From assembly GCF_003096835.1 (NCBI RefSeq), contig NZ_QENZ01000003.1, positions 868,001-932,000 on the forward strand: DNA of 64,000 nucleotides. Reading direction: 5' to 3'. The DNA comes from Balneicella halophila (GTDB lineage: Bacteria > Bacteroidota > Bacteroidia > Bacteroidales > Balneicellaceae). A program made the position numbers and the translations under genes. The notes beneath the pieces are model-generated. The model had not been told where the DNA came from and ran no database searches. It was given only the letters and a program-made list of their open reading frames with translations. Positions 1-64,000 of this stretch are shown here, piece by piece; the first letter of the stretch is position 1, and each line of letters opens with the position of its first letter.

Positions 1-1296
1 TGTATCTTCATCTACTGCACGGAGCAGTGCCTGTTGGTAATGCTTTCCTTTTTCTGCCCAGTCAGAAAATTCTTCCCAACGGTCATCCCATCCTCTTTTA
101 TGTGATGAAAGGTTAGCTACCATAGTTGCAAGAGATGCACCCAAAGCACCCATATATGCTGCTACGGAACCACCACCCGGAGCAGGTGATTCTGATGCGG
201 TTTCTTCTGCAAAGCCTTGAACAGAGTAGTCCACCAATCGCTTCTTGTCCTCTTGCATCTTGTATTCAATAATCTTTTCTTCAGGATCGAATGGTGCTAA
301 TTCATCAAGTCCCATTGTTTTTACAGCAATCTTAATCAATTCAGCATCAGATACACCCGTAGAACGTTTTTGTTTGCGCAAGAAGTAACGACCGGCCTCA
401 AGCATTGCATCTAAAGGAATCAATCCTACAAGTTCAGAGCCAGTTACGCGGATACCTCTTTTTTGTGCTTTGTCACAAACTTCATCAAATGCTTTGTGGA
501 TAGAAGTAACCGAGATATCTGTTAGGTTCATAGAGATTTGTGCTACGCCATATTCTTCAATAAACCAGCCGATAGCTTTCACAGATTTTAATGTTCCCGG
601 CTCATTAATTGGGTTGCCTTTTTCGTCTCGAAGAATCTTTCCTGTCAACTTTCCGCCTTCGCGCTTCACACGACCACGTTCACGCACATCAAATGCAATG
701 GCATTGGCACGGCGAGTAGAAGTTGTATTTAAGTTTACGTTGTAGGCAATGAGGAAGTTTCTGGCACCTACAGCTACGGCACCAAAATTAGGGTTAAATT
801 CATCAGAACCGAAATCTGGTTTTCCAGCGTCTGTTTTTAATTTTTTAGCCAAACCTTCGTATTCACCAGAGCGAACTTTTGCTAAGTTTTTGCGCTCAGG
901 AGTTAAAGCGGCAGACTCGTAGCAATATACTGCTAGACCTAATTCATCACCGACTTTTTTAGCCAATTTCCTAGCATATTCTACCGTTTCTTCCATAGAA
1001 ATATTAGCCACAGGAATGAATGGACAAACATCAGTAGCACCAAAACGTGGGTGTTCGCCTTTGTGCTTACTCATGTCTATCAATTCAGATGATTTTTTGA
1101 TAGCTTGGAAAGCGGCTTCAACAACTTCATCAGGCGTACCTACAAAAGTTACTACCGTACGGTTTGTCGCTTTGCCTGGATCTACGTCTAGCAAGCTCAC
1201 TCCATCTACTGCTTCAATAACATCAGTGATTTGTTTAATCACTTGCATATCATTCCCTTCACTAAAATTAGGAACACATTCTATAATCTTCTTCAT
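1..1296 (-). CDS. ftcD: Glutamate formimidoyltransferase / formimidoyltetrahydrofolate cyclodeaminase (partial)
   Basis: Partial gene; the 3' end lies beyond the left edge and 432 codons are visible. I translated it from the minus strand starting at the ATG ending at 1296 (MKKIIECVPNFSEG). The N-terminal formiminotransferase part carries GEHPRFGATDV with His82, the residue equivalent to the catalytic His of animal FTCD. After about residue 350 the protein enters the cyclodeaminase domain with its APGGGS folate loop, so this is the fused form. Family knowledge: it moves the formimino group from formiminoglutamate to tetrahydrofolate and then deaminates it to methenyl-THF, the last steps of histidine breakdown. 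Other hut genes, if present, must lie to the left of the window. The protein has no signal peptide and should be cytosolic. Confidence 0.95.
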   Translation of the reverse strand, partial: MKKIIECVPNFSEGNDMQVIKQITDVIEAVDGVSLLDVDPGKATNRTVVTFVGTPDEVVEAAFQAIKKSSELIDMSKHKGEHPRFGATDVCPFIPVANISMEETVEYARKLAKKVGDELGLAVYCYESAALTPERKNLAKVRSGEYEGLAKKLKTDAGKPDFGSDEFNPNFGAVAVGARNFLIAYNVNLNTTSTRRANAIAFDVRERGRVKREGGKLTGKILRDEKGNPINEPGTLKSVKAIGWFIEEYGVAQISMNLTDISVTSIHKAFDEVCDKAQKRGIRVTGSELVGLIPLDAMLEAGRYFLRKQKRSTGVSDAELIKIAVKTMGLDELAPFDPEEKIIEYKMQEDKKRLVDYSVQGFAEETASESPAPGGGSVAAYMGALGASLATMVANLSSHKRGWDDRWEEFSDWAEKGKHYQQALLRAVDEDT

Positions 1297-1558
1297 TTTA
1301 AAAACAATGTTTTATAGGTTACATATCATTGCTACAAATGTATGTTTATTATAGAGATTTTCCACATTTTTTAGGAAGGATTTTAGGAAAATATATTCGT
1401 ATGAAATTTTTATAAATTTCTAGTTCGTCCAATTCTATTTTATACAAGTTGGAACTATTTAATTGTTAAAAACTAATAAAAAATACGAGTGTTTGCTTGA
1501 AAGAAATTATCTTTAAAATGGATTAGTATAGATCTATTAAAATTAAAATCAATTAAAA

Positions 1559-4495
1559 ATGATGAAACGTTTATTTATTTTATCAGCTTTTTTATTCCTT
1601 TCTCTGGCTTTACGAGCTGAGGATAAGGTGTATAAAGTTGAAAAACACACAGATGCAAATGGGTACAGTTACGAAACTGTAACTAACGACCCCACAGGCA
1701 CAAGAATCTACACATTAGAAAATGGCTTGAAAGTATATTTAAGTAAAAATGAGAATGCACCGCGTATTCAAACATACATTCCAGTGCGTACAGGTTCTAA
1801 TAATGATCCTGTTACCAATACCGGATTGGCTCACTACCTAGAGCATATGCTTTTTAAAGGTACTAGCAAGGTGGGTGCACTGGATTGGGGCTCAGAGAAA
1901 GAGTTATTACAACAAATTTCTGATTTGTATGAAGAGCACAAAGCGGAGCAAGATTTAGAAAAACGTAAAGAGATTTATAAAAAGATTGATTCGATTTCCC
2001 AGATTGCAGCAACTTATGTTGCAGCTAATGAGTATGATAAATTAATGTCATCTATGGGTGCTAGTGGTACTAATGCGCATACTTGGTATGAAGAAACGGT
2101 TTATCAAAATAACATTCCAGCAAATGAGTTGGAGAGATGGTTGGAGTTAGAAAGTGAACGCTTTAGTGAACTTGTACTTCGCCTTTTTCATACAGAATTA
2201 GAAGCCGTATATGAAGAGTTCAATAGAGCACAAGATAATGATTTCAGATTGGTACACTATGCTATGATTGATGCATTGTTTCCAAATCACCCTTATGGAC
2301 AGCAAACAACGATTGGTACTTCAGAACATTTGAAGACACCTTCAATGAAAGCTATTCATGAATATTTTGGTACTTACTATGTGCCCAATAATATGGCGAT
2401 AGTATTGGTTGGAGATATTGAATTTGATAAAACAATAGCCCTAGTTGATCAATATTTTGGGAACTTTAAATCCAAACCTTTACCTGAGAAAACATTTCCT
2501 AGAGAAGAGCCAATCACAGAGCCTATCATAAAAGAAGTTTTTAGTAAAGAAGCAGAGCGCATGAGCATGGCTTTCCGATTCGATGGCGGTACTGGTAGCG
2601 AAGATGAAAAATATGTCACTTTGATCGATATGATTTTAGCTAACGGTAAAGCAGGTTTAATTGACTTAAACATCAATCAAGCTCAAAAAATGCTTAGTGC
2701 AGGCTGTTCTCCAAATATATTGAAAGAATACACTTACCACAGTTTTAATGGAATGCCTAAACAAGGTCAAACATTAGAAGAAGTTAGAGACTTATTGTTA
2801 GAGCAGATTGAAAAAGTAAAAAAAGGAGAATTCCCAGAATGGCTGATTGAAGCTACAATCAATGATATGGAATTAAATGCGATTCGCTCTATTGAGAAAG
2901 CCAACAATGTCGCTTCTCTATTATATTCAAGCTATATTCAAGGAGTAGATTGGGCAAATAGATTAGCATTTTATCAAGATTTACGAAAGATTTCTAAAGA
3001 TGATATTGTAAAATTTGCAAATGAGCACTATAAGGATAATTATGTGATTGTTTACAAACGACAAGGTGAAAATAAGAACTTAGTTAAAGTTGAAAATCCT
3101 GGTATTACACCTATCCAAATAGACCGAACTAAAGTATCTGAGTTTGGTACAAACTTATTAGCTAAGCAAACTGGCTCATTAAAGCCTCAGTTTATTGATT
3201 ACAAAGAGAAAATTAAATCAACAGAACTTAATGGTAAAAAGATTGAGTATATCATTAATGAGGATAATGACTTGTTTGATTTAAGTATCATATTTGATAT
3301 GGGAAGTTTTAACGATAAGAAATTATCATTAGCAGTTTCTTACTTAGAATATCTAGGAACAGACAAATACACACCAGAGCAAATCAAGCAAGAATTTTAT
3401 AAGATAGGTGTATCATACAGTGTTTCTAGTGGCTCAGAGAAATCATATATCTCTTTATCTGGTTTGAAAGCAAATATGTCAAAAGGATTAGATTTATTAG
3501 AGCATCTTTTAGCTAACGTACAAGCTGAGCCAGAAGCTTACAAGGAAATGGTGAAAAACATATTGAAGTCTCGAAAGAATGCCAAAACAAATAAAGGCTA
3601 CATATTACGAGGTGGTTTAATGAACTTTGCAAAATACGGTGAAGATTCTCCATTAAGGGATGTATTATCGCGTGAAGAATTACAAGCGATAAATCCTTCC
3701 GAACTAGTAAGCATTATCGAGGGTTTATTGAATTATAAGCACCGCATTTTCTATTATGGAAATGACGTGGCAGGACTGAAGGATGCATTGCAAAAATATC
3801 ATAATTTTGGAATGAATAAAGAATATCCTAAAGCCAAAAAATACACTGAAGTTGATACAGGAAATAAGGTGTACTTTACGGATTATGATATGGTGCAAGC
3901 TCAATTAATGATGTTGAGAAAAGCAGGTGAGTTTTCAACTAAAGAAATGGCTCTGTCAAGTATGTTTAATCAATATTTCGGAGCAGGACTTTCTTCAATT
4001 GTTTTCCAAGAAATTAGAGAATCTAAGTCATTGGCTTATTCAGCCTATGCTTATTATGCAATACCTGGAGATAAAGACGATCATACTTATGTAATGGCAT
4101 TTATAGGTACGCAAGCAAATAAATTGCCAGAAGCATTAGATGCGATGAATGAATTAATGAATGACATGCCTTTAGCGCATAAAAATTTTGAGGCTGCTAA
4201 GGAATCTGCATTAAAACAAATAGAGTCTCAACGGATTACACGTTCTTCAATTTTCTGGAACTACGAAAGCTTAAAGAAATTGGGCATTGATTATGATATT
4301 CGTAAAGATATTTATGAAGAACTTAAAACGATGACATTAGATGATCTTCAAAAATTCTTTAAAGAAGCTGTAAAGGGAGATAATTACACACTAATTTTAA
4401 TTGGTGACAAAAAAACGATGCCAATGGAGAAATTGAAGGAGTTCGGAGACGTAGAGGAATTAGATGTTGATTATTTGTTTAACAACAAAGAATAA
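1559..4495 (+). CDS. M16 family zinc metalloprotease (insulinase/pitrilysin-like), exported
   Basis: 978 residues, the usual length of a two-module M16 protease (about 930-980). A signal peptide covers roughly residues 1-20 (MMKRLFILSA...ALRA). The inverted zinc motif HxxEH is visible as HYLEH at residues 92-96 inside TGLAHYLEHMLFKG, and a downstream ELEAVYEEF segment supplies the likely third ligand Glu. The second half (from about residue 540) repeats the M16 fold without HxxEH, as expected for the inactive clamshell partner. It probably degrades peptides in the periplasm or at the outer membrane. The gene stands alone, with a strong hairpin terminator just downstream. Two adjacent ATGs make the exact start uncertain by one codon. 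The substrate cannot be told from sequence. Confidence 0.93.
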   Translation: MMKRLFILSAFLFLSLALRAEDKVYKVEKHTDANGYSYETVTNDPTGTRIYTLENGLKVYLSKNENAPRIQTYIPVRTGSNNDPVTNTGLAHYLEHMLFKGTSKVGALDWGSEKELLQQISDLYEEHKAEQDLEKRKEIYKKIDSISQIAATYVAANEYDKLMSSMGASGTNAHTWYEETVYQNNIPANELERWLELESERFSELVLRLFHTELEAVYEEFNRAQDNDFRLVHYAMIDALFPNHPYGQQTTIGTSEHLKTPSMKAIHEYFGTYYVPNNMAIVLVGDIEFDKTIALVDQYFGNFKSKPLPEKTFPREEPITEPIIKEVFSKEAERMSMAFRFDGGTGSEDEKYVTLIDMILANGKAGLIDLNINQAQKMLSAGCSPNILKEYTYHSFNGMPKQGQTLEEVRDLLLEQIEKVKKGEFPEWLIEATINDMELNAIRSIEKANNVASLLYSSYIQGVDWANRLAFYQDLRKISKDDIVKFANEHYKDNYVIVYKRQGENKNLVKVENPGITPIQIDRTKVSEFGTNLLAKQTGSLKPQFIDYKEKIKSTELNGKKIEYIINEDNDLFDLSIIFDMGSFNDKKLSLAVSYLEYLGTDKYTPEQIKQEFYKIGVSYSVSSGSEKSYISLSGLKANMSKGLDLLEHLLANVQAEPEAYKEMVKNILKSRKNAKTNKGYILRGGLMNFAKYGEDSPLRDVLSREELQAINPSELVSIIEGLLNYKHRIFYYGNDVAGLKDALQKYHNFGMNKEYPKAKKYTEVDTGNKVYFTDYDMVQAQLMMLRKAGEFSTKEMALSSMFNQYFGAGLSSIVFQEIRESKSLAYSAYAYYAIPGDKDDHTYVMAFIGTQANKLPEALDAMNELMNDMPLAHKNFEAAKESALKQIESQRITRSSIFWNYESLKKLGIDYDIRKDIYEELKTMTLDDLQKFFKEAVKGDNYTLILIGDKKTMPMEKLKEFGDVEELDVDYLFNNKE

Positions 4496-4518
4496 AATCC
4501 AAAATTTTGTGTGATGTA

Positions 4519-4546
4519 AAAAGGCTGGGAAACTTCCCAGCCTTTT
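4519..4546 (+). terminator. Rho-independent terminator after the M16 protease
   Basis: A 13-bp perfect stem (AAAAGGCTGGGAA with TTCCCAGCCTTTT) with a 2-base loop, ending in T residues, about 20 bases after the protease stop. Confidence 0.88.
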
Positions 4547-4625
4547 CTCTGTTAGAAAGACGTTATTGACTCACTATGCGGTAAGAAAATAATCTTTAGT
4601 TAATGTGACACTTTACAATTTCTAT

Positions 4626-4633
4626 TATCTTTG
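4626..4633 (+). promoter_or_regulatory. Candidate Bacteroidota -7 element for the alkaline phosphatase gene
   Basis: TATCTTTG matches the TAnnTTTG consensus exactly and lies 28 bases before the ATG. I see no clear TTTG at the -33 position, so only half of the promoter is supported. Confidence 0.5.
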
Positions 4634-4661
4634 AAAATAAATTATTAAAATATCAAGATCA

Positions 4662-6212
4662 ATGAAAAAATATCTATACCTAATTGCAGGGTTATTCCTA
4701 TGGGCATCCTGTGTTGTAGCTGTTAACAATAAGTCCGGATTGTCTGGAAGTACATCAGCGAATAATAAAAAGGCAGAAGCCAAAAGACAAAAAGCACCTA
4801 AATATGTTTTTTACTTTATTGGTGATGGATATGGTCCTGCACAAGCACACTTGGCTGAGGAGTACTTAGCCAATAGAGATGGACGAATATTGCCAGATAC
4901 CTTACTGATGAATACATTTCCGGTACACGGCACTTATACAACCTATGCAGGAAATCGTTTTATTACAGGTTCTGCAGCGGCTGGTACTGCATTGGCTGCT
5001 GGTCATAAAACAACAATAAATACCATTTGCATGAGTGGTGACCATGGATTGAAATATAAAAGTATGGCAGAGTTGTTAAGGTCAAGAGGAATGAAGATAG
5101 GTATTGTAACTTCAGTTTCAATTGACCATGCTACACCTGCGGTATTCTATGCGCATCAGCCTAATAGAAATAATTATTATGATATCGCTTTAGAGTTAGC
5201 AGAGAGTGATTTTAATTATTTTGCCGGTGGTGGATTTAAAGATCCTGAAGGAGTAAAAAAAGGTAATAAGAACCCATTGGCGAATATGGGAATCGATAAA
5301 TCAACGGCAACTTCTGCAAACAAATATCCATCAGCTTATGCGATAGCTGAACAAGCTGGATACCGTTTTGTCAATTCAAAATCAGAATTTGCACAATTAA
5401 AAAAAGGAGATGATAAAATTGTAGTTTTTGACCCAAAACCCGCATCAGGTGCCTCTATTCCTTATGTGATAGACCAAACCGACGAAAATTTTACTTTAGT
5501 AGATTTTACGAAAAAAGGAATAGAGTTGTTAGATAATCCGAATGGTTTCTTTATGATGGTTGAGGGAGGAAAAATTGACTGGGCATGTCATGCCAATGAC
5601 GCAGCAACTGCAGCTTTAGAAGTTTTGCAGTTTGATGATGCTGTACGCGAAGCCTATAATTTTTATTTGAAGCATCCCAATGAAACGCTCATTGTTATTT
5701 GCAGTGACCATGAAACTGGCGGACTAACCCTAGGACACGCTGCAACACATTACGAAACTTCATATCAGTATTTAAACAATCAAAAATGCTCTACAGAAGC
5801 GTTTACTGAAATGATTGAAGACTACAAAGCGAAACATCCAAATAATGCAAGGTATGAAGATATTTATCCACTTTTAAAAGAATATTTCGGATTTGATACA
5901 ACAGATGAGTTGAAATTAGACCAATATGATATTGCTGATCTTAAAAAAGCACTGCAAGATGATGTTACGACGACGTATGAAGAGCGTATGCACAATCCAC
6001 GTTTGGAGTGTGGCTATGGTCCTTACAATCCATTAGCTACAGTTGCAGCTCGTATCTTAGCAAATAAAGCCGGTTTAAGCTGGACTACCTATTCTCATAC
6101 AGCAATTCCTTGTCCTGCAAGAGCAGTGGGAGTAGGAGCAGAAGCGTTTTATGGATACTATGACAACACAGAACTTCCTCGAAAGATTCTAAAAATGTAT
6201 GAATTACTTTAG
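4662..6212 (+). CDS. Alkaline phosphatase (PhoA superfamily), exported
   Basis: 516 residues. The N-terminus is a signal sequence; LWASC could be a weak lipobox, but Trp at -3 is unusual. Metal and catalytic sites of the alkaline phosphatase fold are visible in order: FIGDGYGPAQ (Asp55), TGSAAAGTALAAGHKT with the presumed nucleophile Ser104, VEGGKIDWACHAND, ICSDHETGG and a late SHT. In the E. coli enzyme the nucleophile is preceded by Asp (DSA); here the residue is Gly. The enzyme should release phosphate from monoesters in the periplasm. The gene is flanked by terminators and is monocistronic. No Pho-box-like repeat was recognised, so phosphate control is not shown by the sequence. Confidence 0.92.
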   Translation: MKKYLYLIAGLFLWASCVVAVNNKSGLSGSTSANNKKAEAKRQKAPKYVFYFIGDGYGPAQAHLAEEYLANRDGRILPDTLLMNTFPVHGTYTTYAGNRFITGSAAAGTALAAGHKTTINTICMSGDHGLKYKSMAELLRSRGMKIGIVTSVSIDHATPAVFYAHQPNRNNYYDIALELAESDFNYFAGGGFKDPEGVKKGNKNPLANMGIDKSTATSANKYPSAYAIAEQAGYRFVNSKSEFAQLKKGDDKIVVFDPKPASGASIPYVIDQTDENFTLVDFTKKGIELLDNPNGFFMMVEGGKIDWACHANDAATAALEVLQFDDAVREAYNFYLKHPNETLIVICSDHETGGLTLGHAATHYETSYQYLNNQKCSTEAFTEMIEDYKAKHPNNARYEDIYPLLKEYFGFDTTDELKLDQYDIADLKKALQDDVTTTYEERMHNPRLECGYGPYNPLATVAARILANKAGLSWTTYSHTAIPCPARAVGVGAEAFYGYYDNTELPRKILKMYELL

Positions 6213-6247
6213 AAGATTAATTTTATAAGAACATTAAATACACAAAA

Positions 6248-6275
6248 AGCCTTGGATAACTAACGTTTCAAGGCT
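6248..6275. terminator. Hairpin between converging phosphatase and ddl genes
   Basis: AGCCTTG ... CAAGGCT with a 14-base loop, A-rich before and T-rich after, so it could serve transcripts arriving from both sides. Confidence 0.65.
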
Positions 6276-6302
6276 CTTTTAATTTTCTACTAGGGGAAAT
6301 AG

Positions 6303-7268
6303 TTATCCGATTAGCTGGCTTAAAATATCTGACATTTCTTTCCCCTCATAAGCTAATTGTTTTGGAATAAAGCTATTGGAAGTCATGCCTGGTATGGTGT
6401 TGGCTTCAAGCATATAAATGTCATTATCTCTTATGATGTAATCAATACGTACAATGCCTTTAAAACCTGAGATTTTATAGATTTTCTCTGTAGTTTCTTG
6501 AATTTGCTTCGTCAGTTCATCAGAAATACGTGCAGGTGTTATTTCATCTGCAAAATCCGGGTCATACTTTGCTTGAAAATCAAACAAATCATTTTTGCTT
6601 ACAACTTCTGTAATTGGCAGTGCCTTCACCTCTCCATTTAACTTTATGACTCCGTTGGTAACTTCTGTGCCTGTTATAAATTCTTCTATAATTACGGCAT
6701 TATCTTGTTCGAAAGCTTTAGTAATAGCTGGTGATAAATCATCTTTTCTTGTAACCTTAGCAATTCCAAAACTGGAACCTTGTTGGTTGGGTTTTACAAA
6801 ACAAGGAAGTCCTGTTGTTTCAATAATTTCATCTACATTGTAAGCAGTGTTTTCTAGGACTAATACTGACTTTGCAATGTTTACTACATCGAAACTTTTG
6901 ATAAAATGATTGTAAGCAAATTTATTGAAACTCAACGATGACTCCATCACTCCAGAAGCGGAGTAAGGAATTCCTAAAATGTCAAAATATCCTTGTAAAA
7001 GACCATCTTCAGCAGGTGTTCCATGTATCGCTATAAACGCATAATCAAACTTTAAGATATAATCACTAAGCGATACACTAAAATTATTCTTATTAATATC
7101 ATGCTCCGTATGTCCGGCTTGCAAATACCAACGGTCTTTGTCAATAAGCACCAAGTAAGGATTGTATAAACTCTTATCTAGAGCATTCATAATGTTTTCA
7201 GCAGTCCATAAAGACACTTGTCTTTCTGATGAATAACCACCTGCTACTACTGCAATATTCTTCTTCAT
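6303..7268 (-). CDS. ddl: D-alanine--D-alanine ligase
   Basis: 321 residues, normal for Ddl. An ATP-grasp enzyme that joins two D-Ala for the peptidoglycan pentapeptide. Visible signatures: VVAGGYSSERQVSL near the N-terminus, AIHGTPAEDGLLQG, the KPNQQGSSFGI ATP-binding segment, and the C-terminal EANTIPGMTSNSF metal and substrate loop. It is the last gene of a minus-strand group PASTA protein - RluA synthase - ddl, with 49 bases between ddl and the gene before it. This arrangement recurs in Bacteroidota. The stop codon lies close to the convergent terminator. No unusual residues were noted. Confidence 0.96.
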   Translation of the reverse strand: MKKNIAVVAGGYSSERQVSLWTAENIMNALDKSLYNPYLVLIDKDRWYLQAGHTEHDINKNNFSVSLSDYILKFDYAFIAIHGTPAEDGLLQGYFDILGIPYSASGVMESSLSFNKFAYNHFIKSFDVVNIAKSVLVLENTAYNVDEIIETTGLPCFVKPNQQGSSFGIAKVTRKDDLSPAITKAFEQDNAVIIEEFITGTEVTNGVIKLNGEVKALPITEVVSKNDLFDFQAKYDPDFADEITPARISDELTKQIQETTEKIYKISGFKGIVRIDYIIRDNDIYMLEANTIPGMTSNSFIPKQLAYEGKEMSDILSQLIG

Positions 7269-7317
7269 TTCTTAAATTTTATAATCGTCAGTAATTTGTA
7301 GAGAAAAACATTTTATT

Positions 7318-8352
7318 TTAAATATCATCTCTTGCTGAAGTATAGACTCGCCACTTTTCTATCAAAGCCGTCATATCTTCAGGTAATGGTGAATTGAAAT
7401 CGATATATTCATTGGTTCTCGGATGAATAAAACCTAATGTCTTGGCATGTAAAGCGTGACGAGGACATATTTTAAAACAATTTTCGATAAACTGTTTGTA
7501 TTTAGAAAAGGTGGTTCCTTTTAGAATTCTATCACCTCCGTATTCCCAGTCATTAAAAAGCGGATGTCCTATGTGTTGAAAGTGAGCACGTATTTGGTGG
7601 GTACGACCGGTTTCTAGTACACATTCCACTACATTTACATATCCTAGAGGCTCTATTACTTTGTAATGAGTTACAGCATGCTTACCATATTCATTACCTT
7701 CAGGAAATACAGCCATTACTTTTCTGTCTCTAATGTTTCTGCCTATATTTCCTCTGATAGTGCCTTCTTTTTCTTCTAAATTTCCCCAAACAACAGCTAC
7801 ATATTTTCGAGTCGATGTCTTGTCGGCAAATTGAGCACTCAGTTTTGTTTTTGCGATATCGTTTTTTGCAATTACCAATAGACCCGAAGTGTTTTTGTCA
7901 ATGCGGTGTATTAGTCCAGGTCTTACATCACCGTTTTCTTCATTGAAATATGGATTGTCTTTAAAATAATGGGCAAGTGCATTCATTAATGTACCACTAT
8001 AATGTCCGTAAGAGGGATGCACAACCATACCTGGTTGTTTATTGATGACCAGTAAATCCTCATCTTCATAGACAACTTCCAAAGGAATATCTTGAGGAAT
8101 CAGTTCAAACTCCTTTTTAGGATAATCTAATACCAATGCCACAATATCGTTCGGCTTTACTTTATAATTGGATTTTACTGATTTACCGTTTACATGGATA
8201 AATCCAGCTTCGGCTGCAGATTGTATTTTACTTCTTGAAGCATTTTGATGTTTCTGCATTAAAAACTTGTCCACCCTTACTGGGGTAATGCCTGGCTCAG
8301 CAATATATCTGTAATGTTCGTAATATTTTTGTTCTTCTTTAGGATAATCCAT
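7318..8352 (-). CDS. RluA-family 23S rRNA pseudouridine synthase (RluD-like)
   Basis: 344 residues. The N-terminal part (about 20-85) reads as an S4 RNA-binding domain (VDKFLMQKHQNASRSKIQSA), followed by the catalytic RluA domain with the HRIDKNTSGLLV motif, whose Asp is the catalytic residue of the family, and the ETGRTHQIRAH motif near the C-terminus. It isomerises uridines in structured RNA, most likely 23S rRNA helix 69 if it is the RluD orthologue; the exact target cannot be read from sequence. Its ATG overlaps the stop codon of the upstream PASTA gene by one base (TAATG), which indicates translational coupling. Confidence 0.94.
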   Translation of the reverse strand: MDYPKEEQKYYEHYRYIAEPGITPVRVDKFLMQKHQNASRSKIQSAAEAGFIHVNGKSVKSNYKVKPNDIVALVLDYPKKEFELIPQDIPLEVVYEDEDLLVINKQPGMVVHPSYGHYSGTLMNALAHYFKDNPYFNEENGDVRPGLIHRIDKNTSGLLVIAKNDIAKTKLSAQFADKTSTRKYVAVVWGNLEEKEGTIRGNIGRNIRDRKVMAVFPEGNEYGKHAVTHYKVIEPLGYVNVVECVLETGRTHQIRAHFQHIGHPLFNDWEYGGDRILKGTTFSKYKQFIENCFKICPRHALHAKTLGFIHPRTNEYIDFNSPLPEDMTALIEKWRVYTSARDDI

Positions 8353-9128
8353 TAATTCTCGTTTGTAGTTTCAGGCTTGGCAAGAATTAGATTAATGCTT
8401 GATCCGGGGGTAGCAAGATCGCCGGAATTGAGAGACTGATGTTGTACTCTGGCAATTCGACGCCCTTCTTCAGAATCATCTTTAAAGGTTACTTTTCCGA
8501 TATTCAATCCTGCCTCAAAGGCTTTACGCTTGGCATAGTTTTCTGATAATCCCTTTAAATTAGGGACGGTAAAGGTTACTCCTTCATTTGTGCCTACTAT
8601 TAAGGTGACTTCCTCGCCTTTGTAAATTTTATCACCTTTTCTTAGTTCTTTCCCATTCAATGAAATTCCAGTTACCAAGTTCGTGTACGATGATGGTACA
8701 TAGTCTAATTTTTTGATGTAAATTCCTTTTTTACTCAGTTGACCAATGGCTTGTCGCAACGAAAGATCACGAACTTGATCAATCTGCACCTTTTGTGGAG
8801 CAATAGCCGCTATGGTAAGTGTTACTAGACGTTTTCTTTTCACTTCTTGACCACTACGAGGATATTGTTCAATAACACTACCCGGCTCGCTGCCTCTGTT
8901 GAATACAGAGTCTTGAACTTCATATCTTAAATTGCTATCATTTATCAGTTCCTCGACTTCAGCTAGTTGTTTCCCTCTTAAATCAGGAACAGGAATTTTT
9001 TCTCCGTGGTGAGTATAAAGGTTAGTAAGTTTCAGCCCAACCCACATTAGAATAAAAGCTACGATAATAGAGATAAACAGATTTTTCCAAAAAGCACGTG
9101 ATACGATAAATGAAGCGAAACTACTCAT
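8352..9128 (-). CDS. PASTA-domain membrane protein
   Basis: 258 residues: a short cytoplasmic start, one transmembrane helix at about residues 14-35, then three consecutive PASTA modules (starting near VPDLRGKQLAEVEEL, VRDLSLRQAIGQL and VPNLKGLSENYAKRKA). PASTA modules bind peptidoglycan fragments or beta-lactams in Ser/Thr kinases and PBP2x. Here there is no kinase or transpeptidase domain, only the sensor-like periplasmic part. The gene sits directly before the RluA synthase and ddl, which supports a link to the cell wall. Function in this phylum is not established; a structural or scaffolding role at the wall is an inference. A possible -7 element (TATTTTTG on the minus strand, 9175-9182) lies upstream. 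Confidence 0.88.
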   Translation of the reverse strand: MSSFASFIVSRAFWKNLFISIIVAFILMWVGLKLTNLYTHHGEKIPVPDLRGKQLAEVEELINDSNLRYEVQDSVFNRGSEPGSVIEQYPRSGQEVKRKRLVTLTIAAIAPQKVQIDQVRDLSLRQAIGQLSKKGIYIKKLDYVPSSYTNLVTGISLNGKELRKGDKIYKGEEVTLIVGTNEGVTFTVPNLKGLSENYAKRKAFEAGLNIGKVTFKDDSEEGRRIARVQHQSLNSGDLATPGSSINLILAKPETTNEN

Positions 9129-9246
9129 GTCTTATATTTTATAATAAAATGCAGTATTTACATTTAGTTGACTACAAAAATACAATTTAATATAGATATG
9201 TAAGAATGCTTAGCTTAGATATTTTTACTTCCTATTTTTTTGTTAT

Positions 9247-10908
9247 CTACTTGGAGTATTTCTTTTTCCGATAAAATGAATAAACAAAACCAACGATTAA
9301 TATAAATAGCAATGGAAATAATACGTTTATCAGTTGCCAATAGGTTCGTTCTGCCCGTGCTTTAGTTTTTTGAAGTGTTGCGGGAGTATATTCTTTATTT
9401 CTCAATTCTAGCCAGCCTTCATCATCGCAGAGGTAATCAATAGCGTTTAGTAAAAAAGTTTTATTACCATGGACATATTTATAGTCAATATTATAACCTA
9501 AAGGAAGAAATTGCATGGATGCTCTGCTACCTCTGGTTTCGTTTTTTATGATATCGCCATCGGCAATGACAATCATTTTATTGAAAGAACTTTTATCTTT
9601 ATAGTTCTTTTGTTGTGTATAAGCAAGCCTTCCTTTAAACACAGAGGAAAAATTCCCCTCTAATAATACGCCTACAGTAATATTGGATTGGTTGTAAAAA
9701 TTGGGCTTTTGCATGCGACTAATTTCTTGCATTTGAATCAATCTGGGAACATTTTCTAAACGTGTTGAGGTTGATGTTCGCAGTAAAGGAGTTGGCTCTA
9801 TATCTTGTAATGATAGCGTATCGATACTATTGGCGAAAACAGCTCGGACTGGCGAAAGTCCTTTGGTAATCACATGGAAAGGGTTAGTCTCCAAAAGCGG
9901 TTCGTATGCCCAAGGAAGTGCCGTGAAGCGTGGTTGCTCTCCTTTTAATGCAGTATTTACTTTAACCAAGTCTGAATTTCTATCTAGTACCAATTGAGGA
10001 TTGATGCGAATTCCGTATGTGAAAAGTTGGTCTTCTATATTTAAAGGCTTATAGAATGCTGTTACCTGTTGATTAGCCCGTAGGCTATCTTTAGACACTC
10101 GTACTTCATCAACCAACCAGAGAACCTTTCCCCCGTTCATAATGTATTGGTCAATAGAGAACTTATCATCTTCAGGGAAATCCTTATTAGGCTTTGCAAT
10201 GATAAGTGCGTCAATAAGTGTGTCAAGGTTTTGACTAGTTGCTCGAATAACATTGTAATTTTCGGAAAGTGACGTGGCAAAATCGATAGTTTGTGCGGGC
10301 AAAAGTTCGCCATGCCCTTCTAAAAATGCGACAGTAGGAAGTTTCTCCTGTTCAAGCATACGCAAACCATTCACTAACTCGTATTCTAGATTGGCGATGG
10401 ATTGATTCAAATTCTCCTGCCCAGAGAGAGCCGGATTGTTTTGTAATAAAGGAATAACAACTTCCTTCTCTTGATTGTGTAAAATCAGTGCAGGGAAGAG
10501 GAGTTGCTGTGTAAGTCTTCCTTCTTTATCTTTAATGTTGACACTTGTGTATTTTAAACCTCTTTGAGTGAGTTGTTCAACAGTTTTCGGATTGTCTGGT
10601 TCAATTTCAGGCAATACATACGATATATCTTGTGAGGTTTCTCTGTCTAATTCCTCTAAGATTTCTATGGTTGCTTGTTGCAATTTATGAAAGCCGTACG
10701 GCAATTCACCACTCAAATAAATCTCCGCTTCATAATCGTGATTTAAATCCTTAAGAAAATCGTAGGTGTTTTGAGACAAACTGTATCTTCTTTCTTTGGT
10801 TAAGTCAATTCGGTAATAATAAGTCTGTGAAATCCAATAGATGACTGAGCCTGCAATCACAAATATTACGATGAATAACCAATGTTTATATGTCTTGAAA
10901 ACTTTCAA
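9247..10908 (-). CDS. gldG: GldG-like ABC transporter auxiliary protein
   Basis: 553 residues with an N-terminal membrane helix (about 10-32), a large extracytoplasmic domain of the GldG/ABC_transp_aux type, and a C-terminal helix (about 527-547) before a basic tail RKKKYSK. Features include the YSLSQNTYDFLKDL start of the mature part and an internal AFLEGHGE motif typical of the family. In Flavobacterium johnsoniae GldG works with GldF and the ATPase GldA in an ABC transporter needed for gliding. Here it lies 4 bases downstream of gldF. No gldA neighbours this pair; a GldA-like ATPase occurs about 23 kb away with a second GldF/GldG set. Whether this organism glides is unknown. Confidence 0.88.
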   Translation of the reverse strand: MKVFKTYKHWLFIVIFVIAGSVIYWISQTYYYRIDLTKERRYSLSQNTYDFLKDLNHDYEAEIYLSGELPYGFHKLQQATIEILEELDRETSQDISYVLPEIEPDNPKTVEQLTQRGLKYTSVNIKDKEGRLTQQLLFPALILHNQEKEVVIPLLQNNPALSGQENLNQSIANLEYELVNGLRMLEQEKLPTVAFLEGHGELLPAQTIDFATSLSENYNVIRATSQNLDTLIDALIIAKPNKDFPEDDKFSIDQYIMNGGKVLWLVDEVRVSKDSLRANQQVTAFYKPLNIEDQLFTYGIRINPQLVLDRNSDLVKVNTALKGEQPRFTALPWAYEPLLETNPFHVITKGLSPVRAVFANSIDTLSLQDIEPTPLLRTSTSTRLENVPRLIQMQEISRMQKPNFYNQSNITVGVLLEGNFSSVFKGRLAYTQQKNYKDKSSFNKMIVIADGDIIKNETRGSRASMQFLPLGYNIDYKYVHGNKTFLLNAIDYLCDDEGWLELRNKEYTPATLQKTKARAERTYWQLINVLFPLLFILIVGFVYSFYRKKKYSK

Positions 10909-10912
10909 ACTC

Positions 10913-11641
10913 TTATCTCTTTTTAGTTATTACTATCTGTGTCAGCATGAGAAAAAAAACAGTAATAAGGATAAAATATACTAGGTCACGTGTATCTATC
11001 ACTCCTCTTGATATTGAATAATAATGTTCTTCAATGCTTAAAGAGATGAGTGTATTTTGCAAACTTTGTTTTGTGAAAATACTTGCTAAATAAGTCCATC
11101 CTGTATATATAAAAGCACAAAGTATCACTCCCAACAGAAAGGCAATGAGTTGATTGTTGGAAATAGACGATGTAAAAAGACTGATGCTCAGGTAAATACT
11201 TGCTAAAAAAAGCAATCCGATGTACGAACCACCAATGGCGCCAAGATCAACATTTCCTGCAGGATTAGCAAGCAGATAAATGCTAATGGCGAAAATAAAT
11301 GTGGGTATTAAAGCAAATAAAATGACTACAAACCCAGCCCAATATTTTCCCATGATGATATCCCAAGTGCTTAAGGGTCTGGTGAAAAGTAACAGGCTTT
11401 TCTTTGTACGATAGGTTTCAGAGAATAAATGCATACACAATGCTGGGATCAGCCATAGAAAAAGCCAAGGTGCATTTGTAAATAATCCATCTAAGTTTGC
11501 AAATTCTGTATCTAAAATGTTTTGATAACCAGGAAATACCCAAAGCAAAAGTGCACTCGCTAATAAAAATATTGCGACCACAATGTATGCCATCGGCGAA
11601 CCGAAATACAACGCTATTTCTTTACGAAAAATCTGAAACAT
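10913..11641 (-). CDS. gldF: GldF-like ABC transporter permease
   Basis: 242 residues with about six hydrophobic helices and the start MFQIFRKEIALYFGSPMAYIV, typical of GldF/ABC-2 permeases of the NosY class. The motif TYRTKKSLLLFTRPLSTWDIIMGKY after helix 2 is the cytoplasmic coupling region. It should form the membrane channel of a Gld-type ABC transporter together with GldG, encoded immediately downstream. Family knowledge comes from F. johnsoniae gliding mutants; in non-gliding Bacteroidota the same pair is common, and its substrate is not known. Confidence 0.88.
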   Translation of the reverse strand: MFQIFRKEIALYFGSPMAYIVVAIFLLASALLLWVFPGYQNILDTEFANLDGLFTNAPWLFLWLIPALCMHLFSETYRTKKSLLLFTRPLSTWDIIMGKYWAGFVVILFALIPTFIFAISIYLLANPAGNVDLGAIGGSYIGLLFLASIYLSISLFTSSISNNQLIAFLLGVILCAFIYTGWTYLASIFTKQSLQNTLISLSIEEHYYSISRGVIDTRDLVYFILITVFFLMLTQIVITKKR

Positions 11642-11704
11642 TTTTGAATTCTAAAACAAGTATTTATACTTGCAATATTACACAAAATAAAGGAGTTTTT
11701 TCGT

Positions 11705-12529
11705 TTAGATATGAATACCGATAATAAATGGAGTTAATTCAGGACCTTTATTCTTTTCAAACAAATCAATCAATGAATAATTGAAAAACAAATGAATTCC
11801 TTGATAGCCTATACGGAATTGTGCGTCAAATTTGAAATCTTTTAAGTTGAAATTATCACGATTTTTGGCTTTCTCCCAGCCACTATTTTCTTTATATTTT
11901 ATCTTGGTACGTGATGATAATCTGAAACCGCCCTCAACACCTGCACTCACATGTATTCTTCTGTTATGTGCATCAGGAAATTGCACCTCAAATAAAAGTG
12001 GTGCCGTAACATAAAGAATATGTAATTTAGATTTCTTTAATTTTCTGTATGTTAGTGGTTTAGGTTGTATGACACCGTCAATATTTTCTATTGTGTAGTC
12101 ATTTTCAAATCTAAAATTTTTACTTTCAAGTCCAAGTCCGGTGACAAAACCCATATTGTTTTTGTGTTTTTGAATACCAAGGTCATATTGTATTAGGTTT
12201 AATCTAACAGCTGCAGATTTTATAGTACGTAAATCCATGAAATCCTTTATTTCATAATTGCTATAATCTTCATTTGCGAAGCCATTTAGTCCAAGCTCCA
12301 AGCCAGACCAGTTTCCATGGAAGTTGTTCTGATCATATTTATTCCCATAGCAGACTTTAACATTGTTATCACTTATTCTTACTTCCACACCCACTGCATG
12401 AATCTTTGTAGTATCAGTATTGTTTTTTGTTCCTGAGTTTGATTTTTTACTTTTATCCATGGATGTTTCCTGTTGTGCACACAGCGTAGTTGATACAATT
12501 AAACAAATTAGAATTAGAATGTTTCTCAT
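11705..12529 (-). CDS. Outer-membrane beta-barrel protein, function unknown
   Basis: 274 residues with a signal peptide ending near CAQQ (about residue 19), a short charged linker (KSKKSNSGTKNNTDTTK), then alternating polar and hydrophobic strands such as GNWSGLELGLNGF, SAAVRLNLIQYDLGI and NNMGFVTGLGLESKNFRF, and a closing strand ending in I. This is the pattern of the small outer-membrane barrel families (PorT/OmpW-like) that are abundant in Bacteroidota. No enzymatic motif is seen. It is transcribed in the same direction as gldF, 63 bases upstream of it, and may share its transcript. Its specific role cannot be inferred. Confidence 0.7.
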   Translation of the reverse strand: MRNILILICLIVSTTLCAQQETSMDKSKKSNSGTKNNTDTTKIHAVGVEVRISDNNVKVCYGNKYDQNNFHGNWSGLELGLNGFANEDYSNYEIKDFMDLRTIKSAAVRLNLIQYDLGIQKHKNNMGFVTGLGLESKNFRFENDYTIENIDGVIQPKPLTYRKLKKSKLHILYVTAPLLFEVQFPDAHNRRIHVSAGVEGGFRLSSRTKIKYKENSGWEKAKNRDNFNLKDFKFDAQFRIGYQGIHLFFNYSLIDLFEKNKGPELTPFIIGIHI

Positions 12530-12764
12530 GGTTCATGTTTTTTATTAGTTATGTTTATTTTGACGTACCCCCAAAAGCAAAGGTTACACAAAAATCCGAA
12601 ATTTTTAGTGAAAAACTTACATACAGCCACATGCTTTCAGGGTTAATGATAACTATTGCATTATTTTTGCTTAAAATTTAATTGTACTATTTCTTTGCAG
12701 TTGTAGAGGAAGCATGTCGGATATATTGTTAAATTTGTAAGTAGGATCAAAAAATATAACTATT

Positions 12765-13799
12765 ATGAAAAAGGTATTTTTACTCTGTGTTTTTCTGTTA
12801 ATTAGTATAACACTAGCGTTTCCTGCTGGAGTGCTAACCTATGAGATATTAAGACCAGCCTCAGATCCTCTCCCCAAAGACGTGAAAACTTTGGCATTTG
12901 TTTATCGTAATTACAATTTTAAAGCAGATAGTATTACGCACTTTTATAAATATAATGATGAGACTTTTGTAGACAATGAAGATTACACCAAGCTTATTGC
13001 AGAATCTGCGTATTGGGGATTTCGTGCTACAGTCGAGGAGCATTATTCTTTAGATACGATACCTTTTGTCATGCTGGATGAAACTGAAGGAGATTCATTG
13101 CGTACTATTCCACCACTTACATGGGATAAAGTGAATTTGATTTGTGCAGAAAATAAATCAGATGTACTCGTTTCCTTAGATGATATTACCATATTTAATA
13201 ACTACGAAACGTGGTTTGATGGAGAAAAATACAACGGCGTAGCTGATATTTCTTCTTTTCACCGATGGACTGTATATGATCCATTAACGGAGGTTTATCT
13301 TTTTGAGGAGGCAGAATTAGATAGTTTGCAGGCGTTTGAAACAGATTATTATCTAGAACAGTTAGTAAAGTCAAGACTTCCACATCGTGAAGAAATCATG
13401 AAAGTAGTTGCTTTTTCTATTGGTGAGGCTTTAGGTAAAAAATTAGCACCGTATTGGGAGACTGTTTATAGAGAATATTATGACAGTGGCACTCGAGAGA
13501 TGCGTGAAGCAGCAAAAAAAGTTAGAGAAGAAAAATGGGATGAAGCTCTTCAAATATGGGCAGAAATACAAACGAATGCTCCCGACAAACATAAAGCTAG
13601 GGCTGCATTTAATATGGCGATTGTCCACGAGCGTTTAGGACTTCTTACCCAAGCTTTGATAGATATCCAGGTAAGTATAAATTTTTATAAGAATATTAAA
13701 AAGCTCGAGAAAGAAAGAGAATTGGCTGAAACTCTCAAAGAAGTTTTACAAAGGCGAAAGAGTGAGGTTGAGCAACTAAAAGCTCAGAATGTAGAATAA
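12765..13799 (+). CDS. Exported TPR-containing protein, DUF6340-like
   Basis: 344 residues with an N-terminal signal peptide (MKKVFLLCVFLLISITLAFPAG); no Cys is placed for lipidation. The middle part (50-240) has the pattern of a Bacteroidota family I associate with DUF6340 (ILRPASDPLPKDVKTLAFVYRNY; GKKLAPYWETVYREYYDSG). The C-terminal 90 residues form helical pairs resembling TPRs (KWDEALQIWAEIQ; HKARAAFNMAIVHERLG) and a charged coiled coil. The function is unknown. Its stop codon is only 6 bases before the helicase gene, so the two are probably cotranscribed. A TAAATTTG element at 12730-12737 is a candidate -7 box 27 bases before the ATG. The family assignment is from memory and moderate. 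Confidence 0.7.
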   Translation: MKKVFLLCVFLLISITLAFPAGVLTYEILRPASDPLPKDVKTLAFVYRNYNFKADSITHFYKYNDETFVDNEDYTKLIAESAYWGFRATVEEHYSLDTIPFVMLDETEGDSLRTIPPLTWDKVNLICAENKSDVLVSLDDITIFNNYETWFDGEKYNGVADISSFHRWTVYDPLTEVYLFEEAELDSLQAFETDYYLEQLVKSRLPHREEIMKVVAFSIGEALGKKLAPYWETVYREYYDSGTREMREAAKKVREEKWDEALQIWAEIQTNAPDKHKARAAFNMAIVHERLGLLTQALIDIQVSINFYKNIKKLEKERELAETLKEVLQRRKSEVEQLKAQNVE

Positions 13800-13805
13800 A
13801 CGATT

Positions 13806-16800
13806 ATGACGCAGCTTTCTGTATATAAAGCCTCTGCAGGTTCAGGAAAAACCTTTCGGCTCACGATTGAATATTTAAAAATAATCTTAGCAAATCCATC
13901 TCATTATAAAAAGATTCTCGCAATAACTTTTACCAATAAGGCTACTGCTGAGATGAAAAAACGGATTCTTGAACAACTTCATGAATTGTCAGTAGGTAAA
14001 GCAACACCCTATCAAACTATTTTAGCGGAGGAGCTATCATTGTCATCAGTTGCAATACAAGATAGAGCGAAACAAGCAGAACAATACATATTGCATGACT
14101 ACAGTCGCTTTTCAGTGATGACTATTGATGCCTTTTTCCAGTCAATTCTTAAAGCATTCGCCAAAGAGCTTGGTGTATCGTATAACTATAATGTTGAGTT
14201 AGATACAGATCGGATCAAACGTCTGGCTGTTGAACGAATGTTTAATGAATTGGATGAAAATAAGACCTTAAGAGGTTGGCTGATGTCCTATGTGGAGTCG
14301 AAGATTCAAGATGGTAAATCATGGAACATCACGAATGATATCTTAACCCTCTCGAAGGAATTATTTCAAGAAGAAATTTTCCTTATTGCTAAGGATAATA
14401 AATTGTCTCAATGGAATGATAAACAATTTATTGCGAATTTTTCGAAGAAATTGAATGCGCATATTTATTCTTACGAGAATGCTATGAAGGAAATTGCGTC
14501 TTCAGCTTTGGAATTAATAGCCTCACAAGGTTTAACTGTCGATGATTTTAAACATAAAAAAAGCGGAGTTGTTGGTTTTATAAAAAAAATAGCTGACGGG
14601 AATATGGAACCAGAGCTAAGCTCTCGTAGTTTGAATGCTATAGATAATTCAGAGGGCTGGTATAGTAATACTTTATCTAATGATAAAAAACAGAGAATAG
14701 AGGCAATTTATCCGCAACTAAATGATCAACTAAAACAAATACAAGACTTCATAGAAAACAAAGCAAAAATCTATCAAAGCTGTGTGTTGGTAAGGAATAA
14801 TCTTTATATGATGGGAATCTTTTCGGATATTGCCAAGCATATTCATGAGGTTTTGCAGGAAGAGGAAAAAATATTGCTTTCTGAAAGCAATAAATTGCTA
14901 TATGAAATGATAGCAACGAATGAGGTGCCTTTTATCTATGAAAAAACAGGGAATCAATACTTATATTTTTTGTGGGACGAGTTTCAAGACACTTCGCAGA
15001 TGCAATGGCACAACTTAAAACCACTTCTAGCTAATGCTTTAGCTGAAGGCAATCCCTGCCTAATTGTTGGAGATATAAAACAAGCCATATATCGTTGGCG
15101 AAATAGTGATTGGCAAATCATGGATACGCAGGTAGCGAGAGAATTCCCAGAACTCACTACAGTGTCGTTGCAAAAGAACTGGCGAAGCGCTACTCGTGTG
15201 ATTGAGTTTAATAATATGATATTCAGTGAGCTACCTCGACTTTTACAACAGAAACTAGAATTGGACGATAGTAAGATAGTCTCACTCTACAGTGATGTAC
15301 AACAACAATTTGCTAAAGAAGATGATGCTCGTGAAGGTTTTGTAAACTTTTCATATTTTGAAAACTCAGAAGACTTGACTGACGAGGAACTGATGTTGAA
15401 ACAATTACCTGAGTGGATTGAAAGATTGCAAGAGGAAGGGGTTCGAGCAGAAGACATTGTTTTTCTTGTTCGTAAAAATAAGGAAGCTGTTGCTATTGCT
15501 GATTATTTTGCCAAATTAGAAGCTCGTAAATTTGGTATCAATTACAATGTCGTTTCAGAATATGCACTACTCTTAGAAAATGCCTTTGTAGTGAAAGTGC
15601 TGATTCATGCGCTTTATTTCTTCCAGACGCAGGAGAGGTACTTTGAAGTATTTTTGGAGCAATCAGTCCCTTATTTACCGGATGGTGAAACAAGTGTGTA
15701 TAACTGGAAGGAATATGTTGCTGCAGGACAATATGCCATCTCTTTAGATTCCCTCATCCAAAAAATCATTCGTATTTTCAAATTACATCTGTTAGGTGCT
15801 GAGCAATTATACTTAATGGCTTTTGAAGAGTTTCTAGCCAATTATTTAGACAGCCAAAATGGTAATTTGAGTGATTTTCTACTCAGTTGGGAAGATAAAA
15901 AATCCTCCCTTTCAGTCACTGCGGGTGATCGTGTTCAAGCGATGCGCGTTATGACGGTACATAAGGCAAAAGGTTTGGAATTTCATACAGTCATTTTACC
16001 CTTTGTCCACAAAAATTTGAACGAGTACCAAAACGGAGAAGCCTTTTGGCAAGAATCAGCTACAGAACCGCTGAAAGGTGTTGGGGAATTATTAATTCCA
16101 TTCACAAGAGGTAAACTTTTAAACAGTACCTTTGCTGATGCATTTAAAGAAGAGATGTGTAAGAGATATATTGATGAGTTAAATGTCTTCTACGTAGCTA
16201 CCACACGTGCCGTAAATAATTTAATTATATTAGCTCCTGAGAAAATCACTGCTAAAGGTGAGGAGAGTGGTGTGCGCATCACCAAACTTCTCTATGACCA
16301 GCTCCAGAGTCAAGCAAAAAAAGATTCTTGGACATATACACAGAATGATGCAATGGAAGAATGGAGCTATGGAGAGTTAGTAAGTTCCCAAGGAATAGAA
16401 GAGATACAAAAAGATAAAATTTATCATCACAATCAGTTCTTTTATCAAGACTTTTTAGAACGATTTTCTCTACGTATCAAAGCAATAGATGATGCTAAAC
16501 GGGATACAGTTGATGCTCATACACCAACTGAAGATGGCAAGATCTGGCATCAATTACTTGAAGGAGTAAAGTATATTGATGACGTACCTATAGAAATAAG
16601 GAAAGCCTATTATTCAGGATTAATTACTTCAAATGCGATTCCAAACTATAAAAGACATTTAACGGAGCTACTTCAAAGAAAAACGATTCATGAATATTTT
16701 ACGAAAAAATATGAAGTTTTGAATGAAAGACCTTTTTGGATGGAAGGTAGTGCCTATGTGCCAGATAGAGTGGTGTATAACGATGAGGAAGTTGTTGTTA

Positions 16801-16943
16801 TTGATTATAAGTTTGGTGAAACCCAGCAGTCAAGTCATAGAAAGCAAGTTGAGAGGTATTTATCCTTTTTTGAGAAAAAAGGTTTTAAAAATAGAAAAGG
16901 CTTTCTGATTTATGGAGTTTTTTCTGAAATTGTACAAGTTTAG
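13806..16943 (+). CDS. UvrD/REP-family helicase with C-terminal RecB-like nuclease (AddA-like)
   Basis: 1045 residues. SF1 helicase motifs appear in order: Walker A ASAGSGKT (9-16), FTNKATAEMKKR (motif Ia), DEFQDTSQMQW (motif II), GDIKQAIYRWRNSDW (III), LQKNWRS (IV), VMTVHKAKGLEF (V) and FYVATTRAVNNL (VI). The C-terminus has the RecB-type nuclease elements IWHQLLEG (His), VPDRVVY (Asp) and IDYKFG with Asp1000 and Lys1002, followed by QVERYLSFF. All key residues appear intact, so it is probably an active helicase-nuclease for double-strand-break processing (AddAB/RecBCD class). No AddB partner is encoded next to it; the neighbours are a TPR protein and a lipoprotein. The start follows the upstream stop by 6 bases. 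Confidence 0.93.
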   Translation: MTQLSVYKASAGSGKTFRLTIEYLKIILANPSHYKKILAITFTNKATAEMKKRILEQLHELSVGKATPYQTILAEELSLSSVAIQDRAKQAEQYILHDYSRFSVMTIDAFFQSILKAFAKELGVSYNYNVELDTDRIKRLAVERMFNELDENKTLRGWLMSYVESKIQDGKSWNITNDILTLSKELFQEEIFLIAKDNKLSQWNDKQFIANFSKKLNAHIYSYENAMKEIASSALELIASQGLTVDDFKHKKSGVVGFIKKIADGNMEPELSSRSLNAIDNSEGWYSNTLSNDKKQRIEAIYPQLNDQLKQIQDFIENKAKIYQSCVLVRNNLYMMGIFSDIAKHIHEVLQEEEKILLSESNKLLYEMIATNEVPFIYEKTGNQYLYFLWDEFQDTSQMQWHNLKPLLANALAEGNPCLIVGDIKQAIYRWRNSDWQIMDTQVAREFPELTTVSLQKNWRSATRVIEFNNMIFSELPRLLQQKLELDDSKIVSLYSDVQQQFAKEDDAREGFVNFSYFENSEDLTDEELMLKQLPEWIERLQEEGVRAEDIVFLVRKNKEAVAIADYFAKLEARKFGINYNVVSEYALLLENAFVVKVLIHALYFFQTQERYFEVFLEQSVPYLPDGETSVYNWKEYVAAGQYAISLDSLIQKIIRIFKLHLLGAEQLYLMAFEEFLANYLDSQNGNLSDFLLSWEDKKSSLSVTAGDRVQAMRVMTVHKAKGLEFHTVILPFVHKNLNEYQNGEAFWQESATEPLKGVGELLIPFTRGKLLNSTFADAFKEEMCKRYIDELNVFYVATTRAVNNLIILAPEKITAKGEESGVRITKLLYDQLQSQAKKDSWTYTQNDAMEEWSYGELVSSQGIEEIQKDKIYHHNQFFYQDFLERFSLRIKAIDDAKRDTVDAHTPTEDGKIWHQLLEGVKYIDDVPIEIRKAYYSGLITSNAIPNYKRHLTELLQRKTIHEYFTKKYEVLNERPFWMEGSAYVPDRVVYNDEEVVVIDYKFGETQQSSHRKQVERYLSFFEKKGFKNRKGFLIYGVFSEIVQV

Positions 16944-17021
16944 CGCTTGTTGGCATAAAAATTGTTATCATTGTTTTTAAGTATTTTTTAAAACAACAAA
17001 TTAATTTAAAAACTGTAACAC

Positions 17022-17507
17022 ATGAAAAAAATTGCTGTAATTTTAGGAGTATTAGCATTGGTATTCTTTGCTTCTTGTAACAACAAAGAAAATGAACTTA
17101 GCGAAGAATCTAGAAAAGCTATCGAGGATGCAAAAGCTCAAGTTGAAGTAGTAAAAGGAGAATTATCAGAAGCTGAAAGAAAACTAGCTGAAGCTAAAAA
17201 TGCAACTTATGATTCTGAGGAATTAAAAGACCAAGCTGTTGCGAATGCAGAAGAGGTTGTTCGAATCACTGAAAATAAGCTTGAAGAAGCTAAGAGAAAA
17301 GTTCATGCTGAGGTTGAAAAAGCTGGTGAAGCTGGAAAAGATTTAATTGATGAGTCTGAGTACAAACTTAAAAAAGCTGGTGAAGACATTAAAGATGCAG
17401 CTAAAGATGCTGGTGATGCTATCGAAAGAGGTGCAGAAAAAACTGGTGATGCTATTAAAGAAGGAGCTAAAAAAACTGAAGAAAAAGCAAAAGAGATTTT
17501 TAACTAA
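17022..17507 (+). CDS. Helical, apolipoprotein-like lipoprotein
   Basis: 161 residues. The signal peptide ends in a good lipobox (VFFASC, Cys19). The rest is very rich in Ala, Glu and Lys, with no Trp or Pro, and reads as one long amphipathic helix or coiled coil. Near the C-terminus an approximate 11-residue unit repeats (DAIERGAEKTG, DAIKEGAKKTE), which resembles LEA- and apolipoprotein-type repeats. It is probably anchored to the inner leaflet of the outer membrane or the inner membrane and may act as a spacer or membrane-surface helix, but no function is known. A strong terminator follows it. TATCATTG (about 16963) is a weak -7 candidate. Confidence 0.8.
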   Translation: MKKIAVILGVLALVFFASCNNKENELSEESRKAIEDAKAQVEVVKGELSEAERKLAEAKNATYDSEELKDQAVANAEEVVRITENKLEEAKRKVHAEVEKAGEAGKDLIDESEYKLKKAGEDIKDAAKDAGDAIERGAEKTGDAIKEGAKKTEEKAKEIFN

Positions 17508-17534
17508 TCATCTTTTTTAAAGTTTAATATATGA

Positions 17535-17568
17535 AAATCCTTGCTTGGTAAAGCAGGGATTTTTTTTA
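17535..17568 (+). terminator. Rho-independent terminator after the helical lipoprotein
   Basis: A 12-bp stem (AAATCCTTGCTT with AAGCAGGGATTT, one G-U pair) with a 4-base loop, continuing into eight Ts. Confidence 0.9.
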
Positions 17569-17693
17569 TGAATTACTAAGTTGTAACGACAAACTACTAA
17601 AACAATTCTATTTTCATAAGCTCATTCTAAGTTTAGAATCACTCCTTTCATCTGTTACACTCTTAATTTATTATTAATTGATTCCATAATTTA

Positions 17694-19018
17694 TTATAAT
17701 TCGAGAACAAACTGACTGCCTTGCCCTACTTCTGAAACTACGCTGTTAGTACCACCGTGGTTACGCATAATCTGACGAGAGAGGCTTAATCCTATGCCGG
17801 AACCATTCTCTTTTGTAGTGAAAAAAGGAATGAAAATTTGCTCCAATAGTTCTTTTGATATACCGCAACCATTATCCGCTACAATTAGTTGAGATTTATT
17901 GTTTTTATTTAGTTGAGCAATAATTTTTATCGTTGGGTTTTTAACCTTGTTCAATGCGTGGGTAGCATTTTTTATTAGGTTAAGAAGAACTTGTGATATT
18001 TGTCCCTCGTCTGCGTCTATTGTTAAGTTTTCTGGAGTTATTTCGTATTTAAAGTTTATTTTTTCATCCTCTACCAATAAAAGGAGATGCTCTATGAATG
18101 GCTTTGCTGCAATGGTTTTTAGTACAGGTGCAGAAACTTTAGTTTGTTTTCGATAAGATTCTACAAAATGAATTAACCCGACACCTCTTTCTTTGATAAC
18201 CTCTAAACCTTTAATTGTATTTTCCGTAATTTTCGGTGTGATAGGCTCTTTAGGAGATGTGTAATAATTTAATAAAGTATCACTTAAGGAAGTTGTTGGC
18301 GTGATGGAGTTCATTATTTTGTGATTGAGTACACGGATTAATTTTAACCACGCTTCTATTTCTTTAGCATCTAATTCATTGCGTTGTCCTGAATAGAAAC
18401 CAAGGTAAAGGACGTATTCCGCGTCTCAAAATTCGTAGCTTGTAGCGTAAGTTGGGTGGTGGTATTATTGTGCGTTAATTTGACCAATTGGCGGTTTCCC
18501 TCGCTGAGCATTTTAAACGCCTGATACAGATTTTCATCAATACATTTTAGTTGAACGATGTGCGTAAGCGTATTATAATTCAACAGTTTTTTGGCTTCCG
18601 TATTGGCTTGTAAAATGTTGCCGTTAGCATTGAGGACAACAATTCCCGTCGTAACTTGTTCCAAAAGAGCTGCAAAATATTGGTCTTGCTCTCGGTTTCT
18701 CAATTTCGCTTCTTGGATTAGTAAATTAATGCGATTTAAGCTCTTGTGTAATTCGCGAAGTGAGGAATTATTTACTTTTTCAGAAAAATATAAGGTAGAG
18801 TCTTCATTTTCTACAGCATTAAAAAAGTAGGCTATCTTTTGGTGAATTTTATCGAAAGCCGTAATAATTTGGTAGGCAGAAATAAGAAGAGCAATACCAA
18901 CTAACAACATGAGTGTGGGAGAATATTCATTGTTATACAACCACACTTCTAATCCTGAAAAGATGATAAGCAATAAAATATTTATGGCGATACGAGTATG
19001 TGAGGAGTGAGTGGACAT
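17694..19018 (-). pseudogene. Frameshifted PAS-type sensor histidine kinase
   Basis: Two reading frames together make one kinase. The first part (from the ATG ending at 19018) has two membrane helices, a HAMP-like linker and a PAS domain (LLEQVTTGIVVLNANGNILQANTEAKKLLNY) and stops at 18371. The second frame resumes as RNELDAKEIEAWLKLIRVLNH, with the phospho-acceptor His in LNHKIMNS (Glu after His is replaced by Lys), then the HATPase domain with N, G1 and G2 boxes (NLIKNATHAL, DNGCGI, GSGIGLSLS). A one-base loss near 18384-18389 explains the break. The H-box lies after the shift, so neither piece alone can work. It follows the sigma-54 activator by 4 bases, as in an intact regulator-kinase pair. 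Confidence 0.85.
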
Positions 19019-19022
19019 AGTT

Positions 19023-19793
19023 TTAAAGTTCGTATTTTTTAATTTTATTATATAAGGTTTGACGAGTAATGCCAAGCTCCGTTGCCACTGCACTAAGGTT
19101 GTTGTCGTTGCGTTGCAGACACTGTGCAATCATTTTACGCTCCATTTCTTCGAGGGTAGTCGTAGGCACTTCTATAATTTCGCCAGATGGGTTGAGGAGT
19201 AAATCTTCCGGAGTGATTTGCAGACCATCATTGAGGATAACGGCTTTTTCTATGGTGTGTTGCAATTCTCGGACATTGCCCGGCCATTGGTTTTTTGATA
19301 GTTTTTCTAAAGCTTCGGCATTTATTTTCAATTTGGGTTTGTTGTATTTGAGGGCATATTTCTCTAAAAAGAATTTCGCCAAAAGAGGAATATCGCTACT
19401 TCTGTGACGCAATGCAGGAACCTCTATTTGTATTGTGTTGATGCGATATAGTAACTCCTCACGGAATTTACCTTGTTTTACCAAATCCGGTAAATTGGCA
19501 TTGGTGGCACAGACCAAACGAATGTCGATAGGGATTTTTTTGTTGGAGCCTACTCGCACAATCTCACGAGTTTGTAAAGCCGTGAGGAGCTTTGCTTGTA
19601 GCGGTAGAGATAGGTTCGCTATTTCGTCTAAAAACAAGGTACTGCCTTTTGCCAATTCAAATTTTCCCATTCTGTCCTCTTTCGCATCGGTAAAGGCTCC
19701 TTTGACGTGTCCGAATAATTCACTTTCAAATAATGTTTCGGAAAGTGCTCCCATATCAACGCGAACGAGAAGCTCCCTATTTCTCAAAGAATT
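19023..19793 (-). pseudogene. Truncated sigma-54-dependent response regulator (NtrC family)
   Basis: About 255 residues remain of a protein that normally has about 450. The receiver domain and the start of the AAA+ domain, including Walker A, are gone. What remains begins around NSLRNRELLVRVDMGALSE, followed by the sigma-54 contact loop ESELFGHVKGAFTDA, Walker B (STLFLDEI), the sensor and Arg-finger region (ATNANLPDL...FREELLYRI) and a complete Fis-type HTH (ELGITRQTLYNKIKKYEL). The upstream sequence is not regulator but the antisense of an ABC ATPase tail. A TTG at 19785-19787 could be read as a start, but without Walker A the product could not be an activator. It lies directly before the broken kinase. 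Confidence 0.88.
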
Positions 19794-19896
19794 GCACCGC
19801 GAGGGAATGACGATTATCCAAGTAACTCATAATGATAAATTTGCAATCTATGGTGAACGCATCGTGAAACTGGAAGATGGAAGGATAATGGGGTAA
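19783..19896 (+). pseudogene. C-terminal remnant of an ABC transporter ATPase (MacB/LolD-like)
   Basis: The plus-strand frame reads LKELHREGMTIIQVTHND and continues to KLEDGRIMG before the stop at 19896. This is the H-loop (VTH) and terminal strand of a MacB/LolD-class ATPase. Walker A, signature motif and Walker B are all absent; upstream of about 19780 the same frame is only the antisense of the regulator gene. The fragment is thus the last 35 or so codons of a deleted gene. It points in the opposite direction to the regulator fragment. Confidence 0.82.
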
Positions 19897-20027
19897 AGAA
19901 AAGCTTTTGATATGTTGTTTATGGCTTGTTTTAATCTCCTATAAATTGCGAAAATTGTAAATGGGAGGGGTTATGTAATAATTCAAAAGCTATGTAAAAG
20001 CTTGTGTTCTTTTTGTTTTTTACTAAG

Positions 20028-20103
20028 TCGGGATGACTGGATTCGAACCAGCGACCCCACGCCCCCCAGACGTGTACTCTAAACCGGACTGAGCTACATC
20101 CCG
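20028..20103 (-). tRNA. tRNA-Pro (anticodon GGG)
   Basis: Read on the minus strand: acceptor CGGGATG pairs with CATCCCG, D arm GCTC/GAGT, anticodon stem CACGT/GCGTG around the loop CTGGGGG (anticodon GGG), and a T arm with GTTCGAATC. The discriminator is A; CCA is not encoded. The D loop is 11 bases, slightly long but allowed. A reading frame that runs across it is not a gene. Confidence 0.95.
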
Positions 20104-20165
20104 AACTTGTTTTATTATCAAGAAATGACTGCAAATATATAGTTTTTTTTGGTAACAAAAGCGTA

Positions 20166-20196
20166 TTGTAATAATCTTGAGATTCTTTTATATTTG
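20166..20196 (+). promoter_or_regulatory. Bacteroidota-type promoter of the MscS gene
   Basis: TTG at 20166-20168, a 20-base spacer, then TATATTTG at 20189-20196, an exact match to TAnnTTTG. The start codon follows after 24 bases. Confidence 0.75.
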
Positions 20197-20220
20197 CGGT
20201 ATAATTAAAAAAAGACATTT

Positions 20221-21027
20221 ATGGATTATCTTGAAACTATCAAAGAGATGGCTGTTCAGTATGCACCAAAGGTACTGGGAGCGTTACTTACCTTAGTCAT
20301 TGGGTTTTGGCTGGCAAATGTATTGAAAAGATTGGCAATAAAACAGATGGAGAAACACAATGTTGCAGCCGGTGTTATAACTTTTATGGGCAGTTTTATT
20401 GGTATTATCCTAAAGGTACTGGTATTGCTAAGTGCGGCAAGCTTGTTCGGTTTTGAGGTAACATCCTTTATCGCTATTTTTAGTGCCTTTGCGTTTGCTA
20501 TTGGAATGGCGCTACAGGGCAATCTGAGCCACATGGCGTCAGGGGTATTGATCTTATTTTTCAAACCGTTTAGAGTAGGTGACTTTATCGTAACCCAGGG
20601 GCATTCAGGAACGGTTAAGGAGATTCAAATATTTAATACCATACTCACAACTTTAGATAATAGAATTATCATAATTCCTAATGGAGCGGTTATGAGTGGT
20701 CCTATTGAGAATCTCACAACAAATCCTATGCGTAAAGTGCCTATGGTGTTTGGAATTGGCTATCCTGATGATATTGACCAAGCAAAACAGGTGATTAAAA
20801 AAGTTGTGGATTCCTGCCCTCATGTAGATCATGAACAGCCTGTTGATATTTTAGTAACAGAATTAGCAGATAGTTCTGTAAATATCGCTGTACGTCCTTG
20901 GTGTAAAACCGAAGATTATTGGAATGTGCATTTTTATATGCAGGAGCATATTAAGAAGGAATTTGACAAAGCCGGAATTGGCATCCCTTTCCCACAAATG
21001 GATGTACACCTTAACAAAGCAGAATAA
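20221..21027 (+). CDS. Small-conductance mechanosensitive channel (MscS family)
   Basis: 268 residues, close to E. coli MscS (286). Three hydrophobic helices lie in the first 95 residues; the third is Gly/Ala-rich (FSAFAFAIGMALQGNLSHMASGVLILFFKPFRVGDFI), the pore helix followed by the conserved FKPFRVGDFI entry to the beta domain. The C-terminal alpha/beta domain ends with GIGIPFPQMDVHL, as in canonical MscS. It should open under membrane tension to release solutes during hypo-osmotic shock, in the inner membrane. The gene has its own promoter and terminator and is monocistronic. Confidence 0.95.
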   Translation: MDYLETIKEMAVQYAPKVLGALLTLVIGFWLANVLKRLAIKQMEKHNVAAGVITFMGSFIGIILKVLVLLSAASLFGFEVTSFIAIFSAFAFAIGMALQGNLSHMASGVLILFFKPFRVGDFIVTQGHSGTVKEIQIFNTILTTLDNRIIIIPNGAVMSGPIENLTTNPMRKVPMVFGIGYPDDIDQAKQVIKKVVDSCPHVDHEQPVDILVTELADSSVNIAVRPWCKTEDYWNVHFYMQEHIKKEFDKAGIGIPFPQMDVHLNKAE

Positions 21028-21049
21028 CACATTTAAACTATGAAAATGT

Positions 21050-21087
21050 AAAAAGGGTTGCTGATTTATTTATTGGTAATCCTTTTT
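21050..21087 (+). terminator. Terminator after the MscS gene
   Basis: AAAAAGGGTTGCT pairs with GGTAATCCTTTTT (13 bp with three G-U pairs) and ends in a run of Ts, reaching the stop codon of the convergent oxidase gene. Confidence 0.75.
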
Positions 21088-22284
21088 TTATGCTTTGCTA
21101 ATATAGCGAAGTGCTTCTTCTTTTGAACGCAATAGACAATCTTCTAAACTCAACCCTTGAAAATAATTTCCCGTTACATAGATGTTTTCTAAAGATGCTA
21201 TTTCTTCAGTCATTGCTTCTAGTAACTCCTCGTGTCCTTTTCTAAGTTGGGGGAGGTAATTATTCTTATATTTCTCTTGAAGAATGCTGTTGGGTGTTAT
21301 GTTAAGTTCCTCGCAAAGTAAAGTCCGCAAGTCATTGGCAGTAAGATTTCCCTGAGAATGAATAGAAAATCCTCTGTAATTTTCATTGGATACAATGTCT
21401 CTAGAAACAATTGAGGTGTATTTCTCTGTCGGAGTAAGTAGTCCAGCAAACGTTCTTAAGCTCTGAATTTGTTTTTTATCAACAATGATTCCTAATGAAC
21501 TCACTCCCTGATAAGAAATTTGATCCAAAATACTTGATAGTGTTGGGGCTAATTCTTTGGTGAGATTTACAACAGCATCTGCATGGCAAGCAAAAGCTAT
21601 ATTTGGGCAGGAGAAGGTACTATTCGCTGTTTGGATATCAAATTCTTTTTTGTTTTTGGTAATTTTTTCAGCCTTAGAGTTAGTAATAACAGTGATGTTC
21701 GGATGTTGTTGTAATCCATCAGTGAAAGTTTGCAATCCTTTGGAGAAAGTAAAACTGCGTGGGTAGGCTTTGTTGCGTGTATTTCTGCGCTTTAGGAAAA
21801 ATGCAACAGGATAATTGTCAGCACTTTGGCACAGTACAGCTTTGAAAAAATGTCTGGCAAAGTTGTTATAATTTTTTTTGCCTAAGATGGGAGCATAATA
21901 TTCCCGAACACTTTTCCCTTCTTTTTTAGAACCTAATATTTTAGGAAGATTAAAAAATAATTCTCCAAAATTTAAAGGCTTAGTCAACTTTTGTATTCCA
22001 TTAGAGGTTGAAAAGAAATATTTCTGTTTTTCACGTTCTTTTAGCTGATTTTTTACAGAAGTTTGTTCTAGTAATTCTATAAATGTGACATAGGAATTGT
22101 AGGCGGTATGTGCCCCTAAATCAATTGTGTAATCATCATGAGTAAAGCTTTCGACAGCGCCGCCTACTCGTTTTGTTTTGTCCAAAACAAGCACTTTTCT
22201 GTCCATATTTGCCAGCATATAAGCTAAAGAAAGCCCGCTGATGCCTCCACCAATAATTGTGATATCATATTTTGAAATTTCCAT
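21088..22284 (-). CDS. Protoporphyrinogen oxidase-like FAD-dependent oxidoreductase (HemY/HemG class)
   Basis: 398 residues, somewhat shorter than typical HemY (about 450). The N-terminus shows the FAD-binding Rossmann motif DITIIGGGISGLSLAYMLA, then LVLDKTKRVGGAVES. The C-terminus has YVTGNYFQGLSLEDCLLRSKEEA, which matches the flavin-contacting end of protoporphyrinogen oxidases. It probably oxidises protoporphyrinogen IX (or coproporphyrinogen III) in heme synthesis. No other heme genes are nearby. The gene lies 29 bases downstream of gldB on the same strand. The closest alternative is a phytoene desaturase/amine oxidase-like enzyme of the same fold, which is less likely given the C-terminal motif. 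Confidence 0.8.
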   Translation of the reverse strand: MEISKYDITIIGGGISGLSLAYMLANMDRKVLVLDKTKRVGGAVESFTHDDYTIDLGAHTAYNSYVTFIELLEQTSVKNQLKEREKQKYFFSTSNGIQKLTKPLNFGELFFNLPKILGSKKEGKSVREYYAPILGKKNYNNFARHFFKAVLCQSADNYPVAFFLKRRNTRNKAYPRSFTFSKGLQTFTDGLQQHPNITVITNSKAEKITKNKKEFDIQTANSTFSCPNIAFACHADAVVNLTKELAPTLSSILDQISYQGVSSLGIIVDKKQIQSLRTFAGLLTPTEKYTSIVSRDIVSNENYRGFSIHSQGNLTANDLRTLLCEELNITPNSILQEKYKNNYLPQLRKGHEELLEAMTEEIASLENIYVTGNYFQGLSLEDCLLRSKEEALRYISKA

Positions 22285-22313
22285 ATTCTTTTTATCAATT
22301 TGAAGTTAATAAA

Positions 22314-23282
22314 CTACTCAGGATTATAAGCTGATAGTTCTAAAATGTCTGAGTAATCTGTATTGTCAAGTAGCTCGGTTAAGTTTGTTTGCGTATTGTC
22401 CATATAGTCTTTTACAATCTGAAAGCCTATCCACACGCCTGTTTGCCCGGGTGATTCTGTAGGAAATCCCTTAGTAAACGGAGCAGGATCTATATACGAT
22501 CTTATCGTACGGTAATCAGATGAGAATAAATGTTGATGTTCTACTAAGTAACTCCACATCATCGCTTCGTTTGCCTCACACCACAGCTCTTGTTCGGGAG
22601 TATAGTTTAGAAAAAAAGCAAGAGATTTTTTTGGAAATAATTCTTTTAATACATAATAAACTTTTCCTTGATAAATCATTGTAGATAGCAGATTATCAGT
22701 AGCATTAGTTGGGTTCACTTTTTGAAAAAGGAGCATCTTCATAATGTCAACAGGAATCTTATTAGGAAACATGCCTTCTCGCAGGTATTGATAAACACCT
22801 AATTGGTCATAATAATTACTCTTTCCTAAATAATTCTCTAAGCTTATAGAAATAATATTCCCGTTAGTAATGATAGATTCATTAAATCCTGAAAAATGTG
22901 TGTATAATTTTGGAATACTGTCATTGGGGAAATAAGATATGTAGTTACCTAAGGCTAAAGCCAATTGCTTCTCAACGCTATCCATAGTGCGAAACACCAC
23001 TCTTACACTATCATAAATAGGTGATTTATAAGTGTTTTTAAATTCCTGGAAATAAGCAACAGTGGTGCTGTCGCCAGCTTGCCCTACTTTGATAATTTTC
23101 TCCAAATAAAAAGGTGTAAAAGCAGGATAATCTGCTACAAGTTCATTGATGTTTTTAGAAAAAACAGCCTCATCAAACCGCTGAAATTCTACAAGCACTT
23201 CAGGATGCTGTTTTGAATTGCATGCACTCAATAGAACGATTAAGCACAAAAATGGTATCCAGGTTTGTTTTTCTTTACACAT
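22314..23282 (-). CDS. gldB: Gliding-motility-associated lipoprotein GldB
   Basis: 322 residues with a lipoprotein signal (LIVLLSAC) and the GldB pattern: FQRFDEAVFS near the start of the mature part, LENYLGKSNYYDQLGVYQYLREGMFP in the middle, and the C-terminal PGQTGVWIGFQIVKDYM. In F. johnsoniae gldB is essential for gliding, and homologues occur widely in Bacteroidota that do not glide. Divergent nadE next door repeats an arrangement I recall from flavobacteria. gldC is not adjacent here; the downstream gene is the oxidase. The start is chosen at the ATG ending at 23282; a minus-strand TAGTTTTG at 23315-23322 may be its -7 element. Confidence 0.9.
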   Translation of the reverse strand: MCKEKQTWIPFLCLIVLLSACNSKQHPEVLVEFQRFDEAVFSKNINELVADYPAFTPFYLEKIIKVGQAGDSTTVAYFQEFKNTYKSPIYDSVRVVFRTMDSVEKQLALALGNYISYFPNDSIPKLYTHFSGFNESIITNGNIISISLENYLGKSNYYDQLGVYQYLREGMFPNKIPVDIMKMLLFQKVNPTNATDNLLSTMIYQGKVYYVLKELFPKKSLAFFLNYTPEQELWCEANEAMMWSYLVEHQHLFSSDYRTIRSYIDPAPFTKGFPTESPGQTGVWIGFQIVKDYMDNTQTNLTELLDNTDYSDILELSAYNPE

Positions 23283-23296
23283 AGAAGATATTTGCT

Positions 23297-23304
23297 TATT
23301 TTTG
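23297..23304 (+). promoter_or_regulatory. Candidate -7 element for nadE
   Basis: TATTTTTG matches TAnnTTTG and lies 35 bases before the preferred nadE start. A good -33 TTTG at the right distance is not visible. Confidence 0.4.
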
Positions 23305-23339
23305 TTTCCAATAGCAAAACTACATTATAATTGAGAGAA

Positions 23340-24989
23340 ATGAAAATAGCATTAGCCCAGTTGAATTATCATATTGGTAATTTCCAAAAAAATGCAAAGA
23401 AAATTATTGATCATATCCATAAAGCAAAGGAAAACCGAGCAGATTTAGTTGTTTTTTCTGAGCTTGCAGTTTGCGGTTACCCACCACAAGACTTGCTGGA
23501 ACGCAGTGATTTTGTAGAGGATACTTTTGCATGTTTAGATTCAATAAGGAAGGAAGTTAAGGATATAGCCGTCATTATAGGTGCCCCTTCTTTAAACCCT
23601 AATTCAAAAGGAAAAAACTTATACAACTCGGCATATTTTATTGAGAATGAGAAAATTCAGTTGGTGCAACATAAAACATTACTGCCTGATTATGATGTTT
23701 TTGATGAATGCCGATATTTTGAGCCTAATGATAAGTTTCATACTATTAAATACAAAGGATATCGGATTGCTTTGACGATATGCGAAGATTTGTGGGACAA
23801 GCTACCTCAACAAAATAATTTTGCAAAAACAGAGCTCTATACAACATCCCCTTTGAAAAGATTAATGAAGGACAATCCAGATATTGTAATAAATATTGCT
23901 GCATCCCCATTTTCGTATGATCGTGATGATACCCGCACAACTATTCTTGGCGACGTGTGCAAAAAGTACGGAGTACCTCTGGTTTATGTTAATCAAGTTG
24001 GAGCACATGCTGAGCTGATTTTCGATGGAGATTCTAGAGTATTTAGTGACAAAGGAGAGGTGAAGCTACAGCTCCCGTCCTTTGAGGAAGATTTTCAAAT
24101 TTTTGATTTTGAAAAAATACATGAGATTGACACCTTACCCCTACAGAAAACAAACGACATGGAATTGATTCATGATGGTTTGGTTTTAGGAGTAAAAGAT
24201 TACTTTGCAAAAAATGGATTCAAGAAAGCCTTGATAGGACTTTCAGGTGGGATTGATTCTGCCGTTACTTTTGTGATAGTGCAACGAGCTTTGGGTAGTG
24301 AAAATGTGCATGCTATTCTAATGCCTTCCGAATTTTCTTCAGATCATTCAGTAGATGATGCAAAGAAGTTAGCTGAAAATGTTGATGTTTCTTACGACAT
24401 TATTTCTATAAAAAAATCGTATGATGCTGTTGTAAATACGATGACGCCGGTATTTAAAGATTTACCATTCAATGTAGCTGAAGAAAATATACAAGCTCGT
24501 CTTAGAGGTCTTATTTTGATGGCATACTCGAATAAATTCGCGCATTTAGTGCTGAATACTTCCAACAAGAGCGAGATGGCTGTTGGCTATGGTACTTTAT
24601 ATGGAGATATGGCAGGTGCTTTGTCTGTATTGGGTGATGTCTATAAAACCAAAGTGTTTGAACTGGCAAGATATATGAATAAAGATGGAGAAGTAGTCCC
24701 TGAGCATACTATTGTAAAACCACCTTCAGCAGAGTTGCGTCCTAATCAGAAAGATTCCGATTCGCTTCCTGATTATGATTTATTGGATAAAATTCTTTAT
24801 CGATTTATTGAACAAAATGCTTCAATAGAAGATATTTTACAAGAAGGATTTGCTGAAGATGTTGTACGTCGTGTGATTCGTTTAGTCAATTTGAATGAAT
24901 ATAAACGATACCAAGCAGCACCAGTTTTGCGCGTAACAACCAAATCTTTTGGTATTGGGCGTAGAATCCCGTTGGTTCATAAGTTTTGA
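23340..24989 (+). CDS. nadE: Glutamine-dependent NAD+ synthetase
   Basis: 549 residues from the ATG at 23340; a TTG nine bases earlier is less likely. The N-terminal nitrilase-type glutaminase domain has the triad Glu41 (FSELAVCGYPP), Lys112 (HKTLLPDYDVFDE) and Cys148 (TICEDLW). The C-terminal synthetase domain starts with the pyrophosphate loop GLSGGIDSA (about 300-308) and contains NTSNKSEMAVGYGT and KPPSAELRPNQKDSDSLPDYD. It amidates deamido-NAD+ with ammonia channelled from glutamine, the last step of NAD synthesis in the cytosol. It is divergent from gldB. Its stop overlaps the promoter of the following Crp-type gene. Confidence 0.97.
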   Translation: MKIALAQLNYHIGNFQKNAKKIIDHIHKAKENRADLVVFSELAVCGYPPQDLLERSDFVEDTFACLDSIRKEVKDIAVIIGAPSLNPNSKGKNLYNSAYFIENEKIQLVQHKTLLPDYDVFDECRYFEPNDKFHTIKYKGYRIALTICEDLWDKLPQQNNFAKTELYTTSPLKRLMKDNPDIVINIAASPFSYDRDDTRTTILGDVCKKYGVPLVYVNQVGAHAELIFDGDSRVFSDKGEVKLQLPSFEEDFQIFDFEKIHEIDTLPLQKTNDMELIHDGLVLGVKDYFAKNGFKKALIGLSGGIDSAVTFVIVQRALGSENVHAILMPSEFSSDHSVDDAKKLAENVDVSYDIISIKKSYDAVVNTMTPVFKDLPFNVAEENIQARLRGLILMAYSNKFAHLVLNTSNKSEMAVGYGTLYGDMAGALSVLGDVYKTKVFELARYMNKDGEVVPEHTIVKPPSAELRPNQKDSDSLPDYDLLDKILYRFIEQNASIEDILQEGFAEDVVRRVIRLVNLNEYKRYQAAPVLRVTTKSFGIGRRIPLVHKF

Positions 24990-25015
24990 TATACTCGATT
25001 ATTTGATTATTTTTG
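24985..25015 (+). promoter_or_regulatory. Bacteroidota-type promoter of the Crp-family regulator
   Basis: TTTG (24985-24988), 19-base spacer, TATTTTTG (25008-25015). Both boxes match the consensus. The -33 box overlaps the end of nadE, and the ATG is 26 bases downstream. Confidence 0.72.
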
Positions 25016-25040
25016 TTATGAAATAACCTAGCTAAAAAAG

Positions 25041-25757
25041 ATGATTGTAGAAAATAAGGAGTTCCATTCTAGAATTTGCGTGGATGCTTTAGAAAATGCT
25101 AAATCAGTATTTTCTCCATTAAGTTCAGAAGAAAAACAGTTGCTTTTAGAACAAATGATCGCTCATGAATTTAAAAAAGGTGAGGTCATATATAGAGTAG
25201 GAGAAAAACCAGACGGAGTATTGTATTTGGTGCATGGTAAAGCTAAGATTGCTAAAGCAGGAATAGGCGGTAGAGAACAAATTGTAAGGATGGCAGGTGT
25301 TCATTCTTTTATCGGTTATCGGGCTCTCTTTGCAGAAGAAGAATCCTATGCTTCTGCTACAACATTAGAGGAAACATTTTTAGTGCAATTGCCTTTCGAG
25401 ACAGTAGTCTCAGTAATACGTTCTAATTCGGACTTTGCTCTAGCTTTATTAAAATCTTTTGCAACAGATTTGCGTTTTGCTGAAAATCGTACAGTTACAC
25501 TTACTCAAAAACACATTAGAGGTAGATTAGCAGAATCTTTGTTATTGCTTCACAAAGAGTATGGCGTAGGCGATGATGAACAAACTTTACAAGTTTTATT
25601 ATCAAGAGAAGATGTAGCTAAGTTTTCAAATATGACACCATCCAATGCAATCAGGACATTATCAGCCTTTGCGCAAGAAGGAGTTATTGCTTTAGAAGGT
25701 AGAGCTATTAAGATTCTAAATATAGATGAACTTGAACGAATTAGTCGATTAGGTTAA
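25041..25757 (+). CDS. Crp/Fnr-family transcriptional regulator
   Basis: 238 residues. An N-terminal cyclic-nucleotide-binding-type beta roll (about 25-140; FKKGEVIYRVGEKPDGVLYLVHGKAKI) is followed by a long dimer helix and a C-terminal winged helix (LSREDVAKFSNMTPSNAIRTLSAFAQEGVI). The phosphate-binding cassette of true cAMP receptors is not obvious, and there is no Cys cluster for an Fe-S centre, so the effector is unknown. The gene has its own promoter and precedes dps by 110 bases, which makes a redox or oxidative-stress role reasonable, but this is inference from position only. Confidence 0.9.
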   Translation: MIVENKEFHSRICVDALENAKSVFSPLSSEEKQLLLEQMIAHEFKKGEVIYRVGEKPDGVLYLVHGKAKIAKAGIGGREQIVRMAGVHSFIGYRALFAEEESYASATTLEETFLVQLPFETVVSVIRSNSDFALALLKSFATDLRFAENRTVTLTQKHIRGRLAESLLLLHKEYGVGDDEQTLQVLLSREDVAKFSNMTPSNAIRTLSAFAQEGVIALEGRAIKILNIDELERISRLG

Positions 25758-25791
25758 TTTATATAAGAAATGTTTTTATAGATTTTATTTA

Positions 25792-25823
25792 TTTGATTTA
25801 TGCGCAGTTGTTTGCTATATTTG
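25792..25823 (+). promoter_or_regulatory. Bacteroidota-type promoter of dps
   Basis: TTTG (25792-25795), exactly 20 bases, TATATTTG (25816-25823): a full consensus match. The ATG is 45 bases downstream, preceded by an A-rich leader. Confidence 0.82.
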
Positions 25824-25867
25824 TAGTAATAACATTTAGAAATAATAACTAATAAAAACAAATAAAA

Positions 25868-26335
25868 ATGAGTACAATTGGATTAAGTAAAGAGACTAGT
25901 GTAAAAGTTGCTGATAGTTTGAATGAACTTCTTGCAGATTATCATATTTTCTATATGAATGTAAGAGGTTTTCACTGGAACATTAAAGGTCATAAATTTT
26001 TCGTTCTTCATGAGAAATTTGAAGAGCTTTATGATGATTTGTTTGAGAAAATTGATGAGGTAGCTGAGCGTGTATTAACTCTTGGTCAATCACCTAAGCA
26101 TGCTTACTCTAATTACTTAAAAGTGTCAAAAGTAAAAGAAGCAACTGATATTAGTGATGCTGAAGGAACAGTAAGTTCTATTTTAGACAGCTTTGAGGTT
26201 ATCATTGAAAAACAACGTGAGATTCTTGATTTAACTGACGAACTTGAAGACGAAGGAACAAACGCACTTATGAGTGACTACATTAGCGAACAAGAGAAAT
26301 TAGTTTGGATGTATTCATCTTTCTTAGGAAAATAA
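25868..26335 (+). CDS. dps: Dps-family ferritin-like DNA-protection protein
   Basis: 155 residues, typical length. The Dps ferroxidase signature is present: NVRGFHWNIKGHKFFVLHEKFEELYDDLFEKIDEVAERVLTLG, with the two His and the Asp/Glu residues that bind iron at the subunit interface. It lacks the Lys-rich N-terminal tail that E. coli Dps uses for DNA binding, so it may mainly store iron and remove peroxide. The protein should form a 12-subunit cytosolic shell. The gene has a consensus promoter and a very strong terminator, so it is a single-gene unit that can be highly expressed. The Crp-type regulator just upstream is a candidate controller. Confidence 0.96.
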   Translation: MSTIGLSKETSVKVADSLNELLADYHIFYMNVRGFHWNIKGHKFFVLHEKFEELYDDLFEKIDEVAERVLTLGQSPKHAYSNYLKVSKVKEATDISDAEGTVSSILDSFEVIIEKQREILDLTDELEDEGTNALMSDYISEQEKLVWMYSSFLGK

Positions 26336-26353
26336 TCTTAATTAAATAACTAT

Positions 26354-26392
26354 AAAAATCCCTTTTAGTATTGTGCTAAAAGGGATTTTTTT
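26354..26392 (+). terminator. Strong Rho-independent terminator after dps
   Basis: A perfect 15-bp stem (AAAAATCCCTTTTAG with CTAAAAGGGATTTTT) with a 7-base loop and more Ts. Confidence 0.93.
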
Positions 26393-26428
26393 ACTTTTAG
26401 GGAATATTAACTAATTCCTTTAAGAGTC

Positions 26429-27148
26429 ATGAAAAAAATTATACTGTTTTTTATTGTAATCGTATTAAGTATAACATCGGTATTTGCAAAAATCAATTGG
26501 GTTACAGATATGCAAATGGCTAAAGCTATGGCTTTGGCTGAGAATAAATTACTTGTAATTGATTTCTGGGCAATATGGTGTGGACCATGTAGTAAAATGG
26601 ATTCTGAGTTCTGGTCTACAGACAAGGTTAAAGATTTTGAGAATAATATGATTTTCTTAAAAGTTGATATTGATACCGAAACTCAACTAGCCCAAAAATA
26701 CGGTGTTAGAGGAATTCCCTATGTGGTTGTTGCAGATGTTGCAGAAAATAAGATTTGGGAAAATGTAGGTTATAATGGACCAAGTTCTTTTTCTGAGATT
26801 TTCAATAGCATTCCAGCTAATGTAGAAAGCGTCAACAAAGTTGCTTCACCTTTTTTAAAGGACACTGATTCAGATGTTGATTACATTAATATGGGCAAAG
26901 CATATACAGATCTAGCACAGGATATTGAAAATAGTGAACTGAAATCTAAATTCTTCAATATGAGTAATAGAATGTATAAGAAAGCACGTAAGGGAGATTA
27001 TTCAGATGAGGCTGAATTAAGAATTCTTTTAAATAAAGCGTATCGAGGACATACAAAAAAGTTAATGAAAAAAGTAAACAAAATAAAAGTAACACCTGAG
27101 AATAAAGAGTTGCGGAATTTTGTAATCAATTATATTCAAAATAATTGA
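26429..27148 (+). CDS. Exported thioredoxin-fold protein
   Basis: 239 residues. A signal peptide covers 1-20 (ends SVFA), then a thioredoxin domain with the redox site WCGPC (Cys51, Cys54) and the cis-proline loop GIPY. About 100 helical residues follow with no recognised domain (many Lys and Asn), similar to the C-terminal extension of thioredoxin-like proteins common in Bacteroidota. It probably acts as a periplasmic disulfide reductant or exchange protein. It has a convergent neighbour, htpG, with a bidirectional terminator between them. The substrate is unknown. Confidence 0.88.
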   Translation: MKKIILFFIVIVLSITSVFAKINWVTDMQMAKAMALAENKLLVIDFWAIWCGPCSKMDSEFWSTDKVKDFENNMIFLKVDIDTETQLAQKYGVRGIPYVVVADVAENKIWENVGYNGPSSFSEIFNSIPANVESVNKVASPFLKDTDSDVDYINMGKAYTDLAQDIENSELKSKFFNMSNRMYKKARKGDYSDEAELRILLNKAYRGHTKKLMKKVNKIKVTPENKELRNFVINYIQNN

Positions 27149-27174
27149 GAATATTATTGGTTTTGCTAATAAAA

Positions 27175-27208
27175 AAAAGCCTTTCTATATATCAATAGAA
27201 AGGCTTTT
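27175..27208. terminator. Bidirectional terminator between the thioredoxin gene and htpG
   Basis: A perfect 14-bp stem (AAAAGCCTTTCTAT with ATAGAAAGGCTTTT), loop ATATCA; A-run on the left and T-run on the right suit both directions. Confidence 0.9.
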
Positions 27209-27231
27209 AGTGTTTGTTCTTATTTAATAAA

Positions 27232-29268
27232 TTATTTAATCATTCCTACGCTTCGTTTAACAAATGCGGCTAAATCTTCTCCTTTAAGCATATTGTTTGA
27301 TAAGAGGGCAAGGTCAGTTAATTGCTTTACTAACTCATTATCCTTACCAAAATTACTTAGCAATTCTTCTTTTTGTTTTCGTTCACTGCTTAATTTCTCC
27401 GTTAATTTTTCTCGCTTGTCTTTCTTAACTTCGTCAGCATCTTTAGACTCATCTATAGCCTTTTCTTCTGCTTCCAGTTTTGCAATTTTTTCATTAAAAG
27501 GAGTAATCTCTCCTTCTAATTTCTCTTCTTTATCTTTTATAATTCGTTTTACTAATTCATGGTCTGTATTTACAATAAGAGTGTAAGAGTCAGGCATTTC
27601 TCCGTAGAAATTCATTCCACCACCACCCATAGCGGACATATCTTTCATACGACGCATAAATTCTGCTTGAGTTATCAATACCGGTTGTGCATTTTCACCC
27701 AAGGCTTCAAAGTTTACCATATAATTTATCTTTTCACTTTGCAGTGGAGCACTGAAAATTGGTGCTAAGTCAGTACGTTCTTGTTCGGTGAGTGAGCTTT
27801 CAGTTGTTTCATCTTTTACTATCAACTTATTTACGACATCTGCATCTACGCGAGTATAGCGTTTATTGCTATCCTTTTGCTCTAAGAAGTTAATAAAATG
27901 CGTGTCTAATTGCCCGTCCATTAGCAATACATCATAGCCTTTATCTTTTGCTACTTGGATGTAGCTGTATTGTGCATCTTTATCTTGAGAGTACAAGAAA
28001 ATAACATTATTATCCTTGTCAGTTTGATTCTCTTTCACAAGATTTTCATATTCCTCAAGTGTAAAATATTTTCCTTCGATGTTTTCCAATAAGAAGAATG
28101 GTTTTGCTCGCTCAGCAAATTTCTCATCAGTTAGCATGCCGTATTGCACGAAGATGCGTAAGTCATTCCACTTTTCTTCAAATGAAGCACGGTCATTTTT
28201 AAATAAATCATGCAGGCTGTCAGCCACTTTTTTGGTAATGTGATTTGATATTTTTCTTACATTACTGTCACTTTGCAGATAGGAACGTGAAACGTTTAGT
28301 GGTATATCAGGCGAATCAATAACACCGTGAAGTAGTGTTAAGAATTCTGGAACAATATCTTCTACGGAATCCGTCACAAAAACTTGGTTGGAGTAGAGCT
28401 GGATTTTGTTCTTCTGAATCTCCATATTGTTCTTAATCTTAGGGAAATAAAGAATTCCGGTAAGATTAAATGGATAATCTACGTTCAAGTGAATATGAAA
28501 CATAGGATTTTCTGCAAATGGATACAGTTGATGATAGAATGCATCATAATCCTCCTGTTTTAAATCTGCAGGAGCCTTTGTCCATGTTGGGTTAGTATCA
28601 TTAACGATAAGAACTTCATCAGTTTCAATTTCTTTACCGTCTTTCCAGTCTTTCTTTTTTCCAAATGCAATTGGAATAGGAAGAAATTTACAGTATTTAT
28701 TCAATAATTCTTTGATGCGTGGCTCTTCCAAGAATTCTTTTTCATCCTCAGAAATATGCATAATAATATCAGTACCGCGCTCAGTTTTAGTTCCTTTTTT
28801 CAGCGTGTACTCAGGAGTTCCATCACAAGTCCAATGTGCAGGCTCTGCACCTTCTTGATAGGAAAGTGTTTGAATCTCTACCTGGTCTGATACCATAAAT
28901 GATGAATAAAAACCTAAACCAAAGTGACCAATAATAGCATTTGCTTTATCCTTATATTTATCTAAAAATTCTTCAGCACCGGAAAATGCAATTTGGTTAA
29001 TATATTTTTTTATTTCATCTTTAGTCATTCCGATACCTTTATCGGAAATTGTTAGGGTTTTTGCCTCTTTGTCGAGTTTTACCTCAATTGTAGTATCGCC
29101 AATCTCGCCTTTATATTGCCCAGTAGATGCAAGAGTGTTTAGTTTTTGAGTAGCATCAACTGCGTTAGCAATAATTTCACGTAAAAAAATGTCGTGATTC
29201 GAGTATAAAAACTTTTTGATAATCGGGAACAAGTCTTGACTTGTAACTCCTATTTTTCCTTTAGCCAT
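27232..29268 (-). CDS. htpG: Molecular chaperone HtpG (Hsp90)
   Basis: 678 residues, slightly longer than E. coli HtpG (624), as is usual in Bacteroidota. N-terminal GHKL ATPase boxes are clear: REIIANAVDATQKL, ISDKGIGMTKDEI, GHFGLGFYSSFMVSD and RGTDIIMHI. The middle domain has LPLNVSRSYLQSD (here IPLNVSRSYLQ) with the conserved Arg. The charged segment near the C-terminus (KLEAEEKAIDESKDADEVKKDKREK) is an insertion compared with E. coli. It is an ATP-driven cytosolic chaperone for late folding. It is monocistronic; no CIRCE or other heat-shock operator was recognised upstream. Confidence 0.97.
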   Translation of the reverse strand: MAKGKIGVTSQDLFPIIKKFLYSNHDIFLREIIANAVDATQKLNTLASTGQYKGEIGDTTIEVKLDKEAKTLTISDKGIGMTKDEIKKYINQIAFSGAEEFLDKYKDKANAIIGHFGLGFYSSFMVSDQVEIQTLSYQEGAEPAHWTCDGTPEYTLKKGTKTERGTDIIMHISEDEKEFLEEPRIKELLNKYCKFLPIPIAFGKKKDWKDGKEIETDEVLIVNDTNPTWTKAPADLKQEDYDAFYHQLYPFAENPMFHIHLNVDYPFNLTGILYFPKIKNNMEIQKNKIQLYSNQVFVTDSVEDIVPEFLTLLHGVIDSPDIPLNVSRSYLQSDSNVRKISNHITKKVADSLHDLFKNDRASFEEKWNDLRIFVQYGMLTDEKFAERAKPFFLLENIEGKYFTLEEYENLVKENQTDKDNNVIFLYSQDKDAQYSYIQVAKDKGYDVLLMDGQLDTHFINFLEQKDSNKRYTRVDADVVNKLIVKDETTESSLTEQERTDLAPIFSAPLQSEKINYMVNFEALGENAQPVLITQAEFMRRMKDMSAMGGGGMNFYGEMPDSYTLIVNTDHELVKRIIKDKEEKLEGEITPFNEKIAKLEAEEKAIDESKDADEVKKDKREKLTEKLSSERKQKEELLSNFGKDNELVKQLTDLALLSNNMLKGEDLAAFVKRSVGMIK

Positions 29269-29392
29269 AATGCTTATATTTTTAGTTATTTATTTTTTTC
29301 TGATTACGGCTGATAAGAAGACAAAAAAAATACCAATAGATGAAGACTGCCATATCGACAGAATATGTGACAGGCTTATAACGGTTGGCGTT

Positions 29393-30895
29393 TTACTCTT
29401 GCAATTCTAATATTACATCAGACAGATAGTCGGCGATAAGTGAGGCGGTAAAGGTTTCTGGTGCGTGATTTGTTGTGTAAATTTCCGCTGTACGACCGTG
29501 AATATAAACTCCAAAACAACTTGCCTCTCTCGGAGAATATCCTTGTGCCAATAATCCTGTGATAATGCCAGTAAGTACGTCTCCGCTACCTGCTGTGGCA
29601 AGTGCATTATTCCCCGTACTGTTAAAGTAAAATGCTTCCTTTGTGGCTGTTAAAGTGTATGCACCTTTCACAACAAGGATAATGGAATATTTTTCCACAA
29701 AAATTTTTATTTTTTCCAATTTCTCGTAATCATTATCCCATTTGCCGATAAGACGTTCCAATTCTTTCGGATGTGGCGTTAAAATACTATTCTTTGGCAA
29801 TAGCGTGAGCAATTCTTTATTTAGAGCTAAGCAATTCAACGCATCTGCATCTACAACTAAAGGTGTTTTGTTGTTTTGTAGAAACTTTTTAAATCCGGCT
29901 AGTGTTAGGTCTGAAGTGCCCATTCCTGGACCTATCTCTATAACGGTTGCATTTATTGTGGGAGTAAAGTCAGCCAATTCAATTTCATGGTCAGTCTCAG
30001 CCATAACTTCTGGTAGAGCAGTTTGCATTATTGTGTAGCCACATTTTGGAATGTAGGCAGTAACCAAGCCACTACCAATTTTAAGTGCAGCTTTTGCTGA
30101 AAGGGTAGGAGCTCCTATTTTACCATAACTTCCCCCGATTATTAGGCTGTGTCCATAGGTTCCTTTGTGTGCCCATTTGTCGTTGCGAGCTTTGTAAGTG
30201 GCTTTGGCTTCCTGAGCTGTAAAATAGTGATATTTTGTAGGAAGTTTATTGATAAATGATGTGTTGAGTTTAATGTCAAGAATTGTCCAATCTTTTATAA
30301 AATTTTTATTGTCCGGAAGGAAAAATGCCAATTTAGGAACTTGAAAAGTAAGGGTATGGTGAGCTTTAATTACTGAATCTTTTGCTGTTACAGATTTTCC
30401 AGAAAATAGACCTGAAGGAATGTCAATAGCGATTACCGTAGCTTTGGCTTCATTAATGTACTGAATTAAGTTCTTTGAAAGACCCTCTGGAGCTCTATTG
30501 AGTCCATTTCCGAATATCGCATCAATAATGAGGTCTCTTGGAGAGAGCTTTGGCAAATCTTCTTGTTTTTCGATGAAAACAATCTTTGCGCAAACATCAT
30601 CTAACCTTTTTAAATTGATTGAAAACTCTTCAGTTTGCTTGTTGCCAAGAGGAAGAATAAATGTCTTAACACTGAAACCTTTATTTTTTAGTAATCGTGC
30701 AATAACCAATCCATCTCCACCATTGTTGCCTGTCCCGCAAAATACTTTAACTGACTTTGTATTTTCAAAATTTGAGGAAATCCACTCAAAACATTTTGTG
30801 GCAGCTCGCTCCATGAGATTAACTGGGGATATAGGCTCATTCTTTATAGTATAATGATCAGCTTCAGCAATTTGCTTGGGAGATAATATTTTCAT
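29393..30895 (-). CDS. nnr: Bifunctional NAD(P)H-hydrate epimerase / ADP-dependent dehydratase
   Basis: 500 residues. The N-terminal YjeF_N epimerase domain (about 1-215) has VFCGTGNNGGDGLVIARLL and IDAIFGNGLNR. The C-terminal carbohydrate-kinase-like dehydratase (about 225-500) has HKGTYGHSLIIGGSYGKIGAP, DADALNCL, LTPHPKELERL, and NNALATAGSGDVLTGIITGLLAQG with the catalytic Asp. It repairs NADHX and NADPHX made by damage of NAD(P)H. It lies downstream of the rprXY-like pair but is separated from it by a clear minus-strand terminator, so it should have its own promoter. Confidence 0.96.
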   Translation of the reverse strand: MKILSPKQIAEADHYTIKNEPISPVNLMERAATKCFEWISSNFENTKSVKVFCGTGNNGGDGLVIARLLKNKGFSVKTFILPLGNKQTEEFSINLKRLDDVCAKIVFIEKQEDLPKLSPRDLIIDAIFGNGLNRAPEGLSKNLIQYINEAKATVIAIDIPSGLFSGKSVTAKDSVIKAHHTLTFQVPKLAFFLPDNKNFIKDWTILDIKLNTSFINKLPTKYHYFTAQEAKATYKARNDKWAHKGTYGHSLIIGGSYGKIGAPTLSAKAALKIGSGLVTAYIPKCGYTIMQTALPEVMAETDHEIELADFTPTINATVIEIGPGMGTSDLTLAGFKKFLQNNKTPLVVDADALNCLALNKELLTLLPKNSILTPHPKELERLIGKWDNDYEKLEKIKIFVEKYSIILVVKGAYTLTATKEAFYFNSTGNNALATAGSGDVLTGIITGLLAQGYSPREASCFGVYIHGRTAEIYTTNHAPETFTASLIADYLSDVILELQE

Positions 30896-30916
30896 AGTTT
30901 AAAGACATTCAATTTA

Positions 30917-30956
30917 TAAAAAAAGGAAATAGTTGCCTGTACAAACAATATTTCCT
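30917..30956 (-). terminator. Terminator of the two-component operon
   Basis: On the minus strand AGGAAATATTG pairs with CAACTATTTCCT (one bulge), followed by seven Ts. It separates the response regulator gene from the hydrate-repair gene. Confidence 0.8.
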
Positions 30957-30982
30957 CTTCCAATAATTTCCTGTGGTTTCTT

Positions 30983-31672
30983 TTACATAATTAATTTGTA
31001 ACCTTTGCCGTGCACGTTTATAATTTCAACACCTTCTTCTTGTTTTAGGTGCTTTCGGAGTTTTGTAATATAAACATCCATGCTTCGTGCATTGAAATAG
31101 TTATCATCGTCCCAAATCGCTTTTAAAGCAATATTTCGCTCCATCACTCTATTTGCATTGATAGCGAGCATACGTAACAATTCAGACTCTTTTGTTGTAA
31201 GTTTTATGATAGTTCCATCTTCCTGAGTCATAATTTGTTTTTCAGGATTGAATTTTAAAGAACCAATTTGAAATTCCTTAGGAGCATCTTGTTCCATAGG
31301 TTTTATACGACGGAGTATGGCTTCTATTCTAAGTAAAAGCTCCTCCATGCTAAATGGTTTTGTGATATAATCATCAGCTCCTAACTTTAGTCCTTCCAAA
31401 ATATCCTCTTTTAAAGATTTTGCAGTAAGAAAAATAATTGGAATATCACTATTAACTTTCTTAATATCTTGTGCTAAGGTAAATCCATCTTTGTGTGGCA
31501 TCATTACATCGAAAATGCATATGTCAAAAGGCTCTTTAAGGAATGCATCATAAGCAATATTTCCATCCTCACATAAAGTTGTTTCAAAGCCCTTCGCAAT
31601 GAGATATTCTCTCAATAACATTCCTAAGTTTGCATCGTCTTCTGCTAATAATATTCTTGCTTTTGTAGTCAT
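30983..31672 (-). CDS. rprY: OmpR/PhoB-type response regulator (RprY-like)
   Basis: 229 residues. The receiver domain (1-120) has the acidic pair EDD near the start, the phospho-acceptor Asp in CIFDVMMPHKDG, Thr in FLTAK and Lys in DYITKPFS. The C-terminal winged helix has LTTKESELLRMLAIN and ARSMDVYITKLRKHLK, ending in VHGKGYKLIM. Together with the kinase gene 8 bases upstream it forms a standard two-component pair. It resembles RprXY first described in Bacteroides fragilis; the symbol is tentative, as many similar pairs exist. In Bacteroidota RprY relatives have been linked to envelope and oxidative stress. Confidence 0.93.
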   Translation of the reverse strand: MTTKARILLAEDDANLGMLLREYLIAKGFETTLCEDGNIAYDAFLKEPFDICIFDVMMPHKDGFTLAQDIKKVNSDIPIIFLTAKSLKEDILEGLKLGADDYITKPFSMEELLLRIEAILRRIKPMEQDAPKEFQIGSLKFNPEKQIMTQEDGTIIKLTTKESELLRMLAINANRVMERNIALKAIWDDDNYFNARSMDVYITKLRKHLKQEEGVEIINVHGKGYKLIM

Positions 31673-31680
31673 AATTTCTG

Positions 31681-33090
31681 TTATTTCTTAATCGGTAATG
31701 TAATGGTGAATTTACTGCCTTTTTGTGGCATACTTTCTACCTCTATTGTTCCTTTATGAGCTTCAATAACTTTCTTTACATAAGAAAGTCCAAGTCCAAA
31801 ACCTTTGATATTATGAACATTCCCGGTATGTACTCTATAGAACCTTTCAAATATCATCTTTTGATCTTCTTTCGCAATTCCTATGCCATTATCAGCAATG
31901 CTCAATACAACATGCCCATTTTTATTTTCTGTTGATATCGTTATCTCTGGGGATTCCTCAGAGTACTTCATGGCATTGTCTAAAAGATTAGCAATTACGT
32001 TGCTAATGTGCACTTCATCACCTATGATTTCATTTAAATCTGGAGATAAATGTGTAGTAACCGTACCTCCTTGTTTTTCTATGCTGATCTTAACGTTAGG
32101 TATATGTTTTTCAACCAAGGAATTCAGCTGAATGGTTTTCAGTTTTAACTTCATTTCAACCTCATCAAATACAGCCATTTGCAGTATTTTTTCTACTTGA
32201 AAACTTAAGCGCTTGCTTTCATCGGAAATCATAGAAGAATAACGATTTACACTCTCTTGGGTATTATTTAGTGTTTGATCCTTAAGCATCTGTGAGGCAA
32301 GAGAAATTGTTGAAATGGGGGTTTTAAATTCATGGGTCATATTGTTGATGAAGTCATTCTTAATCTTTGACACTTTCTTTTGACGGAAAATAATATATAT
32401 CGTGAAAGCTGAGCATAACATGAGTATTAGAATCAGAATACTTGCAGGAATAATAAAACGCAGAATATCATCAGAATAGAAATCATTTGGGCTTGTTAAG
32501 TGAATAATAAGCAAGCTTTGCGGTTTCGTTATTGAAGATATTTCATTCGGGAATAATACTTTTGAATGTCTTTCCTTACTAGTTTCATTACTATTCTTCA
32601 AAAAGTTTTTAGACATATAATTATATGTACCTGCAGTTTTTATAGCATACTCAAAATCTAAAAAAATGTTATTCTCTATGAGTGATTCTGATATATAGTT
32701 TCGTAGTTCTTCAAAATCTATACGTTCTTCGATTGGTCGTTGTGCAAAGTTGAAAAAGGTATTCATCATATCTAATGATGATGTCTTAACAAAATCCTCT
32801 TTTATGTAAATAGAGCTATTTGTTTTTTGTAATTTGTAACTATTTCTATAGGAAGAAATAGAGAGGTTTTGTTGCTTTTGGTTTTGTTCTGTGTAAAAAA
32901 GAATACGTAATTCCCGTTCCTTTTGCTCCAATTTGTTCATGACACTATTGAGTGCTATATTCACACTCATGTCTAATTGCTCTTTCTTTAACTTGCGAGC
33001 ATTTTGAAAAAACCAAGCTTGCAAAATAATAAGAGACAGCAACGCAACTCCTAAAATAATACTAACTATCCAAATGTATCGCTTCTTCAT
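31681..33090 (-). CDS. rprX: Sensor histidine kinase (RprX-like)
   Basis: 469 residues from the ATG ending at 33090; a start 16 codons earlier is possible but would lie upstream of the candidate -7 box. One membrane helix at about 6-27, a periplasmic sensor domain of about 200 residues, a second helix (about 230-252), and no obvious HAMP. The dimerisation domain has the H-box NNMTHEFKTPISTIS. The ATPase domain has the N box NLLDNAMKYS, DNGIGI and GFGLGLSYV. It should autophosphorylate and pass phosphate to the neighbouring regulator. The signal it senses is unknown. The gene is divergent from queE. Confidence 0.92.
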   Translation of the reverse strand: MKKRYIWIVSIILGVALLSLIILQAWFFQNARKLKKEQLDMSVNIALNSVMNKLEQKERELRILFYTEQNQKQQNLSISSYRNSYKLQKTNSSIYIKEDFVKTSSLDMMNTFFNFAQRPIEERIDFEELRNYISESLIENNIFLDFEYAIKTAGTYNYMSKNFLKNSNETSKERHSKVLFPNEISSITKPQSLLIIHLTSPNDFYSDDILRFIIPASILILILMLCSAFTIYIIFRQKKVSKIKNDFINNMTHEFKTPISTISLASQMLKDQTLNNTQESVNRYSSMISDESKRLSFQVEKILQMAVFDEVEMKLKLKTIQLNSLVEKHIPNVKISIEKQGGTVTTHLSPDLNEIIGDEVHISNVIANLLDNAMKYSEESPEITISTENKNGHVVLSIADNGIGIAKEDQKMIFERFYRVHTGNVHNIKGFGLGLSYVKKVIEAHKGTIEVESMPQKGSKFTITLPIKK

Positions 33091-33185
33091 TAATACAAAG
33101 TTAAAAAAAGACTTGATATACCATTTCTGGCTTAACAATCTTTAACAGGAAATAGATTTGAAGCTAAAAAGTGTACTTTTGCACC

Positions 33186-33818
33186 ATGAAAGAACAGATA
33201 GCACAGATTGAAGCAGGAAAAGCACTTCCCTTGGTGGAGGAGTTTTATACCATTCAAGGTGAGGGGTTTCATACAGGGAAAGCAGCTTATTTCATTAGGA
33301 TAGGTGGTTGTGATATAGGTTGTAGATGGTGCGATAGCAAAATCACTTGGAGTGCAGCTATGCATGGGGCAAAAAGCATAGAGGATATCGTTCATAAAGT
33401 CTTAGCAACTCCGGCAAAATCTGTAGTAGTCACAGGTGGTGAGCCAACTTTATATAATTTAAATCCTCTGACTAGCTTGCTGAAAAAGCACCAAGTAAAA
33501 ACTTTTTTAGAAACTTCAGGCGCGTATGATATCAGTGGTGATTGGGATTGGATATGCTTGTCACCAAAAACGAACAAACATCCGAAGTTGTCTTCTTTAT
33601 CTAAAGCGAATGAGCTCAAAGTTATTATTTATAATTTTGAAGAAGATATTGCTTGGGCTGAATTACAAGCCCGAAAAGTAACTAATGATTGTAAGCTGTA
33701 TTTGCAACCAGAATGGAGTAGGTTTAAAAAAAACATAGACGATATCGTTAATTATGTGAAGACCAATCCACAATGGGAACTTTCCTTGCAAAGTCATAAA
33801 TTTGCAGGTGTTCCTTAA
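33186..33818 (+). CDS. queE: 7-carboxy-7-deazaguanine synthase (radical SAM)
   Basis: 210 residues from the ATG at 33186; a GTG 15 bases upstream is less likely. The N-terminus EEFYTIQGEGFHTGKAAYFIRIGGC is characteristic of QueE, followed by the cluster-binding Cys42, Cys46 and Cys49 (CDIGCRWC, the CX3CX2C radical-SAM motif), then VVTGGEPTLYN for SAM binding. It converts 6-carboxy-tetrahydropterin to the deazaguanine core in queuosine synthesis. Other que genes are not in the window. A TACTTTTG at 33174-33181 would place the transcript start almost on the ATG. Confidence 0.94.
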   Translation: MKEQIAQIEAGKALPLVEEFYTIQGEGFHTGKAAYFIRIGGCDIGCRWCDSKITWSAAMHGAKSIEDIVHKVLATPAKSVVVTGGEPTLYNLNPLTSLLKKHQVKTFLETSGAYDISGDWDWICLSPKTNKHPKLSSLSKANELKVIIYNFEEDIAWAELQARKVTNDCKLYLQPEWSRFKKNIDDIVNYVKTNPQWELSLQSHKFAGVP

Positions 33819-33882
33819 TATGTTGTTTATTAGCTGTTTAGTGGTCTTTAGGTAGGTTTTTTCATAACAATTAGGTGTTTTT

Positions 33883-33914
33883 TTTGTGATTTTAAAAATA
33901 AGAACCTATCTTTG
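33883..33914 (+). promoter_or_regulatory. Bacteroidota-type promoter of the tRNA-Lys pair
   Basis: TTTG (33883-33886), 20-base spacer, TATCTTTG (33907-33914): a full consensus match, 35 bases before the first tRNA. Confidence 0.82.
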
Positions 33915-33949
33915 CAACGCTTTTTACAAAGGCATTTTTTGTTTTTAAG

Positions 33950-34022
33950 GATTCCGTAGCTCAGCTGGTAGAGCACTTGACTTTTAATCAAGGGGTCCTG
34001 GGTTCGAACCCCAGCGGGATCA
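33950..34022 (+). tRNA. tRNA-Lys (anticodon TTT), copy 1
   Basis: Acceptor GATTCCG/CGGGATC, D arm GCTC/GAGC, anticodon stem CTTGA/TCAAG around CTTTTAA, T arm with GGTTCGAACC. Discriminator A, CCA not encoded. Confidence 0.97.
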
Positions 34023-34057
34023 CAAATTTATACTAAATAAATGTTTTTTGTTTTAAG

Positions 34058-34130
34058 GATTCCGTAGCTCAGCTGGTAGAGCACTTGACTTTTAATCAAG
34101 GGGTCCTGGGTTCGAACCCCAGCGGGATCA
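34058..34130 (+). tRNA. tRNA-Lys (anticodon TTT), copy 2
   Basis: Identical to the first copy over all 73 bases and preceded by a very similar T-rich leader, so the unit of about 108 bases is a tandem duplication. It shares the promoter and ends at the terminator that follows. Confidence 0.97.
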
Positions 34131-34136
34131 CAAAGA

Positions 34137-34171
34137 AACTATCTCTTGTAAATTAAGAGGTAGTTTTTTTG
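34137..34171 (+). terminator. Terminator of the tRNA-Lys pair
   Basis: An 11-bp stem (AACTATCTCTT with AAGAGGTAGTT, one G-U), 7-base loop, then a run of Ts. Confidence 0.9.
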
Positions 34172-34259
34172 TTTCTATAGCTAATATTATTGCCGACTAT
34201 TAGTTCTTTTTATCCCACGAAAGTCTATGATTGCTACATTTTGCTAACTTTGTAAGGGT

Positions 34260-35180
34260 ATGGAAATTCTGGTAAAAGATATCTATAAAAGTTTTAAAGG
34301 GATTGAGTGTATCAGTGACGTTAGCTTTACCGCCTACGCTAATGAGATTGTGGGTGTACTAGCTCCACGAGGAAGTGGTAAAACTTTACTGTTAAATTTA
34401 TTGAGTCATAAAAGCCTTCCTGATGCTGGAACAATAGAATTTATAATTGATGAGAAACCCTTAACTAATAAAGATATTCCCCAAAATGTAGGATATTTAG
34501 ATGCAGATAATCCACTATATCCTTATATGACTGCTTATGATTATCTTACGTTTTCTGCAAGTTTCTATAAACTCCCAAGCTATTTGCGTAGAGATAGAGT
34601 GAGGAATTTAATTAAAATTTGTGGTATCTCTCATTGGAAACATAAACTGGTCTCTGAACTTTCAAAAGGGCAGAAGCAAAGATTGGGTATTGCACAGGCT
34701 ATGATTCATAATCCTGCATTTTTACTCTTAGACGAACCTGTCAGTGGTTTGGATCCGAAACAGTCGGAACAATTGTATGAGTTGATAAGAGAGTTTGGGA
34801 AAGAACGTACGATTATTCTTACATCAAGCCGTATGCGCGATATGGAGAATATGTGTGATACTATGCTCGTTTTGTCTAACGGTAAAGTGCTGGCTAAGGG
34901 CACGGTAGAGGAATTGCAACAAGAAGTTGCCAATAGCAGTATTTTAAAAATAGAAATAAAGGCTACTGATAGTACACGGGTATATGAAGCACTGCAACAA
35001 ATAGATTACATACAGATTGTGAAATACAAAGGGTTTAGTTTTGATATCCATACAACTCATGAAGATCGATTTGCTAGAGAACTCTTCAATATATGTGTTG
35101 ATAATAATTGGTATATTAGACGCTTAGTGGCTGCCGAAAAAACTTTGGAAGATACGTTTAAACAGTTGAGAAAGAATTAA
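34260..35180 (+). CDS. GldA-like ABC transporter ATPase with degenerate Q- and H-loops
   Basis: 306 residues, the length of GldA. Walker A is APRGSGKT (35-42) instead of GPNGAGKS. Where GldA has GYLPEHNPLY, this has GYLDADNPLY, so the Q-loop position is Ala82. The signature LSKGQKQR (134-141), Walker B FLLLDEP (154-160) and D-loop SGLDP are normal. The switch His of the H-loop is Arg191 (TSSRM; codon CGT at 34830-34832, one transition from CAT). Lys41, Thr42 and the catalytic Glu159 remain, so ATP binding is likely but hydrolysis may be slow or uncoupled. It heads a three-gene operon with a permease (6 bases on) and a GldG-like protein, forming a second Gld-type transporter. Confidence 0.9.
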   Translation: MEILVKDIYKSFKGIECISDVSFTAYANEIVGVLAPRGSGKTLLLNLLSHKSLPDAGTIEFIIDEKPLTNKDIPQNVGYLDADNPLYPYMTAYDYLTFSASFYKLPSYLRRDRVRNLIKICGISHWKHKLVSELSKGQKQRLGIAQAMIHNPAFLLLDEPVSGLDPKQSEQLYELIREFGKERTIILTSSRMRDMENMCDTMLVLSNGKVLAKGTVEELQQEVANSSILKIEIKATDSTRVYEALQQIDYIQIVKYKGFSFDIHTTHEDRFARELFNICVDNNWYIRRLVAAEKTLEDTFKQLRKN

Positions 35181-35186
35181 AACAAG

Positions 35187-35909
35187 GTGAAAGCGATTTT
35201 GAATATAACGAGGAAGGAATTACGACGGTGGTTGTCTATGCCATCATTTTATATTCTTTTAGGTCTTTTTTTAATGTCTGTAGGTTTGTACACATGGTTT
35301 TTCCATGCACAAGATTCTTTTTTCGATATTGAAAGAGTATTTCCTGCATCTTTAGGTGCTATCTATTGGGGATTAGCCATATTCGCACCTATATTGTCAA
35401 CAGGTGTTATTATGGAGGAAAAAAAGACAAATATGTTCAAAGTTCTGTTGGTGAAGCCCATTAGTGTTAGAAAAATTGTTGTTGGTAAATTGGGAGCTAT
35501 AGTTGTTGTCCTTGCGATCTTTTTAGTATTGAGTTCGTTACATTATCTAAGCATTCTATCAATATCAGCGATAAACTTTCATTATGTTGCTAGAAATTAT
35601 TTATTTTTATGTTTACTAGGTATTGCATATGCATCGATTAGTATGTCTGTTGCATCATTTTTTTATCATTATTGGAAGAGTTATTTGTTCTCTTACTTAA
35701 TAATATTTTTTGTTCATTTTTTTGCGAATCTATTAGGTAGTTTAAGCATAGCTGAGGTTCAGATTATCTTCAATTATATTGGATTGTATGCTCACTTCGA
35801 TTATTTCCTTTCAGGAGGTTTTGCTTTGAGTACATGTGTGTATTTGCTTTCAATAACTACTATTGGAACCGCTATTACTATTTATAAATTAGGTCGAGAT
35901 AACTCATGA
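35187..35909 (+). CDS. GldF-like ABC permease of the second Gld-type system
   Basis: 240 residues with six predicted helices. The start KAILNITRKELRRWLSMPSFYILLG and the loop MEEKKTNMFKVLLVKPISVRKIVVGK correspond position by position to GldF (KEIALYFGSPMAYIV; YRTKKSLLLFTRPLSTWDIIMGK), although sequence identity is clearly low. I infer that it makes the membrane part of a transporter with the ATPase before it and the GldG-like protein after it. Its start ATG-equivalent is GTG at 35187. The stop overlaps the next start by four bases (ATGA), a sign of translational coupling. Confidence 0.85.
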   Translation: MKAILNITRKELRRWLSMPSFYILLGLFLMSVGLYTWFFHAQDSFFDIERVFPASLGAIYWGLAIFAPILSTGVIMEEKKTNMFKVLLVKPISVRKIVVGKLGAIVVVLAIFLVLSSLHYLSILSISAINFHYVARNYLFLCLLGIAYASISMSVASFFYHYWKSYLFSYLIIFFVHFFANLLGSLSIAEVQIIFNYIGLYAHFDYFLSGGFALSTCVYLLSITTIGTAITIYKLGRDNS

Positions 35910-37375
35910 AATTAAAACGAAGATATAGACTTATTTTATTGATTAGTGCAGTAGTTATAGTCAATGTATTTGTATACACTTATGATTACAAAACACCCAG
36001 CACAAAGGAAGAAGTCTATGAGCTTGATGAGGCTTCTTTGCGCATATTAGACTTAGTAGATGATCCCATAATTATAACATTTTATAAGTCTGATAATCTT
36101 AATCCTTTAGAAAAACGACTCGCAGGAAATATTGAGAAGACCTTACAGGCATACAAAAATGCTACTGATATTCCGATACATATTGAAGTTGTAAATCCTT
36201 ATGAGAGCTTGGAGGTGGAACTTGAAGCTACGAACTCTGGAATCAAACCGATTGAGATAAAAGAAAGCAACAATGCACTTAGGAAAATCTTCCTTGGATT
36301 GATTATTCAAGAAGGAAACAGGACAGAAGTGCTACCGCAAATCATGCCACGCATGAGTACTGAATATTTGGTGTCATCCAGCTTGAGAAAATTGACGGAG
36401 AAAGGTCGTCGTAGGATTGCTTTGATTCAAGGTCACGGAGAATCTGAGCTTTCAGATATGTCAGGAATTGAAAAGCGCTTACGTCCAAACTATGACTTAG
36501 TCCCTGTTAAAATGCAATCAAAAATAGATTTAAGTGACTATGAATCAGTAGTAATCGTTGGACCTTCATTCAAGTACAGTGATACGGAGCTGGATCAATT
36601 AGACGAGTTTTTAGATGAAGGGAAAAGCATTTTTATTGCGTTAGACAGAGTAGAATATGATGCAGAAGAAAACGAAGGTTATAAAATAAACACTCGGATA
36701 GAAGAATGGTTGGTACGTAAAGGAGTAATCATTCAAAGTGATTTTATCGTTGACAATTCCTGTAGTAATGTAAGGGTGGAACCCATGGCACCTGCTATTG
36801 CTTTTCCTTATTTTCCTCAAATTACCAATTTCCCTCGTCATGTTTCCACTATAGGTGTAGGGGTGGTTGCGTTACGTTTTGCAAGTTCTATTGAATCTAT
36901 AGATAAGAAAGGGATTCAATTTACGCCATTGGCAGTAACTTCCGAAGTTTCTGGAAAAAAGTCGTTACCGTTGAGTATAAATATGAAGCACGAATGGACT
37001 AAAGCAGATTATCTGTTTCCTAGACAAGTTGTAGCAGGCTTGCTCGAAGGTCGCTTAGGCGCTAATGCTGAAAATGATTCTAAGATTGCAGTTATTTCTG
37101 ATGCCGATGTCGTTTTAGGAGATGAGAACTTACGTGAATTAGATAATCACTTGTTTGTGGCTAATATTATTGATTGGCTTTCTGACTATTCTGGCTTAGC
37201 ATCAATAAAGCACAGAGGCATAGGTGAAGAATCCAAAGAGCCAGAAGTAGAGGTGAGTGCAATTAAAAAGTATTTAAACATACTTCTGCCTGTTGCAATT
37301 ATAGGTCTAGTTGCTTTATTTTTCTTTTATCGTAGAAAATTGCATGTCGATAAACTTAGGACTTCAGATTTTTAG
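35906..37375 (+). CDS. GldG-like extracytoplasmic ABC auxiliary protein of the second system
   Basis: 489 residues, against 553 for the other GldG in this window. An N-terminal helix (about 7-26), a long periplasmic domain of the GldG/ABC_transp_aux type with IALIQGHGESELSD (the counterpart of AFLEGHGE in GldG), FLDEGKSIFIALD and IAVISDADVVLGDENL, and a C-terminal helix (about 457-477) followed by a short basic tail. The layout is the same as in GldG. The convergent miaA gene follows after 8 bases. The substrate is unknown. Confidence 0.85.
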   Translation: MKLKRRYRLILLISAVVIVNVFVYTYDYKTPSTKEEVYELDEASLRILDLVDDPIIITFYKSDNLNPLEKRLAGNIEKTLQAYKNATDIPIHIEVVNPYESLEVELEATNSGIKPIEIKESNNALRKIFLGLIIQEGNRTEVLPQIMPRMSTEYLVSSSLRKLTEKGRRRIALIQGHGESELSDMSGIEKRLRPNYDLVPVKMQSKIDLSDYESVVIVGPSFKYSDTELDQLDEFLDEGKSIFIALDRVEYDAEENEGYKINTRIEEWLVRKGVIIQSDFIVDNSCSNVRVEPMAPAIAFPYFPQITNFPRHVSTIGVGVVALRFASSIESIDKKGIQFTPLAVTSEVSGKKSLPLSINMKHEWTKADYLFPRQVVAGLLEGRLGANAENDSKIAVISDADVVLGDENLRELDNHLFVANIIDWLSDYSGLASIKHRGIGEESKEPEVEVSAIKKYLNILLPVAIIGLVALFFFYRRKLHVDKLRTSDF

Positions 37376-37383
37376 TCCTTTAG

Positions 37384-38283
37384 TTATTTCCAAAGTTGAG
37401 TGACCTCAGCTACTTTTTCTTCAGTTGATAGATTTCCATCTAACCAGTGTATAGCTATGCCTTTACGCTCCATTCTTCGGAACCAGGTCATTTGTCGTTT
37501 AGCAAATCTATGAATTGCAGTATTCAACTGACTAACCATTTCATCATAAGACAGTTGGTGGGTGAGATAGAGTGTGATGTATTTATACTCTAAACCATAG
37601 TATATTAAGTCGTTAGGGTTTACTCCGCTATCAATTAGATTCTTAACTTCATCAACCATACCTTCTTCAAGTCTTGCATGAAGTCGTTTGGTGATACGTT
37701 CTCTACGTTGCTTCACATCAAATTTTATCCCAACAATTAGTGGGTTTAAGGTTATTTTTTCAATCTTTTGTTGAGGATGTTCGCTTTCATAGGTAGCAAT
37801 TTCTAGAGCACGAATGGTTCGCTTTTTAGTGCTGGTATCTGTGGTATTATGCAGGGTTTTGTGTTTCTTTAATAATTCAACGAGTTCTTCCAAAGACTTT
37901 TCTTCTAACTCTTTTCGGAGAGCTTTGTTTTCAGGTACTGCTTGCATTTCATAATTTTCTAAGACAGCCTCCAAATAAAGCCCACTTCCACCACATAATA
38001 TAGGCAGTTTATCTTTTGCTGTTACTTCTTTAAAAGCTATCTGAAAATCCTGTTGGTATTCGAACACATTATATTTGTATCCAGCAGGATGGATGTCAAT
38101 TAAATGAAAAGGAATCTCTCCATATTCTTCCAAATCTTTTCCTGTGCCTATATTCATTGCACGATATATCTGTCGGGAGTCCGCACTGATAATTTCACCG
38201 GAGAAATAACGAGCCAATGCTACTGCCAAGTTGGTTTTTCCTGTCGCAGTAGCACCTAAAACACAAAGCAAATTGTAACTCAT
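37384..38283 (-). CDS. miaA: tRNA dimethylallyltransferase
   Basis: 299 residues. P-loop GATATGKTNLA (10-20), ISADSRQIYRAMNIGTGK, and LCGGSGLYLEAVL are the MiaA signatures, and the C-terminal FAKRQMTWFRR motif binds tRNA. It adds a dimethylallyl group to A37 of tRNAs reading codons that begin with U. It is the last gene of the minus-strand run that begins with moxR, 11 bases after the M28 peptidase. That position may be simple operon accretion; no functional link to the bat genes is known. Confidence 0.96.
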   Translation of the reverse strand: MSYNLLCVLGATATGKTNLAVALARYFSGEIISADSRQIYRAMNIGTGKDLEEYGEIPFHLIDIHPAGYKYNVFEYQQDFQIAFKEVTAKDKLPILCGGSGLYLEAVLENYEMQAVPENKALRKELEEKSLEELVELLKKHKTLHNTTDTSTKKRTIRALEIATYESEHPQQKIEKITLNPLIVGIKFDVKQRRERITKRLHARLEEGMVDEVKNLIDSGVNPNDLIYYGLEYKYITLYLTHQLSYDEMVSQLNTAIHRFAKRQMTWFRRMERKGIAIHWLDGNLSTEEKVAEVTQLWK

Positions 38284-38294
38284 AGAAGAACTTG

Positions 38295-39938
38295 TTAGTT
38301 TTCTCTTATCGATTTGAATTCAGAATTTTCATTCCACTTAGGAAAGCTATTTTCATTAGCCAATCGATAACCTATTTTAAAGAACAGTTTGGCATCTTCT
38401 ACATTGCCTGATAGGTCTGACTGCTCTGGATAATAATTGTCGCCTGGTTTATGATATGCATTTGCCCAATAATTATTAATTTGTTCCTTAGCCCATTCTT
38501 TACCGTACTCACGACTATCTTGCCAACCCTTAATAAATAGTGATGGTACCCCTACTTGAGCAAATCTAAAATGATCTGATCGATAATACATTCCGTTTTC
38601 AGGGAATGGTTCAGCAACAATGTACCGATCTTGTTTTTTTGCTTCTTCAGCCACATAATTATCTAACTCAGACTGCCCAAAGCCAGTAATCGTTACATCC
38701 TTCATTCTTCCCATCGGCAAAAACAACTCGTAATTAAGATTAGCTACTGTTTTGTCTATCGCAAAGGGACTGTGCTGTGCATAATATTGTGAACCAATCA
38801 TTCCGGTTTCCTCTGCAGTTATAGAAAGAAACACCACAGAACGCTTTGGTTTTACCTTTAAATTAGAAAATGCTTTGGCAGTCTCAAGCATGCAAGCTAA
38901 TGGGATGGCATTGTCACAGGCACCGTTGTAGATACTGTCGCCATTGTTGTCAACAGGTCCAATTCCAAAATGATCCCAATGAGCAGTGTAAACAATACAT
39001 TCTTCAGGATTAACAGTGCCTTCTAGCACTGCAGCTACATTTTTACTGCTCGTGTATTTCAATTTATTTTTGATTGAGATATCCATATTTGTACCCAGTT
39101 CAATCGCTTCAAAATTTCTATTCAAAGCATTCTCTCTAAGTTGATTAAAATCTTGACCACAAGCATTAAATAATTTTTCACAAGCTCTGTCATTTATCCA
39201 ACCTTCTAACGTACACATATTTTTGTTGCCATTTTCTGCTTGGATATAAAGATTTGTCTCTGCGGTATTTGTCAAAACATTCCACCCGTAACCAGCAGCA
39301 TCAGTACTATGAATTACCCAAACTCCTGTGGCGCCTTGTCTGGCAGCTTCTTCGAATTTATAAGGCCATCTACCGTAATACGTCATCGCATTGCCATTGA
39401 AAAGCGTACTGTCTTTCGTAGCAAAGCCTGGGTCATTAACCAAGACTAAAACAATCTTTCCTTCTACGTCAATGTTCTTATAATCATCCCAACCATACTC
39501 TGGAGCAACAATACCGTAGCCGGCGAAAACGATAGGTGTATCCTTTAACTTCACTTCATCAACGATATGCGGTGTTGTTGCAATATAGTCTTTGATATTT
39601 TCTAGCTTTAGATTCCCTTTTTTTGTTTTCAGATTAATTTCGGTTGATGGGGAATAGTTCATAGAGACTATTGGGACTTCTTGAAAATAACTGTTGTTTT
39701 CGAAAGCTCCTTTTAAGCCCATGTCTTTAAAAACTTTCTGTAAATATTCCGTAGTTCGTTTTTCACCTATGGTTGAAGGTTTTCTGCCTTGAAATTCATC
39801 AGAGGCGAGAGCCATAACATGCTTTTCGAGATCTTCAGCATTTATCGTAGCTTCAGCTTCATCAGGGTTAGCGCTCTTATTATTGCAAGAGTAAAAAGCT
39901 GAGGTCATAAGTAAAATAAGCAGGATGTAGTTTTTCAT
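38295..39938 (-). CDS. M28 family zinc aminopeptidase lipoprotein with PA domain
   Basis: 547 residues. Lipoprotein signal with Cys18 (SAFYSC). A PA (protease-associated) insert spans roughly 120-270 (TPIVFAGYGIVAPEYGWDDYKN). The M28 di-zinc site is visible: VYTAHWDHFGIG (His, Asp), GACDNA (bridging Asp), ITAEETGMIGS (catalytic Glu and ligand Glu) and YYRSDHFRF (His). It should cleave N-terminal residues from peptides in the periplasm. It starts 12 bases after batE and is followed closely by miaA, so it is probably cotranscribed with the bat genes. This extension of the operon is noted in the findings. Confidence 0.93.
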   Translation of the reverse strand: MKNYILLILLMTSAFYSCNNKSANPDEAEATINAEDLEKHVMALASDEFQGRKPSTIGEKRTTEYLQKVFKDMGLKGAFENNSYFQEVPIVSMNYSPSTEINLKTKKGNLKLENIKDYIATTPHIVDEVKLKDTPIVFAGYGIVAPEYGWDDYKNIDVEGKIVLVLVNDPGFATKDSTLFNGNAMTYYGRWPYKFEEAARQGATGVWVIHSTDAAGYGWNVLTNTAETNLYIQAENGNKNMCTLEGWINDRACEKLFNACGQDFNQLRENALNRNFEAIELGTNMDISIKNKLKYTSSKNVAAVLEGTVNPEECIVYTAHWDHFGIGPVDNNGDSIYNGACDNAIPLACMLETAKAFSNLKVKPKRSVVFLSITAEETGMIGSQYYAQHSPFAIDKTVANLNYELFLPMGRMKDVTITGFGQSELDNYVAEEAKKQDRYIVAEPFPENGMYYRSDHFRFAQVGVPSLFIKGWQDSREYGKEWAKEQINNYWANAYHKPGDNYYPEQSDLSGNVEDAKLFFKIGYRLANENSFPKWNENSEFKSIREN

Positions 39939-39950
39939 AGTTTTATTTAT

Positions 39951-40703
39951 TTAGATTTTAACAACTTCTTTGGCAGGTAACCAGCCCTCCCTTTCATCAG
40001 CTAATTGAATTTTGTACCAATTGCCAACTTTATCTAAGACTTTTACTTTTGTACCAGGATGCAGTATAAACAGGTCGGTTCCATTGTTGCTCGGTGTACT
40101 CTTAGCTGTGATATTCTGTGCGAAAACAATAGCGTGTGTTTTATTCTCATTTACCGAGTACTGAGAATAAGAGGCATAGAAACTGAACAAAGAAATTAAT
40201 AGACTAAACAAGATAAATGAAAAGAAAATTTTACGTTTTTTTTCTGAAAATGTTCTGATGAATAATGTCAGGAATATAAAAAGAACTGCCCAGAAAGCAA
40301 TGCCAATATACGCCCAAGTGTTACTATGGAATTCCTCAACAAGAAGCTGTATCCATCTGAAAAAGAAAACACGTTGCGGTTTTTCTATTTTGTCCACTTT
40401 TTGTGCATTTGCATAGGCTAGGTTGGCACGGATGTCTTTGTCAGAGGGATTTAAACGATAAGCACGTTCGTAATTGAGAATAGCACTCGCTAAATCGCCT
40501 TTTTTGAAGTAGGCATTCCCTAAATTGTAATATACTGAAGCCGCCTCGCCTTCATTTTTCAGTACATTTTCATAGTTAGAAATTGCCTCATTATAATTAC
40601 CTTCTTTATACTGTTCATTCCCTTTCGTAAATGCAGTATCTTGTCCCCAACTTAAGGAAGTTATCAAGAGTAACGTGAAAAGTATATTAATCTTTTGTAT
40701 CAT
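39951..40703 (-). CDS. batE: BatE: TPR protein with C-terminal SH3-like domain
   Basis: 250 residues: signal peptide (ending SWGQ), three TPR units between about 25 and 105 (FTKGNEQYKEGNYNEAISNYENVL and the next repeats), two membrane helices (about 130-150 and 160-180), and a bacterial SH3-type domain at the end (NITAKSTPSNNGTDLFILHPGTKVKVLDKVGNWYKIQL). The order TPR, helices, SH3 is that of BatE. Bat proteins were named for aerotolerance in Bacteroides fragilis and have since been tied to envelope stress; the mechanism is unclear. It is downstream of batD by 35 bases. Confidence 0.9.
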   Translation of the reverse strand: MIQKINILFTLLLITSLSWGQDTAFTKGNEQYKEGNYNEAISNYENVLKNEGEAASVYYNLGNAYFKKGDLASAILNYERAYRLNPSDKDIRANLAYANAQKVDKIEKPQRVFFFRWIQLLVEEFHSNTWAYIGIAFWAVLFIFLTLFIRTFSEKKRKIFFSFILFSLLISLFSFYASYSQYSVNENKTHAIVFAQNITAKSTPSNNGTDLFILHPGTKVKVLDKVGNWYKIQLADEREGWLPAKEVVKI

Positions 40704-40738
40704 TTTGTTGTTGTTTTCACAATAAAAACCCTCTCAGA

Positions 40739-42586
40739 TTAAATGTTTTGTTCTAATTTACTAATAATATCAACAGCGCTTTGGTAGCTATTCCTCATAT
40801 TTGCCGAGGAAATAGGGGCGTACTGTGCCATTTCGCATTCGTTCAGCGTAGCAATATATGCCTCAATATTTTCTTCAGGAACCCCTTTCTGAACAAGTAA
40901 ATCATGAATATTGTCTTTATTTAATTCTGATTTTGGAATATGGAGTTTATCACTTGCGAATCCCCATAGTGCTTCTAAGACTTGAGCATAAAATTCTTCT
41001 TTATTGTTTTGTTCTAAACTTTTTTTAGCTGTCTTTAATCTTTTGATAGCTACTTTATTTGCTTTTTTGCTCTTATTTTTCATCACGTCAGCTGACCGAG
41101 CTTTCTGTTGCTTCAGAACTATAAAATAAATAAGAGCAATAAAAGGAATTCCAACTAGAAGAATCCAAAAAACTAAGCTATTCCAAAAATAACTATCTTT
41201 TGTTCTCAAACTAGGTATTTTTGTTTTAATGAACTTAATATCATTTCCTAATTCTGACACATCTTGTTGATTATTTTGGTAACGTGATATAGCTTCAGTA
41301 TTGTCTATTTGCTTAGTTCCTTGAGTTACTTTTAATGTATAATCTTGTGATTTAATTTCTTTATAAGATTTAGTAGAAGGATCAAAATAACTAAACGTAA
41401 TTCCTGGTAGTGTGAAAGTTCCAGCTTGTCTTGGAATAATTAGATATTCAAAAGTAGTACTTCCATTCATACCTGAAACCGTAATGCCGGAATTATTCAT
41501 CGTTTTGGGATCATAAACTTCTAAGTCAGGAGAGAACTGTATTTTGGGAGCTTTTTGCATCTGTAAGTTACCATTACCTTTTAGCGTGATTTTGAGTGTT
41601 ACCGCTTCATTGGTTGACACACTATCAGCACTTAAACTAGAACTGATAGTAAATTTACCCACAGCATTCGTAAATGATGCAGGTTTATTAGAGGGAAGGG
41701 GAATTACATTGACTGTTATTGGAGGATTTTTTGCACTTACATTGAATTGTTGCACACTTCCACCAAAGAAATCATCAAAAATGCTTCTTCCAGAACTCAC
41801 CCGTTGTTGTGCCACAGCACTGATAGAGAAATCATCAATGGTAAGCTTTCCGGCACGCTGTGGAAATAAAATATACTTGCCAATCACTGCAGTATTGTAG
41901 ATTTGTCCATTGATATTTTCTTGAGAAAATTGATTTTGTCCACTGTTCGGAACTTCTTTACTCAAAAATCCGTTAAATGATGGAGGATCAATCTGCACAT
42001 TGGAAATACCCCCATAGCGTGTGTATAACTTTAATGTAGCTACAGTGTGTTCATTAGGATATAAATTATTTTTACTCAATAAGACTTTCACAAAAAAGTT
42101 ATCTTTTTGGTTTTTTGAAAGTGTAGTTGCTTGTTTAGGGGATTTTTGTTGTTCTTGAGGTTGCGTAGTGCTACCTTGATTAGGCACTTTAGCATTACCT
42201 TCTAAAACTTCAATCTCTTTGGTGGCAGTCTCATAAGTTTTGCCATCAATGATTACTGATGCTGGAGGTATGGTGTATTTACCTTTCTTTTCTGCTAAGA
42301 GCACATAGCTATAAGTATAAGATTTGTTGCTAGTCATTTTTCCATTAACAATACTTACGTTTCTTGAGGAGTAAACAGAGGGCCCCATCAGTATTTGGAA
42401 ACCTAACAATTCTGGTATTTTTATATTGTCTTCTGGCTTCTCATTCAATACGTAGCTAATCTTAAACCGATCGCCTTCATGAACATATTCAGGAGCATCT
42501 AGCGTAAAATTTACCTGTGCGCTAAGCATAAAACTCCATAGTAGTAATAGTCCCAGTATTAAATATCTTTTACTATTTTGTTTCAT
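40739..42586 (-). CDS. batD: BatD family protein
   Basis: 615 residues. Signal peptide (ends LSAQ), then a long region of beta-sandwich repeats (VNFTLDAPEYVHEGDRFKISYVLNEKPEDNI; later NPPITVNVIPLPSNKPASFTNAVGKFTISSSLS), one membrane helix at about 470-492 and a cytoplasmic helical tail of about 120 residues. This matches the BatD/oxygen-tolerance family of surface or periplasmic proteins. It lies 71 bases after batC and 35 before batE. The tail (KSKKANKVAIKRLKTAKKSLEQNNKEEFY) may contact the MoxR or VWA partners; this is inference. Confidence 0.92.
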   Translation of the reverse strand: MKQNSKRYLILGLLLLWSFMLSAQVNFTLDAPEYVHEGDRFKISYVLNEKPEDNIKIPELLGFQILMGPSVYSSRNVSIVNGKMTSNKSYTYSYVLLAEKKGKYTIPPASVIIDGKTYETATKEIEVLEGNAKVPNQGSTTQPQEQQKSPKQATTLSKNQKDNFFVKVLLSKNNLYPNEHTVATLKLYTRYGGISNVQIDPPSFNGFLSKEVPNSGQNQFSQENINGQIYNTAVIGKYILFPQRAGKLTIDDFSISAVAQQRVSSGRSIFDDFFGGSVQQFNVSAKNPPITVNVIPLPSNKPASFTNAVGKFTISSSLSADSVSTNEAVTLKITLKGNGNLQMQKAPKIQFSPDLEVYDPKTMNNSGITVSGMNGSTTFEYLIIPRQAGTFTLPGITFSYFDPSTKSYKEIKSQDYTLKVTQGTKQIDNTEAISRYQNNQQDVSELGNDIKFIKTKIPSLRTKDSYFWNSLVFWILLVGIPFIALIYFIVLKQQKARSADVMKNKSKKANKVAIKRLKTAKKSLEQNNKEEFYAQVLEALWGFASDKLHIPKSELNKDNIHDLLVQKGVPEENIEAYIATLNECEMAQYAPISSANMRNSYQSAVDIISKLEQNI

Positions 42587-42657
42587 AAGTATTCTGTCTC
42601 CGATTAATTATATTCTTACAAAGATACAATTTTGAATCTACCTTTTTTCTTAGGATT

Positions 42658-43557
42658 TTACCAATTCTTTTTCTTTTTCACACGACCTTTTTTACGTGTT
42701 TTGTCTTTTTGTACCTTCTCCTGAGATTCCTTTTCTTCTACTGCAATAGCATCCAATAAATCTTCAGCCTCTTCTTTAGAGAGTTCTACAGGAATAAGTT
42801 GTTTTTCTCCATTCTCATCTGGATTTCCTTCCTTAGAATCTGACGGTTCAGGCGCATTATTTTCTCGTTCGTCATCTCCCTTTTCTCCATCTTTTTGATC
42901 TCCTGATTCTTGGTTGTCCTGTTTCTTTTTATCCTTTTGTTCATCCTCTTGGTTTTCTTCTCTCTCTCCTTTACCTTCTCCTGGTTTAGGTTGTGGCTTA
43001 GTTTCCTTATCCCCATCTTTAGGTTGATTATCTTGTTGGCTTTTCTGATCTTGTTTGTTTTCGTTATCCTGTTGGTCTTGCTTTTTCTGGTTTTGATTCT
43101 GCTGTTGTTGCTGTTGCTGTTGTTCCCGCAATTTCATAGCATAGATCAAATTATACTTAGTTTCCTTATCATCAGGATTCTCTCTTAGCGACTCTTTATA
43201 TGCTTCAATAGCTTTATCAATTTTTTGCGTGTGCAAATAGCTATTTCCAAGGTTATGCAGTGAAGCTGATTTCCACTCCTTTGTTTCTAAAGAATCTAAA
43301 AGACGAATGTATTTTTTTACAGCTTCTTTATAATTCTCTTGCTTGTATGTAGTATTAGCAATATTATAGTGGGCAACAAAGGATGTTGGATTGTAGTCCA
43401 AAGCTTTACGATAAAGAATTTCAGCTTCATCAAAAATACTATCTTGATATGCTTTATTTCCTTCACGAACCATCTTTCGTTCGTTATCACTAAGTGAACA
43501 AGAGGTTGCCAAAAGACCGATTATTACAATTAAGAGATATGTCTGTATTCTATTCAT
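42658..43557 (-). CDS. batC: BatC-like TPR lipoprotein with low-complexity charged tail
   Basis: 299 residues. Signal with a lipobox (LLATSC, Cys20), three to four TPR units (about 30-140), then a very unusual stretch of about 110 residues made almost only of Gln, Lys, Glu, Asp and Asn (QQQQQQQQNQNQKKQDQQDN and on), and a basic C-terminus KKGRVKKKKNW. Its start overlaps the end of batB by 8 bases. TPR plus charged tail is the known BatC plan, but tail length varies between species. The antisense strand of this tail is an artefactual long open frame and is not counted as a gene. Confidence 0.88.
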   Translation of the reverse strand: MNRIQTYLLIVIIGLLATSCSLSDNERKMVREGNKAYQDSIFDEAEILYRKALDYNPTSFVAHYNIANTTYKQENYKEAVKKYIRLLDSLETKEWKSASLHNLGNSYLHTQKIDKAIEAYKESLRENPDDKETKYNLIYAMKLREQQQQQQQQNQNQKKQDQQDNENKQDQKSQQDNQPKDGDKETKPQPKPGEGKGEREENQEDEQKDKKKQDNQESGDQKDGEKGDDERENNAPEPSDSKEGNPDENGEKQLIPVELSKEEAEDLLDAIAVEEKESQEKVQKDKTRKKGRVKKKKNW

Positions 43558-44608
43558 TTTCTTTTAAAATCTTTTCTTGATTGTCAACTTTAAAAATACT
43601 GTACTTTGCCCAAGAAGTATGACGTCTTTCCGGGAAAAGAATTCCTATAATCAGTAAAATAATACTGATAGCAAGAAAGTATTGATATTGCTCTGCATGA
43701 GCTGTAAATTCAGTGCTTTCATAAGTTTCTGTATTCAGTCTATTAATCTCAGAGAATATATCATCCAATCCAACATTCGTATTACTTGCTTGGATGTAAG
43801 TCCCGTTTGCAGCGCTAGCCACTTCTTGAAGATACGTAGGATTTAGTTTAGAAATAACGGTATTCCCAGCTTCATCTTTTATAAATTCTCCGTTCTGGCG
43901 TGGTGAAGGAATAGGTGCACCCTTTTCTAACCCCATACCAATAGTGAATATTTGTATGCCTTTTTTGTGTGCTTCTTTGGCTGCTTTCATCGCATTTCCT
44001 TCATGGTCTTCACCATCGGTGATAATAATGATTGCTTTACCGATGTCACTGTCTGTTGTAAACGATGTACTTGCTAATGAAATAGCGCTTCCTATTGATG
44101 TTCCTTGTTCTGAAATAAGATCAGGACTTATCGTAGATACAAAAAGTTTAGCTGCAGAATAGTCATGTGTCATCGGTAATTGAATAAATGCATCACCTGC
44201 AAATGCGACTAAACCTAATTTATCGTTTTTTAGTTTGTCAATTAATTGTGATAATGCATACTTAGAACGTTCTAATCGGCTAGGAGCGATATCTTCTGCC
44301 AACATAGAGTTTGATATGTCTAAAGCAATCATTATCTCGATTCCCTCTTTTCTTATGGTTTCTGTACGTTCTCCAAACTGTGGGCGTGCAATTGCTAAAA
44401 TGAGGAAGAAAATCGACCCAATAATAAACAATGCCTTATACAACGGTAAATTTCTGGCGTACTGTGGCATCAAGTTCCTTACCAAGTCCCATTGTCCGAA
44501 TTTTTTGATGGAGCTCTTCCTTCTACGTAAATAAAACAATAGCAATACTATAAATAGTATGCAAATCAACAACAAGTAAAGGAAATTATGGTTAGCAAAT
44601 CGAAACAT
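43550..44608 (-). CDS. batB: BatB: membrane-anchored von Willebrand factor A protein
   Basis: 352 residues with helices at about 7-26 and 57-75, a VWA domain (about 90-300) and a C-terminal helix. The metal-ion-dependent adhesion site is intact: DISNS (Asp97, Ser99, Ser101), the Thr in EQGTSIGSAI and the Asp in ITDGEDHEG. The anchor and VWA arrangement is the same as in the upstream paralogue BatA, and the key residues fall at the same numbers. BatA ends one base before this start. The VWA domain probably binds a protein partner with a divalent metal at the membrane surface. Confidence 0.94.
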   Translation of the reverse strand: MFRFANHNFLYLLLICILFIVLLLFYLRRRKSSIKKFGQWDLVRNLMPQYARNLPLYKALFIIGSIFFLILAIARPQFGERTETIRKEGIEIMIALDISNSMLAEDIAPSRLERSKYALSQLIDKLKNDKLGLVAFAGDAFIQLPMTHDYSAAKLFVSTISPDLISEQGTSIGSAISLASTSFTTDSDIGKAIIIITDGEDHEGNAMKAAKEAHKKGIQIFTIGMGLEKGAPIPSPRQNGEFIKDEAGNTVISKLNPTYLQEVASAANGTYIQASNTNVGLDDIFSEINRLNTETYESTEFTAHAEQYQYFLAISIILLIIGILFPERRHTSWAKYSIFKVDNQEKILKENE

Positions 44609-44609
44609 A

Positions 44610-45608
44610 TCAAGGAGTTATTTTAAGTATCCAAAATTTTAATAAAATATACAAAGCTAATAATGCTAATCCTATAAATGCAAAGAGTTGGAACATTTCA
44701 TTATGTCGTGTATGTTTATCTTTTAAAATTTTAGTTTTTTCAAGTTTATCTATCGCCGTGTATATTTCTTTCAATTTATTCTTTGTGGTAGCACGATAAT
44801 ATTTACCATCAGTTGTCTCGGCTATGGTTTGTAGAAGTGCTTCGTCCAGCTTTACAGGAAGGTTGTCGTAGAGTATATGACCATTGGGTCGTATACCTAC
44901 AGGCGTACGAGCGGTTCCGTTTGAACCAATCCCAATAGTGTAAACTTTTACCCCAAACTTTCCAGCTAACTCAGCTGCTGTCTCTGGCGCAATAGAACCT
45001 CGGTTGTTTTCACCATCTGTGAGTAGGATGATAACTTTAGACTTGGCTTCACTCTCCCGAAGTCGGTTTATTGAGGTTGCTAATCCATTTCCTATAGCTG
45101 TACCGCCATCAATAGCATCATTTGTTTTCACTTCCGAAAAAAGATTAAGCAAGATACGCTGGTCTGTGGTCGGAGGACATTGAGTATAACTTTCTCCACT
45201 AAAAACAACCAAACCGATACGGTCATTGGGGCGATTGGTAACAAACTCCATCGCAACGTCTTTGGCTGCCTCCAGACGATTTGGTTGGAAATCTTGAGCT
45301 AACATACTAAATGAAATGTCTAAAGCAATCACAATATCAATACCTTCGGTTTTGCTTTTCTCAAAACTAAATGAAGTTTGTGGACGTGCCATTGCAACAA
45401 TCAGAAAAACTAATGAAGAAAATAGCAAGGTGTAAAGAATATGTTGCCAAACCTTTCTCGTCTTCCTAAAATCTCCAAATGCAATTGTATTTGGGACCTC
45501 TATATGTGCGTGTTGTTTTTGATGCTTCCAAAAATACCAGCCAAGAAGCGGAAGCAAGAGTAGCAACAACCATAAATATTCCTTATCTGCAAAAGTTATA
45601 TCTGTCAT
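44610..45608 (-). CDS. batA: BatA: membrane-anchored von Willebrand factor A protein
   Basis: 332 residues. Helices at about 10-28 and 56-74 and a C-terminal one near 310-328 flank a VWA domain. The MIDAS is complete: DISFS (Asp97, Ser99, Ser101), the Thr in DGGTAIGNGL, and the Asp in LLTDGENN. The start overlaps the stop of the preceding gene by four bases (ATGA). It is the first of the two tandem VWA genes, probably an old duplication with BatB. Together with the MoxR ATPase and DUF58 protein it forms the core of the MoxR-VWA module. Confidence 0.94.
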   Translation of the reverse strand: MTDITFADKEYLWLLLLLLPLLGWYFWKHQKQHAHIEVPNTIAFGDFRKTRKVWQHILYTLLFSSLVFLIVAMARPQTSFSFEKSKTEGIDIVIALDISFSMLAQDFQPNRLEAAKDVAMEFVTNRPNDRIGLVVFSGESYTQCPPTTDQRILLNLFSEVKTNDAIDGGTAIGNGLATSINRLRESEAKSKVIILLTDGENNRGSIAPETAAELAGKFGVKVYTIGIGSNGTARTPVGIRPNGHILYDNLPVKLDEALLQTIAETTDGKYYRATTKNKLKEIYTAIDKLEKTKILKDKHTRHNEMFQLFAFIGLALLALYILLKFWILKITP

Positions 45609-46576
45609 TTTGCACCTCCCTTTTCAGTATTGATTATAATTTCTTTTGTATGTTGCACAAACTGAACGGCATCGCTCCAGCTCTTATCATTTTCATCTGG
45701 TAGGGGATTACCTTTAGCGAATTTTGCCATATCAGCACGACTGAAAATATCACGCAGGCAATCAATGTTTTCCGGTTTTACATCCTGCAATTTTATAGCT
45801 GTTAATATTTCACTGCTTGTGCTTTCCATTGTATGCATTCCATAGCGTTCGTCCAAATAATGTCTAATGATATCCGTAAGTTCTGAATAATAAAGCTTAA
45901 CTCTATCATTTTGCCATAGCTTTTTAGCTTTCAAGTCACTGAGAGCTTCAAGAGCCTTCACATCTGCTGGTCTATTGTCAACAATTTCTTCTTGTTTCTT
46001 TTCTTTCTTTTTCTTATAAATCAAGAAATAGTAAAGCAATATTGCAACAATGGCTAAAATAACTAGAAAAATAATTCCAATAATCTTTGCATAAGGTAAC
46101 CACTCACTAAATTTAAAAGGTAAATCGGCGGGAGGTTTTATGTCAAAAATTCCTTTTTCCATATCAACGATGGGATAGTTCACGTATAACATTGCACTGT
46201 CTGTGGTCATTGTAGAGTTATAGCCTTCCTCGACTATTCCGACCTCAAATGGAGGGATAAAAATATAACCCGTGTCAAAAGAAGTAACTAAATAATCGTG
46301 GGTTATTTGTTGTATGTTGTCTTTTAATTCAAGTGTATCAATGGTTTTACTGATGATTTCAAGACTTTCTCCAATCTTTTCTTTAAAATCAGGAAAAATA
46401 GCTTCTTTACCTTTCGGAACAGGAAGAGAAAGACGAAAGTGTATCTGGTCTCCAATACTAAAAACGGTGGTATCTATTTGAACTACAGGGGGGATACTGT
46501 CTTGCTGAGCATTCGCTGAAGTAATACTTATCAGTAAAATTAAAAATATTTTTACAATTTTCTTTATCATGTACAC
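45605..46576 (-). CDS. Conserved membrane protein of the bat operon, function unknown
   Basis: 323 residues: signal peptide (ends NAQQD), an extracytoplasmic beta-rich domain (about 25-150), one membrane helix (about 158-182; IIGIIFLVILAIVAILLYYFL), a charged linker (KKKKEKKQEE), and a cytoplasmic helical domain of about 110 residues (KLWQNDRVKLYYSELTDIIRHYLDERYG). The layout mirrors BatD (periplasmic beta part, helix, helical tail), so it may be a shortened BatD relative. It lies between the DUF58 gene and batA, where Bacteroidota operons usually carry a gene of this kind. No catalytic motif. Confidence 0.8.
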   Translation of the reverse strand: MYMIKKIVKIFLILLISITSANAQQDSIPPVVQIDTTVFSIGDQIHFRLSLPVPKGKEAIFPDFKEKIGESLEIISKTIDTLELKDNIQQITHDYLVTSFDTGYIFIPPFEVGIVEEGYNSTMTTDSAMLYVNYPIVDMEKGIFDIKPPADLPFKFSEWLPYAKIIGIIFLVILAIVAILLYYFLIYKKKKEKKQEEIVDNRPADVKALEALSDLKAKKLWQNDRVKLYYSELTDIIRHYLDERYGMHTMESTSSEILTAIKLQDVKPENIDCLRDIFSRADMAKFAKGNPLPDENDKSWSDAVQFVQHTKEIIINTEKGGAK

Positions 46577-46625
46577 CTTTTTTAAGATGAATAAAAATTT
46601 AAAATAGAGAATATTTTAAATTATC

Positions 46626-47504
46626 TTATTTACCAGCTCTTTGTTTAAATAAATTCTGTAATGCAAAAACATAATCCTCATCAGTACGAATATTAACAAA
46701 ATCGACTTTTTTCTGTTTAAACAACCTTATGGTATTATTTTGAAAATTATTCCACCATTCTGAATATTGCTCACGAACCTTTTTATTGGCAGTATTTACC
46801 CAATAATACTCTCCAGTTTCTGCATCTTTTACTTTCAAAATTCCTACGTTTGGAATCTCAGTTTCCCTATGGTCATAAACCTGCAATGCTACCACATCAT
46901 GTTTATTATTGGCGATGGATAATGCCTTGTCAAAATCAGGAGAAACAAAGTCTGAAATTACAAATGTAGTACAGCGTCTTTTTTGAGCATTAGTAAGATA
47001 TTTTAATGCTACAGCTACGTCAGTACCTTTACCTTTAGCTTCAAAACTAAGTAATTCCCTAATAATTCTGAGAATGTGAGATTTTCCTTTCTTGGCAGGA
47101 ATATATCGTTCAATCTTATCGGAGAAGAAAAGAACGCCCACCTTATCATTGTTTTGAATAGCAGAAAAAGCCAGAACTGCAGCAATTTCGGCGATTTGTT
47201 CTCTTTTGAATTTATCTTCTGTACCGAAAATTGTTGAACCACTTACATCTATAAGAAGCATTACGGTCAGTTCTCGTTCTTCTTCATATAGTTTGATGAA
47301 AGGTTGGTTGTACCGTGCCGTAACATTCCAATCAATAGTTCTTGTATCATCACCATATTGGTAATTACGAACCTCGCTAAAAGTCATTCCTCTACCTTTG
47401 AAACGGGTGTGATATTCACCTGCAAAAATATTATTGGAAAGACCTCTGGACTTGATTTCAATCTTACGAACTTTCTTGAGTATGTCTTGTGTGCTTAGAC
47501 GCAT
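46626..47504 (-). CDS. DUF58 / VWA-like protein of the MoxR module
   Basis: 292 residues, soluble. The DUF58 pattern is clear: SNNIFAGEYHTRFKGRGMTFSEVRNYQYGDDTRTIDWNVTARYNQPFIKLYEEERE, followed by LLIDVSGSTIFG, a MIDAS-like DVSGS, and FVISDFVSP. Unlike BatA and BatB it has no membrane helices. DUF58 proteins form a conserved pair with MoxR ATPases, and moxR is 9 bases upstream here. It probably acts as a cytosolic adaptor or substrate of the ATPase. Confidence 0.92.
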   Translation of the reverse strand: MRLSTQDILKKVRKIEIKSRGLSNNIFAGEYHTRFKGRGMTFSEVRNYQYGDDTRTIDWNVTARYNQPFIKLYEEERELTVMLLIDVSGSTIFGTEDKFKREQIAEIAAVLAFSAIQNNDKVGVLFFSDKIERYIPAKKGKSHILRIIRELLSFEAKGKGTDVAVALKYLTNAQKRRCTTFVISDFVSPDFDKALSIANNKHDVVALQVYDHRETEIPNVGILKVKDAETGEYYWVNTANKKVREQYSEWWNNFQNNTIRLFKQKKVDFVNIRTDEDYVFALQNLFKQRAGK

Positions 47505-47513
47505 GATTCTCTT

Positions 47514-48509
47514 CTAAGGTACATCAATAGTATTCAGAATTTCACTAATTACATCATCAGGACTGATATTATTCGCTTCTGCTTCGTAAGTCAATCCAAT
47601 ACGATGACGCAACACACTGTGTGCAACGGCTCTTACGTCTTCAGGAATAACATAACCTCTACGCTTAATAAACGCATAAGATTTTGCTGCGATTGCTAAA
47701 CTTATACTTGCACGTGGAGAGGCTCCAAATGCTATCATGTCCTTGAACTGCTCTAAACCATTATCTTCTGGGAATCGTGTCGCAAATACAATGTCAACGA
47801 GATATTTTTCTATTTTTTCATCTAAATACACTTCCTTAACTATAGAACGTGCATTTTCGATAGCCTCTGTAGTCATTACTTTATTAGGAGTAGGATAATC
47901 CTTAAGAAGATTTCGACGAACAATCAGCTTTTCTTCTTCCTTCTTAGGATAGGTAATAACTGTTTTTAGTAAAAAACGGTCAACTTGCGCCTCTGGCAGT
48001 GGATATGTCCCTTCTTGTTCAATTGGGTTTTGCGTAGCCATTACTAAGAAAGGTTCTTCCAACTTGTAAGTTTGGTCACCTAAGGTTACTTGTCGCTCTT
48101 GCATAGCCTCTAAAAGTGCCGCTTGAACTTTAGCAGGAGCACGATTTATCTCATCGGCTAAGATAAAGTTGGCAAATATAGGACCTCTTTTTACTTGAAA
48201 TTCTTCCGTCTTTTGACTGTAAATCATTGTACCTACAACATCGGCAGGGAGTAGATCTGGAGTAAACTGAATGCGATGATATTTTGCCTCTATCATCTCA
48301 GCTAAAGTCTTTATCGCCAAAGTTTTTGCTAATCCTGGAACTCCTTCCAATAAGATATGTCCGTTAGATAGTAAGCCAATGAGTAACGACTCAACTAAAT
48401 GCTTTTGTCCAACCAGAACCTTATCCATCTCCATGGAAATAATATCCACAAAGGCACTTTCTTTCTGGATTCTTTCGTTTAATTCTTTAATATCAACAGC
48501 TATTGTCAT
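47514..48509 (-). CDS. moxR: MoxR-family AAA+ ATPase
   Basis: 331 residues. Walker A GVPGLAKT, Walker B FILADEINRAPAKVQAALLEAMQE with its characteristic Glu-Ile-Asn-Arg, ATQNPIEQEGTYPLPEAQVDRF (sensor 1 and arginine region), and GASPRASISL (sensor 2) are all intact. MoxR proteins act as chaperones that assemble or mature metal-dependent protein complexes through VWA partners. It is the first gene of the ten-gene bat run. TATTTTTG on the minus strand (48535-48542) is a candidate -7 box about 25 bases upstream. Confidence 0.96.
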   Translation of the reverse strand: MTIAVDIKELNERIQKESAFVDIISMEMDKVLVGQKHLVESLLIGLLSNGHILLEGVPGLAKTLAIKTLAEMIEAKYHRIQFTPDLLPADVVGTMIYSQKTEEFQVKRGPIFANFILADEINRAPAKVQAALLEAMQERQVTLGDQTYKLEEPFLVMATQNPIEQEGTYPLPEAQVDRFLLKTVITYPKKEEEKLIVRRNLLKDYPTPNKVMTTEAIENARSIVKEVYLDEKIEKYLVDIVFATRFPEDNGLEQFKDMIAFGASPRASISLAIAAKSYAFIKRRGYVIPEDVRAVAHSVLRHRIGLTYEAEANNISPDDVISEILNTIDVP

Positions 48510-48534
48510 ATGCTTTTATGTTTTTTAACCCTTG

Positions 48535-48542
48535 CAAAAATA
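48535..48542 (-). promoter_or_regulatory. Candidate -7 element of the moxR-bat operon
   Basis: On the minus strand this reads TATTTTTG (TAnnTTTG). A CTG 20 bases farther upstream is a poor -33 box, so support is partial. Confidence 0.45.
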
Positions 48543-48606
48543 ACAAGGAGTACCTTAAATTTCAGTAAAGGTTTGTTAAAAAATACTAAGGGCACTATGA
48601 TCATAA

Positions 48607-49884
48607 TTATAATCGTCCTTCGTAGGTGAATCCCCTTTCTTTTACAATCTTTTCTACTGTTTCATCAGTAATAGCTCCTTTGATGAGCAAGGTTTTTTTA
48701 GGAACATTAACATTAACTTCTTGAACGGATTCGAATGCACTAAAAGCATCTTCAAGACTTTTTTTACAATGGTTGCATGATACGTCTGGTACTTTGTAAA
48801 TACTACTATCTTTTGAGTGTGTCATAGGTTTTGTTTTTTCAATATGTTTTTGAATGTAAATATACAAAATAAGCCCCACAAGTATTATAGTGGAGATTGT
48901 TTGCAACCAAAAGATCCAGCCTTGTTCGCCACCGTGTACGTGATTATGAGATAGATTTTCAATGGTGAACCATTCCCTTGGAAGAAAAGTATCTATCAAA
49001 ATGCCAAAACCTACTGCTGCTCCAATAATGGTTGCTAAGTATGCGATTAGACTTTTCTTTCCCATTGTCTTTCCTATGAGTGTAAAAGATGCAACATTAG
49101 TGGCGGGACCTGCCATTAAGAAGACTAAAATAGCACCCGGAGAAATACCTTTGCTCATCAAGACTGCAGCAATGGGTACAGAAGCAGTTGCACATATGTA
49201 CAAAGGCATAGAGGCAACTAAGATGAGTGCGATACCTAAAATTCCCGAGGAAATATAGTTTGTGAAGAAAGCATCAGGAAGTAATACAGAAATAAAAGCT
49301 GCAACTAAAATCCCAATGACAAGCCAACGAGCAATGTCTGATAAAAATGTGAGAAAAGCATACCGAAACACTTCCGCAATACGACTAAAACCACTAGCTT
49401 TTACTTCTGTAGCACAACTTATAGTCTTTTTTTCTACGGTAACCTTAACACGATTTTCTTTCTTGGTAAAGAGATTGGTCGCTATACCGCTTAAAACACC
49501 ACTGATAAGAGCCACTGTAACTCTGATGATTGCCATGGGTAAGCCTAACATTGCGTAGGTTACCAGAATAGAATCTACACCTGTTTGGGGTGTTGAAGTT
49601 ATAAAAGCATTGGTTGCACCTTTCGATGCACCATTTTTATACAAAGAAATCCCTGTAGGTAATACACCGCAGGAGCATAAGGGGAGTGGGATTCCTAACA
49701 AAGTAGCGTTGACGGCTGATTTTGCATTGCTTTTTCGTAAATATTTACTGATAAATTTCTCTGGCAGATAGACTTTTAATAATCCTGCAAAGAAAAGTCC
49801 CAGCAATAAATAAGGAGACATTTCATTGAGAATATAGAAGAAGTCAATAAAAAACTGTTGGATGTGTTGATATATATTGGTCAT
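48607..49884 (-). CDS. SO_0444-family permease with C-terminal heavy-metal-associated domain
   Basis: 425 residues. About eight membrane helices up to residue 340, with the family motif PLPLCSCGVLPTGISLYKNGASKGATNAF in the second helix region and FLMAGPATNVAS later. A linker leads to an HMA-type metal-binding domain (VPDVSCNHCKKSLEDAFSAFESVQEV) with CxxC-like Cys-Asn-His-Cys, as in copper chaperones and P-type ATPases. It is a likely Cu/Zn exporter in the inner membrane. It is monocistronic with no metal-responsive regulator beside it. The metal cannot be fixed from sequence. Confidence 0.88.
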   Translation of the reverse strand: MTNIYQHIQQFFIDFFYILNEMSPYLLLGLFFAGLLKVYLPEKFISKYLRKSNAKSAVNATLLGIPLPLCSCGVLPTGISLYKNGASKGATNAFITSTPQTGVDSILVTYAMLGLPMAIIRVTVALISGVLSGIATNLFTKKENRVKVTVEKKTISCATEVKASGFSRIAEVFRYAFLTFLSDIARWLVIGILVAAFISVLLPDAFFTNYISSGILGIALILVASMPLYICATASVPIAAVLMSKGISPGAILVFLMAGPATNVASFTLIGKTMGKKSLIAYLATIIGAAVGFGILIDTFLPREWFTIENLSHNHVHGGEQGWIFWLQTISTIILVGLILYIYIQKHIEKTKPMTHSKDSSIYKVPDVSCNHCKKSLEDAFSAFESVQEVNVNVPKKTLLIKGAITDETVEKIVKERGFTYEGRL

Positions 49885-49970
49885 TACTGTTATTTATAAT
49901 CAACAAAAATAAGCAAAATCTAAAGACCATAAAGTCTTTAGATTAAACTTAATGTAAACTTGATTCTTTG

Positions 49971-49978
49971 TATCTTTG
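49971..49978 (+). promoter_or_regulatory. -7 element of the RNase P RNA gene
   Basis: TATCTTTG fits TAnnTTTG exactly and precedes the RNA 5' end by five bases. The -33 region is weak (no TTTG). Confidence 0.6.
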
Positions 49979-49983
49979 CCCGC

Positions 49984-50329
49984 AACAAGCAGGTCGTTCT
50001 ATCGCTACAGATGTAGAGGAAAGTCCGGGCAATACAGAGTACCGTCCTTCTTAACGGGAAGATAGGCGCGAGCTTATAGTCGTATGGAAGAAAACAACCG
50101 CCCTTCGGGGTAAGGGTGAGAACGTGAGGTAAGAGCTCACGCACAGTTTTGGTGACAAGGCTGTGGCATGCCTGACGGATTGCAAGACCATGTACACCAG
50201 CAATTAAGGTTTACTCGACCGTTGTTGGGGGGTAGGTTGCTAGAGACTGTCGGTGACGGCATTCCGAGATAAATGATAGAACCATTGTTTCGACAAATGG
50301 ACAGAACCCGGCTTATAGACTTGCTTGTT
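49984..50329 (+). ncRNA. rnpB: RNase P RNA, bacterial class A
   Basis: The conserved core is easy to read: GAGGAAAGTCCGGGC (CR-I) near the 5' end, GGTAAGGGTGAGAACGTGAGGTAAGAGC-type segments in the middle (CR-II/III region), and ACAGAACCCGGCTTATAG at the 3' end (CR-V). The P1 helix forms from AACAAGCAGGTC with GACTTGCTTGTT, which sets both ends. It is the catalytic RNA that trims tRNA 5' leaders together with RnpA, not encoded here. A reading frame on the opposite strand across this region is not a gene. Confidence 0.96.
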
Positions 50330-50335
50330 TTTTTT

Positions 50336-50365
50336 AAGGGATGAACAAATATTTGTTTATCCCTT
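50336..50365. repeat. 15-bp inverted repeat next to rnpB
   Basis: AAGGGATGAACAAAT followed directly by ATTTGTTTATCCCTT: near-perfect, one G-U. It comes right after the eight-T run that ends rnpB and 33 bases after the convergent lipoprotein stop, so it may act as a terminator or mRNA 3' stabiliser for the lipoprotein gene. Confidence 0.7.
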
Positions 50366-50398
50366 AAACTTTAAATAAAAACTCTGAATATCAAATTT

Positions 50399-51274
50399 TT
50401 ACAGTATAAATTTTGCTGCTTTTTTAGACATATCATATATTTCTTTTAATTCCTCATCACTTAATTCTCTCATTTCAGGGTCATTTCCTTGTACTGTTTT
50501 TTTCCATTCCTTGAATGACATTTTCTGAATTTTTTTTAACTCCTCTTTCATTTGTTCTATTTCCATATCTTCGTTGAAATCATCTGAAGCATCATCATTT
50601 TCTATAAAACTTGAAAGCCTTTTTACAGGATAGTCAGGTAATTGTAAGTCTTTATCTGAGATATCTACATCGAAAGTGGCACTAACAGCTTCTTGAACTG
50701 TAAGCAGGCCAGCTATATTTCCCTCTATCTTAAGAGGGACGCCTTTATAAATCCATTGTTTAACACCCATCAATTCCCATATATCACATGGATAACCAAG
50801 TACCTTTTCCGTACCTATTTTCTTTCCGCCCATAGCCTCTAACCCTTTTTGTCCAAAATCTCCTGCATCTTGATTTGGATAGAATGCTTTGATAAAATTC
50901 ATTGGCATATCATCAGATTCATAAATTACCTGTTCCTCGAAATCTACAGAGTAACTCTTTCCTGATATTAATTTATCTAACGTGTGTGAACTTTGTACAT
51001 CTCTTTTTGTACCAGCAAATGGTATCTTAACAACAGTGGTGGTGGTTGATTCCTCTTCTCTTAATTCGGTAGCACCTGAATCTTTAAAAACACAACGAGC
51101 TGTTCCTTCTTCAGATATCGAACTTCCCATCATATTACCACTACCCGTTATTCGATAATTAACAATTCCTGATTTAACATCGTAGCGTTTAAGTTTATCA
51201 TCATCTTTTTTTGAACTGTTACTGCAACTTGTAATCATTACAAATGCAAATAATAAAATCTTTAAATTTTTCAT
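50399..51274 (-). CDS. Lipoprotein, function unknown
   Basis: 291 residues with a lipobox (MITSC, Cys17). The mature part is largely beta (DVKSGIVNYRITGSGNMMGSS; FKDSGATELREEESTTTT; VLGYPCDIWEL), and the last 60 residues are acidic and helical (DDASDDFNEDMEIEQMKEELKK). The pattern of a beta domain that ends in a GYPC-type segment resembles the DUF4412-like periplasmic proteins that report on metal-ion or ligand-dependent conversions, but I do not recognise a specific family. Its ATG overlaps the TGA of the broken gene upstream (ATGA), so the two were built as a translationally coupled pair. Confidence 0.75.
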   Translation of the reverse strand: MKNLKILLFAFVMITSCSNSSKKDDDKLKRYDVKSGIVNYRITGSGNMMGSSISEEGTARCVFKDSGATELREEESTTTTVVKIPFAGTKRDVQSSHTLDKLISGKSYSVDFEEQVIYESDDMPMNFIKAFYPNQDAGDFGQKGLEAMGGKKIGTEKVLGYPCDIWELMGVKQWIYKGVPLKIEGNIAGLLTVQEAVSATFDVDISDKDLQLPDYPVKRLSSFIENDDASDDFNEDMEIEQMKEELKKIQKMSFKEWKKTVQGNDPEMRELSDEELKEIYDMSKKAAKFIL

Positions 51275-52188
51275 TTTAATACTATTTTTTTAAGTTGATA
51301 AAGTTTGTAATCAATTTCACTTGTGAACCTATTAGGCTCTTGTTCAATTATTTTAGCATAAATGCCAGGCATATCATTAATCATCCAAAGCTTTTTCTTT
51401 GTTTCAGATTCAACAGCTTCTATCACAGTGCATTCGTAAATACCAATTGACGTTTTAAGTCTTTCGGTTCCAATAACCCTAAAGCTGTTATCCTGTTCAG
51501 GATATTAAGGGCTGGTATAGTCAACATTTGAAGGGAACTCGGTGTCTTTAGGTAAATTGTATCTATCGTATCCATAAAATATGTAATCAATTTCTAATTT
51601 CATTTCTTCTAAGTTGGTATTTACATTCGCTGTTAATGTTTTAATTTCATAAGATTTTAAAACCTCATTCCATCGTGAATATTTATAGATTAGTTTATTT
51701 ACTTTATCCAAACTTTTAATCATATATGTAATATCCTGCCACGGTAATTTACTTTCTTCGCCATCATATTTATAATTTCCATATTCAGAATAAAAATCTG
51801 ATTCAGTAAATTTAAATGGAATTAACTTATTTGATTCTTTATTTTTTTCTAAGTAATACACTATATCCACTTTCTTATATTCCTATATTGAATCTGAAAT
51901 GGTAATGATTTTTCCTATATCATTCAAATTGCTGTCTATTTTGCTGCTCATCTTGATTGTCTTGTTTTTGCTATTATACTCCCATTTGCCCGCTTCGATT
52001 ATCTCTCCCATATTAAACAATCCCAATTTTAAAACACCGCCTTTTTCAAATATTATACCGCTGTTAACTTTCTTTTCTTTATTCCCTTTTCTCATTGTAG
52101 TAAGCCGCCACTCTCCAATAATGGATGTGTCTTGTGCTAACCCTGTTCCATAAATTATTATCAATAATAAGATTAGTGAATTTTTCAT
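51271..52188 (-). pseudogene. Exported protein gene interrupted by two in-frame stop codons
   Basis: Reading from the ATG ending at 52188 gives a signal peptide (MKNSLILLLIIIYGTGLAQD) and a lipocalin-like start (TSIIGEWRLTTMRKGNKE). The frame meets TAG at 51883-51885, continues open in the same frame (EYKKVDIVYYLEKNKESNKL...), meets TAA at 51505-51507, and again continues (YPEQDNSFRVIGTERLKTS...) to TGA at 51271-51273, which overlaps the next start. Without the stops the product would be 305 residues. All three segments stay in one frame and look protein-like (low-complexity-free, aligned with a coupled next gene). CAG to TAG and CAA to TAA, each one transition, would explain it, so recent nonsense decay is most likely. 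Function unknown. Confidence 0.8.
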
Positions 52189-52210
52189 ATTGTTAGTTTG
52201 ATAAGTTAAT

Positions 52211-53527
52211 CTATTTGATAACAACAAACTCTACTCTTCTGTTATTGGCTTTCCCTTCGGGAGTATCATTGCTGGCAATAGGTTTACTTTCGCCTAAACC
52301 TTTGCTCGTTAATCGATTTTGTGTTATACCCATAGCTACAAGTTTATTCATGACTGTTTTGGCTCTACCTTCGGATAAAGTTTGATTGTTAGCGTCATCT
52401 CCATCGCTATCGGTATGTCCCTCTACACTGAATTTTAGCTCTGGTTTTTTCTGCATCAACTGATAGATTTTATTGATAGGTCCCATACTTTCAGGGCGTA
52501 GCGTGGTTTTGTTTACGTCAAATTTGATTCCGTTTACGATAATTTTTCCGTCTTGTATGGCGCGATCGTAATATTTTACGCCACCTTTGGCTATTCGGAT
52601 GTTTTTAAAATAGAAAGGTTTGTCATCTCCTAAATCTGCCCAATAAGCTTGCAGTGATAAGCCCTTAGGGTTACCCTTGTAATGGGGAATGTTTATCACT
52701 CTTGTATCGTCCATATACACTTTTAATTTTCCTCTTGTAAAAGCGATAGAGATATGAATCCATCGGGCATCATTAGAGTTTGTATAATCAATGTTTGGCA
52801 TATACCCCATAACGTCATGTAATTCTTCTGATACACGCTTAGAGCTAATGTCCATATACATATTATATTCCCCACTTTCTAAGTTTTTTTTCTGGTTTAT
52901 TCTGTCGTATAAATAGACAGATATTCTATTGCCATCAAATGGTTTATAAAAATCAAACTCTATTGTAAATACATCGGGTAAGTAATCTTCGCTACTATTT
53001 TTAAGATAAGGCACAATTTCTGGATTACCGTCTATAAACATCAATACATTTTCACCATTGATATTTGCTATTTCAACTTGACCTTTAACCAGATCCCATC
53101 GGCTTGGAAATTCGCCATTTTCCTCCATAGGGTCAGGACCGTCTTCAAAAATGACCTCATCACCGGGTACAAAGTCAAATTTACTCCATACAAGTTGCTG
53201 TTTTTTAGGTTTATTGGTGCCTGATACTTCTGTATTGCTGTCATCACTATGAATATCGCTGGTATTGTTAGAGCTATTTTCGTCTATTTTATTTTTTTCT
53301 GATTGCTTTTTTGACTTTCTTTTACCGTCAATTTCATCTTCAACTTGATCGAATTTTTTATCAATTTTTTTATCGATTCTTCGCTTAGACCTTTTTTCTG
53401 CTTCTTGCTCTATCTTTTTTTTAGCATGGTTTCTTAATTTTTTAAAAAGTTGTGCATCTACAGGATTTGATAGACAAATAGCTATAGATAGAAAAAAGAA
53501 TGTTGTAATAATTTTTTTTGTTTTCAT
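52211..53527 (-). CDS. OmpA-like protein with a LamG/concanavalin-like domain
   Basis: 438 residues. Signal peptide (ends VDAQ), a highly basic coiled-coil stretch (KKKIEQEAEKRSKRRIDKKIDKKFDQ), a beta-sandwich middle (about 115-315; VFTIEFDFYKPFDGNRISVYLYDR and ISIAFTRGKLKVYMDDTRV, typical of LamG lectin-like folds), and a C-terminal OmpA domain (about 330-438) with FSVEGHTDSDGDDANNQTLSEGRAKTV and LTSKGLGESKP plus NRRVEFV for peptidoglycan binding. It is probably an outer-membrane or periplasmic protein attached to the wall, displaying a lectin-like module. It heads the accessory block that includes the broken gene and the lipoprotein. Confidence 0.88.
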   Translation of the reverse strand: MKTKKIITTFFFLSIAICLSNPVDAQLFKKLRNHAKKKIEQEAEKRSKRRIDKKIDKKFDQVEDEIDGKRKSKKQSEKNKIDENSSNNTSDIHSDDSNTEVSGTNKPKKQQLVWSKFDFVPGDEVIFEDGPDPMEENGEFPSRWDLVKGQVEIANINGENVLMFIDGNPEIVPYLKNSSEDYLPDVFTIEFDFYKPFDGNRISVYLYDRINQKKNLESGEYNMYMDISSKRVSEELHDVMGYMPNIDYTNSNDARWIHISIAFTRGKLKVYMDDTRVINIPHYKGNPKGLSLQAYWADLGDDKPFYFKNIRIAKGGVKYYDRAIQDGKIIVNGIKFDVNKTTLRPESMGPINKIYQLMQKKPELKFSVEGHTDSDGDDANNQTLSEGRAKTVMNKLVAMGITQNRLTSKGLGESKPIASNDTPEGKANNRRVEFVVIK

Positions 53528-53615
53528 GATTTTGCTTTTTAAGAATTTGACTTAGTGTTTCTGAAGTAAAAGTAGGAGTGTTGAAGTGAGAAAATTTCAT
53601 CAAAAAGGGTAGTTT

Positions 53616-53639
53616 AAACCTACCCCAAGAGGTAGGTTT
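53616..53639. terminator. Hairpin in the leader upstream of the OmpA-like gene
   Basis: AAACCTACC and GGTAGGTTT form a perfect 9-bp stem with a 6-base loop. On the minus strand it follows the TPR-LuxR gene by about 110 bases and precedes the OmpA-like gene by 90; it could be the terminator of the former or a leader structure of the latter. Confidence 0.5.
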
Positions 53640-53749
53640 TACCATTATCAATCATTTTTACTATGGAAGAATAGTATAAATTAAACTTACGTTGTGTTTT
53701 TAGATAGAAAGAATATCTATCCAAATGTTAGAAAAAAATTACTGTGATG

Positions 53750-55324
53750 TTATTTAATTATTTCAATTTTTTTCATCGCTTCAATCCGACTTCTCACATC
53801 AAGTTTGCTGTAAATATTTTTGGAATGATATTTTACAGTATTTTTAGAGACGAATAGTTGCTTAGCAATCTCATCATTACTAAGTCCTTTTAATATGAGT
53901 TTCAAAACTTGTGCTTCTCTTTCTGATAAATTGAATGGTTTAATTTTTTCTTCATAAGAGATATTGTTCTTATTTATATTATCATCGAGCTGTAGCATAT
54001 AGTTTTGTAACTTCTTGTTGAGGTTTTCTACTTTCAGTCGTGAATTTTTTCGGAAAAGGTAAAGTATAATCAAAAAACTTACTAACAATATTGTACCTAT
54101 TACTAAACTATAAATCATTCTCTTATGATTTTGTCTTGCTTTTTGCTGACTCACTGCGCTTTCTGTGGCTAATTGTTCAATTCTTTTTTCTTTGTCTTTT
54201 GTTTCGTAAGCTATTTGTGCGTTAATAAGTGTTTTTTGAGAAAATTCATTAAAAATACTGTCTTTGAACAAGGAAGCTTTTCTATAGTAATTTAGTGCTT
54301 CACGATATTTCCCGACTCTTGAATAATATGTACTCAAGGTATTATAAGCAGCGAGTGCATTTTCTTTAGACCCTATTTCTTCTGCAATATTTAGTCCCTG
54401 ATTTATTGAAATAAGTCCTTGTTCAGTTTGTTTTAATGCTATTTTATTTATGCCAATATTAACTAAAGCATTAGAAAGATATCTTTTATTTCCTCTGCGC
54501 TTGTGGATAACTGAAGCTTCATTGTAGTAGAGATTGGATATTCGGAATTTTTCCTGTTTCTGATAGATTTTACCTAATAAACTAAGCTCAGGTCCGTGTG
54601 TGTCTTTTTTACCATTATTTTTTGATAGTTCTAATGCTTTATCTGTATAATAATGAGCAGAATCATACTTATTTAAAAAGAGAAATGCCTCACCGATATT
54701 GGCATAATCATATTCCATACCTCTTTTATTATTTGAGGCTATCTCTAGGTTTAATGCTTTTTTAAAGAAATAAAGAGCTATGTTATATTTTTTTGCGTCA
54801 GTAAATAAATTCCCTATACCATTTAATGCAATTGCTTGGCTTGGAATACTAAATTTTTCTGCTAAAGTATGTGCTTTGAAATAATAGTCAAATGATTTAT
54901 CTGTTATATTAACTTTTCTATATGCAATGCCTAAAGAATTTAAACATTTAATTGTTTCAAGTGTGTCTGCGGTCTTTAATAAATAGTTTAGTGCTAATTT
55001 ATGATTTTGAATGGCTGTATAGTAATCATAATTATATCTAGCAATAAGTCCTTTTTGTTGGTATGCTCTTCCAACACCTTCCGTATACGCTAAACTAGTT
55101 CCTATATTAATTGCGCTGTCAATGATGTTATAGTCAACATATTTATTTCTTGAAGCATTTTTGAAAAGATTAATCAGGTTATCAACTTTCAGTTTCGTGT
55201 TAGGTGAATTTATAAGTGCAGTAAAAGTGCTATCTGTATCAACTTCTATCTGCTTATTTTGTGCAATAACATTCTCTAATGTTATTATAAGAAGAACAAA
55301 TACTAGATTTAATAACCTTTTCAT
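53750..55324 (-). CDS. TPR-containing membrane transcriptional regulator with LuxR-type HTH
   Basis: 524 residues: signal-anchor start, six or more TPR units between about 80 and 370 (for example EKFRISNLYYNEASVIHKRRG, GKYREALNYYRKASLF), one membrane helix (about 397-418), a short coiled coil and a C-terminal LuxR-type helix-turn-helix (LSEREAQVLKLILKGLSNDEIAKQLFVSKNTVKYHSKNIYSKLDV). This fused sensor-regulator plan is common in Bacteroidota. The TPR part lies outside the membrane and may sense a peptide or protein, signalling to DNA without a separate kinase. The gene precedes the OmpA-like block; control of that block is plausible but not shown. Confidence 0.9.
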   Translation of the reverse strand: MKRLLNLVFVLLIITLENVIAQNKQIEVDTDSTFTALINSPNTKLKVDNLINLFKNASRNKYVDYNIIDSAINIGTSLAYTEGVGRAYQQKGLIARYNYDYYTAIQNHKLALNYLLKTADTLETIKCLNSLGIAYRKVNITDKSFDYYFKAHTLAEKFSIPSQAIALNGIGNLFTDAKKYNIALYFFKKALNLEIASNNKRGMEYDYANIGEAFLFLNKYDSAHYYTDKALELSKNNGKKDTHGPELSLLGKIYQKQEKFRISNLYYNEASVIHKRRGNKRYLSNALVNIGINKIALKQTEQGLISINQGLNIAEEIGSKENALAAYNTLSTYYSRVGKYREALNYYRKASLFKDSIFNEFSQKTLINAQIAYETKDKEKRIEQLATESAVSQQKARQNHKRMIYSLVIGTILLVSFLIILYLFRKNSRLKVENLNKKLQNYMLQLDDNINKNNISYEEKIKPFNLSEREAQVLKLILKGLSNDEIAKQLFVSKNTVKYHSKNIYSKLDVRSRIEAMKKIEIIK

Positions 55325-55476
55325 ATATATATAAAGTCGGAATTAAGAAATATTCAATAAAGAAAACGAAATAAATTAAAATTATAAAATAAAAATTAAT
55401 AGTTAAGATAACGATAAAGTTTTGGCACGATATCTTCGGACTCAATATTATCAATATAAATATACCCGTAGGTCGC

Positions 55477-56658
55477 TTAGAATGCCTTTATTCTGTAGAT
55501 AACTCCTAAACTTATTCTGTTTTTATCATAATTACTGAAGAGGTTCGTGTTTCCCTCAAATTTTACTTTTTTACCCAAATAAGTGAGGAATAATCTCATT
55601 TCTTGATCTTCAAAAGGCATATATTCTATTCCTGCATAATAGCCATAAGACTTTCTGAAATTGTCGTCTATATATTCTAATTCAGCTACATTTGCGGTTT
55701 CGTAAATTCCTTTGACAAATAAATTCCACGATGATGAAGGCTGATATTCTGCTTTAGCGATAAAAGAATTGTAAGTAACGTCTTCAAAAATATTTACAGG
55801 AGTATTTGTACTCATAAAATAATCTTTTGCATCATTAGATGCCACAAGTAGTCGATCAAGATCCGAATCGTCTCTCATATAGTCAAAAGCTAATTGGAAG
55901 TTGGGTAAATTGAGCATTGTGCCTAAAGTGATTGAATAAGTATGTTTGTCTTTAGCATCAGTTTGTAAAGCAACAGCCCAGCGCGTTTTAATAACATCAC
56001 TAAAAAGATTACCATTCCAGTTAAAAATATAAGTCAGTGGCATCTTACTTTCTTCAATTCCTTCAGGTAAGTAATAGTTACTATAAAAATCTTCAAATTT
56101 ATCATTATGATTATCTGTTATCTGAAATACAAACTCATGGTCTTTATTTGGGGTGTAAATGACAGCAGCACCCAGTTGGAAACAATCCATGTTTTCTCCA
56201 TAATCTGAAAATTCATAAATATAAATTGGGTTTAAATCATATTCCCAACCACCCCAATATTGTATGAGCTTACCACCAATTACAGTTATTTTATCATTAA
56301 AGTGATAACCTACTTTTAATATATCCGTAGCTTTAGATAAGCCATCAAGTGATCCTTTTTCATTTCTCTGGTTTAGTTTGTGACGTAGTCTGTAAAATAA
56401 TTTATCTGTAAGATAGCCTTTGGCTTCGAAGCGAATATCCTTCATTCTGAACTTTGCACTCCAATTATTAGAACCATTATCCGCTAGGTCAAATGTGGTG
56501 TGCGTGTTCAAATAGATATTTAATTTATCTGATTTTTTTTGAACGATATTTAGTTTCTGTGCAATCGAGGGGTATTCCTCATTGGTAATATTATCTTGTG
56601 CGTTAATAAAGTTAAAACTTAATAATAGCAAAGAGAATCCAAAGAATAGCTTTTTCAT
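55477..56658 (-). CDS. Porin-like outer-membrane beta-barrel protein
   Basis: 393 residues from the ATG ending at 56658 (MKKLFFGFSLLLLSFNFINAQ, a signal peptide); a longer frame starts 35 codons earlier but lies upstream of the candidate promoter. The mature part has a long series of alternating strands (IRFEAKGYLTDKLFYRLRHKLNQRN; KITVIGGKLIQYWGGWEYDLNPI; LFLTYLGKKVKF) ending in a C-terminal Phe (VIYRIKAF), the usual outer-membrane sorting signal. It resembles the OprO/OprP porin class, which is often phosphate- or anion-selective, but no specificity residue can be claimed here. Confidence 0.8.
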   Translation of the reverse strand: MKKLFFGFSLLLLSFNFINAQDNITNEEYPSIAQKLNIVQKKSDKLNIYLNTHTTFDLADNGSNNWSAKFRMKDIRFEAKGYLTDKLFYRLRHKLNQRNEKGSLDGLSKATDILKVGYHFNDKITVIGGKLIQYWGGWEYDLNPIYIYEFSDYGENMDCFQLGAAVIYTPNKDHEFVFQITDNHNDKFEDFYSNYYLPEGIEESKMPLTYIFNWNGNLFSDVIKTRWAVALQTDAKDKHTYSITLGTMLNLPNFQLAFDYMRDDSDLDRLLVASNDAKDYFMSTNTPVNIFEDVTYNSFIAKAEYQPSSSWNLFVKGIYETANVAELEYIDDNFRKSYGYYAGIEYMPFEDQEMRLFLTYLGKKVKFEGNTNLFSNYDKNRISLGVIYRIKAF

Positions 56659-56691
56659 GAAGTTCAAATAATTAATTGTTTTTTGAAGCGC

Positions 56692-56699
56692 CAAAGATA
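56692..56699 (-). promoter_or_regulatory. Candidate -7 element of the porin gene
   Basis: On the minus strand TATCTTTG, an exact TAnnTTTG, 33 bases before the porin ATG. It supports the shorter start. A -33 box is not obvious. Confidence 0.5.
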
Positions 56700-56771
56700 T
56701 AAAAGACAAATGAATAAAGAGTTCGTGTTGTTTTGTAACATTTTCTTTTGGAGATGCTATCAAATGTCTAT

Positions 56772-56948
56772 CTACTCCTTTTTGTTTCTATCTATAATCA
56801 TAGCGATAATTAGGCATAGCATTGCGGTTATTCCTAAATAGTTATCTATGTTTTGTGGTGAGCCTAAATCTTTGTAGTCAAAAAGACATAACTGAGCAAT
56901 TATTAGAAGTACCGCAAGAATGATTAAACCTGTTCTTAGTTTCCTCAT
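56772..56948 (-). CDS. Small two-helix membrane protein, 58 residues
   Basis: A short open frame starting MRKLRTGLIILAVLLIIAQ, with two hydrophobic helices (about 7-22 and 39-53) joined by a polar loop (FDYKDLGSPQNIDN) and ending in the charged tail IDRNKKE. It lies 15 bases downstream of the ABC-F gene on the same strand, so it belongs to that operon. The helix-loop-helix layout, good reading frame and position argue that it is a real gene. No family is recognised and the function is unknown. Confidence 0.7.
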   Translation of the reverse strand: MRKLRTGLIILAVLLIIAQLCLFDYKDLGSPQNIDNYLGITAMLCLIIAMIIDRNKKE

Positions 56949-56963
56949 AGTTTATGGGTGGTG

Positions 56964-58835
56964 TTATCTGTTCTCTTTTAACTCTTCCGCAAGCATTTCC
57001 AATTCTATCCAGCGTTCAGTCTTTTCATCTATTTGTTGCTTGACTTTTTCATATTCTTTAGAAAGTTCTGACACATCTTCCAAAGGAGAAGGGGCATTAA
57101 ATTTTTTCTCAATTTTTTGTTTTAAACTTTCAAGTGTGGCAATTTCTTCTTCTAATTGTTCGTATTCCAACTGTTCTTTGTAAGAAAGCTTAGTTTTTTG
57201 TCGTTTAGGTTTTATCGTCTTTTCCTCTTTGGGTTTTACTTGTGTTTTCTGTTTTTCTTCAGATTCTTGGCGGTACTGCGTGTAGTTTCCTGCAAAATCT
57301 CTAATCTCTCCGTTTCCTTCAAAAATAAATAAATGGTCAACCATCTTATCCATAAAATAACGGTCGTGAGAAACCACCAAAAAACAGCCTTCAAAGCTCA
57401 TCAAAAATTCCTCTAAAATATTGAGCGTGACTATATCCAGATCATTGGTGGGCTCATCAAGGATAAGAAAGTTCGGATTGGTCATTAGAATACGACATAG
57501 ATTCAAACGCTTTTGCTCGCCACCACTTAAATTCTCTACAAAATCATGCTGTTGTTTGCGAGAGAAAAGAAAACGTTCCAGCAGTTGCTCGGCAGAGAGT
57601 TGGCGACCTTTTGACAAAGGGATATAATCAGCCACTTCCTTTATTACTTCTACAACTTTCTGTCCTGTTTTAATTTCAATTCCTTTTTGAGAGTAATAAC
57701 CAAATTTTACCGTTTCGCCCCATTCTATTTCGCCACTGTCTATATTTTCTTTTTCGGTTAGTATATTTAAAAAAGTGGTTTTCCCAGTACCATTATTGCC
57801 TACAATTCCAACGCGTTCTCCCTTTTGAAAATTGTAACTGAAATTCTTTAAAATTGATAGATTGTCGAAACTCTTAGAAACCTTATCTAACTTTATGATT
57901 TTTGAGCCTAGACGCTCCATTTGAACTTCTATCTCAATATTCCGATGTTCTCGACGCAAGTGTGCAAGTTCTTTGATGTCATAGAAACTGCTGATGCGCG
58001 ATTTTGACTTTGTACCTCGTGCTTTAGGTTGGCGACGCATCCAGTCTAACTCTTTCCGATAGAGATTTTGAGCTTTACTCACTTCGGTTTCAAACTGCTG
58101 TATGCGTTCTTCTTTTTTCTTTAAGAAATAAGAGTAATTTCCTTTGTACTTGTAGAGAGTTTTGTCATCAAGTTCCCAAATTTCATTACAAACGCATTCT
58201 AAGAAATAGCGGTCGTGAGTAACCATAAAAAGGGTAACTTTTTCTCGGGCAAGATATTGCTCCAACCATTCAATCATTTCCAAATCCAAATGGTTGGTTG
58301 GCTCATCTAAAAGTAACACATCAGGCTTACTTACCAAAATGTGAGCTAATGCTACACGTTTCTTTTGTCCACCTGAAAGCGTTCCGACCTTTTGCTCAAT
58401 GTCTGTAATTTTTAACTGTGTCAAAAGTTGTTTGTAATGTTGCTCAAAAACCCAAGCATTATTTTTATCCATTTGTTCGAAGGCTACTTGATAATTCGCT
58501 TCATCTTCTGGATGTTTGAGTGCTTGTTCGTACTTTTCTACAATTTTAAGTAAAGGACTTTCAGATGCAAAAATTGTTTGCTCTATCGTCAAATTATCAT
58601 CTAATGTTGGGAGCTGAGGCAGAAATTCAATAACGGCATCCTTGTCTCTAAGCACAGAGCCTTCACCATCAGACTCGTCAATACCCGCAAGAATATTCAA
58701 CAAGCTGGTTTTTCCTGTCCCATTTTTAGCAATAAGAGCAATTTTTTGTCCTTCAGTAATGGCAAAACTCAGTCCTTCGAAGAGCACACGCTCTCCATAG
58801 GATTTTTTCAGATTGGTGGCGGTGATATAATTCAT
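56964..58835 (-). CDS. ABC-F family ATPase (Uup-like)
   Basis: 623 residues with two ABC domains in one chain and no membrane segments. First domain: Walker A AKNGTGKTSLLNIL, signature LSGGQKKRVALA, Walker B DVLLLDEPTNHLD. Second: VGNNGTGKTTFLNIL, LSGGEQKRLNLC, FLILDEPTNDLD. Between them is the P-site interaction linker (YRKELDWMRRQPKARGTKSKSRISS). The C-terminal coiled coil (EQLEEEIATLESLKQKIEKK) is the Uup mark. ABC-F proteins act on the ribosome or, for Uup, also on DNA or nucleoprotein; they do not transport. It follows murA by one base, in the same operon. Confidence 0.94.
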   Translation of the reverse strand: MNYITATNLKKSYGERVLFEGLSFAITEGQKIALIAKNGTGKTSLLNILAGIDESDGEGSVLRDKDAVIEFLPQLPTLDDNLTIEQTIFASESPLLKIVEKYEQALKHPEDEANYQVAFEQMDKNNAWVFEQHYKQLLTQLKITDIEQKVGTLSGGQKKRVALAHILVSKPDVLLLDEPTNHLDLEMIEWLEQYLAREKVTLFMVTHDRYFLECVCNEIWELDDKTLYKYKGNYSYFLKKKEERIQQFETEVSKAQNLYRKELDWMRRQPKARGTKSKSRISSFYDIKELAHLRREHRNIEIEVQMERLGSKIIKLDKVSKSFDNLSILKNFSYNFQKGERVGIVGNNGTGKTTFLNILTEKENIDSGEIEWGETVKFGYYSQKGIEIKTGQKVVEVIKEVADYIPLSKGRQLSAEQLLERFLFSRKQQHDFVENLSGGEQKRLNLCRILMTNPNFLILDEPTNDLDIVTLNILEEFLMSFEGCFLVVSHDRYFMDKMVDHLFIFEGNGEIRDFAGNYTQYRQESEEKQKTQVKPKEEKTIKPKRQKTKLSYKEQLEYEQLEEEIATLESLKQKIEKKFNAPSPLEDVSELSKEYEKVKQQIDEKTERWIELEMLAEELKENR

Positions 58836-58836
58836 T

Positions 58837-60099
58837 CTAAGACGATACTCGCTCTATTTTTGCCCCCAAATTACGAAGGCGTTCATCAATATTTTCATAA
58901 CCTCTATCGATTAACTCAGCATTATCAATTACGCTTTCTCCGTCTGCCATCATTGCCGCGATAACCAAGGCGATGCCCGCTCTTAAGTCAGGACTGCTAA
59001 GGTGCTGAGCTTTAAGTTGGGTAATGCCATTTACGATAACTCTGTGAGGGTCGCAAATAGTGATGTTTGCACCCATGCCTACGAGTTTGTCACAGAAGAA
59101 CATTCGGGATTCGAACATCCAATCGTGGCAAAGAGTATTTCCTTCTGCCTGCGTAGTAAGCACAACCATCGGACTCATTAAGTCTGTTGGAAATCCTGGC
59201 CATAGTCCTACTTGCACTTTTCGTGAAGGAGCTTTTAATGGTCTTTCGTAACGTACGCGTACCGTAGTATTATCAATAAACTCCGGTTTTGCACCCATTA
59301 AATTCATATAAAATGTAGGAGTGATAAGATGTTCTTTTACAATGTTTTTTATTGTAATATCACCTTTGGTACATAATGCGGCAATCATAAAAGTGCCTGC
59401 TTCAATATTGTCAGCAACTACCTGATGAGTAACACCTTTCAGTTTTTTAGTGCCTTTTATTTTAAGTCTATTAGTTCCAATGCCCTTAATTTTCGCACCC
59501 ATCTTTACTAAGATATTTGCTAAGTCACTCACGTGAGGTTCACAAGCGGCGTTATCTATTATCGTTTCTTTAGAAACAGTTGCTGCTAATAATAGTGCAT
59601 TTTCTGTCGCAGTTACAGAAGCTTCTTGAAGGAAGAGATAAGAATCTTGCTCATCAGGGAGAACAGCCTCATAAGTTGTCGTCGAAAAGTTCAATTTGAC
59701 TCCCATTCCTGTAAATACATCAGAATGAATATCCAGCCCGCGTTTGCCTATAACACAACCACCCGGGGGTGCTATAGTTCCTTTTCGGCATCTTCCAAGT
59801 AGAGCTCCTAAATATAAGATAGATGCTCTTATTTTTCTTACCAATTCTTGAGAGGGCACAGCATGTGTTATGCTTCCTGATACTTTCAGAGTATTACTTT
59901 CAAAAACGACAGTTTTGCCTAAGTCTTCTAAAATGGCAACCATAGACATTACATCTAATATTCGAGGCACATTATGTAGCGTACAAGGCTCATCGGTAAG
60001 TACTGTTGCTGCGATAATCGGTAATGCTGCATTTTTATTTCCAGAAACACTAATTTCACCTTTTAGTGGTGTTCCTCCTATAATTTTAAATTTAGACAT
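58837..60099 (-). CDS. murA: UDP-N-acetylglucosamine 1-carboxyvinyltransferase
   Basis: 420 residues, as for E. coli MurA (419). Lys22 (GNKNAALPI) and Cys115 (APPGGCVIGKRG) fall at the same numbers as the catalytic residues of E. coli MurA. LWPGFPTDLMSPMVVL and the C-terminal DRGYENIDERLRNLGA are conserved. It transfers enolpyruvate from PEP to UDP-GlcNAc, the committed step of peptidoglycan synthesis. Cys115 present means expected sensitivity to fosfomycin. It lies 5 bases downstream of murB, so the two successive enzymes are made together. Confidence 0.96.
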   Translation of the reverse strand: MSKFKIIGGTPLKGEISVSGNKNAALPIIAATVLTDEPCTLHNVPRILDVMSMVAILEDLGKTVVFESNTLKVSGSITHAVPSQELVRKIRASILYLGALLGRCRKGTIAPPGGCVIGKRGLDIHSDVFTGMGVKLNFSTTTYEAVLPDEQDSYLFLQEASVTATENALLLAATVSKETIIDNAACEPHVSDLANILVKMGAKIKGIGTNRLKIKGTKKLKGVTHQVVADNIEAGTFMIAALCTKGDITIKNIVKEHLITPTFYMNLMGAKPEFIDNTTVRVRYERPLKAPSRKVQVGLWPGFPTDLMSPMVVLTTQAEGNTLCHDWMFESRMFFCDKLVGMGANITICDPHRVIVNGITQLKAQHLSSPDLRAGIALVIAAMMADGESVIDNAELIDRGYENIDERLRNLGAKIERVSS

Positions 60100-60104
60100 A
60101 TCTC

Positions 60105-61121
60105 TTAATTTAGTTCTCCTACAAATTCTATCTCTGATTGTAACACTATTCCCGTTTTCAGTAGCATTTGTTTTTTTATTTCATTAATTAATTTCAAAAC
60201 GTCCTCTGCTGTTGCTTTTCCAGTATTCTCTATAAAGGCAGCATGACCTTCAGAAATTTTAGCACCTCCAATTGTTTTACCTTTTAATCCTAAGACCTTG
60301 TCAATAACATAACCAATTGAAGGTGTAGGGTAGCCCAACTTTTCTTGCTGTTCATTTGTTAAGTTATGGAACAAGCATCCCGCAGAACGTTGCGGTTGAT
60401 TTTTTTTCTTCATTATCCATTCTTTGGCTAATGCTTTTGCCTCTTTACTTTGTCCTTGCGTAAGCACTAAATCACAACTAAGTACTGTTTCTTGAGTTTC
60501 GTGTAAAATACTATAATCGTAATCAAATTGAAAATATTCTTGAGAAACATTTTTTACTTCACCATTACTAAGCAGTTGAGCCTGTGCTATTAAATCTCCA
60601 AAGAATAATTTTGCTCCATGCATATTCATATAAGTAGCACCACCAACAGTAGCTGGAATGCCCGCAAAAAGCTCCAAACCTGAGATATCCACCTTTAAGA
60701 GCTGATTCATCAACGTTGGGATTTTTATACCTGAAGCAATTCTAACGATTACCTTATTTTGCCTTTCTTCTAATGGAGTTACCACATCTTCTGCTCTATG
60801 TCTGGCTAATGCAGTTGATTTTAGTTCAGGGATTTCAGCATCTTCTAAGATTTCCCAATCCTTTGCTTTATTTATAATGATAAGACCTCTGTAACCTTTG
60901 TCCGAAACCAATATATTGCTACCTCCGCCAATAATTTTATAAGGTATGTGATGAGAATTACATGCAATAATAGTGTCGTGTAGCTCAGGCAATGATTCAA
61001 TGACACATAATAAATCTGCTTCACCACCAATTCTAAAAGTAGTGTGAGGTGCAATGGGGCAGTCCCTTTGAAATGAAATGCCTAAAGAAGTAAGACGCTC
61101 TATGAGTGCTTGGTAGGACAT
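60105..61121 (-). CDS. murB: UDP-N-acetylenolpyruvoylglucosamine reductase
   Basis: 338 residues. The FAD-binding part has HTTFRIGGEADLLC and YKIIGGGSNILVSDKGYRGLII. The substrate region has AGIPATVGGATYMNMHGAK, QRSAGCLFHN and KISEGHAAFIENTGKATAEDV. Family knowledge: the proton donor is Ser in E. coli (Ser229); here the corresponding segment reads SAGCLF, so Cys probably takes its place, as it does in some other MurB enzymes. An insertion near residues 100-125 (ELKSTALARHRAEDVVTPLEERQ) is unusual. It reduces the enolpyruvyl intermediate with NADPH. It lies one base after tyrS and just before murA. Confidence 0.95.
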   Translation of the reverse strand: MSYQALIERLTSLGISFQRDCPIAPHTTFRIGGEADLLCVIESLPELHDTIIACNSHHIPYKIIGGGSNILVSDKGYRGLIIINKAKDWEILEDAEIPELKSTALARHRAEDVVTPLEERQNKVIVRIASGIKIPTLMNQLLKVDISGLELFAGIPATVGGATYMNMHGAKLFFGDLIAQAQLLSNGEVKNVSQEYFQFDYDYSILHETQETVLSCDLVLTQGQSKEAKALAKEWIMKKKNQPQRSAGCLFHNLTNEQQEKLGYPTPSIGYVIDKVLGLKGKTIGGAKISEGHAAFIENTGKATAEDVLKLINEIKKQMLLKTGIVLQSEIEFVGELN

Positions 61122-61122
61122 T

Positions 61123-62418
61123 CTATTTTGTAATTAAAAGGTAGTAATTTTTCTTGCCTTTTTGTGCTAAAATATATTTCCCAGCAATAAGATGTTCATT
61201 ATTTAGGCTATAATCAGCATCAGCAATTTTTGTTTTATTGATACTGATAGCATTTCCTTTAATCGCTCTGCGCAATTCTCCCTTAGAAGAGAAAGCTGGT
61301 GCTTCTTCGGCTAATAAACTAACGATATCAATACCTTCTTGCAATTTACTGGCACTTATTTCAAACTGAGGAACACCATCAAATATGCTCAACAATGTTT
61401 TCTCATCTAATTTGCGCAAGCTCTCTTCAGTTGCACGCCCAAAGAGTATTTGTGAAGCTTCAACTGCCATATCATATGCTTCCCGAGAATGTATCATTAC
61501 TGTTACTTCTTCTGCCAATTTTTGTTGTAATTGACGTTGGTGTGGAGCTTCTTTATGTTTTTCCACTAAGTCTTTAATTTCTTCTTCAGAAAGTAACGTA
61601 AATATCTTGATATAGCGTTCTGCATCTTCATCGGATGTATTTAGCCAAAATTGATAAAACTGATAAGGAGAAGTACGCTCTGGATCTAGCCATATATTCC
61701 CACTTTCTGTTTTACCAAATTTATTCCCATCAGCTTTAGTAATGAGGGGACAAGTGATTGCAAAAGCTTCTCCTCCCGTCTTACGACGGATGAGTTCTGT
61801 TCCAGTGGTCATATTACCCCATTGGTCAGAACCGCCCATTTGCAGTTTGCAGTTTTTGTTTTGATTCAACCATAGAAAATCATATCCTTGAACCAATTGA
61901 TAGGTAAATTCGGTGAATGACATTCCTGCTTTACTGTCAGCACTTAGGCGTTTTTTTACAGAATCTTTAGCCATCATATAATTCACAGTAATGTGTTTCC
62001 CTACATCACGGATGAAGTCTAAGAATGAAAAATCTTTCATCCAGTCATAGTTGTTTACCATCTCAGCTACGTTTTCAGCATCGCTGTCAAAATCCAGAAA
62101 ATTTGCCAATTGATTTTTTATGGACTCTTGATTATGGCGAAGTGTTTCTTCATCTAACAAATTACGTTCTTGAGATTTTCCTGAGGGGTCACCTATCATT
62201 CCCGTAGCACCTCCAACCAATACTAGAGGTTTGTGACCGCAACTTTGGAAATGTTTCAGCATCATAACGCCGACCAAATGCCCAATGTGTAGAGAATCTG
62301 CCGTAGGGTCTATACCTACATAGGCTGTAGTCATTTCTTTGTTTGTTTGTTCTTCTGCACCTGGCATAGCGTTATGAATCATTCCACGCCATGTCAGTTC
62401 TTGTATAAAATTTTTCAT
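61123..62418 (-). CDS. tyrS: Tyrosyl-tRNA synthetase
   Basis: 431 residues. Class I signatures: HIGH at 44-47 ([10 protein letters not shown]), [11 protein letters not shown] as the KMSKS loop, and the Tyr-binding [25 protein letters not shown]. The C-terminal S4-like domain follows ([26 protein letters not shown]). It charges tRNA-Tyr in the cytosol. The sequence upstream of the ATG is short (32 bases to cvpA), so it is read from the cvpA transcript. I noted no tRNA-like leader or T-box, as expected outside Firmicutes. Confidence 0.96.
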
Positions 62419-62450
62419 GATTTTATTCTTTAAATGATGTTACTTCCCTA

Positions 62451-62993
62451 TTAAATAGGCGTACTATCAATATCTTCTAATGTCTTGTCTATAGTTTCTT
62501 TCACTTCGTCGAAATGCTCATCGGCAAATTCATAAATCACCCCGGCAAATCCATTGAGGGGATAATACAGGTAGCTGTCATTTATCGTTTTTTGCTTTAC
62601 AATCTGTTTGTCTTTATTTACCCTATCCAATCCATTAACTACTAAAGAAAGGATAATACCAATTTTTAAAAGACCGAAGATCAGTCCTAGAAGTCTATTT
62701 AAAATACCCAGTTGTGCAATATGAAGTGCTTGCGTTATAACTTTTCCAATAATACTGACTGCAACGAGAATTACCAAAAATGTGATAACGAAGCTTAGAA
62801 ATGGTAGATAATCGCCCTGCATACCAAGCTTATCATGCAGAAATTCTGTTGTAAATAATCTATATTTCAATGCTCCCCAAATTGCCAAAATCAATGCAGC
62901 AAATGTAGTGAGCTCCACAATAAATCCATTTCTAAATCCTTTGTATGCAAACCATAGTATAATGATGAGCAAAACAATATCTATCCAAACCAT
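62451..62993 (-). CDS. CvpA-family membrane protein
   Basis: 180 residues from the ATG ending at 62993. Start choice: a minus-strand TATCTTTG at 63010-63017 would be a -7 element, and a start 10 codons earlier would lie above it. Four hydrophobic helices fill the first 125 residues (WIDIVLLIIILWFAYKGFRNGFIVEL, typical for CvpA), and the tail of about 50 residues is acidic. CvpA is linked to envelope integrity and, in E. coli, to colicin V production; its biochemical role is unknown. It is the first gene of the tyrS-murB-murA-ABC-F operon. Confidence 0.86.
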   Translation of the reverse strand: MVWIDIVLLIIILWFAYKGFRNGFIVELTTFAALILAIWGALKYRLFTTEFLHDKLGMQGDYLPFLSFVITFLVILVAVSIIGKVITQALHIAQLGILNRLLGLIFGLLKIGIILSLVVNGLDRVNKDKQIVKQKTINDSYLYYPLNGFAGVIYEFADEHFDEVKETIDKTLEDIDSTPI

Positions 62994-63009
62994 GCTTGAG
63001 TATTTTTCA

Positions 63010-63017
63010 CAAAGATA
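63010..63017 (-). promoter_or_regulatory. Candidate -7 element of the cvpA-tyrS-mur operon
   Basis: Minus-strand TATCTTTG, an exact TAnnTTTG, 16 bases before the chosen ATG. No good -33 box at the expected distance. Confidence 0.5.
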
Positions 63018-63144
63018 TTTCAAATTCTACTAAGAATAAAATTTGAAGATTTCATAAATAAAATGTTAAGATTCATCAAGAAATAGTTTGCAAGAAAAAA
63101 AATAATAACTTCGCAACAAGTATTTATTAAAAAAACAAATTATT

Positions 63145-63741
63145 ATGAAGAAAGTGGTATTATTACTAGTGAGTTGTTTTGTTGTTTTAAGTGCAACAAA
63201 TGCACAAGGCTTTGATTTTGGTGTTAAGGCTGGTTATCTTTATTCTGATATTGATGAAGTTTCTGTAGATGCTTTGAAAACTGAAGGTAATAGCGGTTAT
63301 TTCTTAGGCGTTTTTACTAGATTTAGTAGTAAATCGTGGTTTTTTCAACCTGAAGTTCAATATCGTGTTCGTTCTTCTGAAGTGGTTTCTGTTTCAGATG
63401 CAATCAAAGGTAAAGTTGATGTTGAGATGAAAACGATAGATATTCCGTTGCAGGTGGGAACTAACTTACTTGACCTGCCAATGATAAGATTAGCATTGCA
63501 TGCTGGTCCGACATTGTCTTTTAATGTTGCTGATGACACAACAATAAAAAATGAAATATCAAATTTTGATATTGATAAATTTACTGACTATAAATCATTT
63601 ATTTGGTCTGGACAAATTGGTTTAACGGCAGATATTTCTCGTTTTACTGTTGGTGTTGCATATGAGAAGGGGTTTTCTGATATCTCAGACGGCTTAGGAA
63701 AAAATAATTTAGTCCTTGTAAATGTTGGGTTGAGATTCTAA
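63145..63741 (+). CDS. Small outer-membrane beta-barrel protein (PorT/Opa-like)
   Basis: 198 residues. Signal peptide (ends NAQG), then strands such as FDFGVKAGYLYSDI, SSKSWFFQPEVQYRVR, TIDIPLQVGTNLLDLP, RLALHAGPTLSFNV and a closing NLVLVNVGLRF with C-terminal Phe. This is the eight-strand barrel family (OMP_b-brl_2) common in Bacteroidota. The gene is monocistronic and ends in a terminator. Function unknown; it may be structural or adhesive. Confidence 0.82.
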   Translation: MKKVVLLLVSCFVVLSATNAQGFDFGVKAGYLYSDIDEVSVDALKTEGNSGYFLGVFTRFSSKSWFFQPEVQYRVRSSEVVSVSDAIKGKVDVEMKTIDIPLQVGTNLLDLPMIRLALHAGPTLSFNVADDTTIKNEISNFDIDKFTDYKSFIWSGQIGLTADISRFTVGVAYEKGFSDISDGLGKNNLVLVNVGLRF

Positions 63742-63760
63742 TAGTCATAATCAAAAAAAC

Positions 63761-63797
63761 AAAAGGCTGTATCTTTTTTTTAGACACAGCCTTTTTT
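63761..63797. terminator. Bidirectional terminator between barrel gene and C1 peptidase gene
   Basis: AAAAGGCTGT and TCT pair with AGA and ACAGCCTTTT (one mismatch); T-runs suit transcripts from both sides. Confidence 0.8.
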
Positions 63798-63815
63798 GTA
63801 GAACATTAAATCTAA

Positions 63816-64000
63816 TTATTTAATACCCAATTTGTTTTTAATTGCTTGAGGGATTGCATCTTTATGAACTAGAATATTCATGGTCTTGTATGCAACATAA
63901 GGTTTTGATACGTAAAATGAACCATCAAAATCATTGTAGTTACCCCAAGAGTTTTTCACTTTATAATATTTATTTCCAATTTGGTCAGTTGCTGTACCAT
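63816..64000 (-). CDS. C1 family cysteine peptidase (bleomycin hydrolase/PepC-like), C-terminal part
   Basis: Only the last 61 codons are in the window; the gene continues past the right edge. The visible part reads KYYKVKNSWGNYNDFDGSFYVSK, with the NSW segment that supplies the Asn of the Cys-His-Asn site, and ends in YKTMNILVHKDAIPQAIKNKLGIK. This C-terminus fits the aminopeptidase C/bleomycin hydrolase group. The catalytic Cys and His are not visible. Confidence 0.8.
   Translation of the reverse strand, partial: GTATDQIGNKYYKVKNSWGNYNDFDGSFYVSKPYVAYKTMNILVHKDAIPQAIKNKLGIK

Follow-up and report, generated by a model that had tools for sequence, protein, structure and literature searches.

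A second Gld-type ABC cassette in Balneicella halophila whose ATPase has lost conserved catalytic residues

The ATPase GldA2 of Balneicella halophila belongs to a second, ancient Gld-type ABC cassette, and it has lost the Q-loop glutamate and the switch histidine of its family. We consider it slightly better than an even chance that the protein is hydrolysis-impaired and is kept as a structural or nucleotide-binding (gated) subunit and not as the motor of a pump. This reading is favoured because the predicted ATPase fold is complete and selection on the gene continues in the relatives where it can be measured. The preliminary description of this DNA had proposed a protein that binds ATP, hydrolyses it poorly and serves as a switch or scaffold; judged from the sequence comparisons below, this would be the best-supported reading. 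The window is the whole stretch of DNA analysed, 64,000 nucleotides of contig NZ_QENZ01000003.1, and positions without a contig label refer to it.

The two Gld systems and the descent of GldA2

The second cassette is named GldA2-F2-G2, and the canonical system of the same genome GldA1, GldF1 and GldG1. The genes in the window are as follows:

34260–35180, plus strand: GldA2, second Gld-type ABC ATPase with a degenerate catalytic site, a 306-aa open reading frame (TIGR03522; PF00005; clade support 100/99; AF2 pLDDT 89.3)
35187–35909, plus strand: GldF2, GldF-like ABC-2 permease of 240 aa, strongly diverged (TIGR03518, 58.1 bits; 24 of 36 near-invariant sites changed)
35906–37375, plus strand: GldG2, GldG-like subunit of 489 aa (TIGR03521, 167.1 bits; PF09822, PF23357)
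10913–11641, minus strand: GldF1, canonical permease of the first Gld ABC system (TIGR03518, 275 bits)
9247–10908, minus strand: GldG1, canonical GldG of the first system (TIGR03521, 501.4 bits, above the cut-off)

The A-F-G cassette is intact and contains only one ATPase gene, and the stop of GldF2 and the start of GldG2 overlap by four bases. Its three proteins cover the Gld models almost at full length, but all score below the curated cut-offs; GldA2 reaches 224.6 bits against the equivalog cut-off of 402.6 bits for TIGR03522, under which GldA1 of the same genome (353.6 bits) also falls. GldA2 is a member of PF00005 (90.2 bits; cut-off 25), with Walker A, signature and Walker B motifs in an ABC fold (K41, LSKGQ and LLLDE, the AF2 model and its PDB matches). 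However, the Q-loop Gln/Glu and H-loop His that coupled hydrolysis of this type calls for are replaced by Ala82 and Ser190.

The GldA-GldF-GldG ABC system for gliding motility in Flavobacterium johnsoniae (TIGR03522, TIGR03518, TIGR03521) has the same three subunits, and PF09822 is found in GldG2. The cassette studied here differs in that GldA2 falls in a separate clade, the A, F and G genes are adjacent, and the two catalytic residues are lost. In F. johnsoniae GldA, the single substitution G40R, at the putative active site, impairs function (PMC9127263). No function or phenotype of a second Gld ABC cassette was found in our literature search. Directly upstream of the B. halophila cassette lie two tRNA-Lys (TTT) genes in tandem, identical in sequence and with similar flanks (33950–34023 and 34058–34131, plus strand).

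An intact GldA elsewhere in the genome had been anticipated, and we located it: GldA1 lies on the minus strand of the same contig (G000:C3:623170-624048), away from GldF1 and GldG1, with the motifs GYLPEHNPI and LSTHIM and a canonical signature. Two Gld ABC systems can thus share one genome and should be annotated separately.

Within the order, GldA2 was matched in 102 of 393 genomes sampled, B. halophila included (E ≤ 1e-58), which is about a quarter. It also occurs beyond the order, both within the class and in further classes of the phylum. The A, F and G genes are grouped in nearly all relatives having enough flanking DNA, in the same order as here. Site-mixture trees separated the GldA2 and GldA1 clades (support 100/99) and put our GldA2 inside the GldA2 clade of family f106 (100/100), the family that the genome also joins in the HtpG tree (support 99). 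Because the two placements match, this GldA2 is inherited and is not a stray paralogue. The 29 class-level copies were canonical at every residue checked in Walker A, the Q-loop, Walker B and the H-loop. A FastTree analysis rooted on a distant DrrA-like protein placed our GldA2 outside both clades; we read this as long-branch attraction, since the site-mixture trees do not place it so. A recent foreign origin was rejected: the class and phylum samples held no closer match, the GC content is normal, and the gene tree follows HtpG. A search of GTDB contigs for close relatives by exact peptide patterns returned nothing with the GldG2 query and only distant ATPases with the GldA2 query.

Catalytic motifs and acceleration

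The motifs of GldA2 are located as follows:

34362–34385, plus strand: Walker A APRGSGKT, residues 35–42 (G35A, N37R, A39S; Lys41 and Thr42 kept)
34503–34505, plus strand: Q-loop residue 82, Ala (GCA); Glu in 176 of 176 orthologues
34659–34673, plus strand: signature motif LSKGQ, residues 134–138, kept in the alignment
34722–34739, plus strand: Walker B LLLDEP, residues 155–160, with Glu159 kept in the alignment
34827–34829, plus strand: H-loop position 190, Ser (AGC); switch His in 176 of 176 orthologues
34830–34832, plus strand: Arg191 (CGT), aligned with Ile/Leu, the switch position supposed in the preliminary description

The preliminary description had read the sequence correctly for Ala82 in place of the Q-loop Gln/Glu, for the Walker A motif, and for the retained Lys41, Glu159 and LSKGQ. 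It was also right that the switch His is lost, but Arg191 is not its replacement. GldA2 aligned with 101 relatives without gaps, and in this register (VILSSHILAEVEATCD versus IILTSSRMRDMENMCD) the His column holds Ser190 and Arg191 stands at a column of Ile/Leu. The remark that CGT is one transition from CAT is therefore inapplicable, since this codon replaces Ile/Leu and not the switch His.

E82, E159 and H190 were invariant in all 176 distinct orthologues, and the Q-loop residue was Glu, not Gln, in the 45 GldA1 and 176 GldA2 sequences compared. Asp158 is also kept in our GldA2, which departs further from the family at T43L, just after Walker A, and at P81D. Among 12 near-invariant nucleotide-contact sites, 174 of the 176 orthologues had no change, whereas our GldA2 had six; the catalytic losses are not due to chance.

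The rest of the protein has also changed. Of 101 near-invariant GldA2 positions, 37 were altered in our genome; the relatives averaged 0.8 such changes, and none had more than 8. GldF2, with the fraction listed above, is the most diverged of the three proteins, and 5 of 26 such sites were altered in GldG2. The comparison genes gave 3/169 for HtpG, 8/72 for GldA1 and 48/165 for MurA. Because the cassette proteins have changed heavily and HtpG little, the catalytic losses belong to a strong acceleration of the whole cassette, one that some other genes of this genome do not share. A generally fast genome was rejected as the cause, since HtpG is ordinary, though GldA1 and MurA are raised too.

Two other regions of the window are unusual. 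MurA (58837–60099, minus strand) is only 42% identical to its orthologues, which are 69% identical to one another; it still scores above the MurA cut-off and was perhaps acquired from elsewhere. At 17694–19896, a histidine kinase broken into two frames and an NtrC-like regulator that lacks its N-terminus adjoin an apparent ABC ATPase tail on the other strand, possibly through rearrangement or gene decay.

Recurrence and selection in family f106

We screened 59 genomes of f106 and read the most divergent GldA2 copies. In genus g461, the switch His has become Arg in two of three genomes (G929 and G931), by a CGC codon one transition from the CAC of the third (G930); Walker A is altered in all three, and E82 and E159 are kept. 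In genus g469 (G960 and G961), the Q-loop Glu is replaced by Arg, the Walker B Glu by Gln or His, and the switch His by Lys or Gln. These five copies and our own all retain complete open frames with an adjacent F/G part. In G931, G960 and G961, F and G are apparently fused into one frame of 728–765 aa; apparent fusion frames lie at L311:3720-6014, L312:2915-5122, L313:2936-5119 and L114:2431-4650. An AU test did not reject a single clade for our losses and those of g469 (p = 0.63). The His losses in g461 look like separate events, as E82 and E159 are intact throughout this genus and one of its three members still has the His.

The preliminary description held that simple decay would be indicated if our genome were the only exception among orthologues of the same gene context. 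Across the order at large, this is the case. In the nearest family it is not, because g461 and g469 have losses at the same positions with their frames still open, and selection on them is purifying where it can be measured.

Genome size accompanies these losses. Every genome with a degenerate GldA2 is small, 2.0–2.8 Mb, and ours is 2.09 Mb. Among the 19 f106 genomes of 2.8 Mb or less, eight have a GldA2 match in the canonical range, three are from g461 and two from g469, and six gave no match at the threshold used, most of these six being incomplete. All 40 genomes above 2.8 Mb have a match, and every copy read from the larger genomes keeps E82 and H190.

The g461 genomes carry up to five canonical GldA-like ATPases each (L349-L366; LSGGY, Q-loop Gln), most of them followed by a frame of about 780–850 aa related to GldF/GldG; these ATPases make up an expanded paralogue family. 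ABC-type matches in unusually long open frames of 1570–1585 aa were found on G960:C5, G961:C10, G955:C48 and G962:C1.

Pairwise dN/dS values (Nei-Gojobori) for GldA2 in g461 were 0.23, 0.27 and 0.20, a range that includes the pair L309/L311, in which both copies carry the His-to-Arg change; canonical f106 pairs gave 0.008–0.047. The F and G parts of g461 gave 0.25–0.33. In the g469 GldA2 pair (identity 51%), synonymous sites were saturated (pS 0.825) and pN was 0.33. Conservation in the degenerate pairs is highest in segment 131–205, which runs from the signature through Walker B to the H-loop. When neutral change was simulated up to the observed divergence, about eight stop codons were expected in GldA2 alone, and none was seen; because the simulation counts all changes as unselected, this is a bound only. 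As dN/dS is raised but well under 1 and stops are absent, constraint, as measured in g461, is relaxed about five-fold or more relative to canonical relatives, yet it is not neutral. On the open frames, the simulation and the g461 ratios, a pseudogene produced by pure neutral decay was rejected, although partial relaxation is clear.

Possible roles of GldA2 and alternative explanations

The AF2 model of GldA2 (mean pLDDT 89.3) shows the whole ATPase fold, which by itself says nothing about activity; the solved chains nearest to the model are the DrrA/LptB-like ATPases 4yer, LptB and 1vpl (TMt 0.76–0.89). We know of no DrrA/LptB-like ATPase of known structure with a comparable natural loss of residues.

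The residues lost in GldA2 contact the gamma-phosphate and couple the site to the permease (PMC7756269). Substitution of the H-loop His lowers ATPase activity to less than 2% in MalK and HisP and to less than 0.1% in HlyB (PMC6222333). Since such substitutions abolish most activity in other transporters, hydrolysis by GldA2 is probably strongly reduced. ATP binding would in principle be possible with Lys41, Walker B and the signature retained, and with Glu159, Lys41 and the signature in place weak hydrolysis may still occur.

In B. halophila and some relatives with small genomes, GldA2 has shed residues with which such ATPases sense the gamma-phosphate and cleave it (the Q-loop Glu, the switch His and parts of Walker A; the Walker B Glu as well in g469). 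It retains its fold, the Lys of Walker A, the signature and its place beside the permease. We propose that the protein would presumably still assemble with GldF2 and GldG2, perhaps binding ATP, and with little hydrolysis it could act as a scaffold or switch. More tentatively, and with appreciably more doubt, a homodimeric, catalytically dead GldA2 may form a structural or ATP-sensing platform of the GldF2/GldG2 complex, an ABC-2 system without ATP hydrolysis; g469 lacks the Q-loop Glu, the Walker B Glu and the switch His alike.

The main rival is decay toward loss: constraint is weak, the permease has diverged further still, and it is small genomes that are affected. The cassette would then be dispensable in small genomes, and the lost residues would be tolerated mutations with no new role. 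We regard this as a serious but rather unlikely explanation. It accounts for the acceleration of all three proteins, for degeneration and apparent absence being confined, within f106, to genomes of at most 2.8 Mb, and for the rise of dN/dS from 0.01–0.05 to 0.20–0.27. However, six divergent copies, five of them in two other genera, keep complete frames beside F and G, the g461 ratios stay well under 1, and a wholly neutral history would have produced stops.

CFTR, TAP, MRP1, Pdr5 and TM287/288 likewise keep a naturally hydrolysis-impaired ATPase domain, but there the degenerate domain is paired with a canonical one, whereas a GldA2 homodimer would have two degenerate sites. GldA2 might pair with GldA1, as in asymmetric ABC exporters, with the degenerate site its own and its intact signature lent to the GldA1 site. 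The presence of an intact GldA1 in our genome agrees with this, and so does the distribution of losses, which affect 6 of 12 cis contacts and 1 of 10 trans contacts; mutation of the H-loop His in the degenerate site of MRP1 barely affects transport (PMC7756269). However, the cis/trans contrast falls short of significance (Fisher p = 0.074) and is weaker or absent in g461 and g469, so it is at most suggestive for our GldA2. No GldA1-like match was found in the five g461 and g469 genomes (completeness 64–84%), where the next-best full-length ATPase matches of g461 belong to the canonical paralogue family. Loss of the Walker B Glu is the hallmark of degenerate-site exporters, but Glu159 is kept in our GldA2 and the residue is lost only in the g469 relatives; the GldA1 signature shows no matching loss, and the canonical partner is not encoded alongside but elsewhere. 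The heterodimer suggested in the preliminary description is thus possible in our genome but unlikely as a general explanation, and we give it a low probability overall. We think it still less probable that GldA2 is an active ATPase in which other residues compensate for the lost Glu and His. The kept Lys41, Asp158, Glu159 and LSKGQ and the reported exception of the yeast exporter Pdr5 to the H-loop His requirement (PMC6222333) would permit it; the near-complete inactivation of HlyB, MalK and HisP, and the coincidence of Q-loop, H-loop and Walker A changes in GldA2, argue against it.

If selection retains GldA2 for a structural or nucleotide-gated role, it would be unusual as a natural ABC ATPase without a partner that supplies catalysis. 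Intact, half-degenerate and fully degenerate cassettes in related species would make it possible to ask how a GldF/GldG-type membrane complex works without ATP hydrolysis. The same set of species bears on whether such degeneration is adaptive or a step toward loss in small genomes.
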